Shown one piece after another: positions 1 through 64,000 of a stretch of DNA of 64,000 bases. Position numbers and translations under genes: made by a program. Origin of the DNA: Calothrix sp. PCC 7716 (lineage in GTDB: Bacteria > Cyanobacteriota > Cyanobacteriia > Cyanobacteriales > Nostocaceae); NCBI RefSeq assembly GCF_019977735.1, contig NZ_AP025018.1:868001-932000 (forward strand). The letters run 5' to 3'. The first letter of the stretch is position 1; the number at the start of each line of letters is the position of its first letter. The notes under the pieces were generated by a model, which saw only the letters and a list, made by a program, of their open reading frames with translations, was not told the DNA's origin and made no database searches.

Positions 1-779
1 CCATTCAAAACTTTACTTCTACTATATCGCCATGATTGGCACAAGCTTTTACTATCACTGCTATTTTATGTAATCAAGCACAGTCCAGAGTGGATACGTC
101 CTGTAGTTTTTGCCAATATTGTTGATATTATCTCTCGACCTCAACAACATCAGTTAACTGAGCTTTGGCTTAACGGCGCCGTTTTAGCTGTATCTATTGT
201 TCAAAATATACCTACTCATTACTGGCATATCATGGCAATGAGCGCAGCAACTCGCCAAATGGAAGTTAATTTACGGTATAGTTTGACACAGCAATTACAG
301 CAACTCAGTATTGGATTTTATAAGCAGCACAGTACTGGTGTATTGCAGTCTAAGCTTTTGCGAGATGTAGAAGAAATTCAAATACTGACTACCTATATTT
401 TTCAGCTTGTACCTGCGGCATTATTAACGATTTTAGTTTCTGTGGTAGTTACTGTGGTGAAAATGGCGTTAAACTTTCAGGTGGTCAACGTCAAAGACTA
501 GCCATAGCGCGCGCGTTAATTCGTAATCCCAAAGTATTAATATTAGACGAAGCAACAGCATCAGTAGACACCGCAACCGAAGCATTAATTCAACAAGCAC
601 TCGAACGCTTAATGAAAAACCGTACAACCTTCGTAGTAGCTCACCGACTTTCGACTATTCGTAAAGCCGACCGAATAGTAGTATTAGAAAAAGGAAAAAT
701 CGTAGAAATTGGTAATCATCATCAACTTTTACAAAACTCTAATGGTATGTACGCCCAATTTAGAGCATTACAAGCGTAG
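1..779 (+). pseudogene. ABC exporter with internal deletion (5' end outside window)
   Basis: Frame 1 is open from the first base to 501 and encodes about 165 residues of an ABC-exporter membrane domain: hydrophobic segments, then a [19 protein letters not shown] coupling-helix region. At about 450-465 the reading jumps to frame 3. There the C-terminal half of a nucleotide-binding domain follows: signature [15 protein letters not shown], Walker [13 protein letters not shown] and switch histidine in VVAHRLSTI, stopping at 777-779. The later transmembrane helices, Walker A and the Q-loop are missing, so roughly half of a normal exporter of about 580 residues is lost and the two halves are out of frame. 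The product cannot bind ATP. Fusion of the two halves by a deletion is my inference. The substrate is unknown, but toxin-like genes follow directly. Confidence 0.85.
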
Positions 780-875
780 AGTATCAGAAAACGACACTTT
801 GATTTAGTTGCCTTATGATACTGACACGAACTATCATGTAAAGGTAAAATAAATCCTGAAGAAGGAAAACACAAA

Positions 876-1364
876 TTGTTTGAGGTTACACAATTTCAAG
901 TAAAAACAGGGAAGACTGTTGCCTGTGCTAGAAAAGGTAAGGTATTAGTTGCTTTAACCAAGGTGGAAATTTACGCTATGGGTAAGGTTGCCATGTATCC
1001 TTATGAGGAGCTTCGAGAACTTCAACAAATGAAACAGACAGCCCGTAAAGAATTTGACAATAACCCAGAGAATGAGGAAAGGTTAAAAAAAATAAAAGAC
1101 TTGAAGCATAATTATGAACGCTCTCAAGCTATGCTAAAAGCAATTAAATGTGTAGGGCTGGCAGATACTGTTGATGATATTAATATGATTATTTTACACT
1201 TGCTATCTGTTGGTGAGCGAGTAACCGTTGAAACACGTGTTGATTATCCTAGTATAATAGAAGGTAGAAATAATCAACTGAAAGTTTATAGTACATGGGC
1301 AGTACTAGAGGATAATATAAAATATTTATCAACTATCAGGTTTACCCCCGAATTAGGAGAATAA
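876..1364 (+). CDS. Unknown protein, possible toxin module of a polymorphic system
   Basis: The 162-residue protein starts at TTG with GAAGG about 10 bases upstream; no ATG lies near. I do not recognise the family. The middle (residues about 45-95) is charged and helical with many K and E, and the ends look beta-rich, without signal peptide or membrane segment. The next gene begins 3 bases after the stop and encodes an all-helical protein. This tight spacing, beside an ABC-exporter remnant, is typical of a toxin domain followed by its immunity gene. The toxin role is inference from arrangement only. It could be the detached C-terminal end of a larger secreted protein. Confidence 0.55.
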   Translation: MFEVTQFQVKTGKTVACARKGKVLVALTKVEIYAMGKVAMYPYEELRELQQMKQTARKEFDNNPENEERLKKIKDLKHNYERSQAMLKAIKCVGLADTVDDINMIILHLLSVGERVTVETRVDYPSIIEGRNNQLKVYSTWAVLEDNIKYLSTIRFTPELGE

Positions 1365-1367
1365 ATT

Positions 1368-1865
1368 ATGGATATTAATGAATTTATGATGTTGACAGAT
1401 GAAGATATAGACTATAGTAGTTTATCAGTAGATATACTTAAAGGACTGGCTTTAGGTGACGAGTTATTTATTGCGACTTCTGCTTTAGGAGAGTTGTCTC
1501 GACGAAACAGTAGTGTAGCAGTTTCAACTGCTTGGGAGATTTTATTAAACTCACGTGGTGATTGTTATTTACAAGCTGCTGCGTTAGAAACTATTTTTGA
1601 ATATGACCAAGAAAAAGCATTAACTTATATAAGCGAACAAGTTCCTAAATGTAATACTTACATTTTGAATTCAATTCTAGAAATAATGATAGAAAACGAG
1701 TTTGTATTTAAATCAAAAAATGTTTCGTCTTTAGTTAGCATTGTTCTACAACGAGTAAAGGGACTTGACTCCACAACACAATATCCTGAGCCAGAAGTTA
1801 TAGATAACTTTTTGAACATGTACAGTAATATCAAAAATACTCAAGTCGTGGATGCTTTAACGTAA
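1368..1865 (+). CDS. Unknown helical protein, possible immunity protein
   Basis: The 165-residue protein starts at ATG 1368. Its Shine-Dalgarno GGAG overlaps the end of the preceding gene, so the two are probably translated together. The sequence is almost entirely alpha-helical with repeated short helices (ALGELSRRNSSVAVSTAWEIL, AAALETIFEYDQEKALTYI), resembling HEAT-like immunity proteins. It has no signal peptide and no catalytic motif that I can see. A partner role for the 876-1364 product is inferred from the 3-bp spacing. The family is not identified. Confidence 0.6.
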   Translation: MDINEFMMLTDEDIDYSSLSVDILKGLALGDELFIATSALGELSRRNSSVAVSTAWEILLNSRGDCYLQAAALETIFEYDQEKALTYISEQVPKCNTYILNSILEIMIENEFVFKSKNVSSLVSIVLQRVKGLDSTTQYPEPEVIDNFLNMYSNIKNTQVVDALT

Positions 1866-1875
1866 TTATCAAAAT

Positions 1876-2115
1876 CTAACATTTTTTACTCATCCTTGCG
1901 CGACTGATATATTGCCCGTGAGTACTTACCATATAGGGGACAACATAAGTCAGACCAGCAGAAATCCAGCGTCCTGAGTTCATTTGACCGTTTAGTAATG
2001 CCCAGCCATGATTAATTACAAATAAAAGCGTACCTATAATTAAAGCTACTTTAAACGCTGTCGGCGCAAATTTACGGTCAAATAAACTATAAAAGTATTG
2101 GATTACAGCTTTCAT
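1876..2115 (-). CDS. nrtS: NrtS-like small nitrate/nitrite transporter subunit
   Basis: The 79-residue membrane protein has two hydrophobic helices (about 21-38 and 48-66). The motif run ALIIGTLLFVINHGWALLNG, then RWISAGLTYVVPYMVSTHGQY, matches the conserved core of the NrtS family as I remember it. NrtS proteins are tiny cyanobacterial inner-membrane proteins implicated in nitrate/nitrite uptake, and some genomes encode two that work together. Only one copy is visible here. It is convergent with the toxin/immunity-like pair (10 bases between stops). ATG at 2115 is the only sensible start. Loss of a second subunit, or function as a homo-oligomer, cannot be judged from this window. Confidence 0.78.
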   Translation of the reverse strand: MKAVIQYFYSLFDRKFAPTAFKVALIIGTLLFVINHGWALLNGQMNSGRWISAGLTYVVPYMVSTHGQYISRARMSKKC

Positions 2116-2412
2116 CTCGCGTCCTGCTTTTGTGGGTAGGCGCCTACTATTTTACCTGTACTTGTACTCTTTACACGCGCTCTAAGCAGAGTTTCTTGAC
2201 TTTTGGACTTTTTACTCTCATTCTGGAGAGCAGCAGATTAAAAAAATAATTCAATAGTTTAATGCGCGTAGTCAGTCGTAAAAAGCTGAGAGAGTTCTGG
2301 GAGCGACAACGCCGCATTTTATTGATTCTTAACAAAAAAATTTATTTCCTGTCCCAAGAAATGTATTATTCTTTGATGAAAGTTTTCGATTCGAGTTGCG
2401 GAGCGATGAAAA

Positions 2413-2877
2413 ATGCTCGAATGGGTGATTAATCCTTGGATACTGTTAGCATCGGGGAAAATTGTAGAAGTTAAAAAAGAAGAAATACCAGAGGTAGCTA
2501 GAGTAGGAGATGAGATGATGACCTTGCAAGGTAGGGGTTAGATTGTTGCCTTGGGATCAAATCTTCCCGATGCAAAGTTGATTTCGCTCATAGATAGGCG
2601 CCCTCCGAAACAAGGATATGAGGAGTTAGTGGGAAAGAACCAACAAAAAATCGACGAACTTTTAGTTCAAATGAGAAGAGCGGATATTGACGATAAAGAG
2701 TTGAAAAAACTGCGTTCTAGTTTGCTGGAACTATTAAATCAACGCTCACAGCGTACAGTGGCTCGACCGGCTGGTAATGTATATCTCCCCGATAACACAG
2801 CCCTTGAAGGTGTAATGATTGTCAAAGTTATCCGTAGTAAAGATTTAACATTAAAAACAGCATATCCTTTTTGTTGA
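2413..2877 (+). pseudogene. Unknown gene interrupted by an in-frame amber codon
   Basis: An ATG at 2413 with Shine-Dalgarno GGAG (2400-2403) opens a frame that meets TAG at 2539-2541 after 42 codons. It then continues in the same frame to TGA at 2875-2877, for 154 codons in total. A TTG at 2551 could restart translation of the last 108 residues. The second part is hydrophilic and helical (ELLVQMRRADIDDKELKKLRS). I do not recognise the protein. The gene after it starts 12 bases downstream, as in the toxin/immunity-like pair at 876-1865. Either the gene has decayed by one point mutation or the amber codon is read through. The first is simpler. Confidence 0.5.
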
Positions 2878-2889
2878 GGTTGTTAGAAG

Positions 2890-3369
2890 ATGAATCAAAC
2901 CTTTAAAATATCTTACTACTGGGAAAAGTTAGGCAAACCTAATTATTTTTTAGAGATGGTAGATGCAAATAAAATTTTTGTATCTTTAAGCTATTTTCTT
3001 TCGCTTTATAAAGGACAATTTATTATTAGTGTTCAGGAACATAACGCTTGCTTTGATTTGCGTCCTGACCTATCTACTATATTTGAAGATATTCCTCTTG
3101 TGTTAGAAAAACTGACTCATGACACACAGTCACCAGTAGAGTTTGATTTTTTTGAACAGGGTACAGATGTGGGAATGTTAATGGAGCGTCAAGGTGATAT
3201 CATTAAGGTTTGTTTTGAGACAACCGAAGCTTCTGCTATGAAGTTTCAGTTTTTGCCCGATACCAATATTTTAGTTTCAGCATGGGAATTTTTAGCGCAA
3301 TGGCTCCAATTTATTAGGAAAATATTAGATGCGATAGTGGATCAAAATTATTTTAGGGATGCTCTGTAA
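2890..3369 (+). CDS. Unknown acidic protein, possible immunity protein
   Basis: The 159-residue cytosolic-looking protein starts at ATG 2890, 12 bases after the amber-interrupted gene. It alternates beta strands and helices, with the segments DLRPDLSTIFEDIPLVLEKL and VEFDFFEQGTDVGMLMERQGD. No catalytic motif is visible. By arrangement it pairs with 2413-2877. After its TAA the same frame stays open for another 29 codons to TAA at 3457-3459 (GFAEEGRYSEYTPEVFEEI and more). The ancestral protein may therefore have been longer, or the tail may belong to a lost neighbour. Family unknown. Confidence 0.55.
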   Translation: MNQTFKISYYWEKLGKPNYFLEMVDANKIFVSLSYFLSLYKGQFIISVQEHNACFDLRPDLSTIFEDIPLVLEKLTHDTQSPVEFDFFEQGTDVGMLMERQGDIIKVCFETTEASAMKFQFLPDTNILVSAWEFLAQWLQFIRKILDAIVDQNYFRDAL

Positions 3370-3517
3370 TTAGGGTTTGCTGAAGAAGGTAGATACTCTG
3401 AATACACGCCAGAAGTTTTTGAAGAAATAAAACTAAACGCAAAAAATCACGCACTATAAGGTAAGAAACCCAAATCAGATGTCATCCCCCAAATATAAAA
3501 TTGTCCTTTTAAGCAAA

Positions 3518-3542
3518 AAGCCCAGTTATGATAACTAGGCTT
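3518..3542. terminator. Hairpin between convergent genes
   Basis: AAGCCCAGTTAT (3518-3529) faces ATAACTAGGCTT (3531-3542) with one mismatch. An A-rich run precedes it, so the minus-strand transcript ends in U-rich sequence. It lies between the 2890 gene and the convergent channel gene and could stop transcription from either side. Confidence 0.45.
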
Positions 3543-3596
3543 ATATTGATAAGTTTTCTTATTCAGGACTTACGATACTGCCACAACGCTCTTGTC

Positions 3597-3657
3597 GGTG
3601 CGTGACTGCTACAAATCTTATAACTACGTTGAAATATTTTCGTAGCAGTCACGCACC
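3597..3657. repeat. Inverted repeat with 16-bp arms
   Basis: Arms GGTGCGTGACTGCTAC (3597-3612) and GTAGCAGTCACGCACC (3642-3657) are perfect complements around a 29-base AT-rich loop. The element sits 15 bases past the 3' end of the channel gene. It looks like a dispersed cyanobacterial hairpin element and may also act as its terminator. Confidence 0.7.
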
Positions 3658-3672
3658 CTACGGTTTTTATGA

Positions 3673-5280
3673 TTAATTACGTTTGTTTTTAAAAGAGGCG
3701 AGAAATTCTTTTACTTGTTCACCTGCGACTTCACGCGCACCTAAGCCAAATGCAAGAGCAATTGCAACAGCTATGGCGCCAAGCAACAACCCGAATGCAA
3801 GATTCACAATATCACTGGCAACACCAATTTGTTGTAATGACATCGCTGAAACCAAAGCAATGATAGCCACTCGCGCGATTTGTCCTAAAATTTGAGCTTG
3901 ACGATTACCAGAAGCGGTAATAAGACTAAAAGCTAAATTTGCAAGAAATAATCCGACGGCAAATACTGCTAACCCCGATAAAATTCTGCCAAACACAACA
4001 GTTAGAGCAGTAACTAACGCTGTTAGTGCGGGAATTTTTAAGATATCAACAGCTGCAACCGTAGCAAATAACATGATACCTACGATTACCACAGTACCCA
4101 TGATTTGGGATGGTGTGCGGGTAGTAGTTGCAGGTGACGGCGCCTTTTGTTGAGTAGATATACCCAAAACAGAAAAGATATTGTCGAAACCAATGCTCGA
4201 AAGAATATTAGTAACGAGTTCGGCAGCAAAGCGCGCTAAGAAGTAAGAAGCTACTAATATAAATGTTGCCGTGAAAATTAAGGGAATTGCATTGAGAATT
4301 TGTTGCAGCATCGCAACTGCTGGAACAGAAATCGCATCTATTTTTAGAGCGTTCAATGCTGCAATGGCTACCGGAATCAATATCAGAATGTAAACAACCG
4401 TGCCAACAATTGCTGAAACTGATTGTCCTGTAGTTGAACGCAAACCAAACGAGGCGCCTAAACGGTCACCTCCAGCAGACGCAATTAAATTAGTAACAAT
4501 TCGTTTGACAATTATAGCAAGCAGCCAGCCCGCAGCAGCAATTAATACCGCAGCGAGAATATTTGGAACAATCGAAATTATCTCTGTAACTAAAGTCTGT
4601 ACCGGAAGTAACGCTTGATTTAACTCTAAAGCATTCAGAATTGGCAACAGAAATAATAAAAAGATAAACCAGTAAAGCGCATTACCAATAGTTTCACTTA
4701 AAGATAATTGCTTCTGGTTTGACGATGCACCATCTTCTAACTGTGAATTCAAACGCTCATCAAGTTTTGAACTACGTAGTCCTTGTACTGTTATTAGCTT
4801 GACAACAGTTGCAACCGCCCAAGCAACTGCAAGTAGAGCTGCGGTGCCTGCTAATTTAGGAACATATCCAAGTACTTGATTAAGTAAACTATTTAAAGGT
4901 TGCGACACAACCTGCAAATTGAGTGTTTGTAAAACAGCAACAACAGTAAAGAGAAGAATAATCCAATAAACAAAAGTTGAGATTGCTTTCTCTACTTTAG
5001 GTAAATCCCTTCCGTCTGTACGGCCTAGAATAGCAGCAGCAATGCGATTATCGATATCAGTACGATTAAGAAGTTTTCGTACAACCGTACTTGCAACCTT
5101 AGCAACTAACAAACCAACTAATAAAATAGCTACTGCCGCAAGCAATGTTGGTAAAAAACTAACCAATTGTGCCAACAACTGTTGCATATAGTTCACCCCA
5201 TTATTTAGCGGTTGTGTAGGTTGAACAGATAAATCCGGTTGTGGTGTTTGTGCCAGTATGCCTTGCCAGGTAATATTCAT
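3673..5280 (-). CDS. Multi-helix mechanosensitive ion channel family protein
   Basis: This inner-membrane protein has about 535 residues and many hydrophobic helices. They are arranged as repeated units of the conserved TM-helix type found in small-conductance channel relatives: a long helix with AVAILLVGLLVAKVAS, then a charged linker, recurring as AAVLIAAAGWLLAIIVKRIV and TATFILVASYFLARFAAE. No canonical MscS beta domain follows, so gating by tension is inferred from family membership only. I prefer ATG 5280 because the longer frame would use GTG at 5310 without a clear ribosome site. The C-terminal AFGLGAREVAGEQVKEFL is the usual end of these cyanobacterial proteins. Three GGCGCC sites mark it as long-resident DNA. 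Confidence 0.8.
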   Translation of the reverse strand: MNITWQGILAQTPQPDLSVQPTQPLNNGVNYMQQLLAQLVSFLPTLLAAVAILLVGLLVAKVASTVVRKLLNRTDIDNRIAAAILGRTDGRDLPKVEKAISTFVYWIILLFTVVAVLQTLNLQVVSQPLNSLLNQVLGYVPKLAGTAALLAVAWAVATVVKLITVQGLRSSKLDERLNSQLEDGASSNQKQLSLSETIGNALYWFIFLLFLLPILNALELNQALLPVQTLVTEIISIVPNILAAVLIAAAGWLLAIIVKRIVTNLIASAGGDRLGASFGLRSTTGQSVSAIVGTVVYILILIPVAIAALNALKIDAISVPAVAMLQQILNAIPLIFTATFILVASYFLARFAAELVTNILSSIGFDNIFSVLGISTQQKAPSPATTTRTPSQIMGTVVIVGIMLFATVAAVDILKIPALTALVTALTVVFGRILSGLAVFAVGLFLANLAFSLITASGNRQAQILGQIARVAIIALVSAMSLQQIGVASDIVNLAFGLLLGAIAVAIALAFGLGAREVAGEQVKEFLASFKNKRN

Positions 5281-5391
5281 AAATTCTGTAAGTTTCACCC
5301 TAAATACCACTGAGACTTCAAAATCTACCAGTATTTACTCGTAAACCTGTGTCGGATACTATACTTATATTCAGAATTTTCAATAGTTGTA

Positions 5392-5465
5392 GGTTGGGGA
5401 GCCACTGCGGTGGACGGGTCTCCCGGCATAAAGCAAGTGGCGTTGGAGGCTCTGCGTAACCCAAC
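5392..5465. repeat. Dispersed GTTGGGGAGCC...GTAACCCAAC element
   Basis: The 74-bp element begins GGTTGGGGAGCCACT and ends GCGTAACCCAAC. The same ends appear in opposite orientation at 58501-58578, and a shortened form lies at 14817-14848. It is the only structure I see in the 5281-5616 gap; a GGCGCC lies beside it at 5478. Confidence 0.7.
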
Positions 5466-5616
5466 ACTCCATTAAACGGCGCCTTCTTCAAAATGCTTCA
5501 GCATCCAAGGAACGCCGCAAATCTGACTTGAATTAGTACTTTTAAACTATCAATCAATAGGCTGAGTTTGGGAAAACTAAAAATAAAGTCATATGGGCTG
5601 GCGCCAGGAGCAATAA

Positions 5617-6945
5617 ATGTTATCAGAAGACATCAAGCTGTCTGAACTACCATCAGTTTATTTATTAGACAAAGACCGTTTGCCGAATTGTGCAGCAATT
5701 TACTTTGTCTGTGACAGTAAAGGTCAGATTTTTTATATAGGTAGAACAGTTAATTTAGTTGAGCGTTGGAGAGAACACCATAGATTTAATCAATTAAAAA
5801 GATTAAATCGAAAAGACAATATTAGTATTTATTGGATGACTTGTACCAATGATATAAAAGTCCTTTCCAACCTGGAGACTCAATTTATCAATAAATATAA
5901 GCCTCCATTGAATTGGACAAAAGTAATATCGCCTATTAGAAAAATAACTCCATCTGAAACAGCTTTACAACAAAGCCTTCAGCAGTTAGCCAAGTTCAAC
6001 ACTATGATATTCGGGTTTGACCCAATAGCTGACGAAGAACCGCCAACAATATACTTAGTTTACCCCGTATTAGGTAGACGCGGGATTTCAGGGAGTATAC
6101 GTACTGCACTCAAAAATATTAATAAAAAAGCTAGTTCCTTAAAATGGAAAGAATATGATACAGAACCAAAGTCTTCAGGAAAATTTGGTTATTGGGAAAC
6201 TCATTATAACAGTATCAGAATTGACTTAGCACCATTCGATGGTTTAGTCCACTTTATGGATAGTTCAAATTATAGAACAATTGCTAGTATAGGGTTTATG
6301 GCTTTTAAAAATGAGGAATTAGAAGTACTTCTAGAAAATATACCAGAATTTAAAGAAAACTTTGCAGCTTTATCAGCTATTGAAGAAGACCCAATACCCA
6401 TGACACCCATTGATAAATCTTTGCTTTTAGAAGGGAATAATAAAAGTGTAGTGGAAATAGAACCGTGGGAGGAATTAGAACCAATGCCTGAAGGTGAAGC
6501 AAGAAAAATGAATCGTCAGTTTCTACATGTAGATGGTGTAGAAGTAGAGATATGTATTAATAGTAATGGTAAATATTTTGTTAGACATAATCTTTACTGG
6601 TGGATAATGTGGGGGGATAAAAATCCTGACCCGCATCGTAATTGTGTAATAGAAAACTTAAATCGTGCTGCAAATAGGCTAACAACTATCAAATGGTCTG
6701 GCTATAGGTTTAGGTTTGAAACAATCGTTTTCGATGAAGATGATGTTGAAGTTGAAAGCGTGTTGCTTCCGCTATTTATGTTTGAGGACTTGCTAAAAAA
6801 TGAGATTAAGCCATACGGTAAGCTTTTGGAAGAAATCCAAAATGGCGAGTACAAGTCAAAACTTGATGATGGGCAGAATATTAAAATTTATGCATGGCTA
6901 CAAAAAAACTCTTTAATTTCATTACTACAAACAACAAACGTCTAA
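5617..6945 (+). CDS. GIY-YIG nuclease-domain protein with unknown C-terminal region
   Basis: The 442-residue protein has a good ribosome site, GGAG, 8 bases before ATG 5617. The N-terminal 100 residues form a GIY-YIG domain: AIYFV (27-31), FYIGRT (39-44), the catalytic-type arginine R50, HH at 54-55, E87 and the closing KPPLNW. This fold cuts DNA or RNA in homing, repair and phage-related enzymes. Residues 105-442 match nothing I know. They contain two similar aromatic modules (KKASSLKWKEYDTE near 175 and NRLTTIKWSGYRFRFE near 365), which suggests an internal duplication of a binding domain. It stands alone, with no IS or intron beside it. The gene body has no GGCGCC, unlike its neighbours, so transfer is possible. 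Confidence 0.75.
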   Translation: MLSEDIKLSELPSVYLLDKDRLPNCAAIYFVCDSKGQIFYIGRTVNLVERWREHHRFNQLKRLNRKDNISIYWMTCTNDIKVLSNLETQFINKYKPPLNWTKVISPIRKITPSETALQQSLQQLAKFNTMIFGFDPIADEEPPTIYLVYPVLGRRGISGSIRTALKNINKKASSLKWKEYDTEPKSSGKFGYWETHYNSIRIDLAPFDGLVHFMDSSNYRTIASIGFMAFKNEELEVLLENIPEFKENFAALSAIEEDPIPMTPIDKSLLLEGNNKSVVEIEPWEELEPMPEGEARKMNRQFLHVDGVEVEICINSNGKYFVRHNLYWWIMWGDKNPDPHRNCVIENLNRAANRLTTIKWSGYRFRFETIVFDEDDVEVESVLLPLFMFEDLLKNEIKPYGKLLEEIQNGEYKSKLDDGQNIKIYAWLQKNSLISLLQTTNV

Positions 6946-7086
6946 AAGGCAGTGGTTCGGCGCCGATAAAGCTTGTAGTCTGTAGACTCGTTGATGTTGG
7001 GCGCCATTACTGTTATTAATTAACTAGGATAAGACTTGGATAGCGAAACCAAGAGTCAAATAATCGCCTTTGACTTCGATTCGCTC

Positions 7087-7395
7087 TTATCCCGTGACGG
7101 AAGTTGTGCGCGTTTGTGTAATTAACTTAATAATTTCTGGCGGGGATTTTGCTTGAACTACTGCCAATAAGTTTATTACTTTGGCTATTAATCGAGGACT
7201 ATCTTCAAAAGTGTTTTGGCTTGGTAAAACCAGTTGAATAGGGTTGCCAATATCGTCAGTCTCGCCCTGAAAAACTAATAGATGTGGGTTTGGATGTGAA
7301 ACAGCCTGCCAACCATTGTTGTTAAGGTATGATACAATATCGGCAATTTGGAGAGAATTTGCTTGAAGTTCATTTTGAAGGATTTGCTCTATCAT
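7087..7395 (-). CDS. Small conserved protein coupled to a DUF4365 gene
   Basis: The 102-residue protein starts at ATG 7395, immediately next to the TAA (7396-7398) of the DUF4365 gene, so the two are translationally coupled. It begins with helices (EQILQNELQANSLQIADIVSYLNNNG), then beta strands (QAVSHPNPHLLVFQGE, PIQLVLPSQ), and ends in a long helix. I do not recognise a named family or catalytic residues. A role as partner or regulator of the upstream predicted nuclease-like protein is inferred from the zero spacing. Confidence 0.65.
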   Translation of the reverse strand: MIEQILQNELQANSLQIADIVSYLNNNGWQAVSHPNPHLLVFQGETDDIGNPIQLVLPSQNTFEDSPRLIAKVINLLAVVQAKSPPEIIKLITQTRTTSVTG

Positions 7396-7905
7396 TTACC
7401 ATTCTCCTGTTTTTACTTTCTGTATTAAAGCTTGTAGTGATTCTGGAGTTAATCTTTGCTGCCGAGGAATCCGAATTCTAACCCATTTGCGATTCGTAGT
7501 TGGAGTCCCAGCGAGGTATTCCCAATAACAACAGCCGCGCAAACAGATTTCTTCTTCATTATATACCAACCACTCAGATGGATCTGCTGGTAAAGTGAGT
7601 AGTAGCAGTATGCAAGGAACTGGGAACCTAAAACTACGTCGAATTACTAAATCATTGTAAGTTTTTGCTTCCAGGTCATAAATTATTGTATTGTCGTCTC
7701 GCTTCCATTGAGTTGAAGCTTTCAATTGAAAACTTAGGGAGAAGCCAGACTCTACACGTCTATTATCACGAACAGCGACTTCATCAAAATTTCCATCTAC
7801 ACCGTAATCGTATTCACGAATCGAGAGATTTAAACCTGATTTGCCTGCAATCGCTCGAACATATGCGCGACTTAATGACTCAATAATATGGGGTTCTGTC
7901 AACAC
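7396..7905 (-). CDS. DUF4365 family protein, nuclease-like fold
   Basis: The 169-residue protein starts at GTG 7905. It carries the DUF4365 pattern: SLSRAYVRAIAGKSGLN, then E31, the YGVDG motif with D37, and FQLKAS with Q60 and K62. The E...D...QxK spacing resembles the active site of PD-(D/E)xK restriction-type nucleases, and DUF4365 genes are often near defence loci. Nuclease activity is inferred from this resemblance. Its stop abuts the start of the 102-residue gene. No methylase or helicase lies nearby, so it is not a complete restriction system. Degradation seems unlikely as both frames are intact. Confidence 0.75.
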   Translation of the reverse strand: MLTEPHIIESLSRAYVRAIAGKSGLNLSIREYDYGVDGNFDEVAVRDNRRVESGFSLSFQLKASTQWKRDDNTIIYDLEAKTYNDLVIRRSFRFPVPCILLLLTLPADPSEWLVYNEEEICLRGCCYWEYLAGTPTTNRKWVRIRIPRQQRLTPESLQALIQKVKTGEW

Positions 7906-8162
7906 TCGATTTAAATGTATAAAGATAATTATAAATATACCTTTTAAAGTAGGTAATTGTGATAGTGAATATTAATTTATAAACAATTCTTTGAAAGTAT
8001 CAAATTAGACCACCGCTTGAATAAATTCCCCTTATGAGTGGAGGTTTGGAGGGTTAAACCTCAGATGGAGTAATAAATATTACTTTTCAAACATACTTTT
8101 AGGACAAGATGTTCTGTACGATAAAATAGCTAGTTGTTTTTCAATTGCCCTTGGAGAATACA

Positions 8163-8587
8163 TTGACGCAAGAAAACTATCAGAACCAGTTTACAGTCCC
8201 GCTTAAGGTTTTAATTATAGAAGATACTGAAGAACGTCAACAAGTTTTAACTTCTCTTTACCGTTCTCATGCCTGGATGTTAGTTAATACTGGGCACCGT
8301 GCCATTACGCTTTTAAATGCTTATGATTTTGATATTATTTCTCTTGATTATAATTTACGTGGCGAGTTAACTGGCGCCGACGTTGCAAAGAAAATAAAAT
8401 CATCTCGAAACACAGCTACTAAGATTATTGTTCATTCACTAAACCCTAAAGGTGTAAAGAAAATATTAAATATTTTGCCTGATGCTGTAATCTATCCAGT
8501 CTCAAAATGGTTCGCTCAAATAAGCATTTTAAGCACCTGAGAGCGAAAATAGATGAACTGGGTGTTGATTATGATTGGTTAATATAA
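8163..8587 (+). pseudogene. Receiver-like (cREC type) domain gene with a probable frameshift
   Basis: TTG 8163 is the likely start because GGAG lies about 7 bases upstream. The protein has a receiver-type fold: IIED (about 18-21), ISLDYN with D62, TGADVAKKI and IIVHS with H91. This is the pattern of cyclic-phosphate-processing receiver domains rather than a phosphotransfer regulator. The listed frame ends at 8540 with an unlikely tail. At the A-run 8504-8507 a shift of one base gives the sensible C-terminus SKMVRSNKHFKHLRAKIDELG up to TAA 8585-8587. So one A seems to be missing. A sequencing error or programmed slippage is possible. Confidence 0.6.
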
Positions 8588-8625
8588 TAATATCCTAAAA
8601 TTTTTTAGATTATCTATATTTAGCT

Positions 8626-9987
8626 ATGGTTACTATTACAAAGCCAAAAACACAGCTTAATCTTCCACCTGGACCAAAAGGACACCCTGTATTTGGTGTT
8701 TTGCCAGATTATAGAGACGGCGCCTTAGAGTTTGCAACCCGATGTGCTAAAGAATACGGTGATATTGTGCTGTGGCAAGGGCCGTTATTCCGTGCGTTTC
8801 AACTTAACCACCCTGATTATATCGAGGAAGTACTAGTAAGTAGAAGTAACTTATTTGGCAAACATCGAAGTTTAAATATATTCAAGCGACTTCTAGGAAA
8901 TGGGTTAGTTAGTAGCGACGGTGAATTTTGGCAACGTCAACGCAGAATGATACAACCCGCATTTCATCAAGAAAGGATTGTTGGTTATGGCAAGGTTATG
9001 GTTGATTATGCTCTTGCTATGCTTAATAGTTGGGAAGATGGTCAAGAGCGCGATATCCATGATGAAATGATGGGGTTAACGCTGGAAATTGTTGCTAAAA
9101 CTCTATTTGAAGCTGATGTTAAGCAGCAAGTGGAAATTGTCGGTAAAGCATTGGAAACCAGCATTGAATATTATGAAGTACGTAATACAAATCTATTAGT
9201 GTATTTACTTCCTGATTGGTTCCCAACTCGTAAAAACTTGGCTTATATACGTGCGATGCAGCAGATGGATGAAATGCTTTACTCCATTATCAATCAACGT
9301 CGCGTTAGTAATCAAGACAAAGGCGATTTGCTATCAATGTTACTGCATATCCAAGACGAAGACGGCGCCCGTATGACAGACAAACAATTGCGTGACGAAG
9401 TGATGACGCTAATGTTTGCGGGACATGAGACTACAGCTTTAACTTTATCGTGGGGATTATATCTACTATCGCAACATCCCGAAGTTGAAGCAAAGTTACT
9501 TGAAGAAATTAACGCAGTATTAGGAGAAAAGGCGCCTACTTTTGCTGATTTACCTGCCTTACGTTACACCGAACATGTGATAATGGAAATAATGCGGCTA
9601 TATCCTGCTGCATGGGCAATCGGTCGTCAAGCATTACAAGATTGTGAAATCGGTGGATACAACTTGCGCGCGGGAGATGCAGTAATTGTAAGTCAATGGG
9701 TAACGCAACGTGACGCGCGGTACTTTCAAGACCCTGAAGCATTTGAACCCGAACGCTGGTTCGTAGACTTTGCGAAAAAACTACCAAAATTTGCATATTT
9801 TCCCTTTGGTGGAGGTTCAAGAATTTGTATCGGTAAATCGTTTGCAATGATGGAAGCTGTATTACTATTGGCTACTATTATTCAAAAGTATCACCTTGAA
9901 TTGGCGCCCCTCCAAGATATTACACCTTGGCCTGCTTTTACACTCCGTCCTAAACATGGAATTAAAATGAAACTGAGTAAAAGGTAA
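8626..9987 (+). CDS. Cytochrome P450 monooxygenase
   Basis: This full-length P450 has 453 residues and no membrane anchor. It has a proline-rich hinge (LPPGPKGHPVFG, about 14-25), the C-helix WQRQRR, the I-helix oxygen-binding motif AGHETT (265-270), the K-helix ExxR (E321, R324), a PERW motif, and the heme loop FPFGGGSRICIG with ligand C401. It binds heme and inserts one oxygen atom from O2, using electrons from a ferredoxin or reductase encoded elsewhere. Bacterial class I enzymes of this shape often oxidise fatty or terpenoid substrates, but the substrate is not evident. It is probably transcribed alone. Four GGCGCC sites suggest a resident gene. Confidence 0.93.
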   Translation: MVTITKPKTQLNLPPGPKGHPVFGVLPDYRDGALEFATRCAKEYGDIVLWQGPLFRAFQLNHPDYIEEVLVSRSNLFGKHRSLNIFKRLLGNGLVSSDGEFWQRQRRMIQPAFHQERIVGYGKVMVDYALAMLNSWEDGQERDIHDEMMGLTLEIVAKTLFEADVKQQVEIVGKALETSIEYYEVRNTNLLVYLLPDWFPTRKNLAYIRAMQQMDEMLYSIINQRRVSNQDKGDLLSMLLHIQDEDGARMTDKQLRDEVMTLMFAGHETTALTLSWGLYLLSQHPEVEAKLLEEINAVLGEKAPTFADLPALRYTEHVIMEIMRLYPAAWAIGRQALQDCEIGGYNLRAGDAVIVSQWVTQRDARYFQDPEAFEPERWFVDFAKKLPKFAYFPFGGGSRICIGKSFAMMEAVLLLATIIQKYHLELAPLQDITPWPAFTLRPKHGIKMKLSKR

Positions 9988-10070
9988 TTTTACGAAAGAC
10001 GAAATTTATTAATTATATTAGCTTGCCATTTGAATTAAATTTGATTGAATAGAGACAGATAAGGAGCATG

Positions 10071-10337
10071 TTACTCAGAATAGTGGTATCGACAAGCAAT
10101 GATGGTTAAATACTCATCATCCACCACATAAACTAACCGATTTGTATCATCAATTCGGCGCGACCAAAAACCAGCCAGATTTTCTTTGAGTGCTTCTGGT
10201 TTCCCAATTCCCTCAAACGGTAGTCGCATGGTTGCCTCAATCAGCTTGTTAATTCGTTTTAAAGTCTTTTTGTCCTGCCCTTGCCAATATAAATAATCTT
10301 TCCAAGCTTCGTCTGTCCACGCTAACTTTCTACTCAT
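10071..10337 (-). CDS. yoeB: YoeB/Txe family toxin (ribosome-dependent mRNA interferase)
   Basis: The 88-residue protein aligns over its whole length with E. coli YoeB as remembered. All active-site residues are present: E48 (E46 in E. coli), R67 (R65) and the C-terminal RYHY with H85 and Y86. YoeB cuts mRNA in the ribosomal A site. The start overlaps the antitoxin end by 8 bases, giving translational coupling. The module is intact and probably active, held in check by the upstream YefM and by autoregulation at the TGTACA operator. Confidence 0.93.
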   Translation of the reverse strand: MSRKLAWTDEAWKDYLYWQGQDKKTLKRINKLIEATMRLPFEGIGKPEALKENLAGFWSRRIDDTNRLVYVVDDEYLTIIACRYHYSE

Positions 10338-10593
10338 CCAACAAATTTCGCTCCACTACTTTCCCCTGTTTGAACTGAGCAATAGAACGCTCTAAATGGG
10401 CAGCATTGGCGGGAGATTTGAGTAAATGTACTGTCTCCAACAAACTATTAAATGTATCTAAAGACATTATTACAGAATCCGCCGCATCTCTTCTAGCGAT
10501 GATTGTATAGTCGGCATCTTCCGCTACTTGGTCTAAAACAGCCTTAAGGTTATTTCTCGCTTCACTAAAAGATACAACTTTCATCTGTTTCAT
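10330..10593 (-). CDS. yefM: YefM/Phd family antitoxin
   Basis: The 87-residue protein starts MKQMKVVSFSEARNNLKAVLDQV, the usual Phd/YefM N-terminal DNA-binding and dimer domain. A less ordered C-terminal tail (residues about 60-87) wraps the toxin. ATG 10593 is directly beside the palindromic operator. With YoeB it forms the repressing complex of its own promoter. An internal M4 is a possible alternative start. Complete length for the family. Confidence 0.9.
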   Translation of the reverse strand: MKQMKVVSFSEARNNLKAVLDQVAEDADYTIIARRDAADSVIMSLDTFNSLLETVHLLKSPANAAHLERSIAQFKQGKVVERNLLDE

Positions 10594-10617
10594 ACTTGTA
10601 CAGTGTATTGTACAAGT
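10594..10617. promoter_or_regulatory. YefM-type operator palindrome
   Basis: ACTTGTACA (10594-10602) and TGTACAAGT (10609-10617) form an inverted repeat with a 6-base centre, right at the yefM start. Each arm contains TGTACA, the core hexamer known for YefM binding in E. coli. Autoregulation is therefore well supported. The further TATAAC outward may be part of the promoter. Confidence 0.8.
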
Positions 10618-10718
10618 ATAACAGCCGTAAACATATTTAGCAATCCTTCAAACAAAAGTATCAATAGCGCACTAATTGTGATTAAATCGAGGGTATAAAA
10701 GTGGATACAGAGCAGAAA

Positions 10719-11075
10719 TTATAATTCTTCAAAAAACAATGGCTCAATTTTTGCCTGCACTTCCTCAACTACATCTTGTGGGACAGATTCAATAAACTTA
10801 ATATTACGAACCTTCCAGTCCAAACACCTAATTTGGTCTGTCAGAATGACTCCTTGAGTTTTTAATTCAAGAGGCAAGATAACTTCCAACGTATATCCCT
10901 TCTGCTGTTTTTTTATGGGCATTAATAATGCTAAGGAGGTTTTTTGATTGTAAATATAAGGTGAAATGACAAAAGCTGGCCTACGACCTTTTTGCTCATG
11001 ACCTTTAGTTGGGTCAAAATCTATATAAACAATATCTCCCCGGCCAGGTACATAAGGATTAACTTGCGCTACCAA
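10719..11075 (-). CDS. mazF: MazF family toxin (endoribonuclease)
   Basis: The 118-residue protein has the MazF/PemK fold signatures: YVPGRGDIVYIDFDPTKGHEQKGRRPAFVIS at residues 8-38, LLMPIKKQ, and DQIRCLDW. These residues build the dimeric RNA-binding groove, including the catalytic arginine region near R30-R31. MazF cuts mRNA at short sequence motifs independently of the ribosome. The start overlaps the mazE end by 7 bases. Normal length, with no sign of decay. Confidence 0.93.
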   Translation of the reverse strand: MVAQVNPYVPGRGDIVYIDFDPTKGHEQKGRRPAFVISPYIYNQKTSLALLMPIKKQQKGYTLEVILPLELKTQGVILTDQIRCLDWKVRNIKFIESVPQDVVEEVQAKIEPLFFEEL

Positions 11076-11311
11076 ACTTCGTTCCCCACAGCTATGCCAG
11101 TATCAATTAAATCATGTAAATTTTCTGGTGTAATTCCATCTACAAGTTCTGATAGTGTATAACGCTTGCGCTTGTTAGGTTTTATCACTAAACTCCCATC
11201 TACTACACTAAACTCCACTTCAGAACCTTCAGTGATATTGACTTCTTTTGCTAAATTTTGTGGGATGCGAACAGCTAGGCTATTTCCCCACTTTGCAATA
11301 ATCTGAGCCAT
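11069..11311 (-). CDS. mazE: MazE family antitoxin (AbrB fold)
   Basis: The 80-residue protein opens with MAQIIAKWGNSLAVRIPQNL, the swapped-hairpin AbrB/MazE DNA-binding domain. An acidic C-terminal tail (about 50-80) would bind MazF. It is expressed ahead of mazF with a 7-base overlap. A palindromic region 52-78 bases upstream of its ATG is a candidate operator. Confidence 0.92.
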   Translation of the reverse strand: MAQIIAKWGNSLAVRIPQNLAKEVNITEGSEVEFSVVDGSLVIKPNKRKRYTLSELVDGITPENLHDLIDTGIAVGNEVW

Positions 11312-11362
11312 ATAACATCAATAAACTTGTGATAAACAACTTTCAGGAGCAATATACAAGGT

Positions 11363-11389
11363 TAAAGTATATACATTGTATCTACTTTA
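11363..11389. promoter_or_regulatory. Candidate mazEF operator
   Basis: TAAAGTA (11363-11369) and TACTTTA (11383-11389) enclose a second palindrome ATAC-ATT-GTAT. It lies upstream of mazE in the only non-coding stretch before the module. Assignment to MazE is by position. Confidence 0.45.
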
Positions 11390-11448
11390 GATAAATACTG
11401 GCAAATAGTCAACAGTAGAAGCACAATTAAACCGCACGCTGTGAAAAT

Positions 11449-11742
11449 TTATTTATTTTGCCAATGCTTCATTTCTTCTTCGATAAAATAATTAACCAGG
11501 CCACTATACATTTTCTCAATGACATCAGGATTTAGACCTTCTTCTTGTGCCCAAACACGACGCTGTTGTAACATTGTTTGAAAACGCTCAGGCGCCTTAA
11601 CACTGGTTTCGCTTGTTTTAAATTTAGATGCAGCTTTAACATAAGCGAAACGCTGACCTAGCAGTTTAATAACTTGATGGTCGATAGTATCTATTTCTGC
11701 TCTAATATCTGTCATATTTTGGCATTCATCAGGTGTTTTCAT
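11449..11742 (-). CDS. pchB: Chorismate mutase-fold protein, PchB-like isochorismate lyase
   Basis: The protein has about 97 residues from ATG 11742; the longer frame would need a TTG. It aligns with Pseudomonas PchB as remembered: the helix DIRAEIDTIDHQVIKLLGQRFAYVKAASKFK, the APER loop and a C-terminal helix ending EEMKHW. PchB converts isochorismate to salicylate and pyruvate, with weak chorismate mutase activity. The basic residues expected in the active site (R, K in YVKAASKFK, and the APER loop R) are present. No pchA or salicylate-using gene is next to it, so a siderophore pathway is not supported here. It could also serve as a secondary chorismate mutase. Confidence 0.8.
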   Translation of the reverse strand: MKTPDECQNMTDIRAEIDTIDHQVIKLLGQRFAYVKAASKFKTSETSVKAPERFQTMLQQRRVWAQEEGLNPDVIEKMYSGLVNYFIEEEMKHWQNK

Positions 11743-11996
11743 ATTTTTTCTCAAGTTTTGCTCTTTTATTGATGTTTTATAAACATAACAGAGGTACTTG
11801 TTACTTCATTCTTCTAGAGCAAAAGTACTAAAAGTTTTAGTTGTTCTTGAATTTGTCACAAAATTAGAGCCTTTCTCATCTATCTAGCACTGAACATTAA
11901 TACACTGGCACAAGGAAAGCTATAAAAGCAGTAAGATTGTTAGAAGTAAGAACGAGCGTTCGTCAACAAGATTCTATTTCCAGTCAACTCTCTAGC

Positions 11997-12548
11997 TTAT
12001 TTTTCCTTATTATCCCATATAAAAGATTGAAACTCATTATCTAAAGGTGTTTTCGCTATATGATTTGTGTAATTATGGATAACTTTAATTGCAATTCCTA
12101 AAATCACCTCTAAAACCTGCTCTTTTGTATAACCTGCATTGATAAATTCTTCAACCTCTTTATCTTCTAACCAACCTCGTGCTTCAATGAGGCGCCGAGT
12201 AAATTTCTGCAATGCTTGTAATTTCGGATTTTCTAGGATTTTACCATCACGAAGTAAATCAATATCGCTTGGTAACATACAACTAGCAGCTAGTGCAGAA
12301 TGTGCAGCCATACAATAGTGGCATTCATGTACGTAATTAGCTGTTAGATATATAACTTGCCGCTCAATAGGTGTAAAGCTAGTTGTCTCGAATAAATCCC
12401 ACAATACCATTCCACCTTTTAACACTGCGGGCGCCGAAGCTAAAATTCCTTCAAGGTTGGGAATTAAACCAAAAGTAGCTTGAGCAATCGTAAGCATTTC
12501 TTTGGATGCAAGAGGCGCCGTTTCAATCGTGTGGACTGTAAATTCCAT
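11997..12548 (-). CDS. AhpD-like/carboxymuconolactone decarboxylase family protein
   Basis: The protein has 183 residues from ATG 12548, chosen because GAGG lies about 7 bases upstream; the longer frame needs TTG. The AhpD signature E75-C76xxC79xxxH83 (HECHYCMAAH) is complete. This is the redox centre of alkylhydroperoxidase-type proteins that handle peroxides or react with small electrophiles. It is divergent from a TetR-type gene, and two identical operator palindromes lie between them. It is thus probably repressed by that regulator and induced by an unknown small molecule. The pairing resembles quinone- or peroxide-response units, but the inducer is inference. Confidence 0.85.
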   Translation of the reverse strand: MEFTVHTIETAPLASKEMLTIAQATFGLIPNLEGILASAPAVLKGGMVLWDLFETTSFTPIERQVIYLTANYVHECHYCMAAHSALAASCMLPSDIDLLRDGKILENPKLQALQKFTRRLIEARGWLEDKEVEEFINAGYTKEQVLEVILGIAIKVIHNYTNHIAKTPLDNEFQSFIWDNKEK

Positions 12549-12577
12549 ATGTTTTTCCTCGCTTTTCAATTTGAGGG

Positions 12578-12636
12578 AGACAAACTTGTCTACATGCAGT
12601 AAATGCTAGTATATACAGATGGAGACAAACTTGTCT
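12578..12636. promoter_or_regulatory. Twin operator palindromes for the divergent TetR regulator
   Basis: AGACAAACTTGTCT occurs at 12578-12591 and again at 12623-12636. The two sites are 45 bp apart, start to start, in the divergent spacer. Each is a palindrome AGACAA-AC-TTGTCT and each is followed by AC. One is 30 bp from the AhpD-like start and the other is 17 bp from the tetR-type start, so one regulator dimer could block each promoter. Confidence 0.8.
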
Positions 12637-12652
12637 ACCTGAATTTAAAAAT

Positions 12653-13243
12653 ATGACTGATAACAGTGCTGCTCGACTAAAAATTTTAGAAACTGCGTCT
12701 GAACTCTTTTATCAAAAAGGAATTCAGCATGTTGGCATCAATGAAGTTATTGCAGAGTCTGGAGTTGCCAAACGAACGTTATATCGTTGGTTTCCCTCTA
12801 AAGACAAGTTAATTGAATCTGTAATGGAACACCGCGCGCTTTCTTGGATTGAATGGTTTGAAAACGCAGTCACTGAACGTGGCAATACACCGAAAGAGCG
12901 ACTCTTAGCAACGTTTGATGTGCTGCGAGAGTGGTATGCATCACCTGGGTTTCGTGGTTGTCCGTTTATTAATGCAGTCTTAGAAATAGCAGACGCATCG
13001 CATAAAGCACACCATATTTCAGTGGATTTACGCGAATCGATTCGTCAAATTATTATGCGTTTGGCAGCAGAAACTGGAATTCAAAATCCTGATGCGTTTT
13101 CTAGACAGTATCTACTTTTAATTGGTGGCGCCAGTTTAATGGCAACAATTGAGCAATCACCTGATGGTGCAACCGAAGCTCAAAGTGTACTTTCTGTATT
13201 AATTGATGCGAGTATAAAGTACACAAGCATAAATGGAGTTTAA
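12653..13243 (+). CDS. TetR/AcrR family transcriptional regulator
   Basis: The 196-residue repressor has an N-terminal helix-turn-helix (residues about 8-54: ILETASELFYQKGIQHVGINEVIAESGVAKRTLYRWF). The ligand/dimer domain contains GFRGCPFINAVLEIAD, a motif seen in TetR members of the TetR_C_11-like group. It reads away from the AhpD-like gene across twin operators. The amidase gene starts exactly at the base after its stop, so both are probably in one transcript. Inducer unknown; C97 in GFRGCPF might sense thiol-reactive compounds, which would fit the AhpD partner, but that is speculation. Confidence 0.9.
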   Translation: MTDNSAARLKILETASELFYQKGIQHVGINEVIAESGVAKRTLYRWFPSKDKLIESVMEHRALSWIEWFENAVTERGNTPKERLLATFDVLREWYASPGFRGCPFINAVLEIADASHKAHHISVDLRESIRQIIMRLAAETGIQNPDAFSRQYLLLIGGASLMATIEQSPDGATEAQSVLSVLIDASIKYTSINGV

Positions 13244-13930
13244 ATGAAACTTGTATCGTTATTACTATGCCCAATTAGCTTATTGCTATTTAACTCATTC
13301 ACTTTGGCACAACAGCGACACGAAGCAAATATCGCTTCAGCAACCGTTAGAAAAGCCAAAAACCAAAAACCTTTATCTGGTATAAAAATACTAATAAATC
13401 CCGGACATGGGGGTCAAGAAACAGGCGCCGTAGGTGTAAATGGATATTTTGCTAAAAATATAAATTTGAAAGTGTCAAAACTATTAGCTGTAGAGTTACA
13501 AAAGCGTGGGGCAATAGTAGTGATGACAAGGGATGATGATAGAGATTTATCTTTGAGTGAGCGCCAAGCAATTATAAATCAAGAAGAACCCACTATTGCT
13601 GTTACCATACATTATACTTTTGCAGAAGATGGTCAGGATGCAGAAAAAGCTAAAGGAATAAGAGCTTTTTGGTATCATCCGCAATCACAAAGTTTAGCCG
13701 TCTTTATTCATAACTACCTGACTCGCAAACTCGGACGTTCGGATAGTGGTGTTTTTTGGAATAACTTAGCGCTTACACGGAAAGAAGTTGCGCCATCAGT
13801 GGTTCTAGAATTGGGTTTTTTTAGCAACCCTGAAGAATTCGAGTGGATAACAAACACCAAGGAACAAAAAAAATTAGCCTTGACTTTGGCTCTTGCTATT
13901 ACAGAGTGGTTTGACAAAGCTCAGGAATAA
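13244..13930 (+). CDS. N-acetylmuramoyl-L-alanine amidase (Amidase_3), altered metal site
   Basis: The 228-residue exported protein has a signal peptide (1-22, ending TLAQQ). The Amidase_3 domain spans about 46-225: zinc ligand H55 in NPGHGG, H123 in TIHYTF, and catalytic-type E189 in VLELGFFSNPEEF. The usual second zinc ligand, the glutamate in the ExDxNL motif, is an alanine here (A70 in YFAKNINL). The common Asn after the second His motif is also changed. The enzyme may have weak or no activity, or bind peptidoglycan only. It starts directly after the TetR stop, an odd operon partner. Confidence 0.82.
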   Translation: MKLVSLLLCPISLLLFNSFTLAQQRHEANIASATVRKAKNQKPLSGIKILINPGHGGQETGAVGVNGYFAKNINLKVSKLLAVELQKRGAIVVMTRDDDRDLSLSERQAIINQEEPTIAVTIHYTFAEDGQDAEKAKGIRAFWYHPQSQSLAVFIHNYLTRKLGRSDSGVFWNNLALTRKEVAPSVVLELGFFSNPEEFEWITNTKEQKKLALTLALAITEWFDKAQE

Positions 13931-13944
13931 GCTTTGTTTTAATG

Positions 13945-14793
13945 CTAAGGTAGCTTTCGAGCAATATTAAAACCCGATAAAAATGAAAGCTGAATACTGG
14001 CGCCTTCTAAATGTTCATCTTCTATTTTCTCACGTAAAGCAGCAAACAAAGCTTCTTTTGCCTGTGGTTCTAAATTCAAGTACGGAGAGTAAGAATTTAA
14101 CAGTGCAAAATAATCATCAATACTGTAAGTTAGCTCGCAAGGAATATACTCTGTAATTAAATCTTGAAATTGACCAGATTCGAGAACAATTTCTCCAAAA
14201 CTTTTTAAATGCTCTTCCTGTTTCTGCCTACCCTCATATTCACCTTCATATTTTTCCAGCAATGAGGGAGCATATTGTTCATATATCTTAATAAACTTTT
14301 GGTATATTTCATAACTAGGTTCTAGCCTCATATTCCAGAGTAAAATCAAATAACCATTATCTTTCAAACATGAAGCAGCTTTCGGATATCCAACTTCGGC
14401 AGGTATCCAATGAAACGATGTAGCAGCTAAAACAGCATCAAACTTATTAGTTTCGAGTTGCGACTCTTCAAAAGACGTATTGATAACTTCTATATTAGGA
14501 TAATCTTGGCAATTTTGCCGTGTCAAAGAACAAAAATCTGGGTTTGGTTCAACACAAAGCATGTTATACCCTAATTTAGCAAAAGCCACGGTAGCAATAC
14601 CTGGTCCACATCCTACTTCCAAAATATTTGCATTGTCCTGAAGTTGGATTAACTCAACCGTGCGCTGAATTAACTGTTGAGGATAACGAGGTCTTGCCTT
14701 GTTATAAGCCTCGGCAGCAGGAGAATACCAAACTTTACGCTGTTCTAAGCTTGTATCAGAACAACCCTTCAACGCTTCTCTGAAGTCCTTCAT
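13945..14793 (-). CDS. Class I SAM-dependent methyltransferase
   Basis: The protein has 282 residues from ATG 14793, which has GAGA about 10 bases upstream; the longer frame uses TTG. The N-terminal YSPAAEAYNKARPRYP is followed by the SAM-binding motif I ILEVGCGPGIATVAFA (about 55-70), the acidic motif II CVEPNP, motif LAATSFHWI, and a strand with YLILLWNM. This layout is that of UbiE/YcgJ-like small-molecule methyltransferases. The substrate is unknown. It resembles the methyltransferase at 29741-30520 in overall design (RPxYP, FHW, LxWN), so both belong to the same broad family. Confidence 0.85.
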   Translation of the reverse strand: MKDFREALKGCSDTSLEQRKVWYSPAAEAYNKARPRYPQQLIQRTVELIQLQDNANILEVGCGPGIATVAFAKLGYNMLCVEPNPDFCSLTRQNCQDYPNIEVINTSFEESQLETNKFDAVLAATSFHWIPAEVGYPKAASCLKDNGYLILLWNMRLEPSYEIYQKFIKIYEQYAPSLLEKYEGEYEGRQKQEEHLKSFGEIVLESGQFQDLITEYIPCELTYSIDDYFALLNSYSPYLNLEPQAKEALFAALREKIEDEHLEGASIQLSFLSGFNIARKLP

Positions 14794-14816
14794 AAAAAAA
14801 CATCTCAATATTATTG

Positions 14817-14848
14817 TAGGTTGGGTGTAGCGGCAGCGTAACCCAACA
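14817..14848. repeat. Short GGTTGGG...GTAACCCAAC element
   Basis: A 32-bp hairpin-forming piece (TAGGTTGGGTGTAGCGG then GCGTAACCCAACA) shares its ends with the longer elements at 5392-5465 and 58501-58578. It lies in the promoter region of the methyltransferase gene. Confidence 0.6.
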
Positions 14849-14919
14849 TAGTATTATAGCGATAAGTAAGCTTACTCGCTCTCTATAAGGTACAAATATA
14901 AATACAGAGAAAGTAATTT

Positions 14920-15621
14920 ATGCATGAGAAAACAAATCAACCTTTTAAATATACTTGTGCTGACATATTACAATGTTTAGATTATCAAAATATAGATGGT
15001 GGCTTTCCTGCTTTTAGTAATTTAAATATTGACATGCTTACTGCAAGGCTAAGGGGTTTTCGTAATCAAAGTAGCTGGGTGATTATATTTGAACACCTTG
15101 TAAATTGGTATGCAGCAGAAGGAATTCAACCAATACTGATAATAGATGCTGTTGCTAACTGTTTCCCTAATAAGCAAGACTGGCTTCAAGAGAGTTTTTA
15201 TCCAGTAGAAATTAAGAACGAAACTGAATTAGATTTGCGGGAAGAAGAAATTGGAAAAGTATTATTGACAATTCGCGGTGAAGATGTTGCAGTCGAATGC
15301 AAATCTATTAAAAAGCACAGTAACTGGAATTTAGGTATTAATCTGATAGTTCACTTATTACCGACTTATCGTGATAAAATGCTCGCTACAAACCGTGAGA
15401 TACAATCTATGCTGCCAATTGACCTAGAACAAATAATATTGCTTGATAACTGGTATCATCCAGATATTTTAGAATGGAATCAAGATGCACACAGACATTT
15501 TAGACCAAGTGATGCCAAATCAATGCAGATGATAGCTCAAGTTTTAGCAACTGGTGATGTTAACTTATATCAACCTTGTGAAGAACCAAACATTGATTGG
15601 CGAATATGGATAGAAAAATGA
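14920..15621 (+). CDS. Conserved hypothetical protein
   Basis: The 233-residue soluble protein has no signal peptide or membrane segment. Visible blocks are YTCADILQCLDYQNIDGGFP at the start, IDMLTARLRGFRN, WVIIFEHLVNWYAAEGI, and a C-terminal SMQMIAQVLATGDVNLYQP. I have seen similar aromatic blocks in uncharacterised bacterial proteins that sit in immunity-like gene neighbourhoods, but I cannot name the family with confidence. No GGCGCC within the gene. It is followed by the convergent HigBA module, so it may belong to the accessory island. Confidence 0.7.
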   Translation: MHEKTNQPFKYTCADILQCLDYQNIDGGFPAFSNLNIDMLTARLRGFRNQSSWVIIFEHLVNWYAAEGIQPILIIDAVANCFPNKQDWLQESFYPVEIKNETELDLREEEIGKVLLTIRGEDVAVECKSIKKHSNWNLGINLIVHLLPTYRDKMLATNREIQSMLPIDLEQIILLDNWYHPDILEWNQDAHRHFRPSDAKSMQMIAQVLATGDVNLYQPCEEPNIDWRIWIEK

Positions 15622-15655
15622 TTTTAACACAAATGTATAGTAAAATCACTCGTGG

Positions 15656-15949
15656 TTAACTCAAGGAAGGAATTTGATTGTAAATTTCAGCATTTTCATT
15701 TAAAGCTTGACGTAAATCATACTGTGTTTGTAAATTGAGCCAAAACTGAGCGCTGTTACCAAAGTAGCGCGATAGACGCAAAGCTGTATCTGCTGTAATA
15801 CTGCGTTTTCCAGATAATATTTCGCTAATCCTTGTCTGGGAAACGTCTATATCTTTACTTAATCGATAAGGAGTGATATTTAGTGGCGCCAAAAATTCTT
15901 CTTGTAGAATTTCACCGGGATGGATATTTAGAAGACGATTATTGTTCAT
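15656..15949 (-). CDS. higA: HigA family antitoxin (XRE helix-turn-helix)
   Basis: The protein has 97 residues from ATG 15949; the longer frame overlapping higB by 4 bases would start at TTG 15967. It has the HigA/VapI pattern HPGEILQEEFLAPLNITPYRLSKDI, then the recognition helix VSQTRISEILSGKRSI and the C-terminal YFGNSAQFWLNLQTQYDL. It neutralises HigB and represses the operon. Toxin before antitoxin is the known HigBA order. The module is intact. Confidence 0.92.
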   Translation of the reverse strand: MNNNRLLNIHPGEILQEEFLAPLNITPYRLSKDIDVSQTRISEILSGKRSITADTALRLSRYFGNSAQFWLNLQTQYDLRQALNENAEIYNQIPSLS

Positions 15950-15963
15950 AATGGTTTTTATAT

Positions 15964-16248
15964 TCAATGATAATCAACGATTTCAACATCTGAAGCGTTA
16001 TTTTCATCTGTCCAGACAAAACAGATTCGCCATTGGTCATTAATACGGATACTGTGCTGACCTTTTCTATCGCCAACTAGCTTTTCCAAGCGGTTACCAG
16101 GCGGAACACGCAAATCGTTAATTGATGTTGCTGCATCAATTAAAAGCAGCTTTCGTAAAGCAACCCTTTGAATATCAGCTGGGTAAGCAGTAGATGTAAA
16201 CCCATCGAAGATAAGTTTTGTCTCTTTAGACTTAAAATCAGCAATCAC
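15964..16248 (-). CDS. higB: HigB family toxin (RelE superfamily)
   Basis: The 94-residue protein carries the HigB pattern: VALRKLLLIDAATSINDLRVPPGNRLEKL (about 29-57), HSIRINDQWRICFVW and a closing EIVDYH. HigB cleaves mRNA during translation. The basic and aromatic residues of the RINDQWR motif are intact. It is the first gene of the operon, followed by higA. Confidence 0.92.
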   Translation of the reverse strand: MIADFKSKETKLIFDGFTSTAYPADIQRVALRKLLLIDAATSINDLRVPPGNRLEKLVGDRKGQHSIRINDQWRICFVWTDENNASDVEIVDYH

Positions 16249-16870
16249 AATATTATACTACCGCATCACGATACTATCGACAAGCATTAGTATACCCGAA
16301 TGAGCGACAAGCTCTGAATTTATTAAAGAGCTTTATCTAGATGTGTAACTTTAAATAAGGTGCATAGAGACGGTAGAGGTGATGATTAAAGCATGGAGTA
16401 ACAGTAAAAATATCCTTTTAAAGGTTTTGCTCCAATAAAGCCTTAATCTCTTTTATTGTTAATGATTTTCTCAAAAAGCTTTGCTGACGTGCCTGCCGAA
16501 AACCTGGTAAACCACAACCCCAGTAGCTAGTTAATAAATCATCAGCGTTTGAATATTGTTTGATTAAAGAGGTTTCAGCCCATACAATTAAGTCAATACA
16601 TTTTGAACGGGAGCAATGCGATTTTGTTAAATCAGCCGACACTAAATGCGATTACTATTTTTCATACTTAGAAAGAAAGCTATATTTATTACAATTATTT
16701 TTCAATTTGCACACCAAGTTTATCCTTTTGATGAGAACAAAAAGATTGACAGCAAATAGTTTTAAATTTGTTTAAGTAAATTAACTACATACGTAGCTAA
16801 ATTTTAATGTATATTTTCTCACTCAAACCGCTTTCAAAATATACATTAGGTATAAAATTTATCCACCATA
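16249..16870. other. Gap with one doubtful short frame and an AT-rich hairpin
   Basis: A 74-codon minus-strand frame (16418-16642) encodes NADDLLTSYWGCGLPGFRQARQQ, which I cannot assign. It may be a remnant. At 16806-16850 the arms TAATGTATATTTT and AAAATATACATTA form an inverted repeat near the transposase 3' end and may be a terminator or an IS end. Confidence 0.4.
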
Positions 16871-17039
16871 TTAAGGATTGATAAAAGAGGTGAAAATTGA
16901 ATTGCAGAAAGAATCCCAATTTCCAGCTATCCATTGGCAACGGAGATGTAACATAATTTCTGCATTATTTTTTAACCAAAATTTACTATTTCCTTTAATT
17001 CTTAAATTTACAACCTGTCGAATTAAACTTTCAATCGCT

Positions 17040-17094
17040 CCCTTCGGGTTCGCCAGTTTGGCGGGACGGAAGCCGACACCGCCAAGTGGACTCA
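17040..17094 (-). repeat. 55-bp insertion element, copy A
   Basis: On the minus strand it starts TGAGTCCACTTGGCGG and ends CGAACCCGAAGGG. It sits after ATCGGTAGTGG, before AGCGATTGAAAG, inside the E motif (IGSG|AIES) of the transposase. No target duplication longer than GG is visible. Arms CCACTTGGCGG and CCGCCAAACTGG form a hairpin with one mismatch. Confidence 0.9.
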
Positions 17095-17445
17095 CCACTA
17101 CCGATTGGTAGTTTTTTCTCTATAATTTCAGGATAATTTAAACGACCTTCACGGTACGCGCGTAGTAAATAATCTCTCTGTTTTATCATAGTATTATATC
17201 GCTCTCCAGAAGCTTCATTAATAAATTTATTCATCTTTTTTATTAGCGGCAATGCACCACGTTTTTTTAAAGTTTTTCGTGCGTTTTTAAACCAATCTTT
17301 TCGCTCATTTTCTTTTGTGAAAGCCGCATCTGCAAATAGTTGTAAGTGTTCTGTAACGTGATAAAAATCATATAATTGATAAGTTTCATTTGGACATCCT
17401 AAACGCTCTAAAAGCGGAGGAATATGTAACCATATCCACTCAGCG

Positions 17446-17500
17446 CCCTTCGGGTTCGCCAGTTTGGCGGGACGGAAGCCGACACCGCCAACTGGTCTCA
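17446..17500 (-). repeat. 55-bp insertion element, copy B
   Basis: On the minus strand it runs from TGAGACCAGTTGGCGG to CGAACCCGAAGGG. It follows GCGGACGG and precedes CGCTGAGTGG, splitting the second acidic motif (IADG|AEWIW). The stem is CCAGTTGGCGG with CCGCCAAACTGG. Confidence 0.9.
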
Positions 17501-17764
17501 CCGTCCGCAATTAATAAAACTTGCTTTGCTTGGTTAATTCCTAAACTGACTAAATACATTTCCAAAATTTCTAAAAATGGTTTATGTCCATGATATGTAC
17601 CATCATTAGTAATAGGAATTTCATTGTTTTTTATTTTTTTACCTTGCTCATCAACAACATAAATTGTTAATAATTTTGGCTCTACCCATATTCCATCAAA
17701 GCCATATCGGTTTGTTTTTTCATTTTTTTCATCTGATTTGTTAATTCTTATTTTACTTCTGCCT

Positions 17765-17819
17765 CCCTTCGGGTTCGCCAGTTCAGCGGGACGGAAGCCG
17801 ACACCGCTGACTGGACTCA
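17765..17819 (-). repeat. 55-bp insertion element, copy C
   Basis: On the minus strand it runs from TGAGTCCAGTCAGCGG to CGAACCCGAAGGG. It follows GTAGACGG and precedes AGGCAGAAG, splitting the first acidic motif (IAVDG|GRSK). The stem CCAGTCAGCGG with CCGCTGAACTGG differs from copy B on both sides in a way that keeps the pairing. Confidence 0.9.
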
Positions 17820-18512
17820 CCGTCTACAGCAATTACAACACGTTGTCCTTGAAAAGTATTTCCAGGTTTTAAATTATTATTTTTTATACTCTCTATTTTT
17901 GATTGTCGCAAGTTGATTCCTATTTGACCAAATTTATATGCAAGTCGTTCAATTCTTTTTTGGCTTATGTTGATGCCCCAATCTATTAAAGTTGTACATG
18001 CTGCTTCAAATGAACTAGCAATTGCACCACCTCCACGCAATTATTGACCAGGCTAAAGGAGTTACACCTTCTTCCATTCCCAACCATTTTAAAAATGGGC
18101 TGAAGCCCTGATGCTCAAATTTATTTTTTTCTTTTTTCCCATTATTCAATTTTTCACTTTTATCATTCCTTATTGTTACATAAGGCAATAATAAAGTTAT
18201 TAAAACATTTCCAACTGTTAATATTTGTCTTCGACGACAACCATGTTTTCTTGTTTTTAACTCCCAATACCCCTGAGTTTGAATCATTGCTGTATCTAAA
18301 GCTTCCTGAGATTGAGACAAATTATGTAATAATATTGCGACACATTGCCCAGCTAGTATCAGCGCTATGTCTCTAATTTCTTGTTCACGAGCTTTAAAAA
18401 TCCGACCGTCCCATTCTTTAACATTATTCAATTCTAAAAGTTTCGTAACCGAATCTTTAAAATCTTGCAAGGATTTGCTTAAATCTAAAGTTGGATATAT
18501 ATATTTTGTCAC

Positions 18513-18883
18513 GGTAGGCGCATCCGAGTTATTAAACTATTGGTACTCGGTAATCCTACCTTTTTTTATGAACACTTTTAATAAAGCATGGTCGCTTCCA
18601 TCATATACGCTTACAATTATCGCAAATAGTGCGCTTATAATTTTTGATTCTAACGGCGCCCGTGCGCTCGGCATGGCTGCGCTATGCCATCACTTTTTAG
18701 TGTGTTTTTAGTATTTATATATTGTTTTGTATATTCATTCAATTTAGTTTATTTGCTTATTAGTAATGTAGTAATATAGTTAAATAATTTATATTGAATG
18801 TTTTTTAAGTATTAATACTGCTAATAGTGTATTAGATAAAAGTTTGTACTGAGAAGTTTTTTTTGTATGCACCTACTTTTAAG
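18513..18883. other. Gap with hairpin and dispersed palindromic repeat
   Basis: GGTAGG (18513-18518) and CCGAGT (18524-18529) pair with ACTCGG (18545-18550) and CCTACC (18555-18560), followed by seven T. This is a terminator-like hairpin on the plus strand, directly upstream of the transposase start. At 18655-18688 a palindromic repeat starts GGCGCCCGTG and contains GGCATGGCTGCGCTATGCC. The same repeat type flanks the ISAs1-like element at 45901-45945 and 47345-47379. The rest (18720-18883) is AT-rich with no feature seen. Confidence 0.6.
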
Positions 18884-19372
18884 CTAATTTAACAAAATCG
18901 CATTGCTCCCCTCTGCTATATGTAAAATCAAGTCAGTCAAATTACGGTAACGAAGCGAATAGTCTCTACATTCCAAATCTAGCATTCTTACAGGATTATC
19001 ATTAAAATTATCACAGACAACACAAAGATGAACGCTACAGTTACACCAAAGCTGAAAAATAGGAAAGCTTTTCTCAAAAAAATATGCTGACTCGCGTTGG
19101 CTATAATGTATTTCTCCTAGCCACTCATAATAAGCTGCAATTGCAGCGTTTATTGGTAATAAGTCATAGTTCTCAAAAGCAAATCGGTCAACACAGCCGT
19201 TATGCCACTCATACAACTGATAAACCTCCTGTGGCAAGTTAAATGGTAAGTCCTTAACTTTTTCATTAATTTCGTAGTGCAGAAGTCCCGGTCTTAATTC
19301 TAAAGCTCTATCAGGCATATTTATTTTTAGCCATGCCTCAATTCGCTTCAAACCTTCAATTAGTTTTGACAT
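18884..19372 (-). CDS. SMI1/KNR4 (SUKH) family protein
   Basis: The 162-residue protein has the SUKH core: a helical start (LIEGLKRIEAWLKINMP), then FNLPQEVYQLYEWHNGC (about 45-61), FENYDLLPINAAI, and FPIFQ near 104-108. SUKH proteins are mostly immunity proteins against bacterial nuclease toxins, or general binding scaffolds. The gene starts 16 bases after the hicA stop and reads in the same direction, giving a three-gene order hicB-hicA-SUKH. No toxin of the classical polymorphic type is adjacent. Intact length. Confidence 0.85.
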   Translation of the reverse strand: MSKLIEGLKRIEAWLKINMPDRALELRPGLLHYEINEKVKDLPFNLPQEVYQLYEWHNGCVDRFAFENYDLLPINAAIAAYYEWLGEIHYSQRESAYFFEKSFPIFQLWCNCSVHLCVVCDNFNDNPVRMLDLECRDYSLRYRNLTDLILHIAEGSNAILLN

Positions 19373-19388
19373 CTTTGAGTTTCAACAG

Positions 19389-19631
19389 TTAAGGAAATAA
19401 AAGTTGTATTAACTCATCACGAGTTAAACCAGAATGACTTGCAACATCTCTTAAAATAGCGTTGAGTGTACCTATTTTCAGAGGGTCATGAGCCGGAACA
19501 GTAACGTGATGTTCACCGTTCTTTTGGGTAGTCAATCGAATGTGGCTGCCTGTTTGATGGCTTACCTGATACCCCAAACGGCTTAATGCATTGGCTAATT
19601 CTCTACCAGATAAGTCTCGTGGAAGCTTCAA
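19389..19631 (-). CDS. hicA: HicA family toxin (mRNA interferase)
   Basis: The 80-residue protein has the double-stranded RNA-binding-like HicA fold: LPRDLSGRELANALSRLGY, then QTGSHIRLTT with the catalytic histidine in GSHIRL (H30), and VPAHDPLKIGTLNAILRDV. HicA cleaves mRNA. It overlaps the upstream hicB by 4 bases (ATGA-type) and is followed by the SUKH gene. All key residues are present. Confidence 0.92.
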   Translation of the reverse strand: MKLPRDLSGRELANALSRLGYQVSHQTGSHIRLTTQKNGEHHVTVPAHDPLKIGTLNAILRDVASHSGLTRDELIQLLFP

Positions 19632-19837
19632 GATGCTATTACCTCATCTCTAACTATGTGCAAACGAATGATTTTTGGACGATTTTCCTTACTAGGAAAA
19701 TGACAATGAACCGCATCGCGAACCATCTCGCGCAAAGTTTCAATATCTGAAGCTTGAGTAAAGATTGATTCACCCACAGCTTTTGCGATATAACCGCCTT
19801 CTGCGTCATCTTCAACCAAAAATAATATTTCTGTCAT
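19628..19837 (-). CDS. hicB: HicB family antitoxin
   Basis: The 69-residue protein has the degraded RNase H-like HicB fold: EILFLVEDDAEGGYIAKAVGESIFTQASDIETLREMVRDAV. The short form lacks a separate DNA-binding domain, a common variant in cyanobacteria. It precedes hicA with a 4-base overlap. ATG 19837 is the only reasonable start. Confidence 0.88.
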   Translation of the reverse strand: MTEILFLVEDDAEGGYIAKAVGESIFTQASDIETLREMVRDAVHCHFPSKENRPKIIRLHIVRDEVIAS

Positions 19838-20073
19838 ATTTTGTAACGCTACGATTTATGCAATGTTGGTTGCTTATATATCACCCAATCATTCTCATAC
19901 TAGTATATCAAGGTTTTTACTACTTTCTAGAGGCTGTAATTTCTACGGCGCCATATGCAATCAAAGCAGTATATAAGTGATTTTACGGAAAATTTAGTAA
20001 CGTTATTATTTTTATTGTTCGAGAGGGAACAATGTAAGTAGAAAATTTTGATCTATCTTACAGAAGTTAAAAA

Positions 20074-20649
20074 ATGGATTTTATCAAATTGGCTCAAAAC
20101 ACAGTCAAGTCTGTTTCCGATACAGTTGCTACAGGTGTATCAGAAGCTGGTAAAGCAGTAACGCAAACTGTAGTTCAGGCTGGAGGAAAAATTGGTGAAG
20201 CAACGATAAATACAAGTCAAGCTATTGTTGGAACAACGACAGGCGCCGTAGGAGCAGTAAGTAGCACTGTCTCAAATGCTGCAAAAACGGTTACAGAAAC
20301 TGCGGTTAAAACTGGAGAAGCTATTGGTGGCGCCGTTGCACATGGTGGTACGGTGGTAGTTGGTACAGTTGTGGGAGTTAAAGATGCAGTTGTCAATACA
20401 GCTTCGCAAACAACCAATGCTGTAACAGGGAATGTAGCCAAAGCTGGAGAAACGGTTAAAAATACTTTATTTTCGTTTATTTATGGTATAGCAGTTGTAA
20501 TTATTGCTTTATTAGGTGTCATTAATGGTTTTGTAATGGCTTATATTTATGGCAAACAGGAAATTTCTTTAATTTCTGCGAGTCTTTCAACTATATTCCT
20601 CTTTTTTACAATTGTATATAAAAAGCAGTTTTTAAAATGGTTTAGCTGA
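20074..20649 (+). CDS. Amphipathic helical-repeat protein with C-terminal membrane helices
   Basis: The 191-residue protein has residues 1-130 built of imperfect 11- to 14-residue repeats rich in A, T, V, G and K (SVSDTVATGVSEAGKAV, AAKTVTETAVKTGEAIGGAV). They resemble apolipoprotein- or LEA-like amphipathic helices. Two hydrophobic helices follow (about 133-156 and 165-182), then a basic end. It probably lies along or in a membrane. No enzyme motif. A stress or membrane-shaping role is possible but inferred from composition only. Two GGCGCC sites lie within. ATG 20074 follows a weak AGAAG ribosome site. Confidence 0.75.
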   Translation: MDFIKLAQNTVKSVSDTVATGVSEAGKAVTQTVVQAGGKIGEATINTSQAIVGTTTGAVGAVSSTVSNAAKTVTETAVKTGEAIGGAVAHGGTVVVGTVVGVKDAVVNTASQTTNAVTGNVAKAGETVKNTLFSFIYGIAVVIIALLGVINGFVMAYIYGKQEISLISASLSTIFLFFTIVYKKQFLKWFS

Positions 20650-20689
20650 AATCCTGTCCTAATGTCGGTAAATAGTTCAAATAATTGTT

Positions 20690-20727
20690 CCCCTTCCCTT
20701 GGAGAGAAGGGGTTAGGGGTTAGGTGA
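20690..20727. repeat. CCCCTTCCC...GGGGTTAGGGG hairpin repeat
   Basis: GTTCCCCTTCCCTTGGAGAG is followed by AAGGGGTTAGGGGTTAGG, an imperfect hairpin with a tandem GGGGTTA. This is a known style of intergenic repeat in filamentous cyanobacteria and may end transcription of the preceding gene. Confidence 0.6.
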
Positions 20728-20931
20728 ATTTTGATATTATGATACAGCCTAGGAAGGCTGTTCCACAATCTATCATTTACTACTTAGCACTTTTAAAACT
20801 AATATTTACTAAATATTTAAGAAATATTACGGTGGTAAATTAATGGAAGGTTTCGTAAGAATTACACTGGCTTAATAAGTGCTTGCTCAGGTGGTGAGAC
20901 TTAAAGGATACTTCAAACCAGGGGTTTAATA

Positions 20932-21639
20932 ATGGAATTAACCGTTTACAATTCTGTCAATAGCAGTCAGAGCCTTTCATATCAGCCAACGAATACATCT
21001 TTAAATACTAATTTACTAAATTCTGGTGTTGACCCAGGTTTGGTTACTCAGACAAGTTTATCGCGCGCGAGTTCTCCTCAACAGCGTACAGACAATACTA
21101 CCCAAACCGGAAACGTTATTAATGTGGTTGGAAGTGGTAATACTCTAAATGCGGCAGCAGGAGGCGCCACTTTGAATGTGAAGGGTAATAATAATGTATT
21201 AAATGGGGGTTCAGGTAACGATGTTTTTAATGTGGTGGGAGATGGTAATACTTTAATTGGAGGTAATGGTAACGATATTCTTGGCGCCGAGGGCAATAAT
21301 ACGCTTATTGGTGGCGAAGGTAATGATACTTTTGTTATACCTTCTATCCTATTTTCGTCTCCTAGTACTCGTAACCCAGTGCAGGGGCAAATTTTTATTC
21401 AGGACTTTCAAATTGGAACTGATAAACTACAGTTGCCTTCGCTAACAACTGTTGTAATAAATGCCAGAAGTGCTACATCTTCGTTTAGAGTGGTCGATTA
21501 TAATGAACTGACTCTTACTTCTAATGGACTAAATACTTATATTAGCTATCAGGGTAATTCTTTGGCGGAGCTTCAAAATGTTTCAGCTAATCAACTGAAA
21601 GAAGCTGACTTTGTGCAACCTCAGAGTTTTACTGTATGA
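20932..21639 (+). CDS. RTX-type calcium-binding repeat protein
   Basis: The 235-residue protein has a disordered N-terminus (1-55) and then glycine-rich nonapeptide repeats at about 60-135 (GGSGNDVFNV, GGNGNDILGA, GGEGNDTFVI). These would form a calcium-binding parallel beta roll. The C-terminal part (FIQDFQIGTDKLQLPSL) is the conserved closing domain of many cyanobacterial RTX proteins. Such proteins are usually secreted by type I systems through a C-terminal signal. The small size suggests a structural or adhesive protein and not a toxin. The start has AGGGGT upstream. No transporter gene is adjacent. Confidence 0.85.
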   Translation: MELTVYNSVNSSQSLSYQPTNTSLNTNLLNSGVDPGLVTQTSLSRASSPQQRTDNTTQTGNVINVVGSGNTLNAAAGGATLNVKGNNNVLNGGSGNDVFNVVGDGNTLIGGNGNDILGAEGNNTLIGGEGNDTFVIPSILFSSPSTRNPVQGQIFIQDFQIGTDKLQLPSLTTVVINARSATSSFRVVDYNELTLTSNGLNTYISYQGNSLAELQNVSANQLKEADFVQPQSFTV

Positions 21640-21701
21640 GGGTTGATTATTACTTGTTAGAAGATGTTTGAAAAGTTTATTTAGTACTCAATTTTTGGTT
21701 T

Positions 21702-21816
21702 AATCCCCCCTAGCCCCCCTTAATAAGGGGGGAATAAGAGTCATTCTTAGTTCTCTTAATTAGGGGGAAATAAAGCTCATTCTTAGCCCCCCTTATTAAG
21801 GGGGGTTGGGGGGATT
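21702..21816. repeat. CCCCCC-TTAATAAGGGGGG palindromic repeat cluster
   Basis: The ends AATCCCCCCTAGCCCCCC and GGGGGGTTGGGGGGATT are inverted copies. Each is followed inward by a TTAATAAGGGGGG-type palindrome, with a partial unit between them. The same family with an extra unit lies at 49342-49459. It sits 5 bp past the proS stop and would form strong hairpins on either strand. Confidence 0.8.
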
Positions 21817-21821
21817 TTCTA

Positions 21822-23627
21822 TTATTTAATTGCTTCCTGAATCCATTGTTTCAAAGTTGATACGACATCTTCAACTGCAATTTCTTGTGATTCTTTGGTT
21901 TTGCGCTGTACTAATTCAACTTTGCCATTTGCTAATGCTTTCCCTGTAACTATTCTATAAGGGATACCTATTAAGTCAGCATCTTTGAATTTAACACCCG
22001 CGCGTTCGTTTCTATCATCAAGCAATGTTTCTACACCTGCTTTATTTAGTTCTGTGTAGAGTTGTTCTGCTACTTCGACTTGTTTGGCATCGCTGATGTT
22101 GGGTATGCAAATGATGGCGTGATAAGGTGCTATTGCTACGGGGAAAATTATTCCGTCTTTATCGTAAGATTGTTCGACTGCTGATTGTGCCAGTCTGGAA
22201 ACTCCCACACCGTAACAACCCATAATGAGGGGTTTTTCTTCTCCTTGTTCGTTGGTAAATGTGGCGCCCATTGCTTGTGAGTACTTAGTTCCTAGTTGAA
22301 ATATATGACCTACTTCGATACCCCGCGCGCTTTGAATTGTTTGCTGTGGGTTATGCACTGCCCTGTCTCCAGGTCTTGCTTTACGCACATCTACGGTAAT
22401 GTCTGGTAATTTAATTTGCTCGTTCCAATTGGCGCCAACAACATGATACCCAGCAGTATCGGCGCCTGTGGCAAAGTTTTTTAAGTCAACGGCGGTTTTA
22501 TCAACTAGGCGTAAAAACTTTGGTGCAATATCTTTAGCTGATTTTATATGGTCGTCTGTTAAATCAGGTGCGATATAACCCAATGGTAAAGCTTTTGCCG
22601 CCCATTTTGATTGTGCATCGGCATCGGGAACGACTAGCTTTAATAATGCACTGGCGCCATATTGCGAAGCTACCTTGGTTAATTCGTTTTGTAATTTGAC
22701 TTCGTTAACTTCTTGGTCGCCACGGATGTTTACTAATACCAGTACCGTCATGCCGTTATCGTAAGAAGCTTGATATAAAACGTTTTTGACGACGTTGGTA
22801 GGGGAACACTTGAGGAACGCACACATTTTTTCTATTGTTTCGGTTCCTGGTGTTTCGACTTTTTCGTATTTTGTAAAAGGTGAAGGTTCTGCATCAGCAG
22901 GTAAGGAAACTGCTTTTTCTACGTTTGCAGCATATTGCCCATCTTCAGTGTAAAGTACTTCGTCCTCTCCTGCTTCGGCCAGTACCATAAATTCGGTTGA
23001 ACCACTTCCACCAATGGCGCCTGAGTCAGCTTCTACAGGACGAAACGCTAAACCAGAGCGACGCAGCATATTGCTGTACGCTTGGTACATATCTTGATAA
23101 GTTTTTTTCAAACTTTCCTCGTCAGCGTGGAACGAGTACCCATCCTTCATAATAAACTCGCGTCCCCGCATTAACCCAAAGCGAGGCCGAATTTCATCGC
23201 GGAACTTAGTTTGTATTTGGTAGAGGTGCTGAGGTAACTGACGGTACGAACGAATCATATCGTGCGCTACATACGTAATTACTTCCTCATGCGTAGGACC
23301 CAAAGCTACCTGACTATCGCGTCTATCAGTCAGGGCAAACATAATACCTTCAGCTTTAGTATATGTATCCCAACGTCCCGACTCTTTCCATAATTCCGCA
23401 GGCTGCAATTGTGGTAAAAGACATTCTTGGGCGCCAGTAGCATTCATTTCTTCGCGCACTATCTGAGAAACCTTTTGCAGTACCCGCCACATTAAAGGCA
23501 TGTACGCATAAAGACCAGCACCGATGCGACGAATATAACCTGCGCGAAGTAACAATTTATGACTGGGAATCTCAGCATCCGCTGGGTCATCTCTCAGTGT
23601 AACGAATAGCATTTGTGACAGTCGCAT
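21822..23627 (-). CDS. proS: Prolyl-tRNA synthetase
   Basis: The 601-residue class II aminoacyl-tRNA synthetase joins proline to tRNA-Pro. The N-terminal catalytic core has [15 protein letters not shown] and motif 2 ([21 protein letters not shown], about 141-161). An inserted editing domain (about 225-390) should clear Ala-tRNA-Pro. Motif 3 lies near [12 protein letters not shown], and the C-terminal anticodon-binding domain follows ([23 protein letters not shown] onward). Length fits the bacterial type with insertion domain. It is monocistronic, flanked by repeats. Six GGCGCC sites occur. Essential gene, no defects. Confidence 0.97.
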
Positions 23628-23726
23628 CGTTGTCCCTTTCCTCTACTAAATAATCATTTTCTCGGTTAAGTTTAAATCAAACAAATTCAACTAGGCGCCA
23701 AACTCACTAAGTTAAGCCTATCTTAT

Positions 23727-23806
23727 CTCTCTGCGCCCTCTGTGCCTCTGTGGTAAAAAAAGTTTTTTATCTTCTTACCACAGAGACGCAGAGTACACAG
23801 AGGAGG
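23727..23806. repeat. Inverted CTCTGTG...CACAGAG repeat
   Basis: CTGTGCCTCTGTGGTAA and TTACCACAGAGACGCAGAG face each other around a short A/T centre, with further CTCTG/CAGAG units outside. This intergenic repeat is of a type common in cyanobacteria and lies between proS and the divergent acyltransferase gene, close to its start. Confidence 0.75.
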
Positions 23807-23831
23807 AATTAACTAGTTTCCTAAACCTGTT

Positions 23832-25241
23832 ATGTACCAAGCACAACCACCTCTCGAATTTATTGCTCCCAAGTACAACCCTCAATTTCTGCGTCTTGCT
23901 CATTTACTGCTACCACTGTGGATGCGCGCGCAAACCTCACTCACCCAGGTCGAAGCAGAAAATGTTGAAACATTAGTAGATTTGTACAGTCAGTTTCAAG
24001 CGGGCAAAATCCGTTTTATGTTAGCATTTCGCCACCCCAAAACCGATGACCCAATAGCATTAGGGTACTTGTTTTCTCGAATCGTACCAGAAGTTGCACG
24101 TCATAAAGGCATTAAATTCACGGCGCCTATTCACGCTCATTGTATCTATGACCGAGGCATTCCACTTTGGGCAGGCGCCCACATGGGGTGGATATTGCAG
24201 TATTTAGGAGGAACACCAATACAACGTGGCAAAGCAGATTGGACGGGACTTAGAAGCGCACGCGATTTATTCGCAAACGGAGCTTTTCCAATGGCAGCGG
24301 CGCCGGAAGGTGCTACAAATGGTTTGTCAGAAATAGTTAGTCCACTTGAACCAGGTATTTCACAAATGGCGTTTTGGTGCGCTGAAGATTTACAGAAAGC
24401 AGGACGCACCGAACAAGTTGTAATACTACCAGTTGGAATTAAATATAGTTATGTAACCGAACCGTGGGACGCTATTAATGATTTACTCACCGAACTCGAA
24501 GTAAAAAGCGGGCTAAAAAGTGAGGAGTTAGGAGTGAGGAGTGAGGAGTTAACTTCTTCTACTCAGCACTCAGCACTCAGCACTCAGCGCTCTTTATACT
24601 CTCGTTTGTTGCGTTTGGCAGAGCATTTACTGTCAATAATGGAAAGCTTTTATACTAAGTTCTACCACTGCAAATTATCAACAAACGGTGGCGCCGAATT
24701 ACCAAGCGATAAAAATGAAGCTATCGCCGCGCGGTTACGTGCATTATTAGATGTAATATTACAAGTAGCAGAAGACTTTTTTAAATTACAGCCTAAAGGT
24801 AGTTTGAACGATAGATGTCGAAGAGTTGAGCAAGCTGGTTGGAACTGCATTTTTAGAGAAGACTTTAAAGATATTAAAACATTATCTGTTGTAGAAAAAG
24901 GTTTAGGCAATCGTGCAGCAGAAGAAGCCAATATGCGAATGTGGCACATGCGCGTAGTCGAAAGCTTCGTTGCTGTTACAGGCAGTTATGTACGAGAAAA
25001 TCCCACACCCGAACGCTTCGCTGAAACTCTTCTAATTTTATGGGAGATGGTAACACGAATCATTGGAAGCGATACTCAAAGGCGCCCAAATTTAGGTAAG
25101 CAAAAAGCTAATATTATTATAGGTACACCAATATCTGTTTCTGATAGATATCCAGAATATAAAGAAAGCCGTAGTGGCGCCAGACTTGCAGTAGCTAATT
25201 TAACAAAGCATTTACAGCTTAGTTTGGAAAATTTAATTTAA
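23832..25241 (+). CDS. PlsC-like acyltransferase with an in-frame repeat insertion
   Basis: The 469-residue protein is of the glycerolphosphate-acyltransferase type. The HxxxxD catalytic motif is RHPKTDD (H68, D73), and the substrate motif is APEGATNG (158-164). It would transfer acyl chains to a lipid precursor at the membrane, but the exact substrate is unknown. Residues about 229-255 ([23 protein letters not shown]) are translated from an intergenic-type repeat (24519-24593) and form a low-complexity linker between the acyltransferase domain and the helical C-terminal region. The frame is kept. ATG 23832 follows a repeat-derived GGAGG. Confidence 0.82.
   Translation: MYQAQPPLEFIAPKYNPQFLRLAHLLLPLWMRAQTSLTQVEAENVETLVDLYSQFQAGKIRFMLAFRHPKTDDPIALGYLFSRIVPEVARHKGIKFTAPIHAHCIYDRGIPLWAGAHMGWILQYLGGTPIQRGKADWTGLRSARDLFANGAFPMAAAPEGATNGLSEIVSPLEPGISQMAFWCAEDLQKAGRTEQVVILPVGIKYSYVTEPWDAINDLLTELEVKSGLKSEELGVRSEELTSSTQHSALSTQRSLYSRLLRLAEHLLSIMESFYTKFYHCKLSTNGGAELPSDKNEAIAARLRALLDVILQVAEDFFKLQPKGSLNDRCRRVEQAGWNCIFREDFKDIKTLSVVEKGLGNRAAEEANMRMWHMRVVESFVAVTGSYVRENPTPERFAETLLILWEMVTRIIGSDTQRRPNLGKQKANIIIGTPISVSDRYPEYKESRSGARLAVANLTKHLQLSLENLI
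24519..24593. repeat. GAGTGAGGAGT/ACTCAGCACTC repeat inside a coding region
   Basis: Tandem GTGAGGAGT-type units are followed by the complementary CAGCACTCAG-type units, giving a hairpin. The same repeat fills intergenic space at 32346-32504, 34998-35040 and 57045-57232. Here it is within the acyltransferase frame and adds about 25 residues. Confidence 0.85.
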
Positions 25242-25828
25242 CTTGGATGTTTAAAAGTGTCCTAAAATGTCATGAGTCACCGTAGTGTAAAGCGGAGCTT
25301 TAAGAGCAGGGTAGCATCTAATAATACTCGTTTAAACTTATATTTTTAAAGAACTTATTAAACAATTTGACCATGCTTAAATTGTTTTACCAATATGACT
25401 CACCTGGTTTTCTTCCATACTTTTGATGTATAGCATCAATCTCAGTTGGGTCTTTTAATCTTCTTTCTCTAATTTCTATCCACGTAAACAACATATTTGT
25501 GATACTTGGCCACTCAACTGTAGGTATACAATCACTATCAGAGAAAGATAAACGGCAGATTACGTCTTAATTGCACTGGGACTATTGAAGATTTGGCTCG
25601 TTACAAAGTTTTGCTCAAAGAAAGTCAAAATTTTGTTTAATATAGCGAAGATTTAGAAGCGGATGGATTTGTTGAATACTCGATATAAGAAAGCATTTTG
25701 GTTGCTGTGATTGATTGGAATAAGATTAAAAAGTAGGGTAATTATGTCTTGGGATGGTAATGTATAATTGACTTACTTTGCTACATTATATATAATAGTA
25801 ATTATTGTTAAACAGGTGCCATAAGAAT
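25242..25828 (+). other. Gap holding a decayed gene fragment
   Basis: From about 25530 to 25735 one plus-strand frame encodes GRLRLNCTGTIEDLARYKVLL, then YSEDLEADGFVEYS, then VAVIDWNKIKK. It is broken by in-frame TAA at 25638 and 25686. This looks like the C-terminal end of an uncharacterised cyanobacterial protein, now a pseudogene. The 25242-25500 part shows an AAAGCGGAGCTTT palindrome (25289-25301) and nothing else I can name. Confidence 0.55.
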
Positions 25829-26014
25829 ATGACTACTCATAAACTACCTGAGAAAAAGAAGAAAGCCCAGAAGAATGAACACCCGCTTGCAGACCTTGAA
25901 GGCAAGTTTGGGGGTGAACTCTGGGAAGCGACTCTTGAAGAAATAAAACGCTTTAGAGAAGCAGAAAAAGAAGAGATTAATAAAATTTTAGATAGTAGTT
26001 TAGATGATAAGTAA
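25829..26014 (+). CDS. Small antitoxin-like protein upstream of a PIN toxin
   Basis: The protein has 61 residues from ATG 25829; the frame extends upstream to TTG 25805. It is strongly charged (EKKKKAQKNEH, EEIKRFREAEKEEINKIL), without a recognisable DNA-binding domain. It ends 5 bases before the PIN-domain gene. Short charged proteins in this position are antitoxins of VapBC-type modules. The role is inferred from the partner. Confidence 0.75.
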   Translation: MTTHKLPEKKKKAQKNEHPLADLEGKFGGELWEATLEEIKRFREAEKEEINKILDSSLDDK

Positions 26015-26019
26015 CAGCA

Positions 26020-26442
26020 GTGTATATACTTGATACAATCATTGTTAGTAATTATCTGGATAAACGTCGTAATTTTCCGCTTATTGGAAAAAAGATTCGG
26101 AGTAAGCCGCCTGAATCAATATTTGTTAGCATTATTACCGTTGAGGAAATAATCCAGGGTCTTTTAGCTATAATTCAAAAATCAAGGCAGAAATCGTCTG
26201 TAATAAGTGCGTATCAGGAATTTGAAGAATTATTTGAAGCGCTGCATCGCTTTCAAATCTTGCCTTACACTTCGGAGGCAGAACAAATTTATCAATCATT
26301 ATCTCCGAAAGTAAAGCGTGTAGGAACCCAAGATTGTAGAATTGCTGCTACTGCTCGCTCAAAGGGATATATTGTGGTTACGGCAAATGTATCTGATTTT
26401 GAGAGAATTGGAATTGTTTCAATTGAAGACTGGACGCAGTAA
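26020..26442 (+). CDS. PIN-domain toxin, VapC type
   Basis: The 140-residue protein starts at GTG 26020. The PIN nuclease layout is visible: first acidic residue in YILDT (D5), VEEIIQG with the second acid, TQDCRIAATA (third acid, D105) and VTANVSDF (fourth, about D119). The usual Asn/Asp after the first DT is Ile here (LDTIIVS). VapC toxins cut tRNA or rRNA. The module with the 61-residue protein looks intact, but the changed motif-1 residue may reduce activity. The gene has no GGCGCC. Confidence 0.85.
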   Translation: MYILDTIIVSNYLDKRRNFPLIGKKIRSKPPESIFVSIITVEEIIQGLLAIIQKSRQKSSVISAYQEFEELFEALHRFQILPYTSEAEQIYQSLSPKVKRVGTQDCRIAATARSKGYIVVTANVSDFERIGIVSIEDWTQ

Positions 26443-26583
26443 AAATCTATACCAGAATTGTCAGAAAAATCTTTTATGGGCAAATTGCTTTGACAAAGGT
26501 AGGTGAAATTCGCTTTAGTTTGTGAAACCCAAACTAAGCAAGCTTTATAACTCAAAGTCTTTGTAAGTCCATTTTCTTTTAAC

Positions 26584-26838
26584 CTAACTTAACAACTTAT
26601 CATATTCCGCATGTGACCCAATCCAAAACCAAGCGATATCATCATTATCTTCAACAGCGAGCGGGCGGTAGTGCAGACCAACTCGTACTGACCAAAACTG
26701 GCCTGCTTTCTTAAAATGAAGTGATGGATATTTTGGGTCTTGTTTAAGTAATTCGTAGCATCTGTCTGCAAGTTCTTGGATATCGCTTGGCAATTGTCGG
26801 TAAAAATACCAAAAGTCTGGTGTCGCTCTGTGTTTCAC
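26584..26838 (-). CDS. RelE/ParE superfamily toxin
   Basis: The 84-residue protein follows the compact RelE/HigB fold: DFWYFYRQLPSDIQELADRCYELLKQDPKYPSLHFKKAG, then FWSVRVGLHYRPLAVEDND and a closing WFWIGSHAEYDKLL. The SVRVG-YR strand and the HAEYD end are typical of this group. It probably blocks translation or cuts mRNA. The start overlaps the upstream antitoxin by 4 bases. Intact. Confidence 0.85.
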   Translation of the reverse strand: MKHRATPDFWYFYRQLPSDIQELADRCYELLKQDPKYPSLHFKKAGQFWSVRVGLHYRPLAVEDNDDIAWFWIGSHAEYDKLLS

Positions 26839-27035
26839 AAGTTAGTACAACGTCCTTCTTTTAAATGTTGCAATGCTTTTTTAGCTAATGTATATAATTT
26901 ACCAGCAGCAACATCTGCCTCAAATTGTTTATCCCACATAGCAGCATCAAATTCTGCAAACCATGTACGGAAACTTGCAAGCTCTTCTTCTGAAAGCTGA
27001 CTGATGGCAAGCTCAATTTCTTTAAGAGTTTTCAT
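26835..27035 (-). CDS. Antitoxin partner of RelE-like toxin
   Basis: The 66-residue helical protein (KTLKEIELAISQLSEEELASFRTWFAEFDAAMWDKQFEADV) is of a type regularly found directly upstream of RelE/ParE toxins. The FRTWFxEFDAxxWDKQ core is conserved in that family. It has no clear DNA-binding motif. The stop overlaps the toxin start by 4 bases. Confidence 0.82.
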   Translation of the reverse strand: MKTLKEIELAISQLSEEELASFRTWFAEFDAAMWDKQFEADVAAGKLYTLAKKALQHLKEGRCTNL

Positions 27036-27444
27036 ACTTAACTTTATTTCGCCAAAAATTTAATTATATATAATAAAGGTTTCTTTCAGCAATTGGGCAG
27101 CCGCTTCATCATCTTCCACTTGTAAAATATCTCATAACGGCTAGTTATCCTTATTGAATGGAAATATTGAACAGCAAGCATAGCACTCTCCACCTGAATC
27201 TGAAAAATTTAAAGGTGCCCTATGATGTTATGTCCGGTAGCATAACCATAATAAAATCTTTGTAGAGACGCGATTATTCCCTACCCTTCGGTAAGTAGTA
27301 AGACAGAATTAATTACATAAAATTAGACCTAAAACCTTTATCCAGCCGAAGACGCACGTGTAAATATTTATTCTAAGTACAGAAAGTTAAAATAGGCTAT
27401 AACAGTGGTTAAGCTTATCACCATATACTTAACGCTGATAAAAA
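27036..27444. other. Gap with antitoxin-like scrap and dispersed repeat
   Basis: On the minus strand 27061-27123 reads VEDDEAAAQLLKETFIIYN and stop, a likely scrap of a lost gene. The sequence 27221-27274 (TATGATGTTATGTCCGG, then CATAACCATAATAAAATC, then TAGAGACGCG) is one half of the palindromic element found complete at 54725-54838. No gene seen in the rest. Confidence 0.55.
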
Positions 27445-28071
27445 ATGACAATCAATATTCAAAAGTGTATACGTATAATCAACTTAACATTAGTCGCTAG
27501 TACTTTTTTATTGTTAGGCTCATACAGTCCAAGTATTGCTTCCTCTGAATATAATATAGTTCAAGCACAAACAAAGCAAGTACGTCCACAACGTCTTTCT
27601 GCTAGGGATGCTCGTCAAATTCGTGCGGCACTACCTAAGCAAACCCCTGTTATTAACCAAAGTTTCCGAGTTAATTTGCCAGAATGTGGTTCTTGTTTTT
27701 TTGTCCCTGCTCTTAATAACGAAAATACACTTGGAATATATTTGGTCAAAAATAATCGTGTTGTTTATACTTTTCCACAATCAGAAGATTTAACACCCGC
27801 TAGTTGGAGAGTACATGAAATAAAAGCTGTGTCTTTTCTACAGCTAGGTTTTTCTGACCCTAATGAAGATGGTGTTTTAGTTTTAGCTGACTATATCACG
27901 GGTATTGGTCGAACAGGAGCTAAACCTTTCCCTGTAGCTATTCTTTACCAACGCGAGGGAAAAGGATTCAAAATTTTAGCAAAAGAAAGCGAAGCGCTGA
28001 CATCCCGACGTGTGAAAACAGTTAGAGATGCTCAAAAAATACTGTGGGATGAATTCCAATATTTACCTTGA
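27445..28071 (+). CDS. Secreted hypothetical protein
   Basis: The 208-residue protein has a clear signal peptide (1-34: basic start, LTLVASTFLLLGSYSPSIASS). The mature part begins with a Q/R-rich linker and contains CGSCFF (two cysteines, about residues 77-80) and two parallel stretches of beta-type sequence (VYTFPQSEDLTPASWRVHEI, VLVLADYITGIGRTG). I do not recognise the family. It probably acts in the periplasm or is anchored outside. Monocistronic. Confidence 0.7.
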   Translation: MTINIQKCIRIINLTLVASTFLLLGSYSPSIASSEYNIVQAQTKQVRPQRLSARDARQIRAALPKQTPVINQSFRVNLPECGSCFFVPALNNENTLGIYLVKNNRVVYTFPQSEDLTPASWRVHEIKAVSFLQLGFSDPNEDGVLVLADYITGIGRTGAKPFPVAILYQREGKGFKILAKESEALTSRRVKTVRDAQKILWDEFQYLP

Positions 28072-28392
28072 TAGTTTACATGTTTGTGGCGCCTGCTTTT
28101 TACTCGTTGGGCGCCCCTAAAATTTCAGCGCTTTTAGCTCACCTCATCAATTGATGATACTGTGAACTTAAGTAAATCTATCCAAAGTAATATATTTTGG
28201 CATTAGTTTCATTGAAAGCTATAATGAGAAATATAGAGTTTCTAGCATTTAATAAAACTTAATCTATATCTGATTTGGAAGCGAGTTACTTTCAGTTTTA
28301 TTAAATTTTGTTGCTTTCTGTCTATAGAAATTCATCAATTCAAATATTCAGTTAACAGTTATCAGTCTACTGTTAACTAAAGGCGAATATAT
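28072..28392. other. Gap before the metallohydrolase gene
   Basis: Two GGCGCC sites (28089, 28111) lie near the upstream gene end. GTTAACAGT and ACTGTTAAC (28351-28377) form a short inverted repeat 15 bases before the next ATG and could be an operator or part of a leader hairpin. Nothing else seen. Confidence 0.45.
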
Positions 28393-29622
28393 ATGGATAC
28401 TAACTTAACTTATTACGATTTAGTTATCAAAAATGGTTGGGTAATTGAAGAAAGTCAATCACTTAACGGGTATTTCGATATTGCAGTATCTAATGGTAAA
28501 ATTGTTGCAGTTGCCAAGCAATTAACGAACTACAAAGCCAAGCAAACTGTTGTAGCGTCTGATTATATAGTGTGTCCTGGCTTAATTGATTTACACACTC
28601 ATGTTTACGAGTGGGTGACTAATTTTGGTCTGCCTGCTGATGATGCGGGTATTAATTCAGGTTCTACCACAGTTGTAGATCAGGGTAGCAGCAGTTATTT
28701 TAATTTTCCAGGCTTTAAGTCTAATGTTGTAGACAAAGTTAAAACAGATGTACGTTGCTTTCTTTCAGTTAATGTAGGCGCCAATAAAGCACTAGATATT
28801 ACAGGTGCTTGTTTTGATAGTCCTAAAAACATCAATATAGATGCAATTGTGCATTTAGCTGAAAAATATCCTGAAATTATACGTGGCTTTAAGGTTTTTG
28901 CTGATTCAGGCTCTATATCTCGATGGGGTATGGGTGTAATGGAATTATCCCGTGAAATAGGTAATCGGACTGGTTTGCCATTGTATGTCCACACAGGAGA
29001 ATTATTCCCTGTAGTTGAAACCTCACGACCATCACCAGAACAGGTAGTAGAAAAAGTGGTGTCCTACATGAAAGCAGGTGATATATTAGGTCACTGCTAC
29101 AGTTGCCAACCTGATGGAGTGATGGGAAGACGTACTAAAGTTCCAAATTGGCTGCTCCAAGCTATCGAGCGTGGGGTCTTATTGGATTTAGGGCACGGAT
29201 TAAAATTTAGCTTTGACATCGCTCGACTAATGATAGAACAAGGAGTCTTACCTCATACCATAAGTAGTGATGTCCACGGTGACTTTTTTACTCTTCACGA
29301 TGATTCTCATTTGAACTACAGTCTGTGCGGTGCTATATCAAAATTAATGGCTTTAGGAATGAATTTAGTAAGTGCAATTACTTCTGTCACCATTAACCCA
29401 GCACGCATTTTAAAAGCAGAATCTGAGATTGGCACGTTAAAGATTGGTTCGCGTGCGGATATTAGCATATTAAATTTAGTAGAGGGTTGTTGGTTGCTTT
29501 TCGACTCAATGGGCAAACAAGTGGTAGCAAAAGAAAAACTGGCGCCAGTTTGGGTTGTACGTTCAGGAGAGTTAATTCAACCACATCGCCGTCTTCTACG
29601 AGATGAGCGAATATCGGTGTAA
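28393..29622 (+). CDS. Amidohydrolase/deacetylase family metallohydrolase
   Basis: The 409-residue enzyme of the amidohydrolase superfamily is related to dihydroorotase-like proteins. Metal ligands: H68 and H70 in DLHTHVY, K167 (the usual carbamylated lysine, GFKVFAD), H200 in YVHTGE, H234 in ILGHCY and D293 in SSDVHGD. The beta-sandwich domain is formed by both ends, with the closing motif SEIGTLKIGSRADISILNL near 355-375. It hydrolyses an amide, imide or acetyl-amino bond; substrate unknown. Full length, single gene. One GGCGCC in the first half and one near the end. Confidence 0.9.
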   Translation: MDTNLTYYDLVIKNGWVIEESQSLNGYFDIAVSNGKIVAVAKQLTNYKAKQTVVASDYIVCPGLIDLHTHVYEWVTNFGLPADDAGINSGSTTVVDQGSSSYFNFPGFKSNVVDKVKTDVRCFLSVNVGANKALDITGACFDSPKNINIDAIVHLAEKYPEIIRGFKVFADSGSISRWGMGVMELSREIGNRTGLPLYVHTGELFPVVETSRPSPEQVVEKVVSYMKAGDILGHCYSCQPDGVMGRRTKVPNWLLQAIERGVLLDLGHGLKFSFDIARLMIEQGVLPHTISSDVHGDFFTLHDDSHLNYSLCGAISKLMALGMNLVSAITSVTINPARILKAESEIGTLKIGSRADISILNLVEGCWLLFDSMGKQVVAKEKLAPVWVVRSGELIQPHRRLLRDERISV

Positions 29623-29740
29623 TGAGATAGATGTTAGTAATCAAGACCTTTGTATAGCTTAAACATCATACTTTACAGGAATTGTTCACGAATTTCGGCG
29701 CCTTTAGTTTAAAATAAACACGGCGCCAGCATTTAAATTT

Positions 29741-30520
29741 ATGCAAGACAATCAAAGTGCAGCTACAGACTTATACACATTAGACCCACTCAATCGATTT
29801 ACACAACGCGCGGATGATTACGTAAAATATCGTCCCAGTTATCCACCTGAAGCAATTGATATTATCTTGCAAGGACTGGCGCCTGCATCTCAAATATTAG
29901 CAGCAGATATTGGAGCAGGAACAGGAATTGCATCACGGTTACTAGCTCTTCGTGGAGTAAAAGTCATTGCAGTTGAACCAAATGGAGCAATGCGGGAAGC
30001 AGCACAAACACATCCGAATGTCGAATATCGTGAAGGTAGTGCAGAAGCTACTAACTTACCAGATGCATCAGTTGATGTAGTGACAGCATTTCAAGCATTC
30101 CACTGGTTTGACCCAGAACCCGCTTTATTAGAATTTCGCCGTATTTTAAAACCGAATGGACGTTTGGCTCTGGTATGGAATAATCGTGACCAAAATGATG
30201 ATTTTACTGGGGAATATAGCAGTTTTATTCGCGAAGTATCTAATAACCACCCCTGTGAAGGGGCAGATACGTTTGAAGAAACATTAAGGCAAACTCAATA
30301 TTTCGCTAATTATTATCAACATGAATGTACGATAAAATATCGCCAAGAATTAGATTTAGATGCTTTGATAGGACGCACCCAGAGTATCTCTTATCTTCCG
30401 TGCGAAGGTGAAAGCTATGAATACCTTGTTTCTGGTTTACAAGACTTATACCATAAATTTCGTTCTGAACGCGGTTTTGTTGAGATGGTGTATCAAACAA
30501 GTATTCATATATTAACTTAA
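29741..30520 (+). CDS. Class I SAM-dependent methyltransferase
   Basis: The 259-residue protein starts at ATG 29741. It begins NRFTQRADDYVKYRPSYPPEAID, then SAM motif I AADIGAGTGIASRLLA (about 60-75), AVEPNGAMRE, VVTAFQAFHWFDPEPAL and ALVWNNRD. This is the UbiE/SmtA-like type found in many bacteria, with unknown small-molecule substrate. It is immediately followed by a shortened tandem copy (30574-30837). The upstream regions are similar (CGGCGCCA about 20 bases before ATG in both), so the promoter was duplicated too. Confidence 0.88.
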   Translation: MQDNQSAATDLYTLDPLNRFTQRADDYVKYRPSYPPEAIDIILQGLAPASQILAADIGAGTGIASRLLALRGVKVIAVEPNGAMREAAQTHPNVEYREGSAEATNLPDASVDVVTAFQAFHWFDPEPALLEFRRILKPNGRLALVWNNRDQNDDFTGEYSSFIREVSNNHPCEGADTFEETLRQTQYFANYYQHECTIKYRQELDLDALIGRTQSISYLPCEGESYEYLVSGLQDLYHKFRSERGFVEMVYQTSIHILT

Positions 30521-30573
30521 CTTGGATATTACGGAATGTTATAAAATAAGTACGGCGCCACCAATCCAAACCA

Positions 30574-30837
30574 ATGCAAAATAATCCAAGTGCAGCTACA
30601 CCGTTATATACTTTAAATCCACGTGAGCGATTTACAGAACGTGCTTCGGATTATGTAAAGCATCGTCCCAGTTATCCAGCAGAAGCAATTGATGCAATGA
30701 GTATTTCTTATGTTCCGCGCGAAGGTGAAGGTCATGAACGGCTCCTTAATGGTTTGCTTTCTTTATACCAAAAGTTTTGTTCTGAACAGGGTTTTGTTGA
30801 TATTGTTTATCAAACAGATGTTTATATATTAAGTTAG
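30574..30837 (+). CDS. Core-deleted tandem copy of the methyltransferase
   Basis: The 87-residue frame's first 40 residues match the start of the preceding methyltransferase (RFTERASDYVKHRPSYPAEAID), and the last 47 match its end (MSISYVPREGEGHERLLNGL, then FVDIVYQTDVYILS). The whole SAM-binding core of about 170 residues has been removed in frame. The product cannot bind SAM in the normal way. It may be a relic, or a small protein that pairs with the full enzyme through the shared C-terminal region. The start context and ribosome spacing are kept, so expression is possible. Confidence 0.8.
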   Translation: MQNNPSAATPLYTLNPRERFTERASDYVKHRPSYPAEAIDAMSISYVPREGEGHERLLNGLLSLYQKFCSEQGFVDIVYQTDVYILS

Positions 30838-30843
30838 CTTTTT

Positions 30844-30869
30844 GTATGGTGGGCAATGCCCACCTTACG
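30844..30869. repeat. GTGGGCANTGCCCAC palindrome
   Basis: A 26-bp piece with GGTGGGCAATGCCCACC. Related copies: 50368-50419 (with a direct repeat) and 63154-63179. It follows the core-deleted methyltransferase stop and may terminate transcription. Confidence 0.7.
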
Positions 30870-30944
30870 TTTTATTAAGTTCAATCTTAAGAAAAGATTA
30901 TTCAGAGCAATTAATGACGGCGCCCGTCAGATAATGACGGTGCT

Positions 30945-31469
30945 ATGAACAATAACCTAATTACAATTGCGACTTTTGGTAATTCCGTTGAAGCTTCCCT
31001 TGCAAAGCAACTGCTTGAAGCAGAAGGAATACCAGCGTTTTTAATGGATGATGATACAGCAAGTATGGCTTGGCATTTAACCATCGCTTTAGGATGGATT
31101 AAATTAAAAGTCTTACAATCTGATGCTGATAATGCTATAGATATTTTAACGGCTGTTGAGTTTATTAATCCTGATACTGAGGCGCCATCAACAGACGAAA
31201 ATACTCCTCAAGCTGAAACATCAAGGCGCCGTTCAAGTACGAAAACCAAAAGTGATAAAATATTAGATGATGCATTTAATGCGGCAATCATTGGTCTATT
31301 CATTTTTCCACTTTGCATAATGCAACTGTACTCATTGTGGCTACTTGTGTTTCTACTATTTACAGGGTGGAAGATTAGTGCGAATAGGCAATTAAAAGCT
31401 GCAATCACCTTGTTGTTAAACTTATTAATGATTGCTGTGACTTGGATGCTTGTTACTGCATTGGTTTGA
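30945..31469 (+). CDS. DUF2007 domain membrane protein
   Basis: The 174-residue protein's N-terminal DUF2007 domain (about 4-72: LITIATFGNSVEASLAKQLLEAEGIPAFLMDDD) is a small alpha/beta fold of supposed signal transduction. A hydrophilic linker with a SRRRSSTKTKS basic cluster follows (about 85-105), then two to three hydrophobic helices (about 112-172). So it is a membrane-anchored sensor-like protein with the DUF2007 domain in the cytosol. Function unknown. Confidence 0.85.
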   Translation: MNNNLITIATFGNSVEASLAKQLLEAEGIPAFLMDDDTASMAWHLTIALGWIKLKVLQSDADNAIDILTAVEFINPDTEAPSTDENTPQAETSRRRSSTKTKSDKILDDAFNAAIIGLFIFPLCIMQLYSLWLLVFLLFTGWKISANRQLKAAITLLLNLLMIAVTWMLVTALV

Positions 31470-31595
31470 GCTTCAAAATACTATAGCTTAGGAAATACTT
31501 TCGACAAATCTAAGGTTAAATCATCAAAGCAAGGAAGAATTATTGATTCAGTTGGTAGTAAAATTTCTTTTTTACGATAAGTAAATTTACCTTGT

Positions 31596-32345
31596 TTACT
31601 GCTGCGAGTTGGCGCCAAGCATGTGTAAAATGCGTTCGGCGTTTTCTAAATCACCTATAACACGTCGTATTGGTTGTGGGTAAACTTTTACTAATGTAGG
31701 TGTAGCTGATATTTGATTTGCTTCTGCTAGTTCTGGATGACTCAAAACATCAATTACCTTGAGTGTATAAGGATGCACAAGGTGTTTTTCTAATAATTCG
31801 TAGAGTAATTTTAATATACGTTCGGTATTTGGGCTTCGACCTGCTACAAATAATCTGAGTACGTAAGCTTGTGTATTATCTTCCTGTACAGGTATTGTTA
31901 ATGCAGGCGCCTTAAATTCTTTTTCTGCAATATCTGTACGAACTATTAAATCATGGTCTTCCCATAGTTGAGGAAATGTTGAACGATATGTAGATAATAC
32001 TACGCTATCACATAACCCCTCTTTCCACGGTGCCTTTTGCCAAACTAAACCATGAGTATCAAAAATTACATTTAATAAAGCTTGATATCGAATTACTGCT
32101 GGATACGCTTCTGCAAATGTTCGTATTTGCTGAGTTTTTGGGTCTAACCAATGGTCAATTGTAGCTGTATAACAAGGAACTAAGAAATGTGGCGGTTCTG
32201 ATAAATCTAAGATTCTCTGTAAAGTACTACACAAATGCGAATGCCATTTACCCTGTTTGCTGGGGTCAATACAATAAAGCATATCTCCTCCAGGTGTAAA
32301 CAAGGCAATTCCTTTAAACAATTTTGGTAGCGGATTTTGTGTCAA
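31596..32345 (-). CDS. KaiB-fold domain protein with unknown N-terminal domain
   Basis: In this 249-residue protein the C-terminal 90 residues match the KaiB/SasA thioredoxin-like fold: YVLRLFVAGRSPNTERILKLLYELLE, YTLKVIDVLSHPELAE, and ISATPTLVKVYPQPIRRVIGD. The N-terminal 150 residues (KGIALFTPGGDMLYCIDP, HWLDPKTQQIRTFAEAYPAVIRYQALLNVIF) belong to a domain I do not know. No kaiA or kaiC is in this window. It lies downstream of pilT in the same direction with 159 bp of repeats between, so it could link clock-type signalling to pili. A role in the core clock is not shown. Confidence 0.85.
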   Translation of the reverse strand: MTQNPLPKLFKGIALFTPGGDMLYCIDPSKQGKWHSHLCSTLQRILDLSEPPHFLVPCYTATIDHWLDPKTQQIRTFAEAYPAVIRYQALLNVIFDTHGLVWQKAPWKEGLCDSVVLSTYRSTFPQLWEDHDLIVRTDIAEKEFKAPALTIPVQEDNTQAYVLRLFVAGRSPNTERILKLLYELLEKHLVHPYTLKVIDVLSHPELAEANQISATPTLVKVYPQPIRRVIGDLENAERILHMLGANSQQ

Positions 32346-32504
32346 TTTAGTGCTGAGTGATGAGTGCTGAGTGCTGAGTGAGGGGTGAGAAGTTAGGAGT
32401 GAGGAGTGAGGGGTGAGAAGTTAGGAGTTAGAAGTTAACTCTTAACTCAGCACTCAGCACTCAGCACTTTTAACTTATCTCAGCACTCAGCACTTTTAAC
32501 TTAT
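32346..32504. repeat. GAGTGAGGAGT/ACTCAGCACTC repeat block
   Basis: Arrays of GAGTGCTGAGTG and GTGAGGAGTGAGG units, then the complementary CTCAGCACTCAGCAC units, form a long imperfect hairpin between pilT and the KaiB-fold gene. Same family as 24519-24593, 34998-35040 and 57045-57232. It probably weakens read-through between the two genes. Confidence 0.85.
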
Positions 32505-33821
32505 TTAAACTCTGCCTCTGAGGAATTGTGCCATTTCGTTAGGAGTTGGCGACATTTCCAAGGCGGTTTCTTCGGTGATTCGTCCTTCTTGGTAGAGATT
32601 GAGCAATGCTTGGTTCATGGTAATCATACCGTCAAAGCTGGCTTGCTTCATCAATTCGCCGATTTCATCGTATTTACCATCTTTTATCCATTCTTTAACA
32701 GCATCTGTGTTAATTAGGATATCGTGAAATGCGGCGCGTTTACCATCGGTTGTTCTGCACAATCCTTGGGCAATTACTGCAACTAATGATTCTGCGACCG
32801 CAACACGCATTGCATCTTGCTCTTCTGCTGAGTAAAGGTTCAAAATACGTTCAATTGTTTTGACTGCACTGTTGGTGTGCAGGGTTCCCATTACTAAGTG
32901 ACCTGTTTGAGCAGCTTTGAGTGCTGTGTTTACGGTTTCTTTATCGCGCATTTCACCCACGAGTATTACATCTGGGTCTTCCCGTAATGCTGCTTTGAGC
33001 GCGTTATCAAATTTACGGGTGTGCATTCCCACTTCGCGCTGCTTAATTAAAGCTTTTTTACTTTGGTGAACAAATTCAATTGGGTCTTCGATGGTGATAA
33101 TGTGGCGAGGCATTTCATGATTCATATAGTCCATCATTGCCGCCATTGTCGTCGATTTACCTGAACCTGTGGGACCTGTCACCAATATCAAACCTTTATG
33201 ATAATGACAAACATCGCGGAATATGGGGGGAAGACGCAATTGTTCCATTGTTAAGATTTTTAATGGAATCAATCGAAGCACCATCGCGTTGCCCAGCATT
33301 GAATCAAAAACGTTAATCCGCACACGTGCAAAGTCATATTGTGTGGCGCCATCAAATTCGAGGTGTTCTTTAAAGCGACGAATTTCTTCTTCGGTCATTA
33401 TTTCGCGTAACCAACACATGAAGGTTTCATTATCGGTTACAGGATAATCGGTTTTCTCAATTTCGCCTCGGTTACGGAAACGCGGTACTTCCCCTACACC
33501 TAAATGGACATCCGAAAATCCTTTATCGTATGCTTCTTTAATTATTTGCGCCATTGTCAATCTGTTGGGATTACTTTGTGCGCGTGCATTACCCTGTGAG
33601 AAAGGTGGTGTACCGGGTCTGGCTGCAACCGCCGCAACTGGTGGTGGCGCCGTTGGTACGGTCGGCGCCCCAGGAGGAGCAACCCTTGTGCTTCTCTCAG
33701 CTGACATATCTAATGTTTGTGTTGCCTGTCGTGGTGTACTCATGGGTGGTGGTGGTGGCGCCGGAGGAACACCACGAGGTACAGATGGAGCTGGGCTGGA
33801 TGCACGAATTGTGTCTGTCAT
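32505..33821 (-). CDS. pilT: Type IV pilus retraction ATPase PilT
   Basis: The 438-residue hexameric ATPase pulls back type IV pili for twitching and DNA uptake. Residues 1-85 are a Pro/Ala-rich tail absent from the classic enzyme. Then comes the PAS-like N-domain (about 88-190), Walker A GPTGSGKST (216-224), the Asp box with ITIEDPIEF, Walker B (DPDVILVGEMRD) and the His box GHLVMGTLHTNSA. The C-terminal AIRAG-type arm is present in altered form. Four GGCGCC sites occur, three in the linker region. Gene complete. Confidence 0.95.
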   Translation of the reverse strand: MTDTIRASSPAPSVPRGVPPAPPPPPMSTPRQATQTLDMSAERSTRVAPPGAPTVPTAPPPVAAVAARPGTPPFSQGNARAQSNPNRLTMAQIIKEAYDKGFSDVHLGVGEVPRFRNRGEIEKTDYPVTDNETFMCWLREIMTEEEIRRFKEHLEFDGATQYDFARVRINVFDSMLGNAMVLRLIPLKILTMEQLRLPPIFRDVCHYHKGLILVTGPTGSGKSTTMAAMMDYMNHEMPRHIITIEDPIEFVHQSKKALIKQREVGMHTRKFDNALKAALREDPDVILVGEMRDKETVNTALKAAQTGHLVMGTLHTNSAVKTIERILNLYSAEEQDAMRVAVAESLVAVIAQGLCRTTDGKRAAFHDILINTDAVKEWIKDGKYDEIGELMKQASFDGMITMNQALLNLYQEGRITEETALEMSPTPNEMAQFLRGRV

Positions 33822-34552
33822 ATATCTTTACTTTTTAAACAATATTCAATCTTGAGATTTACCTCTAAAACGAAGGAGCGGAAAAAGCACCCCCACCTCA
33901 AGCAGAAAGTAACAACACATGTTTGAACAAATGTTGAGAAGATGTAATTGAACATCTTGTCTACCAGTATCAAATATTGCACTGGTCACTTCTGCTGTGA
34001 GCCGATATAATTCTCACTTGCTTCTGATTACTTGTTTAACATATCTACCTGAATAACCATTCTCAGTACATACACTAGAGTTTTCTTGTATTAAATATTA
34101 TAATTTTGACTGTATAATCCTCATTAAGTTAAATTAGAGCGTTTTTGAAATTTTCAGCTACGACTGTTTACTAAAGTGAGTCCAAACCGTTTACTAGATA
34201 ATTGCTTCAGACAATTTGGAAATTATGAGAATGGGTACTCATTTTGATAAGAAATGTTAAGGCTCTCAGTAATCAAATTTGGAGCCTAAACTATAAAATC
34301 AACGTTGTTTGAGGTTTTGTTGACTATATAAGATACCCCCAAGGAAAGATTGACGGCGCCGAATTTGGGGTTTATTTCCATAATTACGAAAGATTAAATG
34401 TAAAGTTTATTAAAGAAATGCTCATCTATTAAGGCGGGTTTTATATACTTAATTTCTATCGGAGAGCGATCCCCGACAAAATTGCTATCAGTTAATTGTT
34501 TGATTTCTGCGCTCACTTTTGATTTATCGCTGTGTATTTGGGAGGAAAGGTC
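33822..34552. other. Long AT-rich gap between divergent genes
   Basis: This holds the promoters of pilT (minus) and the small membrane protein (plus). One GGCGCC at 34356. I see no repeat, RNA gene or coding frame with support. Confidence 0.5.
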
Positions 34553-34927
34553 ATGACTTTAGCTACTGCATCTGATTTAAGACAAACCGACTCATTACAA
34601 ATGATTAAAAGCTTCTTAATTTGGACTTTTACATTGGCTGTATGCTTGTTGGTGGTTGGTTTTCCGTTGGTTGTTTTAATGGCAACGGTTGGATGTCTGT
34701 TGTCGATTGTTTTGCAATCAGTAATGCCAGTTAGTGCGGTTTTACTAGTTGCGGGTGGATTAATTCTGTTTAATGTAATGGCAGTTATGATTGCGGCAGG
34801 TGTATTGACAGCTAAAGGCGTTCATCCTAGCGATATGAAATGGTTAAGCTGGTTACATGGTGAAGCTGAACAAATGCAGACCACTGTTTATGCTGCTTGT
34901 CCTTTGACTTGCGAACTCAACAAATAG
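34553..34927 (+). CDS. Small membrane protein of unknown function
   Basis: The protein has 124 residues from ATG 34553, chosen for the strong GGAGG 8-12 bases upstream; the frame's earlier start is a weaker TTG. Two to three hydrophobic helices (about 22-49 and 54-82) are followed by a hydrophilic tail (HPSDMKWLSWLHGEAEQMQ) with two cysteines near the end. Family not recognised. A clear intrinsic terminator follows, so it is a single transcription unit. Confidence 0.75.
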   Translation: MTLATASDLRQTDSLQMIKSFLIWTFTLAVCLLVVGFPLVVLMATVGCLLSIVLQSVMPVSAVLLVAGGLILFNVMAVMIAAGVLTAKGVHPSDMKWLSWLHGEAEQMQTTVYAACPLTCELNK

Positions 34928-34965
34928 TTGTATATTACTGCTTTTTACTCGATAAACAGTGTATC

Positions 34966-34988
34966 TGCCCGGTTCACCCGGGTTTTTT
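34966..34988 (+). terminator. Intrinsic terminator
   Basis: CCCGG-TTCAC-CCGGG (34968-34982) is followed directly by TTTTTT (34983-34988), 40 bases after the small membrane protein stop. Classical Rho-independent form. Confidence 0.9.
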
Positions 34989-34997
34989 CATGTCTAT

Positions 34998-35040
34998 TTA
35001 AGTGATGAGTGCGCTCGTGCTGAGTGCTGAGTGAGGAAAG
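34998..35040. repeat. GTGCTGAGTG repeat piece
   Basis: GATGAGTGCGCTCGTGCTGAG then TGCTGAGTGAGGA: a short copy of the GAGTGAGGAGT family, upstream of wecB. Confidence 0.7.
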
Positions 35041-35142
35041 TAGGCGCCCTTATATTAATGTGATGGATGACTGTTGACTATTTACAATTAAGCATTAACT
35101 ATTTATCTGTTAACGATAATTAAAACTATTGACTATTGAAGC

Positions 35143-36255
35143 ATGGCTATTGAAAAATGTGTTTACATTATTTTGGGTACTCGTCCAGAAGCGATAAAGC
35201 TGGCGCCTGTAATTAAGGTGTTTCAAAATGCTACTGGTATAAAATCGAAGGTGATATTGACTGGGCAGCATCGGGAAATGGTAGAACAGGTGATGCAGTT
35301 GTTTGATATCAAAGCAGATAATGACTTAGAGATTATGCAGCCTAAGCAATCTTTGAGTGATATAACAATAAGGAGTTTGCGAGGGTTAGAGACATTATTT
35401 CAAGAAGAAAAGCCTGATTTAGTGATTGTTCAGGGAGATACAACTACCGCGTTTGCCGCTTCTTTAGCTGCTTTTTATCAAAAAATTCCAGTTGGACACG
35501 TTGAAGCTGGTTTAAGAACAGATGAATTATATGACCCTTATCCAGAAGAAGCAAATCGGCGCCTGATATCGCAAATTACGCAGTTACACTTTGCACCAAC
35601 AAGTTTAGCAGTAGAAAACTTACAGCGTTCAGGTGTATTAGGTGAAATACATTTAACTGGAAATACAGTAATTGATGCCTTATTAGACGTGGCAGCCAAA
35701 CAACCCCCATGTAACATACCAGGTTTAGAGTGGGATAAATACCGGGTACTCTTATCAACAGTTCACCGTCGCGAAAATTGGGGAGAACCATTACAGCATA
35801 TAGCCCAAGGATTTTTACAATTATTAAATAAATTCCCTGATACGGCATTGTTACTTCCATTACATCGTAACCCCACAGTTCGCGAGCCATTACAAACTAT
35901 ACTCGGCAATCATCCACGTATATTTTTAACCGAACCACTCGACTACGCCGAACTTGTGGGGGCAATAATGCGCTCATATCTATTATTAACAGACTCAGGT
36001 GGACTACAAGAAGAGGCGCCAAGTCTTGGTAAACCAGTTTTAGTACTACGCGAAACAACCGAACGTCCGGAAGCAGTAACAGCAGGAACAGCCAAGCTCA
36101 TAGGTACAGATGTAAATTCTATTGTTACTAATGGCGCCGAGCTATTAGCAAATGCAACTGCGTATGAAACAATGGCAAACGCTATCAACCCATTCGGTGA
36201 TGGAAAAGCCTCCGCGCGCATCCTAGATATAGTACAAAAATTCCTAAACAACTAA
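35143..36255 (+). CDS. wecB: UDP-N-acetylglucosamine 2-epimerase (non-hydrolysing)
   Basis: The 370-residue GT-B fold enzyme makes UDP-ManNAc from UDP-GlcNAc for surface polysaccharide. Motifs: GTRPEAIKLAPV (12-23), the GDTTTAFAASLAAFYQ helix, VGHVEAGLRT (about 115-124), EEANRRL, VHRRENWG, and the closing LLTDSGGLQEEAPSLGKPVL. All catalytic acids and the His in GHVEAG and HRREN are present. No other polysaccharide gene is adjacent in the window. Five GGCGCC sites. Confidence 0.95.
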   Translation: MAIEKCVYIILGTRPEAIKLAPVIKVFQNATGIKSKVILTGQHREMVEQVMQLFDIKADNDLEIMQPKQSLSDITIRSLRGLETLFQEEKPDLVIVQGDTTTAFAASLAAFYQKIPVGHVEAGLRTDELYDPYPEEANRRLISQITQLHFAPTSLAVENLQRSGVLGEIHLTGNTVIDALLDVAAKQPPCNIPGLEWDKYRVLLSTVHRRENWGEPLQHIAQGFLQLLNKFPDTALLLPLHRNPTVREPLQTILGNHPRIFLTEPLDYAELVGAIMRSYLLLTDSGGLQEEAPSLGKPVLVLRETTERPEAVTAGTAKLIGTDVNSIVTNGAELLANATAYETMANAINPFGDGKASARILDIVQKFLNN

Positions 36256-36261
36256 CACACC

Positions 36262-36293
36262 TCTTGTGGAACGGGCATCCCTGCCCGTCATAA
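36262..36293. repeat. CTTGTGGAACGGGC palindrome
   Basis: CTTGTGGAACGGGCATCCC is followed by TGCCCGTC, a short hairpin after the wecB stop. Same family: 42998-43025, 48289-48316, 50284-50354, 55510-55579 and 61280-61308. Confidence 0.8.
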
Positions 36294-36330
36294 TAATATA
36301 GATAATTACCGCAAAAACTCGGAAGTTAGA

Positions 36331-39300
36331 TTGGTACAACCTTTGTTACATTGGTGTATAAAATTGTCTCTAATTTTAGAATCCAAGCCTTATTTAACAA
36401 AAATACCAGGACTCTACCGCTTCCGTATGTACACGCAAAACATCCCAGAACTGACACAAATTTTACTGGAACACACACCTGTCGCCGTTGCTATGTTCGA
36501 CCGGGAGATGCGTTACATTGCAGTTAGTCGCAAATGGTTAATAGACCATAACTGTAGTGAGATTTCTTTAATTAGTCTCTGTAATTGCCAAGTTTTGCCA
36601 AGCATTGCCCAAAGGTGGAGAGAAATTCACCACCGTTGTTTAACGGGAGAGTCACACCAATGTGAAGCAGAAAAAATTACTCAGGCAGATGGTTCATGCG
36701 AATGGTTAAAGTGGGAGTGTCGTCCCTGGTATGACAAAAGCGGTGAAATTGGCGGAACTATTTTTTGTACTGAATTAATTACCGAACAAAAGCAAACACA
36801 AGAAGCGCTCAAAAAAAGTAAAGCGCGTGTGACTAAGCTAGCTGCAAACGTTCCAGGAATGATATATCAATATCTGTTACATTCCTCCGGGAGTATCGAA
36901 TTACCGTATGTTAGTCATGGTTGTCGGCACCTGCTGGAGGTAGAACCAGAAATGCTTCAGCACAACAGTGCAAAATTTTCTGAGCGAATTCATCCAGAAG
37001 ATTATTCAGCATTTATTGAGTCAATGTCAATTTCGGCAGATACGCTTTTGCCTTGGTTATGGGAAGGTAGAATTATTACATCTACAGGTAAATTAAAGTG
37101 GGTGCGTCAAAGTGGGCGCCCAGAAAAGCAACCAAACGGCGATATAATTTGGGATGGGCTAATAATTGACGTTAGCGATAAAAAGCTAGCAGAATCACAG
37201 CTATATCAATATAAAGAGCTATTAGAAAACTTAGTAGAAAAGCGTACTAGTGAATTAAATATAACAAACACACAACTACAAGCAGAAATTGTAGAAAGAC
37301 AAAAAGCCGAGTCAGCACTGCGAAAAAGCGAAACCCGCTTTCAAAAGCTATCAGCAAATATACCAGGTGTACTGTATCAATACGTGCTATGTCCTGACGG
37401 CTCACATTACTTTTCGTATATCAACGCTGCCTGTCGTACAATTTATGAACTAGAACCAGAGCAAATTCTTGATGATAGCGAAGTATTGTTTAAATTAATA
37501 GACCCAGAAGATTTAGCTAATTTTTATCAATCAATACAAACTTCGGTCGAAACTCTCGAACCTTGGGACTATGAATGGAGAATTGTAACGCCGTCAGGGC
37601 GCCTGAAATGGTTACAAGGTTCATCACGCCCCGAATTGCAACCCAACGGTGACATCGTTTGGGATGGCTTAATAATGGATGTTACTGAACGGAGGATTTC
37701 TGAAGAGGAACGACAAAAGTTTGTATCTCTGGTTGAAAATAGCTCTGACTTTATTAGTATTGCAACTATGGATGGTCAAGCGTGGTATCTTAACGAAGCA
37801 GGGCTAAAACTAGTAGGATTAGAAAATATTGAAAAATTTCGACAAACAACTATATCTGATTATCATATACCTGAAGATTGGGAGCATTTCCAAAAAGTGA
37901 TAGCACCATCCGTTATGCAGAATGGACGTTGGCAAGGTGAATCTCGCTTCCGACATTTTCAGACAGGTGAACTAATTCCAATCGATTACAACGTCTTTAT
38001 TGTCAAAGAGCAGAAAACGGGACAACCGATAGCCTTTGCTACAGTTACTAGAGATATATCAAAACGCAAGCAAGCGGAGGAAGCGTTATGCCAATCCGAA
38101 GCCAAATCTCGTGAACTTGCACGTAGAGAACAACTCATCAACAGATTAGCTAGCCAGATTCGTCAATCCCTAGACCTTAACGAAGTTATAGAAACCGCAA
38201 TACAAGAAATTCGAGATTTATTGCAAATTGATCGATGTAGCTTTTCCTGGTTTAAACCTGATGCTCAACCACCTTCTTGGGAAACCTTAAAAGAAGCAAA
38301 ACAATCTAACTTTCCCAGTTTAATAGGTTGCCATTCTGCGGATAAGATAGGACCAGTTACTAACATGTTCCTAAAGCAAGAAATTCTCAAAATTGATGAT
38401 GTAGCGCAATTTGACGAACCTATTCACAAGCAATTTTTGGAATCATTGGGAATTAAATCAGAAATTGTGTTACCCATTAAGACTCGTTCGGGTCAAATAG
38501 GCGTAATAGTTTGCGGTCATTGGACTGAGACTCGTCCTTGGACAAATAGTGAAGTAGAACTATTACAAGCAGTTGTAGATCAGCTTGCTATCGCAATTAA
38601 TCAAGCAGAACTGTATGCTCACAGCCAACAGGTAGCACTGACTGCTACTCAACAAGCAAAGCAAATAAAAGATGCTCTTCTAGAACTTAAAGGTACCCAG
38701 GCTAAACTTGTACAAAGTGAGAAAATGTCAAGCTTGGGGCAGTTAGTTGCAGGTGTAGCGCACGAAATTAATAATCCCGTCAATTTCATTTATGGTAACC
38801 TGGCTCACGCAAATAATTACACTGAAGATTTACTAAAATTAATTAAGTTATACCAGCGAGAATACCCTCAACCTACAGGCGCAATAAGTGAAGAAATTGA
38901 TGCTATGGATTTAAATTTTCTTGCCTCAGACCTACCAAAAATTATGTCATCAATGAAGGTTGGTTCCGAAAGAATTCGAGAAATTGTCCAGTCATTAAGA
39001 ACTTTTTCTCGTCTTGACGAAGCGGAAATGAAAAAAGTTGACATCCATGAAGGAATTGAAAGTACTTTAATGATTTTGCAACACCGCCTCAAACCAAAAC
39101 AAGATTGTGCAGCAATAAACATAATTCAAAACTATGCAGTTTTACCAAAAGTTGTATGCTATGCTGGGCAGCTTAACCAAGTTTTTATGAATCTGCTTGC
39201 TAATGCTATCGACGCTTTGGAAGAAGCAATAAAAGATGGTTCTGTTTTAACACCAACTATTCGTATTTTTACAGAACTATTAGATAATGAACACATTGCT

Positions 39301-39528
39301 ATTCGTATAGCTGATAATGGCATAGGAATCAAACCTGAGATTCAAAAACATTTATTCGATCCATTTTTTACCACTAAACCAGTTGGGGTAGGTACAGGTT
39401 TGGGGCTTTCAATAAGCTATCAGATTGTTGTTGAAAAACACGGTGGGCAACTACATTACGTTAGCGAATTTGGCAAAGGTACCGAGTTTATAATCGAAAT
39501 TCCTACTACTCAGACTGGCGACACATAG
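36331..39528 (+). CDS. Multi-PAS/GAF sensor histidine kinase
   Basis: The 1065-residue cytosolic sensor has four PAS-type domains (about 40-155, 170-290, 340-450 and 465-580), with PAC-type ends such as NGDIIWDGLIIDVSDKK. A coiled-coil segment (300-335) lies between the second and third. A GAF domain follows (about 615-765: QEIRDLLQIDRCSFSWF). The kinase core has H-box HEINNPVNF with H811, N-box NLLANAIDAL, and G-boxes ADNGIGI and GTGLGLS. No receiver domain, so it must pass phosphate to a separate regulator. TTG 36331 has GGAAG in good position; ATG 36427 is an alternative. Signal unknown. Confidence 0.9.
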   Translation: MVQPLLHWCIKLSLILESKPYLTKIPGLYRFRMYTQNIPELTQILLEHTPVAVAMFDREMRYIAVSRKWLIDHNCSEISLISLCNCQVLPSIAQRWREIHHRCLTGESHQCEAEKITQADGSCEWLKWECRPWYDKSGEIGGTIFCTELITEQKQTQEALKKSKARVTKLAANVPGMIYQYLLHSSGSIELPYVSHGCRHLLEVEPEMLQHNSAKFSERIHPEDYSAFIESMSISADTLLPWLWEGRIITSTGKLKWVRQSGRPEKQPNGDIIWDGLIIDVSDKKLAESQLYQYKELLENLVEKRTSELNITNTQLQAEIVERQKAESALRKSETRFQKLSANIPGVLYQYVLCPDGSHYFSYINAACRTIYELEPEQILDDSEVLFKLIDPEDLANFYQSIQTSVETLEPWDYEWRIVTPSGRLKWLQGSSRPELQPNGDIVWDGLIMDVTERRISEEERQKFVSLVENSSDFISIATMDGQAWYLNEAGLKLVGLENIEKFRQTTISDYHIPEDWEHFQKVIAPSVMQNGRWQGESRFRHFQTGELIPIDYNVFIVKEQKTGQPIAFATVTRDISKRKQAEEALCQSEAKSRELARREQLINRLASQIRQSLDLNEVIETAIQEIRDLLQIDRCSFSWFKPDAQPPSWETLKEAKQSNFPSLIGCHSADKIGPVTNMFLKQEILKIDDVAQFDEPIHKQFLESLGIKSEIVLPIKTRSGQIGVIVCGHWTETRPWTNSEVELLQAVVDQLAIAINQAELYAHSQQVALTATQQAKQIKDALLELKGTQAKLVQSEKMSSLGQLVAGVAHEINNPVNFIYGNLAHANNYTEDLLKLIKLYQREYPQPTGAISEEIDAMDLNFLASDLPKIMSSMKVGSERIREIVQSLRTFSRLDEAEMKKVDIHEGIESTLMILQHRLKPKQDCAAINIIQNYAVLPKVVCYAGQLNQVFMNLLANAIDALEEAIKDGSVLTPTIRIFTELLDNEHIAIRIADNGIGIKPEIQKHLFDPFFTTKPVGVGTGLGLSISYQIVVEKHGGQLHYVSEFGKGTEFIIEIPTTQTGDT

Positions 39529-40118
39529 TACAAGTTACCTATTATTCCATACTGTTCATATTATACTGAAATGTTCATGGAAAAATTTTTCTGATTGCAT
39601 TTTGGTTCTGACCTATTATTTTATGCTGGTTAGTCAATTTCGCCAGTTATCAACAAGCGTTAGGGAAAAGCTCCGCTTTACGCTTTGTTAATAATGACAA
39701 GATTATTTAATATAATAAAAATATTGTTTTTATGAACTTATAGTTAACATAGATACTATTACTTAATTTAATTTTTGAAATCTCAAAAATATTTTTTATG
39801 TATTATTACTGCTGCCATAGACAATTACAATTAGCTAAATTGTCTATATCCACTGATAACTAAGTCTTGCGTTTCAATTGATTTCATGCTTTCTAGTTTT
39901 TTTCAATGCAAATATCTTTTTATATATTGATAAAACTTTTTAATTTAGCATGGAATTTCAATTGAGCATACTTATGACTATAAAGTAGCTAAGTTATTTG
40001 GTTGCACTACCATAAAAGCGGTTCTGATTGATAAATTCTAGACTGGCAGAAAAATATTGTTTATCAAATCTACCGTTTTTGACTTTAACTTGATAACAAA
40101 TAGCACTGTAGGAAAAAT
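39529..40118. other. Gap with no recognised gene
   Basis: AT-rich. A GCTCCGCTTTACGC piece (39670-39683) is the complement of a segment at 25286-25301, so it is a short dispersed repeat. The last 100 bases should hold the promoter of the next gene. No GGCGCC. Nothing else seen. Confidence 0.45.
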
Positions 40119-40859
40119 ATGCAAGAAGTATTGAATTTCATCGAAGCTCAAAAGAAATATTTTGCTCAATTACCATTGTTTGATTTTATGCAAGACAAAA
40201 GCATAGATCCAAAGCAACGAATTAGTTTTGCTCCATGTATGGCTCACTACGTAATGAGTTTTAGCGATTTAAATAAATACGTTTTAAGAACTGATGAGAC
40301 AGATGATATACTTCAAAATATAATTAACGTGCATACTAATGAAGATGATGAACATTGGCCGTGGTACATTTGGGATATGCAAAAACTGAATTTAAATCCA
40401 AACTTAAGCTTTACCAAAACATTAGAGTTTATTTGGGGTGAAGAAACTAAGATTACTCGCCAGATTGCCTATCAAATTGCTGGGTGTACTTTACAAGCTA
40501 GTCCGATTGTAAAAATAGCTGTGATTGAAGCTCTTGAGGCAATGGGACATGTTTTTTGTGCTGTATCAGCTCAAGTTGCTTCAGAGTTAGAAGCAATTAC
40601 CAAAACAGAATATCAATATTTTGGTCATGTTCATTTGGATGCAGAAACTGGACACACTGTTGGTACGCCAGATGCTGGATATGTTGTGGCAGAGCTTAAA
40701 TTAACTGAACAACAACGTCAAGAAGCTTTAAATGCTGTCGAGAAAACATTTAAGATTTTCTCAGAATGGACGTATGAGTTATTGGCTTATGCACAGAATC
40801 ATCCGATGGAGACAATCACAGACGAAAAATATAAGCAAGTATTAGCGGCATGTAAGTAA
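40119..40859 (+). CDS. Heme-oxygenase-fold protein, candidate diiron oxidase
   Basis: The 246-residue, mainly helical protein has potential metal ligands at spacing typical of heme-oxygenase-like diiron enzymes: E78-H79 in EDDEHWPW, E137/E140 and H144 in IEALEAMGH, then H172, E176 and H179 in HVHLDAETGH. Family members known as HDOs oxidise fatty acids or amino acids in natural-product pathways. The residues are conserved in other cyanobacterial homologues as I recall, but no function is assigned. A flavin monooxygenase gene follows after 598 bp in the same direction. Enzyme activity is inference. Confidence 0.65.
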   Translation: MQEVLNFIEAQKKYFAQLPLFDFMQDKSIDPKQRISFAPCMAHYVMSFSDLNKYVLRTDETDDILQNIINVHTNEDDEHWPWYIWDMQKLNLNPNLSFTKTLEFIWGEETKITRQIAYQIAGCTLQASPIVKIAVIEALEAMGHVFCAVSAQVASELEAITKTEYQYFGHVHLDAETGHTVGTPDAGYVVAELKLTEQQRQEALNAVEKTFKIFSEWTYELLAYAQNHPMETITDEKYKQVLAACK

Positions 40860-41457
40860 GATACATTTCAATACTTGTAAGTTAGATGGGGAAAGAGCAA
40901 AAAGAAAATACCCTATGTAAAGGCTTTTAACTCTTTCCCCCTTCCCTTTTTACCTTTAACCGAACAGTATTGAGATAGATTTCACTCTATTAGATAAATA
41001 GTATTGAGTGTTGAGCTAGGGTGTTGACTTTGTAGAAAATGACCTAAAAAAAGTTCATGCAATTTTTTTGTTTAAAAGCAAAGCACAAAAATCTGTGTTA
41101 TGTAAGCTTTCAGCGCTAGACCATAACAGAAATATTATCAGTGAACAATAATTTTCCGAAAATGCTCAAAGTAAGTAATTTAGTGTTGAGCCATTTACAA
41201 GCTATATTATGATATTCTAAGACAGGCATTCTTATCTGTCTCAAATAATACTTTCTAAAACTTTGCTCAACCTTCTACTTAGGCTAGCTATTAAACTGAC
41301 AAGTGCAGAATAATGTGAAAATATTATTTTTCAAAGCTTTTGCTCGCTAGAATACCCATGAACTAATATGTGACATTGCATACTGATGAAGGCAATGTTA
41401 CGGTTGAAGTAAGAAAAAATAAATAAGCTGGCAGTTATTAAGCTTCACTCTTAATAT
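40860..41457. other. Gap with one half of a dispersed element
   Basis: TTAACCGAACAGTATTGAG (40957-40975) resembles the end of the 114-bp element at 43574-43687. Before it, GGGGAAAGAG and CTCTTTCCCC (40888-40940) form an inverted repeat. No gene found in the remaining AT-rich sequence. Confidence 0.5.
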
Positions 41458-42969
41458 ATGTTGATACAAAAAGTTTGCGTGATAGGGGCAGGAATTAGCG
41501 GTTTAGCAGCAGCTAAAACTTTTATCGAAGAAGGTTATGAAGTACAAGTGTATGAAAAGCAAGGCGCCATTGGAGGAGTTTGGGAAAAATCGCGGCGTTA
41601 TCCTGGTGTAACAACTCAAACACCAGGCAGAATATACACATATCCTGATTATCCGTTGCCGGCTTCTTACCCAGAATGGCCTACTGGTGAACAAGTAAAT
41701 GCTTACCTTGAATCATATGCCAATCATTTTGGTGTGGTACAGCAAATTCAATTTAACACTGAAGTAATAGCATTAAATGCAATAGATGATGGGCATAAAG
41801 GATGGATGGTAACACTTCGTACATCTGAGGGTAATACAATAACAAACAATTTTGATTTTGTAGTAATTTGTAACGGCGTTAACCACATTCCCTATATTCC
41901 CCAAGTACCGGGAATTAATAGCTTTAAGGAAAGTGGTTGTAGTGTATTACATAGTACGCAAGTAAATTCAATTGCTCAACTGGAAGATAAACGTGTAGTT
42001 GTCGTAGGTTTTGGAAAGTCAGCGTGTGATATTGCGATGCTAGCAGCTGAACATGGCTCTAAATGTCATATTATTTTTCATCAAGGAAACTGGAAAATAC
42101 CAAGATTCTTCTTTAGGCTAATCAACTTTAAGTTTCTTATATTTACACGTTTTGCAGAAGCAATGACTCCTAAATATAAGCCAAACTCGGTAGAAAAGTG
42201 GTTACATTCTGGTGGTAAAAGACTAGTCAATATATTTTGGCGCCTGAATGAAACTATTCTGCGCTACAGTTTTAAGTTAGATGCTTTGGGGCTGGTGCCA
42301 GAAAAACCACTTATAGAAGCAATCGTCGCTAGTATTAACATGGCTCCTACGGATTTTTATAAATATATACGTAGTCAAAAAATACAAACTCACAAAACAT
42401 CAATCGCACGATTGGTAAAAAATGGTGTTGAATTAGCATCTGGCAAGAAGTTGAATGCTGATGTTGTAGTATTTGGTACTGGATTTCGGCAAGCTTTACC
42501 CTTCCTTGAAGAAAAATATCGGCATCAGTGTCTTGATAAAGAGGGATATTTTCATTTGTATCGCAATTTGATTAACCCAAACGTTCCAAATCTTGCCTTT
42601 GTTGGTTATAACACTGGATTTTCTGCCAACTTAAGCAGCGATATCGGCGCCCGTTGGCTAGTAGAATTAGTTAAAGGACACATCAGTTTACCAGCAAAAG
42701 AAAAGCTGATTGCTGAAATGGAAGCAGATTTAGAATGGCGTAAAAGTCACGGATATGCAGGGTATGGAGGTACTTGTTTCTTTAGTTCAACTTTCCACTA
42801 TCTAGACACTTTGTTGCATGACATGGGGCTTCCCGCTCGCCAAACTGGTTCTTTTGTAGCAGTTATGCAACCATTAAACTCACAAGCATATAGCAATGTA
42901 CGAGCGCAATTACAAGATTTGCATCGCGCAACTAAAAAGGATGTATTCCCAAAAAACCTCAAATTATAA
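41458..42969 (+). CDS. Flavin-containing monooxygenase
   Basis: The 503-residue FAD- and NADPH-binding enzyme has FAD motif GAGISGLAAA (10-19) and EKQGAIGGVWE (34-44). The NADPH motif is VVVGFGKSACDIA (about 180-192), with FGTGF (the ATG-type motif) near 340. It oxidises N, S or carbonyl substrates using O2. The loop YPGVTTQTPGRIYTYPDYP is typical of bacterial FMO/Baeyer-Villiger-like proteins. The substrate is not evident. Its upstream neighbour is a candidate diiron oxidase, so a small oxidative pathway is possible. Four GGCGCC sites. Confidence 0.88.
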   Translation: MLIQKVCVIGAGISGLAAAKTFIEEGYEVQVYEKQGAIGGVWEKSRRYPGVTTQTPGRIYTYPDYPLPASYPEWPTGEQVNAYLESYANHFGVVQQIQFNTEVIALNAIDDGHKGWMVTLRTSEGNTITNNFDFVVICNGVNHIPYIPQVPGINSFKESGCSVLHSTQVNSIAQLEDKRVVVVGFGKSACDIAMLAAEHGSKCHIIFHQGNWKIPRFFFRLINFKFLIFTRFAEAMTPKYKPNSVEKWLHSGGKRLVNIFWRLNETILRYSFKLDALGLVPEKPLIEAIVASINMAPTDFYKYIRSQKIQTHKTSIARLVKNGVELASGKKLNADVVVFGTGFRQALPFLEEKYRHQCLDKEGYFHLYRNLINPNVPNLAFVGYNTGFSANLSSDIGARWLVELVKGHISLPAKEKLIAEMEADLEWRKSHGYAGYGGTCFFSSTFHYLDTLLHDMGLPARQTGSFVAVMQPLNSQAYSNVRAQLQDLHRATKKDVFPKNLKL

Positions 42970-42997
42970 CAACCCATCTTGTAGCATCTTATCTCAT

Positions 42998-43025
42998 CTT
43001 GTGGAACGGGCATCTTGCCCGTCTT
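42998..43025. repeat. CTTGTGGAACGGGC palindrome
   Basis: CTTGTGGAACGGGCATCTTG is followed by CCCGTC, directly after the monooxygenase gene. Same family as 36262-36293. Confidence 0.8.
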
Positions 43026-43143
43026 AACACAGCTTACAAATTTATAGACACAAGCAATATATAAAGCAGAATTTAAGCATATTTTTGAGTGTTTCGACTA
43101 GACAAAGTAAAAATTCTCATAAAATATAGTACAAAAGTATGTT

Positions 43144-43479
43144 ATGCTTGATCTAATCGTTTACTACTTAAGAGTAGAAAGAATACCCAACAATACCGGA
43201 CATAGCTTTAAAGCCAGAAAGAAGTTTAAATTAACTCAAGAGCAACTCAATCGTTGGAATGATATTTTTGATAATGCTACAGTTTTAATCAGTCCTAAAT
43301 TAGAAATTGATTTTCCAAGAGACCAAAAGGACGCTAAATTTTTAGCTTGTGCAATTGAGGCTAATGCGGATTTCCTGATTACTGGAGACTTAGATTTTAC
43401 TGAAGCTCAATCTTTAGTACAGACAACTATAGTTTCTGTGTCACTCTTTAAAAAATTAGTTTGTGACTTGCTCACGTAG
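43144..43479 (+). pseudogene. PIN-domain toxin lacking its N-terminus
   Basis: The 111-residue frame's C-terminal part (FPRDQKDAKFLACAIEANADFLITGDLDF, about 58-86) is the hallmark of COG1569-type PIN toxins, with acids D61, D65 and D84. The expected start (a strand with the first catalytic Asp, xxDTNV) is missing, and the sequence upstream has none in another frame. Normal size is about 135-140 residues. No antitoxin gene is adjacent. Probably a remnant of a toxin-antitoxin module. Confidence 0.7.
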
Positions 43480-43902
43480 ATACATTCTCCATATTTATAT
43501 ATTTCCAAATAGTTAGCTTTACCGACGCGGAACAAAATAAAGCATTAGCAGGCGCTGATATCCCAACTATTCCCAATACTGCTCGGTTAAGAAAATTCGA
43601 TAAAACCATAAACCTTGTATAGACGCGATTGATCGCGTCTCTACGTGCCCGAAATCAACGCAAAAAATCCTTAACCGAGCAGTATTGCAACTATTCCTGG
43701 TTAATACCCAACTGGTAAGTTCAACTTTATCAAATATGGCGCCAGCTTAATCGTGTTTTAAATTACAAAAATCATGTAAAAATAGAAATATAGCTCATGT
43801 TCTCTTCAAGAATTATTAATCAAGTATTATATTATATTAAACTCGTCAGATAATAAAAACTGGGTGGTTTAAAAACCCAGGTTGTGTATCTGTTGAAAGT
43901 CA
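43480..43902. other. Gap containing a 114-bp inverted-repeat element
   Basis: CAATACTGCTCGGTTAA (43574-43590) and TTAACCGAGCAGTATTG (43671-43687) are perfect 17-bp terminal inverted repeats. Inside lies a second palindrome AGACGCGAT-TG-ATCGCGTCT (43621-43640) of the TAGAGACG family. It looks like a non-autonomous MITE in which another repeat is nested. The rest holds the promoter of the next gene. Confidence 0.75.
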
Positions 43903-44538
43903 ATGACGAAAAACCCTTTTGATCAGTTTTCAAAGCAATTTTTCAAAGAATGTTTATCACCATTAGGTGAAGTGAAGATTAGCGAGGAAATTCCTGGTGA
44001 GCCAAGATTTGTTGATATTTGGTTTATCCCATCAACTCAACCATCTGTAGAAGACTTACCAGATTTGGGTATTTTAACGAGAATTGCTGAAACTCCCTGT
44101 TTATTGGAACCGTTTCGCAAGCAACCTACAAAATGGCAAATTCGCAGTTGCGTTGGAAAATTAGTCCACTTAGAAGCAGAACTGCGACGTGAAGGAACAC
44201 GAGATGAAGACACGGTATCTGAGGATGAACTGCCACGGTTATGGATTATTTCAACGACTTTTTCCGATGAACTGTTAAGTAAACTACCTGCTCATAGAGA
44301 CTCTTCTTGGCCAGATGGTATTTATTTTGCAGGAGAAGTATTTTTAACTCGAATTGTCGCTATTGACAAATTACCGCGTACTCCTGAAACACTTTGGTTG
44401 AGAATTTTAGGTAAAGGCTTGATTCAGAAGCAAGCTGTTGACGATGTGGTAGCTTTGCCAAAAGGTACCCCCAAACGTTCCAAAATTTTATCGCTACTTT
44501 ACACCTGGAAGATTAACATGGGTGCGGCTCGTTCTTAG
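43903..44538 (+). pseudogene. Cyanobacterial Rpn-like/uncharacterised protein, split by a group II intron
   Basis: About 206 genuine residues are followed by a tail read from the intron. The protein starts FDQFSKQFFKECLSPLGEV and shows TPCLLEPFRKQPTKWQIRSCV, GIYFAGEVF and LPRTPETLWLRILGKGLIQKQAVDDV. This is the pattern of a large cyanobacterial protein family related to recombination-promoting nucleases, often ending in a DUF4351-type or charged C-terminus. The frame ends at GTGCG (44521-44525), the start of a group II intron. The missing C-terminus could be the DUF4351 piece at 47989-48183. The nuclease role is from family resemblance. Confidence 0.7.
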
Positions 44539-45713
44539 CAGGATACGCTTTAAACAGCGAAGTATGGCTAGGGTGTACTATTAAAGTTACTTTACTAATA
44601 CACAACTGTCCTTGATATGTGGGTGCAAGCCCCACCCTTGAGGAGTACAAGTGAATCCCTACCTGCCCAGAGTGACCGAACTCGGAATTTCGGAGGCTTA
44701 AGCTGGGAACAGGACGCAATCAGAGATAAAGCAGGTACATCGCACTGGCGTTAATGGGGAGGCGACAAGGTTAAAACAAGTCCTAAAAAAGTGTCTTAAA
44801 TCTAAGCTACAACCTGAATACAAAATGTAAACTTCATCCTTTATATTCTCGCAGCAACTCTATGTATTAGCTGCAATCTTCGAGGAGGGGATAGGCAAAT
44901 TGGACTGACCTAAATCGTCAAAATAATCTCAGGGACGGAACGAGTAAAAACGGTGTAAAAGTCTAGGGGAAAAGGTCGAAAACTCTAGTAGGTAAGACGA
45001 GATACGGAACTCTTTTGCACTGGGTAGGACAGAACGTAACTGTTCTGAGGTATTCAGAAATACGCATTATCAAGTAGAGTATGATTGGACACAGTAACTT
45101 TAATTACAGTGAATCTTGGAGAAAACTACCTTGGAAGAAATTCCAAATTAGTCTTTTTCGCCTACAAAAACGTGTGTATCAAGCTGTTCAAGTTGGAGAC
45201 AAGCGCAAAGCTAGGTCTTTACAAAAGCTGATTTTGAAATCTCGTGCGGCTAGGTTTCTGGCGATTAGAAAAGTAACTCAGCTTAATACTGGAAAGAAAA
45301 CAGCTGGTGTTGATGGTAAAGCCAAACTAACTTTTAAAGAAAGGTTTGAAATAGAACCAATTCTACAAAAGTATACGAATAACTGGTGTCATCAAAAATT
45401 ACGTGAGATACCAATTCCCAAAAAAAACGGCTCGACCAGAAAACTGAAAATACCAACTATGGTGGACAGGTGCTGGCAATGTTTAGCGCTATACGCCTTA
45501 GAACCAGCACATGAAGCAACCTTTCACGCCCAAAGTTTCGGATTTAGAACTGGGCGCTCTGCCCATGATGCCCAAAAACAGGTTTACCATAACCTAAATT
45601 CAAAAGCAAATGGCATCAATAAAGAAATCCTCGAACTAGATATTGAAAAATGCTTCGACCGGATTAATCACTCTATAATCATGAACAGCCTTATTGCTCC
45701 AAGAGGGCTAAAA
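44521..45713 (+). mobile_element. Group II intron, 5' part only
   Basis: It starts with GTGCG, the standard 5' end of group II introns. It has a structured domain-I-like stretch of about 550 bases (TGTGGGTGCAAGCCCCACCC hairpin near 44617-44636) before its reverse transcriptase gene. It is cut off at 45713, where the ISAs1-like element begins. The rest of the reverse transcriptase and domains V-VI with the 3' end are absent. It interrupts the 43903 gene and can neither splice nor move by itself. Confidence 0.8.
45081..45713 (+). pseudogene. ltrA: Group II intron reverse transcriptase/maturase, truncated
   Basis: About 211 residues of intron-encoded protein: WKKFQISLFRLQKRVYQAVQ, the RT0-RT2 part KTAGVDGKAKLTFKERF, IPKKNGSTRKLKIPT, and RT3 LDIEKCFDRINHSIIMNSLI with the first catalytic Asp. 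It ends after RGLK, where the inverted arm of the IS starts. The YADD box, thumb and maturase domain are missing (a full protein has about 550-600 residues). The remaining 39 codons to 45833 are read from the IS. Confidence 0.88.
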
Positions 45714-45950
45714 CTCCAGGGCAAACGCATCTTAAATTGCCAGTGGGTAAGGAATAGCGGTCAAACAGTGGCGCCTCGTAATTCAAATCCAGCTATTATT
45801 TATTATCAACCATTTAACGATATCACTATTTAACTAATTTGTTATTAAACGATTACATGTATTAATACATCACTGCTATAAAAAAATCAACAAACAAATA
45901 AAGGCGAAGGGTATGGCTTCGCTATACCCCAGCCACGGGCGCCGAAAATA
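45714..45950 (+). repeat. Left long inverted arm
   Basis: It starts CTCCAGGGCAAACGC and contains TGGGTAAGGAATAGCGGTC and, near its inner end, the palindrome GGGTATGGCTTCGCTATACCC followed by CAGCCACGGGCGCC. It pairs with 47338-47574. The repeat at 18655-18688 shares the palindrome type. Confidence 0.75.
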
Positions 45951-45998
45951 ATGTGGGCATGTGATGATAATCTTTAAAAAGATTTCTCAGGTGCGGCT

Positions 45999-47150
45999 AT
46001 GACTGATTTAATGATGGAACCAAAACAAAAACGTACAATTGCTGACTTTTTTGAAAATGTAAAAGACCCAAGAGTTGAACGTACTAAGAGACACAAGCTG
46101 ATAGATATAATTACAATTGCAATTTGTGCGGTTATTTGTGGAGCCGAAACATGGATAGCTATAGAAACGTATGGGCAAGAAAAAAAAGAATGGCTGGAAA
46201 AGTTTTTAGAGTTATCGAATGGTATTCCTTCTCATGATACTTTTGCAAGGGTTTTTGCAAAAATTAATCCCGCTTCTTTTCAAGAATGTTTTTTAGAGTG
46301 GATAAAATCAATTGCACAAATAACTAATGGTGAAGTGATTGCTATTGATGGGAAAAAATTAAGACGCTCATATAATAAAAAATCGTCTCAGCACGCGATT
46401 AATATGGTTAGCGCTTGGGCAGTAAGCAATCGATTAGTTATGGGACAGCTAAAGGTAGATAATAAATCCAATGAAATAACAGCAATTCCAGAACTAATAA
46501 AGGTATTAGATATTTCTGGCTGTATTGTTACGATTGATGCAATTGGTTGTCAGAAAGAAATAGTTAAGACTATAACGAAACAAGAAGGAGATTATGTAAT
46601 TGCACTTAAATCTAATCAAGGAAACTTATATCAAAATGTAGAGCAGCTATTTAAGGAAGCTATTTCCGTAAGATGTAGAGGATTCAAATCAAGCAGTTAC
46701 AGCACTCGTGAATTAGGACATGGGCGTGAAGAAATACGTAATTATCTTATGCTTACAGACATTTCTAATCGCATTGCAGATAGTAAAGAATGGGAAAATT
46801 TCCAAAGTATAGGTATGGTTGAATCAGTGAGAATTGTAAATGGAGAAACAACAGTTGAAACGCGCTATTATATCAGTAGTTTAAATCGAAACGCAAAAAA
46901 ATTTGGGAATGCAGTTCGCAGCCATTGGAGTGTTGAAAATTCATTACACTGGATATTAGATGTTGGATTCAACGAAGATGATTGTCGCATTCGTAAAGAT
47001 AATGCACCACAAAATTTTGCAGTCTTACGTCGAATAGCAGTTAATCTTTTAGGTAAAGATAAAAGTCGAAAATTTGGGACGAAAAATAAACAGTTTTTGG
47101 CATCCATGAATAACGAATACTTGGCTGATATTTTGGGGCTAAATTTATAA
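45999..47150 (+). CDS. ISAs1 family DDE transposase
   Basis: The 383-residue transposase has an N-terminal zinc-free DNA-binding part (ADFFENVKDPRVERTKRHKLIDI). The catalytic motif DGKKLRRS follows (first Asp, about 116), then TIDAIGCQ (second Asp) and the C-terminal HWSVENSLHWILDVGFNEDDCRIR with the catalytic Glu. Full length for the family and in one frame, so it could still be active. It would cut and paste its own element, but the flanking arms are unusual. The start has AGGTG at 45990-45994. No GGCGCC in the coding region. Confidence 0.93.
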   Translation: MTDLMMEPKQKRTIADFFENVKDPRVERTKRHKLIDIITIAICAVICGAETWIAIETYGQEKKEWLEKFLELSNGIPSHDTFARVFAKINPASFQECFLEWIKSIAQITNGEVIAIDGKKLRRSYNKKSSQHAINMVSAWAVSNRLVMGQLKVDNKSNEITAIPELIKVLDISGCIVTIDAIGCQKEIVKTITKQEGDYVIALKSNQGNLYQNVEQLFKEAISVRCRGFKSSSYSTRELGHGREEIRNYLMLTDISNRIADSKEWENFQSIGMVESVRIVNGETTVETRYYISSLNRNAKKFGNAVRSHWSVENSLHWILDVGFNEDDCRIRKDNAPQNFAVLRRIAVNLLGKDKSRKFGTKNKQFLASMNNEYLADILGLNL

Positions 47151-47337
47151 TCATCTGCCAAATATCGAACTCGTTATAAATGTTAGTAAATCTCTAACTA
47201 TGTGTGACCGATGACTTTTAAAAATCAACAGCAAGTTATCTTAAACTTCGGAGTTAATTTTTAAATTATAAATAGCAAGCACATAGAATATAAGAGCGAT
47301 TACTTCTTGTTAAATATATTATTTATAAGGGCAAATT

Positions 47338-47574
47338 TATTACAGGCGCCCGTGGCTGGGCTATGGCTCCGCCATAGCCTTCGCCTTTATTTGTTTGTTG
47401 ATTCATTGATAGTATATGAGTATTAACATAAGTTATTATTTAATGATGATTTAATTAAATTTTGATATAGTTAAATAGTTGATAATGAATAATAGTTGTA
47501 TTTGAATTACGAGGCGCCGCTGTTTGACCGCTATTCCTTGCCCACTGCTAATTTAAGATGCGTTTGCCCTGGAG
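47338..47574 (-). repeat. Right long inverted arm
   Basis: Inverted partner of 45714-45950. On the plus strand it begins with CAGGCGCCCGTGGCTGG and the palindrome GGCTATGGCTCCGCCATAGCC, and ends at GCGTTTGCCCTGGAG. It provides the last 15 codons and stop of the siderophore-binding-protein fragment. Confidence 0.75.
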
Positions 47575-47990
47575 GTTGAGGTGTCTTGACTAAATACTTT
47601 TCAATGTCATCCAGTACACTATGAGCAGAGAGAAAATCAAAGCCGTACCAGGGTAGAAAGTTAACAAAATAGACCTGATTTTGCTGAACAGCCTTAATTT
47701 TAGACCATAAGGGTCTGCGTTGAAGACGCTCCAAAGTGGAGCGGTCATTTTCTTGGTAAGACCAAACGAAAAGGGCATCGCTATCTATTTCTGGCAAACT
47801 TTCTTCAGAAATTGGCAGGAGTATATGATTAGACGATTTAGGAGACAGCAACCCAAGATCATTCAAAATTATACCTGCAAAGGAGTTTCTTTGAGTAAGA
47901 GTTAATCCATCACTAGCAAAGACAAATGATGCATAAAATGGTTGCCTTTGCTGCTTACGTGAGCTATTCTGTAAAACGTTTAAACTTCCA
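47531..47990 (-). pseudogene. Iron-siderophore binding protein, C-terminal fragment
   Basis: About 150 residues of a FecB/FhuD-type periplasmic binding protein: ASFVFASDGLTLTQRNSFAGIILNDLGLL, then LPISEESLPEIDSDALFVW, LQRRPLWSKIKAVQQNQVYFVNF and DDIEKYLVKTP. The N-terminal half with signal peptide and first lobe is missing; upstream is an unrelated DUF4351 piece in opposite orientation. The last residues (PGQTHLKLAVGKE) are encoded by the IS arm, so the IS seems to have landed at its 3' end. Not functional as an import receptor. Confidence 0.8.
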
Positions 47991-48183
47991 AGGAGAAAAG
48001 AGAGGTGAGAAAAATGAGGCTTTTCGCCTTGTAAGTCGCCAATTAAATCGGAAATTCGGCGCCATCGACTCATCAATTCTTAAACGTCTCCAAGGCTTGA
48101 CAACAGAGCAACTTGAAGCTTTAGGAGAAGATTTTCTAGATTTCTCAAGTATTTCTGATTTAGAGGCTTGGTTAGCATTTTGA
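47989..48183 (+). pseudogene. DUF4351 domain fragment
   Basis: The frame encodes RLVSRQLNRKFGAIDSSILK, then LTTEQLEALGEDFLDFSSI and SDLEAWLAF, a complete DUF4351 domain, which normally forms the C-terminus of Rpn-family recombination-promoting nucleases. The rest of its gene is missing upstream. It may be the detached 3' end of the 43903-44538 gene, separated by the intron, the IS and the siderophore-receptor fragment. The frame upstream to 47926 is not part of the family. Confidence 0.75.
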
Positions 48184-48288
48184 CGCATTGAATAAGATTT
48201 GTTGTAATTTCTGCTTGGGCGCCTATATAGTGTGAGCCACGGTTCACATTTATATTTCTTCATATTTTGTTGTTCATATATAGAAAGA

Positions 48289-48316
48289 TGCGGGCAAGGA
48301 TGCCCGCTCCACAAGA
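48289..48316. repeat. GCGGGCAAGGATGCCCGC palindrome
   Basis: GCGGGCAAGGATGCCCGCTC is followed by CACAAGAG; a reverse-orientation member of the CTTGTGGAACGGGC family. Confidence 0.8.
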
Positions 48317-48475
48317 GTTTGTATTTAAAGATGTTGGACAGGTAATCATAAATTGTCACAAAATAACTTGACTTTTTTCACATATAATGAAGTTGCAAAT
48401 ATCTGTAGTAATAGTCATTAGATATGGGCATCCCATAGCGTCCTAATTTTAATATCGTGGAATCAAAATAACAAA

Positions 48476-48505
48476 TGTAGAGACGTGATATATCACGTCT
48501 CTACA
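48476..48505. repeat. Perfect 30-bp palindrome
   Basis: TGTAGAGACGTGATA is followed directly by its reverse complement TATCACGTCTCTACA. Same family as 61891-61920 and the cores at 43621-43640 and 54769-54799. It lies just past the 3' end of the SH3 protein gene. Confidence 0.9.
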
Positions 48506-48542
48506 ATAATGCACGTATTTTACGAATATTGCACGAATTATT

Positions 48543-49133
48543 CTACAGTCCCATTGCGGCTCTTGTTTGTGGTCCAACTCTTCCATCAGCGAGTAAGCCG
48601 TTATTTAGTTGGAAGTTACGCACTGCGCGTTGTGTTATCGTACCGAAATATCCAGTTGGTGCTATTCCTAAACGACGCTGAACTTGTGAAACTGGGGCGC
48701 CTGCTGAACCTACACTGAGAGTAACTGGTCCACCAACACCAGGTCTGGGATTATTTCCAACTCCTGCACGAGTGCTTACAAATCTGGTTGCAACATAATT
48801 ACCTGAACTCAGTCGAGTAAATCCATTTTCGGTATCTACAACAACTGATAGTCGCGAACCATTGGGTAAACATCCAACGACTCGTGAGTTCAAGCTTGGT
48901 TGGGTACGCACATTTAAACAACTGCCACTGGTGCGAACGAATCCTGTAACTGCTGCTTGCGCTTCAGAGAAGGTTGCAAACACAAGACCAAGACTTGCTA
49001 GTGCCAAGCTTGTTGATTTAAATAGGTTTTGGTTAAAAAGTGTTTTGAAATCAAATTGTATTTCGGGGAGTCCTAATTCTGGTTCTACTGTCTCGTTCGC
49101 GTCAAACATCGAAGAATAAGCTAGATATTCCAT
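48543..49133 (-). CDS. SH3b and peptidoglycan-binding domain protein
   Basis: The 196-residue protein has an internal hydrophobic segment STSLALASLGLVFATFSEAQA (40-60) acting as signal or anchor after a long N-tail. A bacterial SH3 domain follows (about 63-112: CLNVRTQPSLNSRVVGCLPNGSRLSV). Then comes a PG_binding_1 domain (about 138-195: VSQVQRRLGIAPTGYFGTITQRAVRNFQ). Such proteins attach to the cell wall. No hydrolase domain is present, so it is probably a binding or structural protein. A similar N-tail is common in cyanobacterial wall proteins. It is followed by the 30-bp palindrome. Confidence 0.9.
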   Translation of the reverse strand: MEYLAYSSMFDANETVEPELGLPEIQFDFKTLFNQNLFKSTSLALASLGLVFATFSEAQAAVTGFVRTSGSCLNVRTQPSLNSRVVGCLPNGSRLSVVVDTENGFTRLSSGNYVATRFVSTRAGVGNNPRPGVGGPVTLSVGSAGAPVSQVQRRLGIAPTGYFGTITQRAVRNFQLNNGLLADGRVGPQTRAAMGL

Positions 49134-49341
49134 GTTGAATCTCCTGGTATTAATAGCTCTTTGAAGTCACAAATAGGGTTTCTAACACATGAGAAATCTA
49201 GAAATGCTTCTGCTTTCTCCTGATTTCTCATTCAGAAAGCCGATTTGCTGGGATGTATTTTTGGTTACTAATTATATTATAGCGTTGTTACTGAGAGAGA
49301 AATTAAGAAAATATAAAATTTGTTACATTCTTCCGGATGAA
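49134..49341. other. Promoter region of the SH3 protein
   Basis: This leader is AT-rich with no repeat. A GAGATTTCTC-like palindrome pair near 49190-49230 (GAGAAATC and GATTTCTC) could form a hairpin. No gene seen. Confidence 0.4.
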
Positions 49342-49459
49342 AATCCCCCCAACCCCCCTTAATAAGGGGGGCTAAAAGGTAGTTCTTATTCCCCCCTTAA
49401 TAAGGGGGGCTAAAAGGTAGTTCTTATTCCCCCCTTATTAAGGGGGGCTAGGGGGGATC
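49342..49459. repeat. CCCCCC-TTAATAAGGGGGG palindromic repeat cluster
   Basis: Three TTAATAAGGGGGG-type palindromes are separated by CTAAAAGGTAGTTCTTATT direct repeats. The ends are AATCCCCCC and GGGGGGATCA. The last bases supply the TGA stop codon of the M23 peptidase gene on the minus strand. Same family as 21702-21816. Confidence 0.85.
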
Positions 49460-50225
49460 AACTTTGATTTGTGTAAAATATATCGTTACGGAAGCGGCGC
49501 CCGTTTCGCCAAATTTCAACTCCCTGTGGGGTGACGAAGTATGAAAAGCTACCGTTTTCTGCGCGGTATTTAGAATTGCTAATACTCCAAGCGGGTAATT
49601 TAACGGGTTGATTGGGGTTTTGCTTTAATTCGCCAATATAGAATAATTGACCATTTTCTTGGCAGACTTTGACGCGCGCGTTTTTGGTTTCACCTGCAAT
49701 TAATGTTGTACCTTTGCATGTGGCAATTTGTGTTGTATTTACAGTTGCTGTGTTTTGTGATGGTAAAAAAGCAATAGGGTCAACTGCTGTACGCTTGTTC
49801 GTATGAATTTCAAAATGAAGATGGGGTCCAGAACTGTTACCTGTAGACCCCATTTCTGCTATTATTTGACCTTGGTTAATTTGTTGCCCAAGGTTTACTA
49901 ACAAGCGCCGATTATGACCATACACTGTAACTCGACCATCTGGATGTTGAATTGTGATTGCGTTACCTAATCCCCAATCATCCCAACCTGCTTTTATTAT
50001 TTTACCTGCTGCTGCTGCATAAATTGGTGTGCCACTGGCGCCTGCTATATCAATTCCTTCGTGCTGATATTTACGAAAACCACGCGATAATATTCCTTGT
50101 GCAGGATAAATAAAACTTGAAGTAGAATTAATGGATTGCGTTTTTGCAGGAGTACTAATACTTAGTATAACTGCCAAGATTAATCCAACCAAGCCATAAA
50201 TAGGGAGTAAGGCGCCTTTTTTCAT
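49458..50225 (-). CDS. M23 family metallopeptidase (LytM-type)
   Basis: The 255-residue exported protein has a signal sequence (about 8-29). The LytM domain (about 45-140) has zinc ligands H56 and D60 in YQHEGIDIAGASGTPIYAA and the HLHFE motif at about 136-140. It cuts peptide cross-links of peptidoglycan, or activates amidases if degenerate; here the ligands look complete. The C-terminal 110 residues (ARVKVCQENGQLFYIGEL, VEIWRNGRRF) form an extra domain of unknown role. The stop codon is made by the adjoining repeat. Confidence 0.9.
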   Translation of the reverse strand: MKKGALLPIYGLVGLILAVILSISTPAKTQSINSTSSFIYPAQGILSRGFRKYQHEGIDIAGASGTPIYAAAAGKIIKAGWDDWGLGNAITIQHPDGRVTVYGHNRRLLVNLGQQINQGQIIAEMGSTGNSSGPHLHFEIHTNKRTAVDPIAFLPSQNTATVNTTQIATCKGTTLIAGETKNARVKVCQENGQLFYIGELKQNPNQPVKLPAWSISNSKYRAENGSFSYFVTPQGVEIWRNGRRFRNDIFYTNQS

Positions 50226-50283
50226 GAATCCAATGTATGAGTTTAAAGGTGATACTAGATTGACTATATATAGATACTTACTG

Positions 50284-50419
50284 TTTCTTGTGGAGCGGGC
50301 TTAAGATTGCCCGCCTTCTATATTCGGAACGGGCAAGGATGCCCATTCCACAAGATAATAAGTAAAATGGGCAGTGCCCACCATACATTTGATAAAGTGC
50401 CCACCATACATTTGATAAA
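50284..50419. repeat. Composite of dispersed hairpins
   Basis: CTTGTGGAGCGGGC with GCCCGCC (50287-50314) and GGAACGGGCAAGGATGCCC with TTCCACAAG (50326-50354) are two members of the CTTGTGGAACGGGC family. Then GTGCCCACCATACATTTGAT occurs twice in tandem (50374-50419). The block separates the M23 gene from the kinase operon and ends exactly at the kinase stop codon. Confidence 0.8.
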
Positions 50420-51700
50420 TTATATGGGCAAGCTAATAATAAATTCTGTACCGCGTCCAAGCTGAGAAGAGCAAGTAAGGCGCCCGTTATGTTTGTCTTC
50501 GATAATTTGACGCGCGATGGATAGTCCTAAACCTGTTCCTTTATCTGCTGGTTTGGTTGTAAATAGTGGTTCAAATAGTTTTTGTTTGATTTGTTCACTC
50601 ATTCCAATTCCGTTATCGGCGATTCGGATGGTTATGCAAGGAGTAGGAGTATTATTTACTTGAGTGTGAATATTAATTTGAGGAATAAATTCTTGTTGAT
50701 TTTCCATTCGCTCTTCTAATGCTTCAATCGCATTTGCTAATAAGTTCATAAGTACTTGGTTAAGTAACCCTGGATAGCATTTTATTTGTGGCAAGTCACC
50801 ATATTGTTTAATTACTTGAATTGCTGGATGTTTACCGGATGCTTTTAGACGGTGCTGCAATATTAACAATGTGCTGTCGATTCCTTCATGTACATCAGTA
50901 AGTACTTTGGTTGTAGAATCATTTCTAGAAAATGAGCGCAGTGTGACTGATATATCTTTAATTCGCAAAGCACTAACCTGTACTGACTCAATAAGTTTGG
51001 TTAAGTCTTTAAGTACAAAGTCTATATCTTCGTTTATTAGTGCTTGTTCAATTTCAGGTACTGGGTCTGGATAATGTTTTTGATAAAGGTGAAAAATGTT
51101 TATAAGTGAGTTTAAATACTCATGTGCAGGCGCCACATTATTAACGATACAACCAACAGGGTTATTAATTTCATGGGCTACCCCTGCTATTAATTGCCCA
51201 ATTGTGGCAAATTTTTCTTGTTGGACTAACTGTACTTGTGCTGATTGTAGCGCTGATGTTCGCTCTGTAACTCTTTGTTCGAGTTGTGCGCTTGATTGTT
51301 GAAGTTGTTTTGTTAACTCTCGCATTTGTAAGTGAATGCGGATGCGTGCGAGTACTTCTTCTCCTTCAAAGGGTTTTGTTATGTAGTCTACGGCGCCTAA
51401 TGATAATCCTTTGACTTTGCTTTCGGTATCTGCAAGCGCAGTCATAAATATTATTGGTATGTCATGGGTTTGCGGATTTGCTTTAAGGCGCCGACAAGTT
51501 TCAAAACCATCAATACCCGGCATTTGAACGTCAAGCAAAATTAATGCCACACTGTTATAAACTTCTTCGAGTTGCTGTAATGCACTGACTCCATCGGGTG
51601 CAATGCGAATTGCAAAACCTTCACTTCTCAGAGTTTGTGCTAGTACTGAGAGGTTAGTGGGGTTATCATCGACAATGAGGATAAAGCTTGTATCTGACAT
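50420..51700 (-). CDS. Receiver-domain histidine kinase
   Basis: This 426-residue protein has an N-terminal receiver domain (about 5-125: VDDNPTN, phosphoacceptor D57 in LLDVQMPG, K109). A coiled coil (130-160) leads to the kinase part with H-box HEINNPVG (H176), N-box NLLANAIEAL, and G-boxes ADNGIGM and GTGLGLS. The order receiver then kinase suggests that it takes a signal from an upstream kinase and passes it on. Its gene begins 38 bases after the 917-residue hybrid kinase stop, so the two probably form a phosphorelay operon. Confidence 0.93.
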   Translation of the reverse strand: MSDTSFILIVDDNPTNLSVLAQTLRSEGFAIRIAPDGVSALQQLEEVYNSVALILLDVQMPGIDGFETCRRLKANPQTHDIPIIFMTALADTESKVKGLSLGAVDYITKPFEGEEVLARIRIHLQMRELTKQLQQSSAQLEQRVTERTSALQSAQVQLVQQEKFATIGQLIAGVAHEINNPVGCIVNNVAPAHEYLNSLINIFHLYQKHYPDPVPEIEQALINEDIDFVLKDLTKLIESVQVSALRIKDISVTLRSFSRNDSTTKVLTDVHEGIDSTLLILQHRLKASGKHPAIQVIKQYGDLPQIKCYPGLLNQVLMNLLANAIEALEERMENQQEFIPQINIHTQVNNTPTPCITIRIADNGIGMSEQIKQKLFEPLFTTKPADKGTGLGLSIARQIIEDKHNGRLTCSSQLGRGTEFIISLPI

Positions 51701-51738
51701 AGTTGTTTGTTACTTATTTGTATAAATAAACCAGGTTT

Positions 51739-54492
51739 CTATTGATTAATAAATCTGCTAATGTATTCCCACAAAGGTTTTATTTGGAAGTTTTCTGCTA
51801 AGACTATTATTTTTTGGGCAAAAGGCGCCAAATTTTCATCAGCTTGTTTTAATTTATTCGCTTCGTCTATTATTTTATATACATCACCTTGTTTGGCAAT
51901 ATTATATAAGTTTGTTAATATCTCCTCTGATGGTAAAATGATGGTGTCAGATTGAATTTGCTGATTTAGAGACTTTTTATTATAGTTAGTGTCTTGATAT
52001 ACCCACTCAATCGATAAATGTTTACCAATTAGTTCGAGTAAAGTCTCTATTTGTACTGGTTTGGGTAAAAACGCATTAGCACCAGCATCTAAACTTTTAT
52101 ATTGGTCTATTTCAAAGACGCTCGCAGAAGAAGCGATAATGGTAATATCTTTGAAATTGTCATCTGAACGTAAATTTTTTATCAAGTCAAAGCCATGCAT
52201 AACAGGCATTACTAAATCGGTGATGACTAAATTAGGCGCCAATGAGAAAGCTTTTTCTAATCCTTCTTTACCGTTATCTGCTTCTGCTACTTCAAAACCA
52301 ATAGGTTGAAGCAAGTTAACAATTACCGAACGGTTTTCCCACTTGTCATCAACAACTAGAATTTTTTGCTTTTCTCCTTGATATCCAATAATTCTACCTT
52401 GCGGCGCCATTCTCAAAGTCTCTGCCCAATTAGGTGCTTCTGGTAATTCCACTTCAAACCAAAAAGTACTTCCTTGTGAAGGTGTACTCTCAACTTCAAT
52501 TTTACTATTCATCAACGAGATAATTTTTAAGCTAATTGCTAACCCTAAACCTGTACCTTCAGATTGTTTTTTAGTATCACCGACTTGTTCAAAGGGTAAA
52601 AATATCTTTTCTAACTGCTCAGATGTCATTCCCACACCTGTATCTTTAATTTCAAAGCGAAGTTTAGTTAGTTCTTTACTTGCTAATTCTTGGTTAATAA
52701 CATCTATTTTAAAAGTAACTCCTCCAGTATCGGTAAATTTAATTGCATTGCCCAGCAGGTTAATTAATACTTGACGTAAGCGTTTTTCATCCGCGCGCAA
52801 ACCAATTGGTAATTGTGCATCAGGCTGATAAATAAAAGCAATACCCTTTTGTTCTGCCCGAACGCGGCAAATTTCAGAAACTCCTTCCAAAAAAGAGAGA
52901 AAATGAAAATCTACTGGGTACAATTCTAACTTGCGCGCTTCAATTTTGGAAAGGTCAAGAATATCATTAATTAAAGTTAATAAATGTGAAGCACATTGAT
53001 GGATAATTTCGACACCTTTATTTGCGCTATCAGTTAAAGGTTCTGAGCGTCTTAGAATTTGAGCATAACCAAGAATACCATTGAGAGGAGTTCGCAACTC
53101 ATGACTCATGTTTGCTAGAAACTCACTTTTAGCTTTATTTGCATTATCTGCAACTTCTTTGGATGCTTGTAGTTGTTGTGTACGTTCTTCTACCCGTGTT
53201 TCTAGTACTGCAAACGAATCACGTAACTGCTGTGCCATACGGTTAAATGATTGTGCCAACATCCCAAGTTCATTTACATTTGACTCTAAAACTTGTTGGT
53301 CAAGTTTTCCTGACGCTATAGCTTCTGATGCTTGGTTCAAAGCTAATATTGGATAGGCAATCCAACGCGATGTATAAATACCTAATATAGTTGCTAGAAC
53401 TAAGGCGCCAAAACACAGCATAATTGTAGTACGAGTATTCGCGTTGATTTGCGCCATAAAGTCAGATTCTGGAACGACAACTACTACAAGCCAATCTAAC
53501 CCCCACTCATCACGCCAAGGGGTCACTTGAACGAACTGCCGCTCACCATTTTCCCTAAACTCAAGATTTTGTGCATCTTTGATTTTATTAAAATTACCAA
53601 AATTATGTTGTAAATATTTAGCTGTAGATTGAATTAATTTATCACTACTATCTGTCGCTAAAAGTCTTTTTGGTTTGCCTTCAATAATCTTAAATGGTTC
53701 TTCTTGACTCGATGATGCTATCAGTAACCCATTACTTTCCAAAATAAAACTTTTTCCTGACAAGCTAACTTTAACTTGGCGTAGAAAATCTCTTATTTGT
53801 GTCAAGCGTTGGTCAATGCCAATTACTCCAATTAGGTTGTTATTTTTATCGTAGACAGGACGGTTAGCAGAAACTGCTAGGGGAAAGGGAGTTATTTCCC
53901 ATTGGTAAACTGAACTCCATATAGATTTACCAGCTTTAGTTGTTTGTGCATACCAAGGTTCTTTTTCAAACTGATAATTTTTAAAGATATCAAACAGCTT
54001 GGTGCGATTTCCATATGAGTCGGTTTCGTAGGCATAGAAATCTCTATTGCCTTGCTTTTTTGGCGATGCATAACTAACTACTATTTTATTCGGGTCTAAA
54101 TAATATCCGGCGCCCGTAAATTCATTTGTTAAAGTCCCAAAGCTAATATAACCAATATCATACAAACGCATTTGCTTCCAAAAGTAATGCGCCATCTTTT
54201 GCTGATCCTGTGTTTCTAATAATCCCAAGTCAATTGCATCTCCATTGATTTGGGCTAGATGGCGAGCAGTCTTTAAATAATTATCTAAATGTTGGTTAAT
54301 ACGTGAACTAACTTCTCCACTTAGTCTTGTCGCAAGCTCATTAACTGCTCTCTGTCCATTACGCAGCGATAAATACCCCGTTAATCCTACTGCTGCAAAG
54401 ATTTGTAGCACAAAGGGAACTACAAGTATAAGGCGTAGAGGTAATTTTTTTGATTTACTGCGCTGATTAGCTTGATTGGGTAGAAATTCCAT
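51739..54492 (-). CDS. Membrane hybrid histidine kinase with Cache sensor and receiver
   Basis: The 917-residue protein has a transmembrane helix (20-42), a periplasmic dCache-type sensor (about 45-345, with [19 protein letters not shown]), and a second helix (355-375). HAMP (about 375-428) and a coiled coil lead to the HisKA box [10 protein letters not shown] with H464. The ATPase part has NAIKFTD, DTGVGM and GTGLGLAIS (647-655). The C-terminal receiver has D759 in ITDLVMP. It senses a small extracellular ligand, unknown here, and can autophosphorylate and relay internally. The second gene of the operon (50420-51700) is a likely next step. Confidence 0.95.
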
Positions 54493-54846
54493 AACTCAGG
54501 AAAATATTTTGGTGTTACCAAGTTCATAGTTCCCTAGCAAGCGTAAATAATTACATTATCTTACATTAAATACAAAAACTGGTGGTAAAGGAAAGCAAAA
54601 CAACCACAAGCTACATCTAAATTTGAGTCAATATTAGTACCCATTCTACATTTGGAAAAGGCGCCACATCAGCATAAAATTAGATAGATTTCTACAAAAT
54701 AATATAAGGTAAACCTAAGTTTACACTATGATATTATGTCCGCTTGATTACCCATAATTACCAAGTCACGTAGAGACGCGATGTTCCTCGCGTCTCTACA
54801 AAGATTTTATTATGGTTACGCTCCCGGAAATGATATGAGGTATTTT
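54493..54846. other. Gap with a palindromic MITE-like element
   Basis: Between 54725 and 54838 lies a palindromic element. It has ends ATGATATTATGTCCG and CCGGAAATGATAT, inner arms CCATAATTACC and GGTTACG, and a central GTAGAGACGCG/CGCGTCTCTAC hairpin (54769-54799). Half of the same element is at 27221-27274. The remainder holds the kinase operon promoter. One GGCGCC at 54660. Confidence 0.7.
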
Positions 54847-55308
54847 TTATTCTTCTTCCTCTTCTTCCTCTTCTTCTCCGAGTAGTTCAGCTAAAATTTC
54901 ATCCGCGCGCTCATCAGAAATTTTCAATGCTGCTTGAAGGTCGCTGATATAGTCTTGTTCGCTCGATGGAACTTCACCGTCAATTGCAATAACACAAACT
55001 GCGGTGATATAAGCAACTTCTCTATCTGCTTTACTATTTAATGAGCCAATTGCTAGTTCCATTGCACCTGCAACACCCTCTTGCTCGTAAACTTCCAAAG
55101 AGTCGTCTACTAAGCTTTGCAAGTCTTCTTCTGAGTAATCTTCATACTGCGAACAGCTAGAAAGCATTTCACATAAAGCTTCGCTTTCTTCTTCGCTCAA
55201 ACCTTCTTCGTCTGCATACGCACTAAAGATACCAATTATTGCGGTAGCGACATCTGTCTCAAGTGCTACTTGGTTTGCGCTGCGACTGGAAAAAATTGGC
55301 TTAGGCAT
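54847..55308 (-). CDS. TerB-like acidic protein
   Basis: The 153-residue helical protein is related to TerB-fold proteins: a first half TDVATAIIGIFSAYADEEGLSEEESEALCEML and a second half EVAYITAVCVIAIDGEVPSSEQDYI with the typical IDGEV acidic loop, giving a two-fold repeat of EF-like helices. It ends in a run of nine glutamates after LLGE. TerB-fold proteins bind metal ions or sit at membranes in stress response. The start has GAAGGAAATC upstream. Likely cytosolic. No other ter gene in the window, so tellurite resistance itself is not supported. Confidence 0.8.
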   Translation of the reverse strand: MPKPIFSSRSANQVALETDVATAIIGIFSAYADEEGLSEEESEALCEMLSSCSQYEDYSEEDLQSLVDDSLEVYEQEGVAGAMELAIGSLNSKADREVAYITAVCVIAIDGEVPSSEQDYISDLQAALKISDERADEILAELLGEEEEEEEEE

Positions 55309-55596
55309 GATTTCCTTCTCGATATGTGTTTACTGTGGTTAGCAATTGATTTTTTATCAAAAACCCTTGCTGGACTTAGGGTTCCCACAAAACACTCCAA
55401 AATAACATTCATCTTAAACTTTTTTGCGACTGGCGCCGTTCCTCTTAATGCGGGCAGGGATGCAGAAACAACATCTACTAGAAAAATCTTTTGTGGCTAT
55501 TTGTGTAATCTTGTGGGGTGGGCATCCTTGCCCGCCCTTTTAAATTGCTAGGAACAGGCAAGGATGCCTATTCCACAAGAAGTTGTAATATTAGTA
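55309..55596. repeat. Intergenic hairpin repeats
   Basis: CTTGTGGGGTGGGCATCC with GCCCGCCC (55510-55537) and GGAACAGGCAAGGATGCC with TTCCACAAG (55551-55579) are members of the CTTGTGGAACGGGC family. A degenerate piece GCGGGCAGGGATGC lies at 55450-55463. The block follows glgA and probably ends its transcript. Confidence 0.75.
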
Positions 55597-57036
55597 CTAG
55601 CTTGCGGTGGTCGCAGGTTGTTTGATTTTTTGTTCTTCTTGTTGTTGAGTGTTTTCTTCTTCGGGTAAACCTAGTATTGAGCGGTATAACTTAATGTACT
55701 GCTTTGCTGATTGGTACCAACTAAAGTCTTGCTGCATTGCACGCTGTTGTAGTGCTTGCCATTGGGGTTTGTAACGGAAACCTTCCCACGCGCGTATTAA
55801 ACAAGTATATAAGTCTAAGGGTTCGTAACGGTCGAAACAGTAACCCGTGCCAGTTGCATTCATTGGCTCATGATGTTGTACTGTGTCTACTAGTCCTCCT
55901 GTACGACGCACAATAGGAATTGAACCGTAGCGTAATGCCATCATTTGACTGATACCGCAGGGTTCAAAGCGACTTGGCATCAAAAATCCATCGCTACCTG
56001 CATAAATGCGTCGTGCTAATGCATCGTTGTAAAGTAAGTAGGTGGCTACTCGTCCTGGAAAACGTGATGCCATTTGCCACATTTGGCTTTCATAATTTCT
56101 ATCGCCTGTGCCTAATAGTACTAATTGAGAGTCAGTATAAGATAATAGTTTTTCAAGGATTTGTAATACTATATCTATTCCTTTTTGCTCGACTAGGCGT
56201 GTTACCATACCAATCAAAAAGGCATTTTTGTTAACTTCTAAGCCAACTTCTTCTTGCAATGCGACTTTATTTTTGTTGCGCTTTTCTAAAGTTTCGGGAG
56301 TAAAGTTTTCAGGTATATATTTATCTGTTTTGGGGTCAAATACTTCAGTATCTATACCGTTTAAAATACCAGATAATCTGCCGCTTATGAATGACAATAA
56401 TCCTTCTATCTTTTCGCCGTAAGCTGCTGTTTTTATTTGCTCGGCATAAGTTGGAGATACTGTATTTACTCTATCTGCAAATTGCACTGCTGCTGCCATG
56501 ACGTTATGTCCTTGCATATACCACGGACACCAAGTTACTTTTTCTAAGTAACCACGCCACGGCCCTTGATAAGCTAGGTTATGAATTGTAAATACTGTAC
56601 TAATATCTGGTGATTGGTGCATCCATACGGGTATCATGCCTGTATGCCAATCGTGACAGTGAACAATTTCGGGTTTCCAATAGTTCCAACAAAATTCTGC
56701 GGCGCCGTTAGAAAAGAAAGTAAACCGCCAAGCTTCATCTTCACCTGCATAAACACGACGAGGGTCAAAAGCTGGATGTCCAAATAAATATAACGGAACA
56801 TCAGTACCAGGTAGCACACTTTCATAAACATGAAAGTGTTGAAACATGGCATATCCTTTCCAAACTGGTTCAGATGGAATTTCCATTTTGTCAGGTAAAA
56901 AGCCATAGTAAGGCAAAAATATCCTGACATCATGCCCCATCTTTCTCAAAATTTTTGGTAATGCCCCGACGACATCGCCCATTCCGCCGACTTTGGCTAC
57001 TGGCGCCGCTTCTGCTGCTACAAATAATATTCGCAT
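55597..57036 (-). CDS. glgA: Glycogen synthase
   Basis: The 479-residue GT5 enzyme adds glucose from ADP-glucose to glycogen. It has the N-terminal ADP-glucose-binding loop [13 protein letters not shown] (15-27), [19 protein letters not shown], and the C-terminal [12 protein letters not shown] and [17 protein letters not shown] (with the catalytic Glu) followed by [10 protein letters not shown]. The acid Q/E tail (about 460-479) varies. Cyanobacteria use two glgA types; this one looks like GlgA1. It supplies storage carbon. ATG 57036. Two GGCGCC sites. Confidence 0.97.
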
Positions 57037-57044
57037 CTTTTTTT

Positions 57045-57232
57045 TAAGTAATGAGTGCTGAGTGCTGAGTGCTGAGTGAGTAAAAAGTTCTGGGTGCTGA
57101 GTGCTGAGTGAGTAAAAAGTTCTAAGTACTGAGTAAGTCGTTTTAATCTTAACTCTTAACTCCTAACTCATAACTCCTAACTCATAACTCCGTTCCTTTA
57201 CTCAGCACTCAGCACTTTCTACTCAGCACTGA
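57045..57232. repeat. GAGTGAGGAGT/ACTCAGCACTC repeat block
   Basis: Direct repeats of GTGCTGAGTGCTGAGTGAG with AAAAGTTCT occur twice, then the complementary AACTCCTAACTCATAACTCC and ACTCAGCACTCAGCAC units. It fills the glgA-hemC space and could fold into a long imperfect hairpin. Same family as 24519, 32346 and 34998. Confidence 0.85.
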
Positions 57233-58204
57233 TTATGATCCACGTTGAACGGTTTGAAAGATTTCTTCGAGAATTGGTTGGGCGCCTTGACTACGTAGAA
57301 GGTCTGCCAATTGTGTACCTAATTTTTCGGCATCTTCACAAGCACCGGAAACGCTATCTTTTACAAATCTTGTGCCATCAACGCTGGCAACAATTCCAGA
57401 AAGGGTAAGTGTGTTACCAGTTATTTCAGTGTTTACACCGATAGGAACTTGGCAACCACCTTCTAAATCACGTAAAAACGCGCGTTCGGCAAGACAACGG
57501 TCTCTTGTTTGCGGATGTTCGATTGCTTTGAGCATCGATATTAAGTCAGTATCGTCTGCTCGACACTCGATACCTAATGCACCTTGACCTACTGCGTGAA
57601 GTGATATTTCTTTGGGTAATACTTGGTGTACACGGTCTCCCATTCCTAAGCGCTCTAAACCCGCTACTGCCAAAATTAGCGCGTCGTACTCACCTGCGTC
57701 TAATTTTGCTAAACGAGTATTCAAGTTACCACGCACGTCTTTAAATTCTAAATGCGGGAAATGGTGACGCAATTGTGCTAACCGTCGCAGCGATGAAGAA
57801 CCAACTACGGCGCCTTGTGGTAGTGTATCGATTTGTTTATCTTTATATTTTTCGTGAACAACCAAAGCATCAGCAGGATTTTCTCGCTCGGTTATTGCTG
57901 CCAGCGCTAAACCTTCAGGTAAACGAGTTGGCAAATCTTTGAGCGAATGAACCGCGAAGTCAATCTCCTGGTTTATCATCCCCAGTTCGAGTTCTTTTGT
58001 GAAAAGTCCTTTGTCACCAATTTTTGCTAAAGCTACATCAAGAATTTTGTCTCCTTGAGTTGCCATTGTGTGAACTTCAAACTTTATTTCTGGAAAGCTC
58101 TTCTGGAGTTGTTCTTGTACCCAGTACGTTTGCACCAGGGCTAGTTGACTTTTACGAGAACCAATGCGAATTGTACGTTGGGGACTGGAAACAACAGATG
58201 TCAT
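57233..58204 (-). CDS. hemC: Porphobilinogen deaminase (hydroxymethylbilane synthase)
   Basis: The protein has 323 residues from ATG 58204; the longer frame would use TTG. It joins four porphobilinogens into hydroxymethylbilane for heme and chlorophyll. Motifs: [14 protein letters not shown] (about 12-25), [20 protein letters not shown], the arginine-rich SSLRRLAQL and [10 protein letters not shown], and GGCQVPIGV with C251, which holds the dipyrromethane cofactor. Full length and intact. Two GGCGCC sites. Confidence 0.97.
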
Positions 58205-58219
58205 AAAGCGGTTTATCAA

Positions 58220-58669
58220 AACAGGAAACTAAATACTTAACTAGACTACCGCAGTGAATGCCCCATTTGAGCTATGCCTTGTGGATTTGAGGCAAGTTTA
58301 TTTTTGACTTTTTAATATATCTTTACGAAGTAACGTTAAAGAATCAAGCATATTGGTTTATATATCTATACATTGTAAACATTTATATTTAACGTAAATT
58401 GGCTGATAGCCTTGTTAGGGAAAGAGTTTGTCTGATAAGAGGTAGAGAAAAAGTAAGGTGTTATACACTTAAACATTATTCACAAAAGTTAACTAAGATT
58501 GTCGGTTGGGTTACGTTCTTCCAACGTCACTTTACTCAACGGGGGAAACCCCCGCACGTGAGTGGCTCCCCAACCGACTAAAACCTATCGGCAGAAGGAA
58601 GACCGAACGCTCTATATAAGTAAATAATGTTTTTATATTTAACAAGTAATTATATTCTGTAAGTATCTT
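58220..58669. other. Gap with a GTTGGGG...GTAACCCAAC element
   Basis: The 78-bp element at 58501-58578 has ends GTCGGTTGGG and CCCCAACCGAC and an inner hairpin GGGGGAAACCCCC. It is the inverted counterpart of 5392-5465. A spurious short frame runs through it. The remaining sequence carries the hemC promoter and the promoter of the lipid-kinase gene; no other feature seen. Confidence 0.65.
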
Positions 58670-59626
58670 ATGAGTCGTTCAGCTTGTCTTATATTTAACC
58701 CAGTTGCGGGTCAAGGAAACCCAGAGTCTGAGCTAACACAGATTCGTTCTATTTTAGAACCTGAAATAAATCTTGATATTCAATTAACTACAAAAGAAGT
58801 TGGCGCCGGTGAACTTGCAACAGAAGCAGTAAAGCGTGGAGTTGAAGCAATTATTGCGTCTGGAGGAGATGGGACGCTTAGTGCTGCTGCTGAAGCTGTT
58901 ATTGGTACTAATATTAAATTTGGGATAATATCGCGCGGTACTGCAAATGCTTTTGCCAATGCATTGGGAATTCCCGATACAATTCCAGGCGCCTGCGAAG
59001 TTATTTTACAAGGATTAACGCGGACAATTGATGCGGCTAATTGTAATGGGCGCCCAATGGTGTTGCTAGCAGGTATTGGGTTTGAAGCTGACGCAGTTGA
59101 AGCTGCTGACCGCGAAGCTAAAAATCGTTTGGGTGTAATGGCATATATACTTGCAGGGTTAAAGGAGTTGCGGGAGTTAGAAAGCTTTGATGTTGAGATA
59201 GAAACCGAAGATAAGATAGTTAAAACAACTGCATCAGCAGTTACCGTTGCTAACGCCGCACCCCCAACATCTGTACTTGCTCAAGGTAGTGGTGGTATAG
59301 TTGTAGATGATGGCTTACTTGATATGACGATTGTGGCGCCTGCTACGAAAGCCGCCGCTATTGCAACAGCTATTCATTTATTTCAAAGTGCATCTTCTGG
59401 AAATGGCGCCGAACGCGATGATGTAGGTTATATGCGTGCGAAACAGTTCAAAATTACAACGAATCCTCCTCAAAAAGTAGTTATTGATGGGGAAGTTATG
59501 GAAGCTGGGCCTGTTGAGGTTAAGTGTCTTCCTAAAGCAATACAAATCTTTGTTCCTAGCATTGATGAGCCAGAACCAATGGAAAAACTCGAAGGATTAC
59601 CTAATTTGGTAATTGAAGAAAAGTAG
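58670..59626 (+). CDS. YegS/diacylglycerol-kinase-like lipid kinase
   Basis: This 318-residue protein has the DAGK catalytic domain: LIFNPVAGQGNPE (8-20), the nucleotide loop GGDGTLSAAAEAV (about 64-76), ISRGTANAFANALGIP (about 86-101) and the beta-sandwich C-domain with QGSGGIVVDDGLLDM and VVIDGEVMEAGPV. It should phosphorylate a lipid such as diacylglycerol or a ceramide-like compound. Substrate not known. A metallophosphoesterase gene starts 74 bases after its stop, in the same direction. Five GGCGCC sites. Confidence 0.93.
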   Translation: MSRSACLIFNPVAGQGNPESELTQIRSILEPEINLDIQLTTKEVGAGELATEAVKRGVEAIIASGGDGTLSAAAEAVIGTNIKFGIISRGTANAFANALGIPDTIPGACEVILQGLTRTIDAANCNGRPMVLLAGIGFEADAVEAADREAKNRLGVMAYILAGLKELRELESFDVEIETEDKIVKTTASAVTVANAAPPTSVLAQGSGGIVVDDGLLDMTIVAPATKAAAIATAIHLFQSASSGNGAERDDVGYMRAKQFKITTNPPQKVVIDGEVMEAGPVEVKCLPKAIQIFVPSIDEPEPMEKLEGLPNLVIEEK

Positions 59627-59700
59627 GAAAATAATAATGGGGAATTTTTGCTCTTGTCGCTCATAACCCCATTTTATTCTTAAAGTAGCTCCTTGAAATT

Positions 59701-61266
59701 ATGAAACTAGCCTCTGAAGTTGGAATTGCCGAAAAAATTCGTCGAATGAATCAACGGGTACGCTGGCAAGACCCGTTATTGGTTAATAAAAATATTGACC
59801 AAACAAAGTTTGTATTCGATGATGGAAAGGCTTCGGAACAAGAATTCTCGTTTCTTGTAGTCGGTGATAGCGGTTCGGGTTCCCACACTTCCCACAACCC
59901 GCAGCGTCAAGTCGCTGAATTAATGCTTCCTCACCATGACGAATGTAGGTTTATGCTTCATACAGGGGATGTTATATATTTAGTTGGGTCAAGCGAATAC
60001 TACCAGCAAAACTTTATTCAACCTTATCGTGAGTTTCTTGTCGGCGCCCAGCATTATAAAAATATTGCTTACGACAAAATGACTTTTAAACTACCAATAC
60101 TCCCTGTACCTGGAAATCACGATTATTATGATTTACCTATATTTTGGAGTATTGTATCTTTAGGGACAATGCCTATTCGGCGTTTACTTAAATCAAAGCT
60201 TGATTTAGATGTTGGTTGGCATGGTTCGAGGGCAGGTGATGCATATGCAAAAGCATTTATAGATTATCTCAAAGCTTTTAACTCTGAAGAACAATTAATA
60301 CAGCACCTTGATAACCACTACGACGCTAAAACGGATAGTGGTTATTGTTTGAGGTATGAACCAGGTAAATTTACTCGTTTACCTAATCGGTATTATACGT
60401 TTCGCTACGGCAATATAGATTTTTTTGCTCTTGATTCTAATACATTCAACGACCCGTTACCAATACCGAAAACAAGTGAAGGTGTGATACAACGTCAAGA
60501 CCTTGGACAGCATCTTCAAGAGTTAGAGCAGCAAAAAGAGCAAATTGTCGCTAGAATATCTCAGCTTGACCCATCGAATGCAAACGAAGCTGAAGAACTT
60601 GATGATTTGCATGGACGACTTACACAAATAGATGAAATGGCTTTTGATATTGAAAAGCAACTGGCGCCAAAACATCGAAGTGTGACTGATACCGAACAAC
60701 TCGAATGGTTTGCTTCTAAGTTAGTTGAGTCTTGGCAAAATAAAGAAGTTAGGGGCAGAGTAGTATTTTTTCACCATCCACCTTATGTCACTGAGGCAAC
60801 AAAGTGGCAGCAAGCACAAACTTTAGCTGTTCGTAAGCGGTTACGTGAAGTATTTAATAAAGTAGCAGTTCAAGTAAATTCATTAAAGAAAGACCGTCCC
60901 ATCGTTGATTTAGTATTAAGCGGTCACGCTCATTGTTTAGAATATTTACAAACCCAAGATACTGGATACGGTGATTCGGGTATTAATTGGATTGTTTGTG
61001 GGGGTAGTGGTTTTAGCTTGCGTCGTCAGCGTCCAGAAGGTAATGATTTGATGGAAACATTTGACGGTCAACAGCGCTTAGTTGCTAGCTCGCGTTTGTT
61101 TGTTGGTCGCAACGGGCAAGCTTCGCAAAAACGGCGCCCGTATTCTTGTTTACGTATAGATGTTTTAGCTGGAGAGGCACCTAAATTTGTAGTGCGTCCT
61201 ATGATTACAGAATGGCATCAGCGACAGTGGAATAAGTATGAGATGGCGCCGTTTGTTGTGGGGTAA
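59701..61266 (+). CDS. Calcineurin-like metallophosphoesterase
   Basis: The 521-residue enzyme has the dimetal motifs: VVGDSGSGSHTSH (D near 52), MLHTGDVIYLVG, VPGNHDYYD (about 139-147), FFHHPPYV and LSGHAHCLEY. A long helical insertion with a coiled coil (DLGQHLQELEQQKEQIVARISQLDPSNANEAEELDD, about 264-300) separates the metal sites. It has no signal peptide, so it acts in the cytosol or at the membrane surface. The substrate is unknown, but the lipid-kinase gene upstream suggests a phospholipid or a phosphoprotein linked to lipid turnover. Confidence 0.9.
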   Translation: MKLASEVGIAEKIRRMNQRVRWQDPLLVNKNIDQTKFVFDDGKASEQEFSFLVVGDSGSGSHTSHNPQRQVAELMLPHHDECRFMLHTGDVIYLVGSSEYYQQNFIQPYREFLVGAQHYKNIAYDKMTFKLPILPVPGNHDYYDLPIFWSIVSLGTMPIRRLLKSKLDLDVGWHGSRAGDAYAKAFIDYLKAFNSEEQLIQHLDNHYDAKTDSGYCLRYEPGKFTRLPNRYYTFRYGNIDFFALDSNTFNDPLPIPKTSEGVIQRQDLGQHLQELEQQKEQIVARISQLDPSNANEAEELDDLHGRLTQIDEMAFDIEKQLAPKHRSVTDTEQLEWFASKLVESWQNKEVRGRVVFFHHPPYVTEATKWQQAQTLAVRKRLREVFNKVAVQVNSLKKDRPIVDLVLSGHAHCLEYLQTQDTGYGDSGINWIVCGGSGFSLRRQRPEGNDLMETFDGQQRLVASSRLFVGRNGQASQKRRPYSCLRIDVLAGEAPKFVVRPMITEWHQRQWNKYEMAPFVVG

Positions 61267-61279
61267 AAATAAATATTAT

Positions 61280-61308
61280 GGGACAGGCAGGGATGCCTGT
61301 TCCACAAG
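61280..61308. repeat. GGGACAGGCAGGGATGCC palindrome
   Basis: GGGACAGGCAGGGATGCC is followed by TGTTCCACAAG, a hairpin after the phosphoesterase stop. Same family as 36262-36293. Confidence 0.8.
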
Positions 61309-61332
61309 ATGTATTCAACTTTTGTTATTTAA

Positions 61333-61734
61333 CTAAACGGCGCCAGTACCTCTACCGCGCTTGTCATCATCCATAGTTAATTCGCCTTCGCTATGGTCTT
61401 TAATTGCCGCCAATTCTTCAAGACGTGCCTGTTTATCTTCTTCAATTACTTCACGGGCATCACCAGGTGTTTCGTAGTACATTTCTGGTTCAACTGCGTA
61501 GTTATTTAATAAACCTTCATTGTCTACTGTATAACCATCTGTTGTCCGAATACTATCTGATTCAGTTTGGTCATCAGTAAGAGCAGCAGCTTCACGTTCT
61601 TCAGTTGGTTTTGTTTTGTAGAGTGTACCTTCACGTTCTTTGCGTGCTGCTGTTTCTGCTGGGATAATACCTCTATCGTATTGGTCTCTTTCTGCACGGT
61701 CGTGCGAATCAATGCCTTGATTAGCGTTACCCAT
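61333..61734 (-). CDS. Hydrophilic stress-type protein
   Basis: The protein has 133 residues from ATG 61734, chosen for the strong AGGAGAGG ribosome site; the longer frame starts with a weaker codon. Highly charged and free of long hydrophobic segments (AERDQYDRGIIPAETAARKEREG, DDQTESDSIRTTDGYTVD, DDKRGRG). Probably mostly unfolded, of the type of cyanobacterial water-stress or LEA-like proteins. No domain recognised. It begins the terminal minus-strand stress/envelope group. Confidence 0.8.
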   Translation of the reverse strand: MGNANQGIDSHDRAERDQYDRGIIPAETAARKEREGTLYKTKPTEEREAAALTDDQTESDSIRTTDGYTVDNEGLLNNYAVEPEMYYETPGDAREVIEEDKQARLEELAAIKDHSEGELTMDDDKRGRGTGAV

Positions 61735-61890
61735 CTCAACCTCTCCTGATTGATACAATTTTTTTATGTATAAAATTAGAGTAAAGTTTTCGTAGCGTAA
61801 AATACACTATCTTGAGAGGGGAATTATATTCATGCTTTTGGTTAAAGTTATCAACCAAAAGGTATATAAAACATGAAATGTAAAATAAAA

Positions 61891-61920
61891 TGTAGAGACG
61901 TTACATGTAACGTCTCTACA
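61891..61920. repeat. Perfect 30-bp palindrome
   Basis: TGTAGAGACGTTACA is followed directly by its reverse complement TGTAACGTCTCTACA. It lies 41 bp past the 3' end of the CAAD gene. Same family as 48476-48505. Confidence 0.9.
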
Positions 61921-61961
61921 TTGTGTCGGTTTACGTAAATTGTTATCGAAGCAATTTATAC

Positions 61962-62423
61962 TTATTTCCCAGAAATTTGGTTTTTGAAATTGTTAATCTC
62001 AGATGATAATTCCTGACGTGTGGAAGCTTTGAGCAAGTAACGGGAAACAAACCAAGTTGCGTAACCGATACCAACTAACTCAAATATGGTCGCAAACAAC
62101 GGAATGTCATTAATTGCATCGAGTACTGCAAATACGAGCTTGACTGAAATAAATGCAGCTAGTATTAGGGCTACAGTGGTAATTTGCTGCTTGTAGTCGT
62201 TGAAGAAGTTACCGATATAATCGGGTAAACGCGCGAGAAAGACTGCTATTTTATCACTAATTTGCTGTAATTGAGTAGATGTAGTTGACATTGATGCTGG
62301 TGGCAATTTTGGCAATTCATCTTTTACATCAACTTCAACCGTTCCTACACCATTCACGGTGGTAGGATTTGTTTCGGGAGTGATATCAGGGTTAATATAT
62401 TGCGGTTGTTCTTGAGTTTCCAT
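61962..62423 (-). CDS. CAAD-domain (CURT1-type) membrane protein
   Basis: The 153-residue protein has an acidic cytosolic N-terminus (1-60). Then comes the CAAD domain with two membrane helices (QQITTVALILAAFISVKLVFAVLDAI, about 85-110, and FATIFELVGIGYATWFVSRYLL, about 114-135) and an amphipathic end helix. CAAD domains also occur fused to cyanobacterial tRNA synthetases and mediate membrane attachment. CURT1 relatives bend thylakoid membranes. So it is likely at the thylakoid. Strong marker for a cyanobacterium. Confidence 0.9.
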   Translation of the reverse strand: METQEQPQYINPDITPETNPTTVNGVGTVEVDVKDELPKLPPASMSTTSTQLQQISDKIAVFLARLPDYIGNFFNDYKQQITTVALILAAFISVKLVFAVLDAINDIPLFATIFELVGIGYATWFVSRYLLKASTRQELSSEINNFKNQISGK

Positions 62424-62489
62424 AGTAATTCCCCTAATGGTTACAACTTTTTCTATTCTAGATGTTAATTCAAATGATATGTAAATAGA

Positions 62490-62541
62490 TAAAATAAAAA
62501 CCGACCGGAAGATAGGTATATTACCTTTCCTCCGTTCGGTA
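62490..62541 (-). terminator. Intrinsic terminator of the BON-lipoprotein gene
   Basis: ACCGACCGGAAGATAGGTA (62500-62518) pairs with TACCTTTCCTCCGTTCGGT (62522-62540), with few mismatches. On the minus strand it is followed by TTTTTATTTT, and it lies 110 bases past the BON gene stop. Confidence 0.75.
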
Positions 62542-62557
62542 TGTTAACTACTTAACC

Positions 62558-62634
62558 TAGAAACCAGGTTTCTTTGTTGATATATTGTAATAACAACGAT
62601 GATCTTGGCTAGAAACCTGGTTTCTTGGGTTTCT
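62558..62634. repeat. Paired AGAAACCAGGTTTCTT repeats
   Basis: CTAGAAACCAGGTTTCTT and CTAGAAACCTGGTTTCTTGG, about 50 bp apart, each form a small palindrome. A related AACCAGGTTTCT is at 51730-51741. Dispersed hairpins in the intergenic region. Confidence 0.7.
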
Positions 62635-62650
62635 TAATGTTTTGATACAT

Positions 62651-63115
62651 TTACTCGGTAGCTTTTGCATTCACAACTACGTTTGTAACACCTTTAATTT
62701 CTTTAGCTAAAGGTTCAATCTTTTCTAATTGGGCTTTTTTAGGCACGGTTCCTGTTACTGTTACTGTACCGTTTTCTTCGCCTTTAACTGCAAGGGCGCC
62801 GTTAGGGATATTTGCTTCGAGCTTCGAGCGGACTTGACTTGCAAGGTCACCTGCTGCTCGGTTTGTAGCAGCACCATCGTTCGCGATGTTATTTCGTTGT
62901 TCACGGGCACGGATATCAGCATTTAGCTGGTTGCGTCGAATTTCGCTTTGAGCATCTTCTTTAGCTGCTTGAGTTGACCCTGCATCGGGTGCTTGAACTT
63001 GATTAACATCTGTTGCAGGATTAGGAGCATCTGCACTGGTCTTAGCAGGTTGTTGGCACGCAGCAGTACCTAAAGCAAGAACACTACTAATAAAGAGTAA
63101 AGTTAACTTTTTCAT
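62651..63115 (-). CDS. BON-domain lipoprotein
   Basis: The 154-residue protein has a lipoprotein signal with lipobox LGTAAC (C20 becomes the lipidated residue). A low-complexity, charged linker follows (21-85), then a BON domain (about 88-152: ASQVRSKLEANIPNGALAVKGEENGTVTVTGTVPKKAQLEKI). BON domains bind phospholipid membranes and occur in osmotic-stress proteins (OsmY type). Probably anchored in the outer or cytoplasmic membrane. A terminator follows. Confidence 0.9.
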   Translation of the reverse strand: MKKLTLLFISSVLALGTAACQQPAKTSADAPNPATDVNQVQAPDAGSTQAAKEDAQSEIRRNQLNADIRAREQRNNIANDGAATNRAAGDLASQVRSKLEANIPNGALAVKGEENGTVTVTGTVPKKAQLEKIEPLAKEIKGVTNVVVNAKATE

Positions 63116-63153
63116 TTTTTTATTGTTTGTTGGTTGGTAATGATTTTTGCTTC

Positions 63154-63179
63154 GGTAGGGTGGGCACTGCCCACCTTAC
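63154..63179. repeat. GTGGGCACTGCCCAC palindrome
   Basis: GGTAGGGTGGGCACTGCCC is followed by ACCTTAC, between the last two genes. Same type as 30844-30869. Confidence 0.75.
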
Positions 63180-63201
63180 TTTTGTGGAGGGAAATCTCTC
63201 T

Positions 63202-64000
63202 TTAAATTGTTTCGTCGCGACGGTCAATGATGATTACATCTGCATCATCACTATTGATGGTTCTAGTTGTGGTACTAGTATCAGCAGCGTAGTTTACACG
63301 CGAGGTGTCCATACCAGGTCTTTCACGACGCGATGAACTAACATCGGTTGCATCGAAAACATCGTAGTCTTGAATGTTGTGACGCTTGAGGATTACTTCT
63401 GCACGACGAACTTCATCATCGGTGGCATCAACCATAACTATATAGTCGCCTCGGTTGAGTTTGTCGTTATATGCCTGCGCTTTGTATTCAGGAATTCCCA
63501 AACCAACTAGTCCACCAGTGATACCACCAGCTGCGGCGCCAATTCCAGCACCTGTTGCTGCGGTTGCGAGTGCAGTTGCTGCTGCTCCACCTAATAGTAC
63601 TGGTCCAACTCCAGGAATTGCTAACGCACCTAAACCTACTAGTAAACCGCCCAAACCACCTAAAGCGGCGCCTGTTGCTGCACCTGCTTTGGCGCCATCA
63701 TCAGCTTTGTTACCACGTAAATCTGTATTAGTTGTACCACCTACGGAGGTATTGACGTTACCACCTGCATCTTTACCTATAATGGAAACTTCATCCATTG
63801 AGAAACCAGCATCGCGCAGTTCAGTTAAAGCTGCTTCAGCATCGCGACGGTGTTCAAATACACCAACTATACGTCTGCCGCGATGTGAGGGGTTGGTATT
63901 AACATAGCCAACACGCGAGGTGTCCATAGCTGGTCTTTCACGACGCGATGAACTAACATCGGTTGCATCGAAAACATCGTAGTCTTGAATGTTGTGACGC
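63202..64000 (-). CDS. YflT-type general stress protein, tandemly duplicated (5' end beyond window)
   Basis: The open frame runs past the window edge. The last unit has the stress-protein start RRIVGVFEHRRDAEAALTEL, then a Gly/Ala-rich hydrophobic middle (GAALGGLGGLLVGLGALAIPG) that may span or coat a membrane, then YIVMVDATDDEVRRAEVILKRHNIQDYDVF. The motif RHNIQDYDVFDATDVSSSRR...MDTSRV ends this unit and occurs again just upstream of the first MDTSRV (63910-64000), nearly identical in DNA. So ATG 63927 is internal: two units are fused in frame by tandem duplication. General-stress role from the family (YflT). Confidence 0.85.
   Translation of the reverse strand, partial: RHNIQDYDVFDATDVSSSRRERPAMDTSRVGYVNTNPSHRGRRIVGVFEHRRDAEAALTELRDAGFSMDEVSIIGKDAGGNVNTSVGGTTNTDLRGNKADDGAKAGAATGAALGGLGGLLVGLGALAIPGVGPVLLGGAAATALATAATGAGIGAAAGGITGGLVGLGIPEYKAQAYNDKLNRGDYIVMVDATDDEVRRAEVILKRHNIQDYDVFDATDVSSSRRERPGMDTSRVNYAADTSTTTRTINSDDADVIIIDRRDETI

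What the first reader, a model, noticed from the sequence alone, without database searches (positions are those of the whole stretch)
17040..17819. One 55-bp element inserted three times, each at a catalytic motif of the same transposase
Three copies (17040-17094, 17446-17500, 17765-17819), all 55 bp and in the same orientation, interrupt the ISKra4-like transposase gene. Removing each rejoins VDG|GRSK, ADG|AEWIW and GSG|AIES without residue loss. These are what look like the D, D and E catalytic motifs. All follow GG, and no target duplication beyond GG is visible. Chance insertion in three catalytic motifs of one gene is unlikely unless the element recognises a sequence these motifs share (targets GACGG, GACGG, AGTGG). 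The element may be a homing, non-autonomous repeat that disarms transposases, or may be removed from RNA. This is my best candidate for an undescribed system.
Basis: partly seen in the sequence, partly recalled or inferred. Interest (0 to 1): 0.85.

Follow-up and report, generated by a model that had tools for sequence, protein, structure and literature searches.

The report
Tiny mobile hairpin interrupting transposase motifs
A 55-base hairpin-forming mobile DNA repeat of filamentous cyanobacteria has inserted three times into one jumping-gene enzyme, each time at a catalytic motif, largely because the codons of those motifs spell the short sequence the repeat prefers to insert into.

Summary
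Three 55-bp copies, in the sense of the gene, follow GG exactly at VDG|G, ADG|A and GSG|A of an ISKra4/ISLre2-like transposase; relatives show these as the D, D and E motifs. The genome holds two identical copies of this interrupted IS and no intact one. The element is a structured, mobile repeat (44 places here; matches in 22 of 41 genomes; strong covariation) that inserts after [ACT]GG, often with G two bases on, without duplication beyond GG. Of eight copies met in or beside such transposases, seven sit at D1, D2 or E. A target matrix trained without these genes explains much of this, since DGG/DGA/SGA codons read YGGNG; the unexplained residue is 1e-5 to 3e-4 for six insertions, but only 0.001 to 0.01 without the three that prompted the question. 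General removal from RNA is not supported: 27 of 27 copies in other long reading frames have lengths divisible by three, against 36 of 94 elsewhere, so they look translated. Most likely an undescribed family of small intragenic palindromic elements, akin to Rickettsia RPEs, REPs and perhaps Nostoc SDRs, that breaks transposases incidentally. The mobilising enzyme was not found.

The parts
17765..17819 (-). 55-bp element copy at the first catalytic Asp motif (VDG|GRS); target GACGG|AGG
17446..17500 (-). 55-bp element copy at the second catalytic Asp motif (ADG|AEW); target GACGG|CGC
17040..17094 (-). 55-bp element copy at the catalytic Glu motif (GSG|AIES); target AGTGG|AGC
16609..18910 (-). 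whole insertion sequence, 2302 bp, with 28-bp terminal inverted repeats (16609-16636 and 18883-18910); identical second copy in the genome at C1:5293688-5295989
16871..18512 (-). interrupted ISKra4/ISLre2-like (Mutator-type) DDE transposase gene, approximate extent
18030..18036 (-). short patch (7 bases where the G004 relatives have 6), a fourth, +1 frameshifting lesion

Best explanation
The 55-bp unit is a non-autonomous mobile palindromic element of filamentous cyanobacteria. It inserts precisely after [ACT]GG, preferring YGGNG, and leaves no duplication beyond the GG. Shown by sequence comparison: structure, spread, target preference, precise insertion, and the presence in long non-transposase reading frames only of copies whose length is a multiple of three. 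Inferred: it is moved in trans by an unidentified enzyme acting on a GG-bounded unit (a serine recombinase of IS607 type or a single-strand HUH transposase would fit). The transposase gene was hit at D1, D2 and E mainly because the codons for DGG, DGA and SGA read YGGNG, among its few good targets; frame-breaking 55-bp copies persist there because the gene is dispensable to the host. The interrupted IS was then copied in trans by an intact relative that is gone from this genome.
For: Own genome: 44 places. Covariation: 8 of 17 pairs change on both sides in 12 sequences, 0 of 500 shuffles reach the score (the structure was drawn by me from these sequences). Nested copies at GGCGG|TGTCGG. A copy in an own-genome gene is cleanly absent in 6 of 6 congeners; D1 and D2 are empty in 3 of 3 G004 relatives. 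A target matrix from 96 sites outside these transposases ranks the own catalytic sites 1, 6 and 12 of 91 GG candidates, G002 D1 1 of 73, G006 D2 2 of 66; the own gene has 10 YGGNG sites, 3 of them catalytic. Lengths divisible by three: 27 of 27 in long frames not recognised as transposases against 36 of 94 elsewhere, Fisher 7.5e-10; 21 of 21 after merging copies I judged related, 4.0e-8; without my gene labels 30 of 37 against 36 of 94, 1.3e-5. Trans-mobilisation has a parallel in G002: two identical interrupted ISKra4-like copies and an 87% identical copy with a 492-codon open frame and the same terminal repeats.
Against: The target matrix does not explain everything: six insertions all at catalytic motifs has probability 1.2e-5 (narrow matrix) to 2.6e-4 (wide), against 1.5e-9 for uniform choice among GG sites; leaving out the own three, the same weights multiply to about 0.0015 and 0.011 for the other three. 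With the narrow matrix G006 D2 ranks only 27 of 66 and Nostoc D2 8 of 91. The covariance model includes the leading GG, so its hits lean towards GG; 12% of 118 sites have A in place of the first G, and sites not starting with GG were dropped from the matrix. No mobilising enzyme was found, and G021 has 45 elements but no IS607 match. No intact helper transposase was found in the own genome, and neither own IS copy has a visible target duplication. Three of the ten transposase or nuclease labels rest on my reading (L122, L126, L245).
Confidence: 0.75

Rival explanations
1. The element homes into catalytic-motif codons of Mutator-type transposases beyond what local sequence predicts, for instance because it reads longer features of those motifs, so that it acts as a parasite or silencer of these ISs.
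For: Seven of the eight copies met in or beside such genes lie at D1, D2 or E, all seven in sense, in three genera and with different element sequences; the target matrix leaves 1e-5 to 3e-4 unexplained for six of them; three of 41 copies fall within 800 bp in 1 of 20000 uniform simulations.
Against: Most analysed copies are elsewhere; transposases or nucleases of other kinds are hit away from their motifs (L122, L126, L179, L230, L245, positions by eye). Without the own three the residue is only about 0.0015 to 0.011 (weights). The matrix rests on 96 sites and may understate the true preference. Insertions are not expected to be uniform over a genome.
Confidence: 0.15
2. In transposases the 55-base unit is removed from RNA or bypassed by the ribosome (take-off and landing on Gly codons), so the gene stays functional.
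For: Each insertion is at a Gly codon with exact rejoining; interrupted ISs exist in identical pairs in two genomes, in the own genome without an intact copy.
Against: Copies in long non-transposase frames keep the frame (27 of 27), which removal or bypass would not need; G006 carries an in-frame 54-bp copy at D2; the own gene also has a separate +1 lesion; take-off and landing Gly codons differ (GGT against GGA or GGC, my reading); G002 has a helper candidate with matching ends.
Confidence: 0.06
3. Coincidence: random insertions into a dead IS.
For: Transposase copies are dispensable and four lesions exist.
Against: Uniform choice among GG sites gives 8e-6 for the three sites and 1.5e-9 for six insertions in four genes.
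Confidence: 0.04

Closest known systems
Rickettsia palindromic elements (RPE) and intragenic GTAG/CGTC REPs
   Same: small palindromic repeats found in frame inside protein genes (passages of PMC10969869, PMC3733652 and PMC2229807)
   Different: different sequence and host; here a GG-bounded unit with an [ACT]GG target, no GTAG or CGTC tag in the main forms, and frame-breaking copies at transposase catalytic motifs
Small dispersed repeats (SDR) of Nostoc, Elhai et al. 2008
   Same: from recall: 21-27 bp cyanobacterial mobile repeats with compensatory stem changes and nested insertions
   Different: the paper is not held, so identity or overlap with SDR cores could not be tested; 122 of 131 units here are 54-57 bp
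IS607-family serine recombinase elements
   Same: insertion at GG with no target duplication and GG at the ends (passages of PMC6188088)
   Different: IS607 prefers (G)GG while G before GG is nearly absent here (1 of 96); 19 IS607 loci gave one element match, more than 1 kb from the gene (L345); G021 has elements but no IS607 match
Programmed bypass elements (T4 gene 60, yeast mitochondrial byps)
   Same: recalled: short inserts at Gly codons with a hairpin (one search gave a search listing only)
   Different: copies in other long frames keep frame; Gly take-off and landing codons do not match

Membership tests
ISKra4/ISLre2 Mutator-type transposase (p-MULT) | conserved D, D, E motifs | tested here: met
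   family description PMC3942029 (passages)
ISKra4/ISLre2 Mutator-type transposase (p-MULT) | curated profile score | tested here: inconclusive
   homologue L051: ISKra4 116 bits of 205, ISLre2 31 of 200; the window's five pieces gave no Pfam family; public label of L051 is ISLre2
ISKra4/ISLre2 Mutator-type transposase (p-MULT) | 8- or 9-bp target duplication | tested here: inconclusive
   9 bp at two of three G004 copies, none visible at either own copy
RPE/REP-like intragenic palindromic element | palindromic structure supported by compensatory change | tested here: met
RPE/REP-like intragenic palindromic element | in-frame copies in protein genes | tested here: met
RPE/REP-like intragenic palindromic element | GTAG or CGTC tag (REP superfamilies) | tested here: not met
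   ends are (GG)TGAG and CCCGAAGGG in the main forms
REP with RAYT | association with a Y1 transposase gene | tested here: inconclusive
   29 Y1 loci scanned, only part of the matches: five weak or partial model matches, one exact 3' end word in L288
IS607-mobilised unit | GG target and GG ends without duplication | tested here: met
IS607-mobilised unit | present wherever the element is | tested here: not met
   G021: 45 elements, no match; G022: IS607 but no element
Nostoc SDR | SDR consensus sequences | not testable with these tools
   paper not held
Self-splicing or bypassed insert | no length constraint in genes | tested here: not met
   27 of 27 copies in long non-transposase frames divisible by three
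Known RNA family | Rfam match | tested here: not met
   window 16500-19000: two hits at E 6.6 and 8, neither on an element

The most novel reading that the evidence does not exclude
A family of tiny structured elements that repeatedly targets the catalytic-motif codons of Mutator-type transposases across genera, more than its short [ACT]GG preference predicts, so that conserved enzyme motifs serve as its homing sites, and it spreads on and silences the ISs it rides.
Probability: 0.15. Interest if true: 0.85.

Novelty: new variant of a known kind. Interest (0 to 1): 0.55.

Why it matters
It shows how a very short target word can make an element land again and again in the active site of one enzyme class, because the genetic code fixes that word in the motif. 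It also gives a countable test (length modulo three) of whether small inserts are translated, and a large set of sites for finding the unknown mobilising enzyme of very small bacterial elements.

Tried and rejected
RNA removal or bypass: not supported as a general property (frame rule). Rfam and a search of held papers for six element oligomers: nothing. Plasmids gave two records with the element at E up to 1e-3, phages none. Y1 and IS607 genes as donors: no clear link, only part of the matches looked at. Excess of +1 lesions in these transposases (short patches; inserts of 49, 55, 178 and 271 bp, the last two worked out by eye): noticed, not tested formally.

Choices and dropped rows: one search failed and was rerun with edge cases handled. 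One search lists only its best matches; I analysed 132 places from it and, largely of the own genus. One duplicate was dropped (131 left). For the target matrix I dropped near-identical flanks, the five sites in Mutator-type transposases and sites not beginning with GG (96 left). In-gene means a joined stop-free stretch of at least 180 codons with 50 on each side, my thresholds. The merging of related copies to 21 was by eye. G044 E is left out of the chance products because only a fragment was at hand, and the Nostoc gene was scored from pieces. L155 (G044 E) is a weak model match (22.5 bits); its ends and the GSG|AVES joint were read by eye. L127 lies in debris beyond a broken transposase and is the eighth, non-motif case.

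Full report
What is there. They lie in the sense of a transposase gene on the minus strand, inside a 2302-bp insertion sequence with 28-bp terminal inverted repeats. An intact homologue aligns up to VDG, ADG and GSG and resumes directly after each copy. D, D and E are the same in all seven proteins aligned (six homologues and an ISKra4-like protein), and the family paper places the catalytic triad by alignment (PMC3942029, passages). The homologue scores best with the ISKra4 model, under the cut-off, though its public label is ISLre2. A fourth lesion, a short patch of +1, lies at 18030-18036.

The insertion sequence. The genome (12.37 Mb, 10 contigs) has two identical copies of the whole interrupted unit, and no intact one was found. 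Three relatives in G004 are uninterrupted at D1 and D2, and one of them also at E; two of the three have 9-bp target duplications, while neither own copy has one. These relatives are frame-broken by other lesions. In G002 a different, ISKra4-like IS is interrupted at D1 and exists as two identical copies, one with a visible 8-bp duplication (flanks), beside an 87% identical copy with a 492-codon open frame and the same terminal repeats. Copying in trans is therefore a sufficient explanation there, and is inferred for the window.

The element. A covariance model from 12 copies finds 44 places in the own genome (41 events if the duplicated IS counts once) and matches in 22 of 41 genomes: the own and 21 of 24 others of its family, none of 16 outside it (stricter filters). 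Eight of 17 pairs change on both sides and no shuffle of 500 reaches the covariation score. Of 131 units 122 are 54 to 57 bp. Copies nest inside copies. A copy in an own-genome gene (L113) is cleanly absent in 6 of 6 congeners, so the element is mobile. The mobiliser is unknown: loci of Y1 (29) and IS607 (19) genes, part of those found, showed no clear link; the nearest things were an exact 3' end word near one Y1 gene (L288) and a full element more than 1 kb from one IS607 gene (L345).

Is it removed? I joined flanks at 131 distinct places and asked for a stop-free stretch of at least 180 codons, 50 on each side; 37 of 131 pass. In the 27 not labelled transposase or nuclease every insert is a multiple of three, against 36 of 94 elsewhere (Fisher 7.5e-10). 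Pfam was run on pieces of 23 of these 27; 11 of 23 reach a curated cut-off, among them DciA, a PEP-utilising enzyme, FtsK/SpoIIIE and a family 38 mannosidase. The label transposase or nuclease rests for seven of ten (L230 under the cut-off) and on my reading for L122, L126 and L245; without labels the contrast is 30 of 37 against 36 of 94 (1.3e-5). Seven of those ten carry 55 bp, three of them in the window's gene. A unit removed from RNA or skipped by ribosomes would not need to keep frame, so general removal is not supported; removal only in transposases is not excluded.

Why catalytic motifs? Four more copies were met in Mutator-type transposases: G002 D1, G006 D2 (54 bp, in frame), Nostoc sp. 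UHCC 0302 D2 and G044 E (weak model match, read by eye). A scan of 47 loci (46 picked for such genes, and L127, where one search put a transposase piece near an element) gave five hits: the two G002 copies, G006, G044, and L127, whose element lies in debris beyond a broken gene. Not all transposase matches were fetched. So seven of the eight met lie at catalytic motifs. Targets of 96 sites outside these genes show [ACT] before GG (G in 1 of 96) and G two bases after in 46 of 96. DGG, DGA and SGA read YGGNG whenever the first residue's codon ends in C or T, as Asp codons always do. The own gene has 91 GG candidates but only 10 YGGNG, three of them catalytic. A blind matrix ranks the own sites 1, 6 and 12 of 91, G002 D1 1 of 73 and G006 D2 2 of 66; a narrower one gives 3, 4 and 12 of 91, 1 of 73, 27 of 66, and 8 of 91 for Nostoc. 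For six insertions the chance rises from 1.5e-9 (uniform) to 1.2e-5 or 2.6e-4. The own three prompted the question; without them the same weights give about 0.0015 and 0.011. Sequence preference thus explains much of the coincidence and leaves a residue. Three of 41 copies within 800 bp are themselves rare under uniform placement (1 of 20000).

Comparison with known kinds. Intragenic, in-frame palindromic repeats are known as RPEs and intragenic REPs (passages of PMC3733652, PMC2229807 and PMC10969869). Very small nested cyanobacterial repeats (SDRs) are known from Elhai et al. 2008, which I recall but could not read. The GG target without duplication resembles IS607 (passages of PMC6188088). 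No held paper contains any of six element oligomers, and the listings of three topic searches showed none that I recognised as this family; subscription papers are not covered. I therefore call it a new variant of a known kind, with the repeated hits on catalytic motifs as the unusual part.

Noticed in passing
window 18030-18036; L249, L250, L251: Short GC-rich patches of net +1 (for example 6 bases replaced by 7) occur in these transposase copies: codon about 150 in the window's gene, about 14 and 292 in the three G004 copies, and 428 in L250 and L251, just after GSG of the catalytic Glu motif.
   Followed up: partly
L122, L140 (G004): Two diverged copies of an IS4-like transposase (name by eye) carry an identical element at the same site; L122 also has a 49-bp insert of a second palindromic family right after what looks like its first Asp motif.
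   Followed up: partly
L105, L143, L180, L190: An in-frame 54-bp copy, in antisense, sits at the same place of a gene that Pfam calls DciA (hit in L105) in four genomes of the genus, apparently inherited.
   Followed up: no
L203, L228, L245: Some copies have GGTCAACC...GGTTGACC ends in place of GGTGA...GAACC, extending the terminal stem by matching changes on both sides.
   Followed up: no
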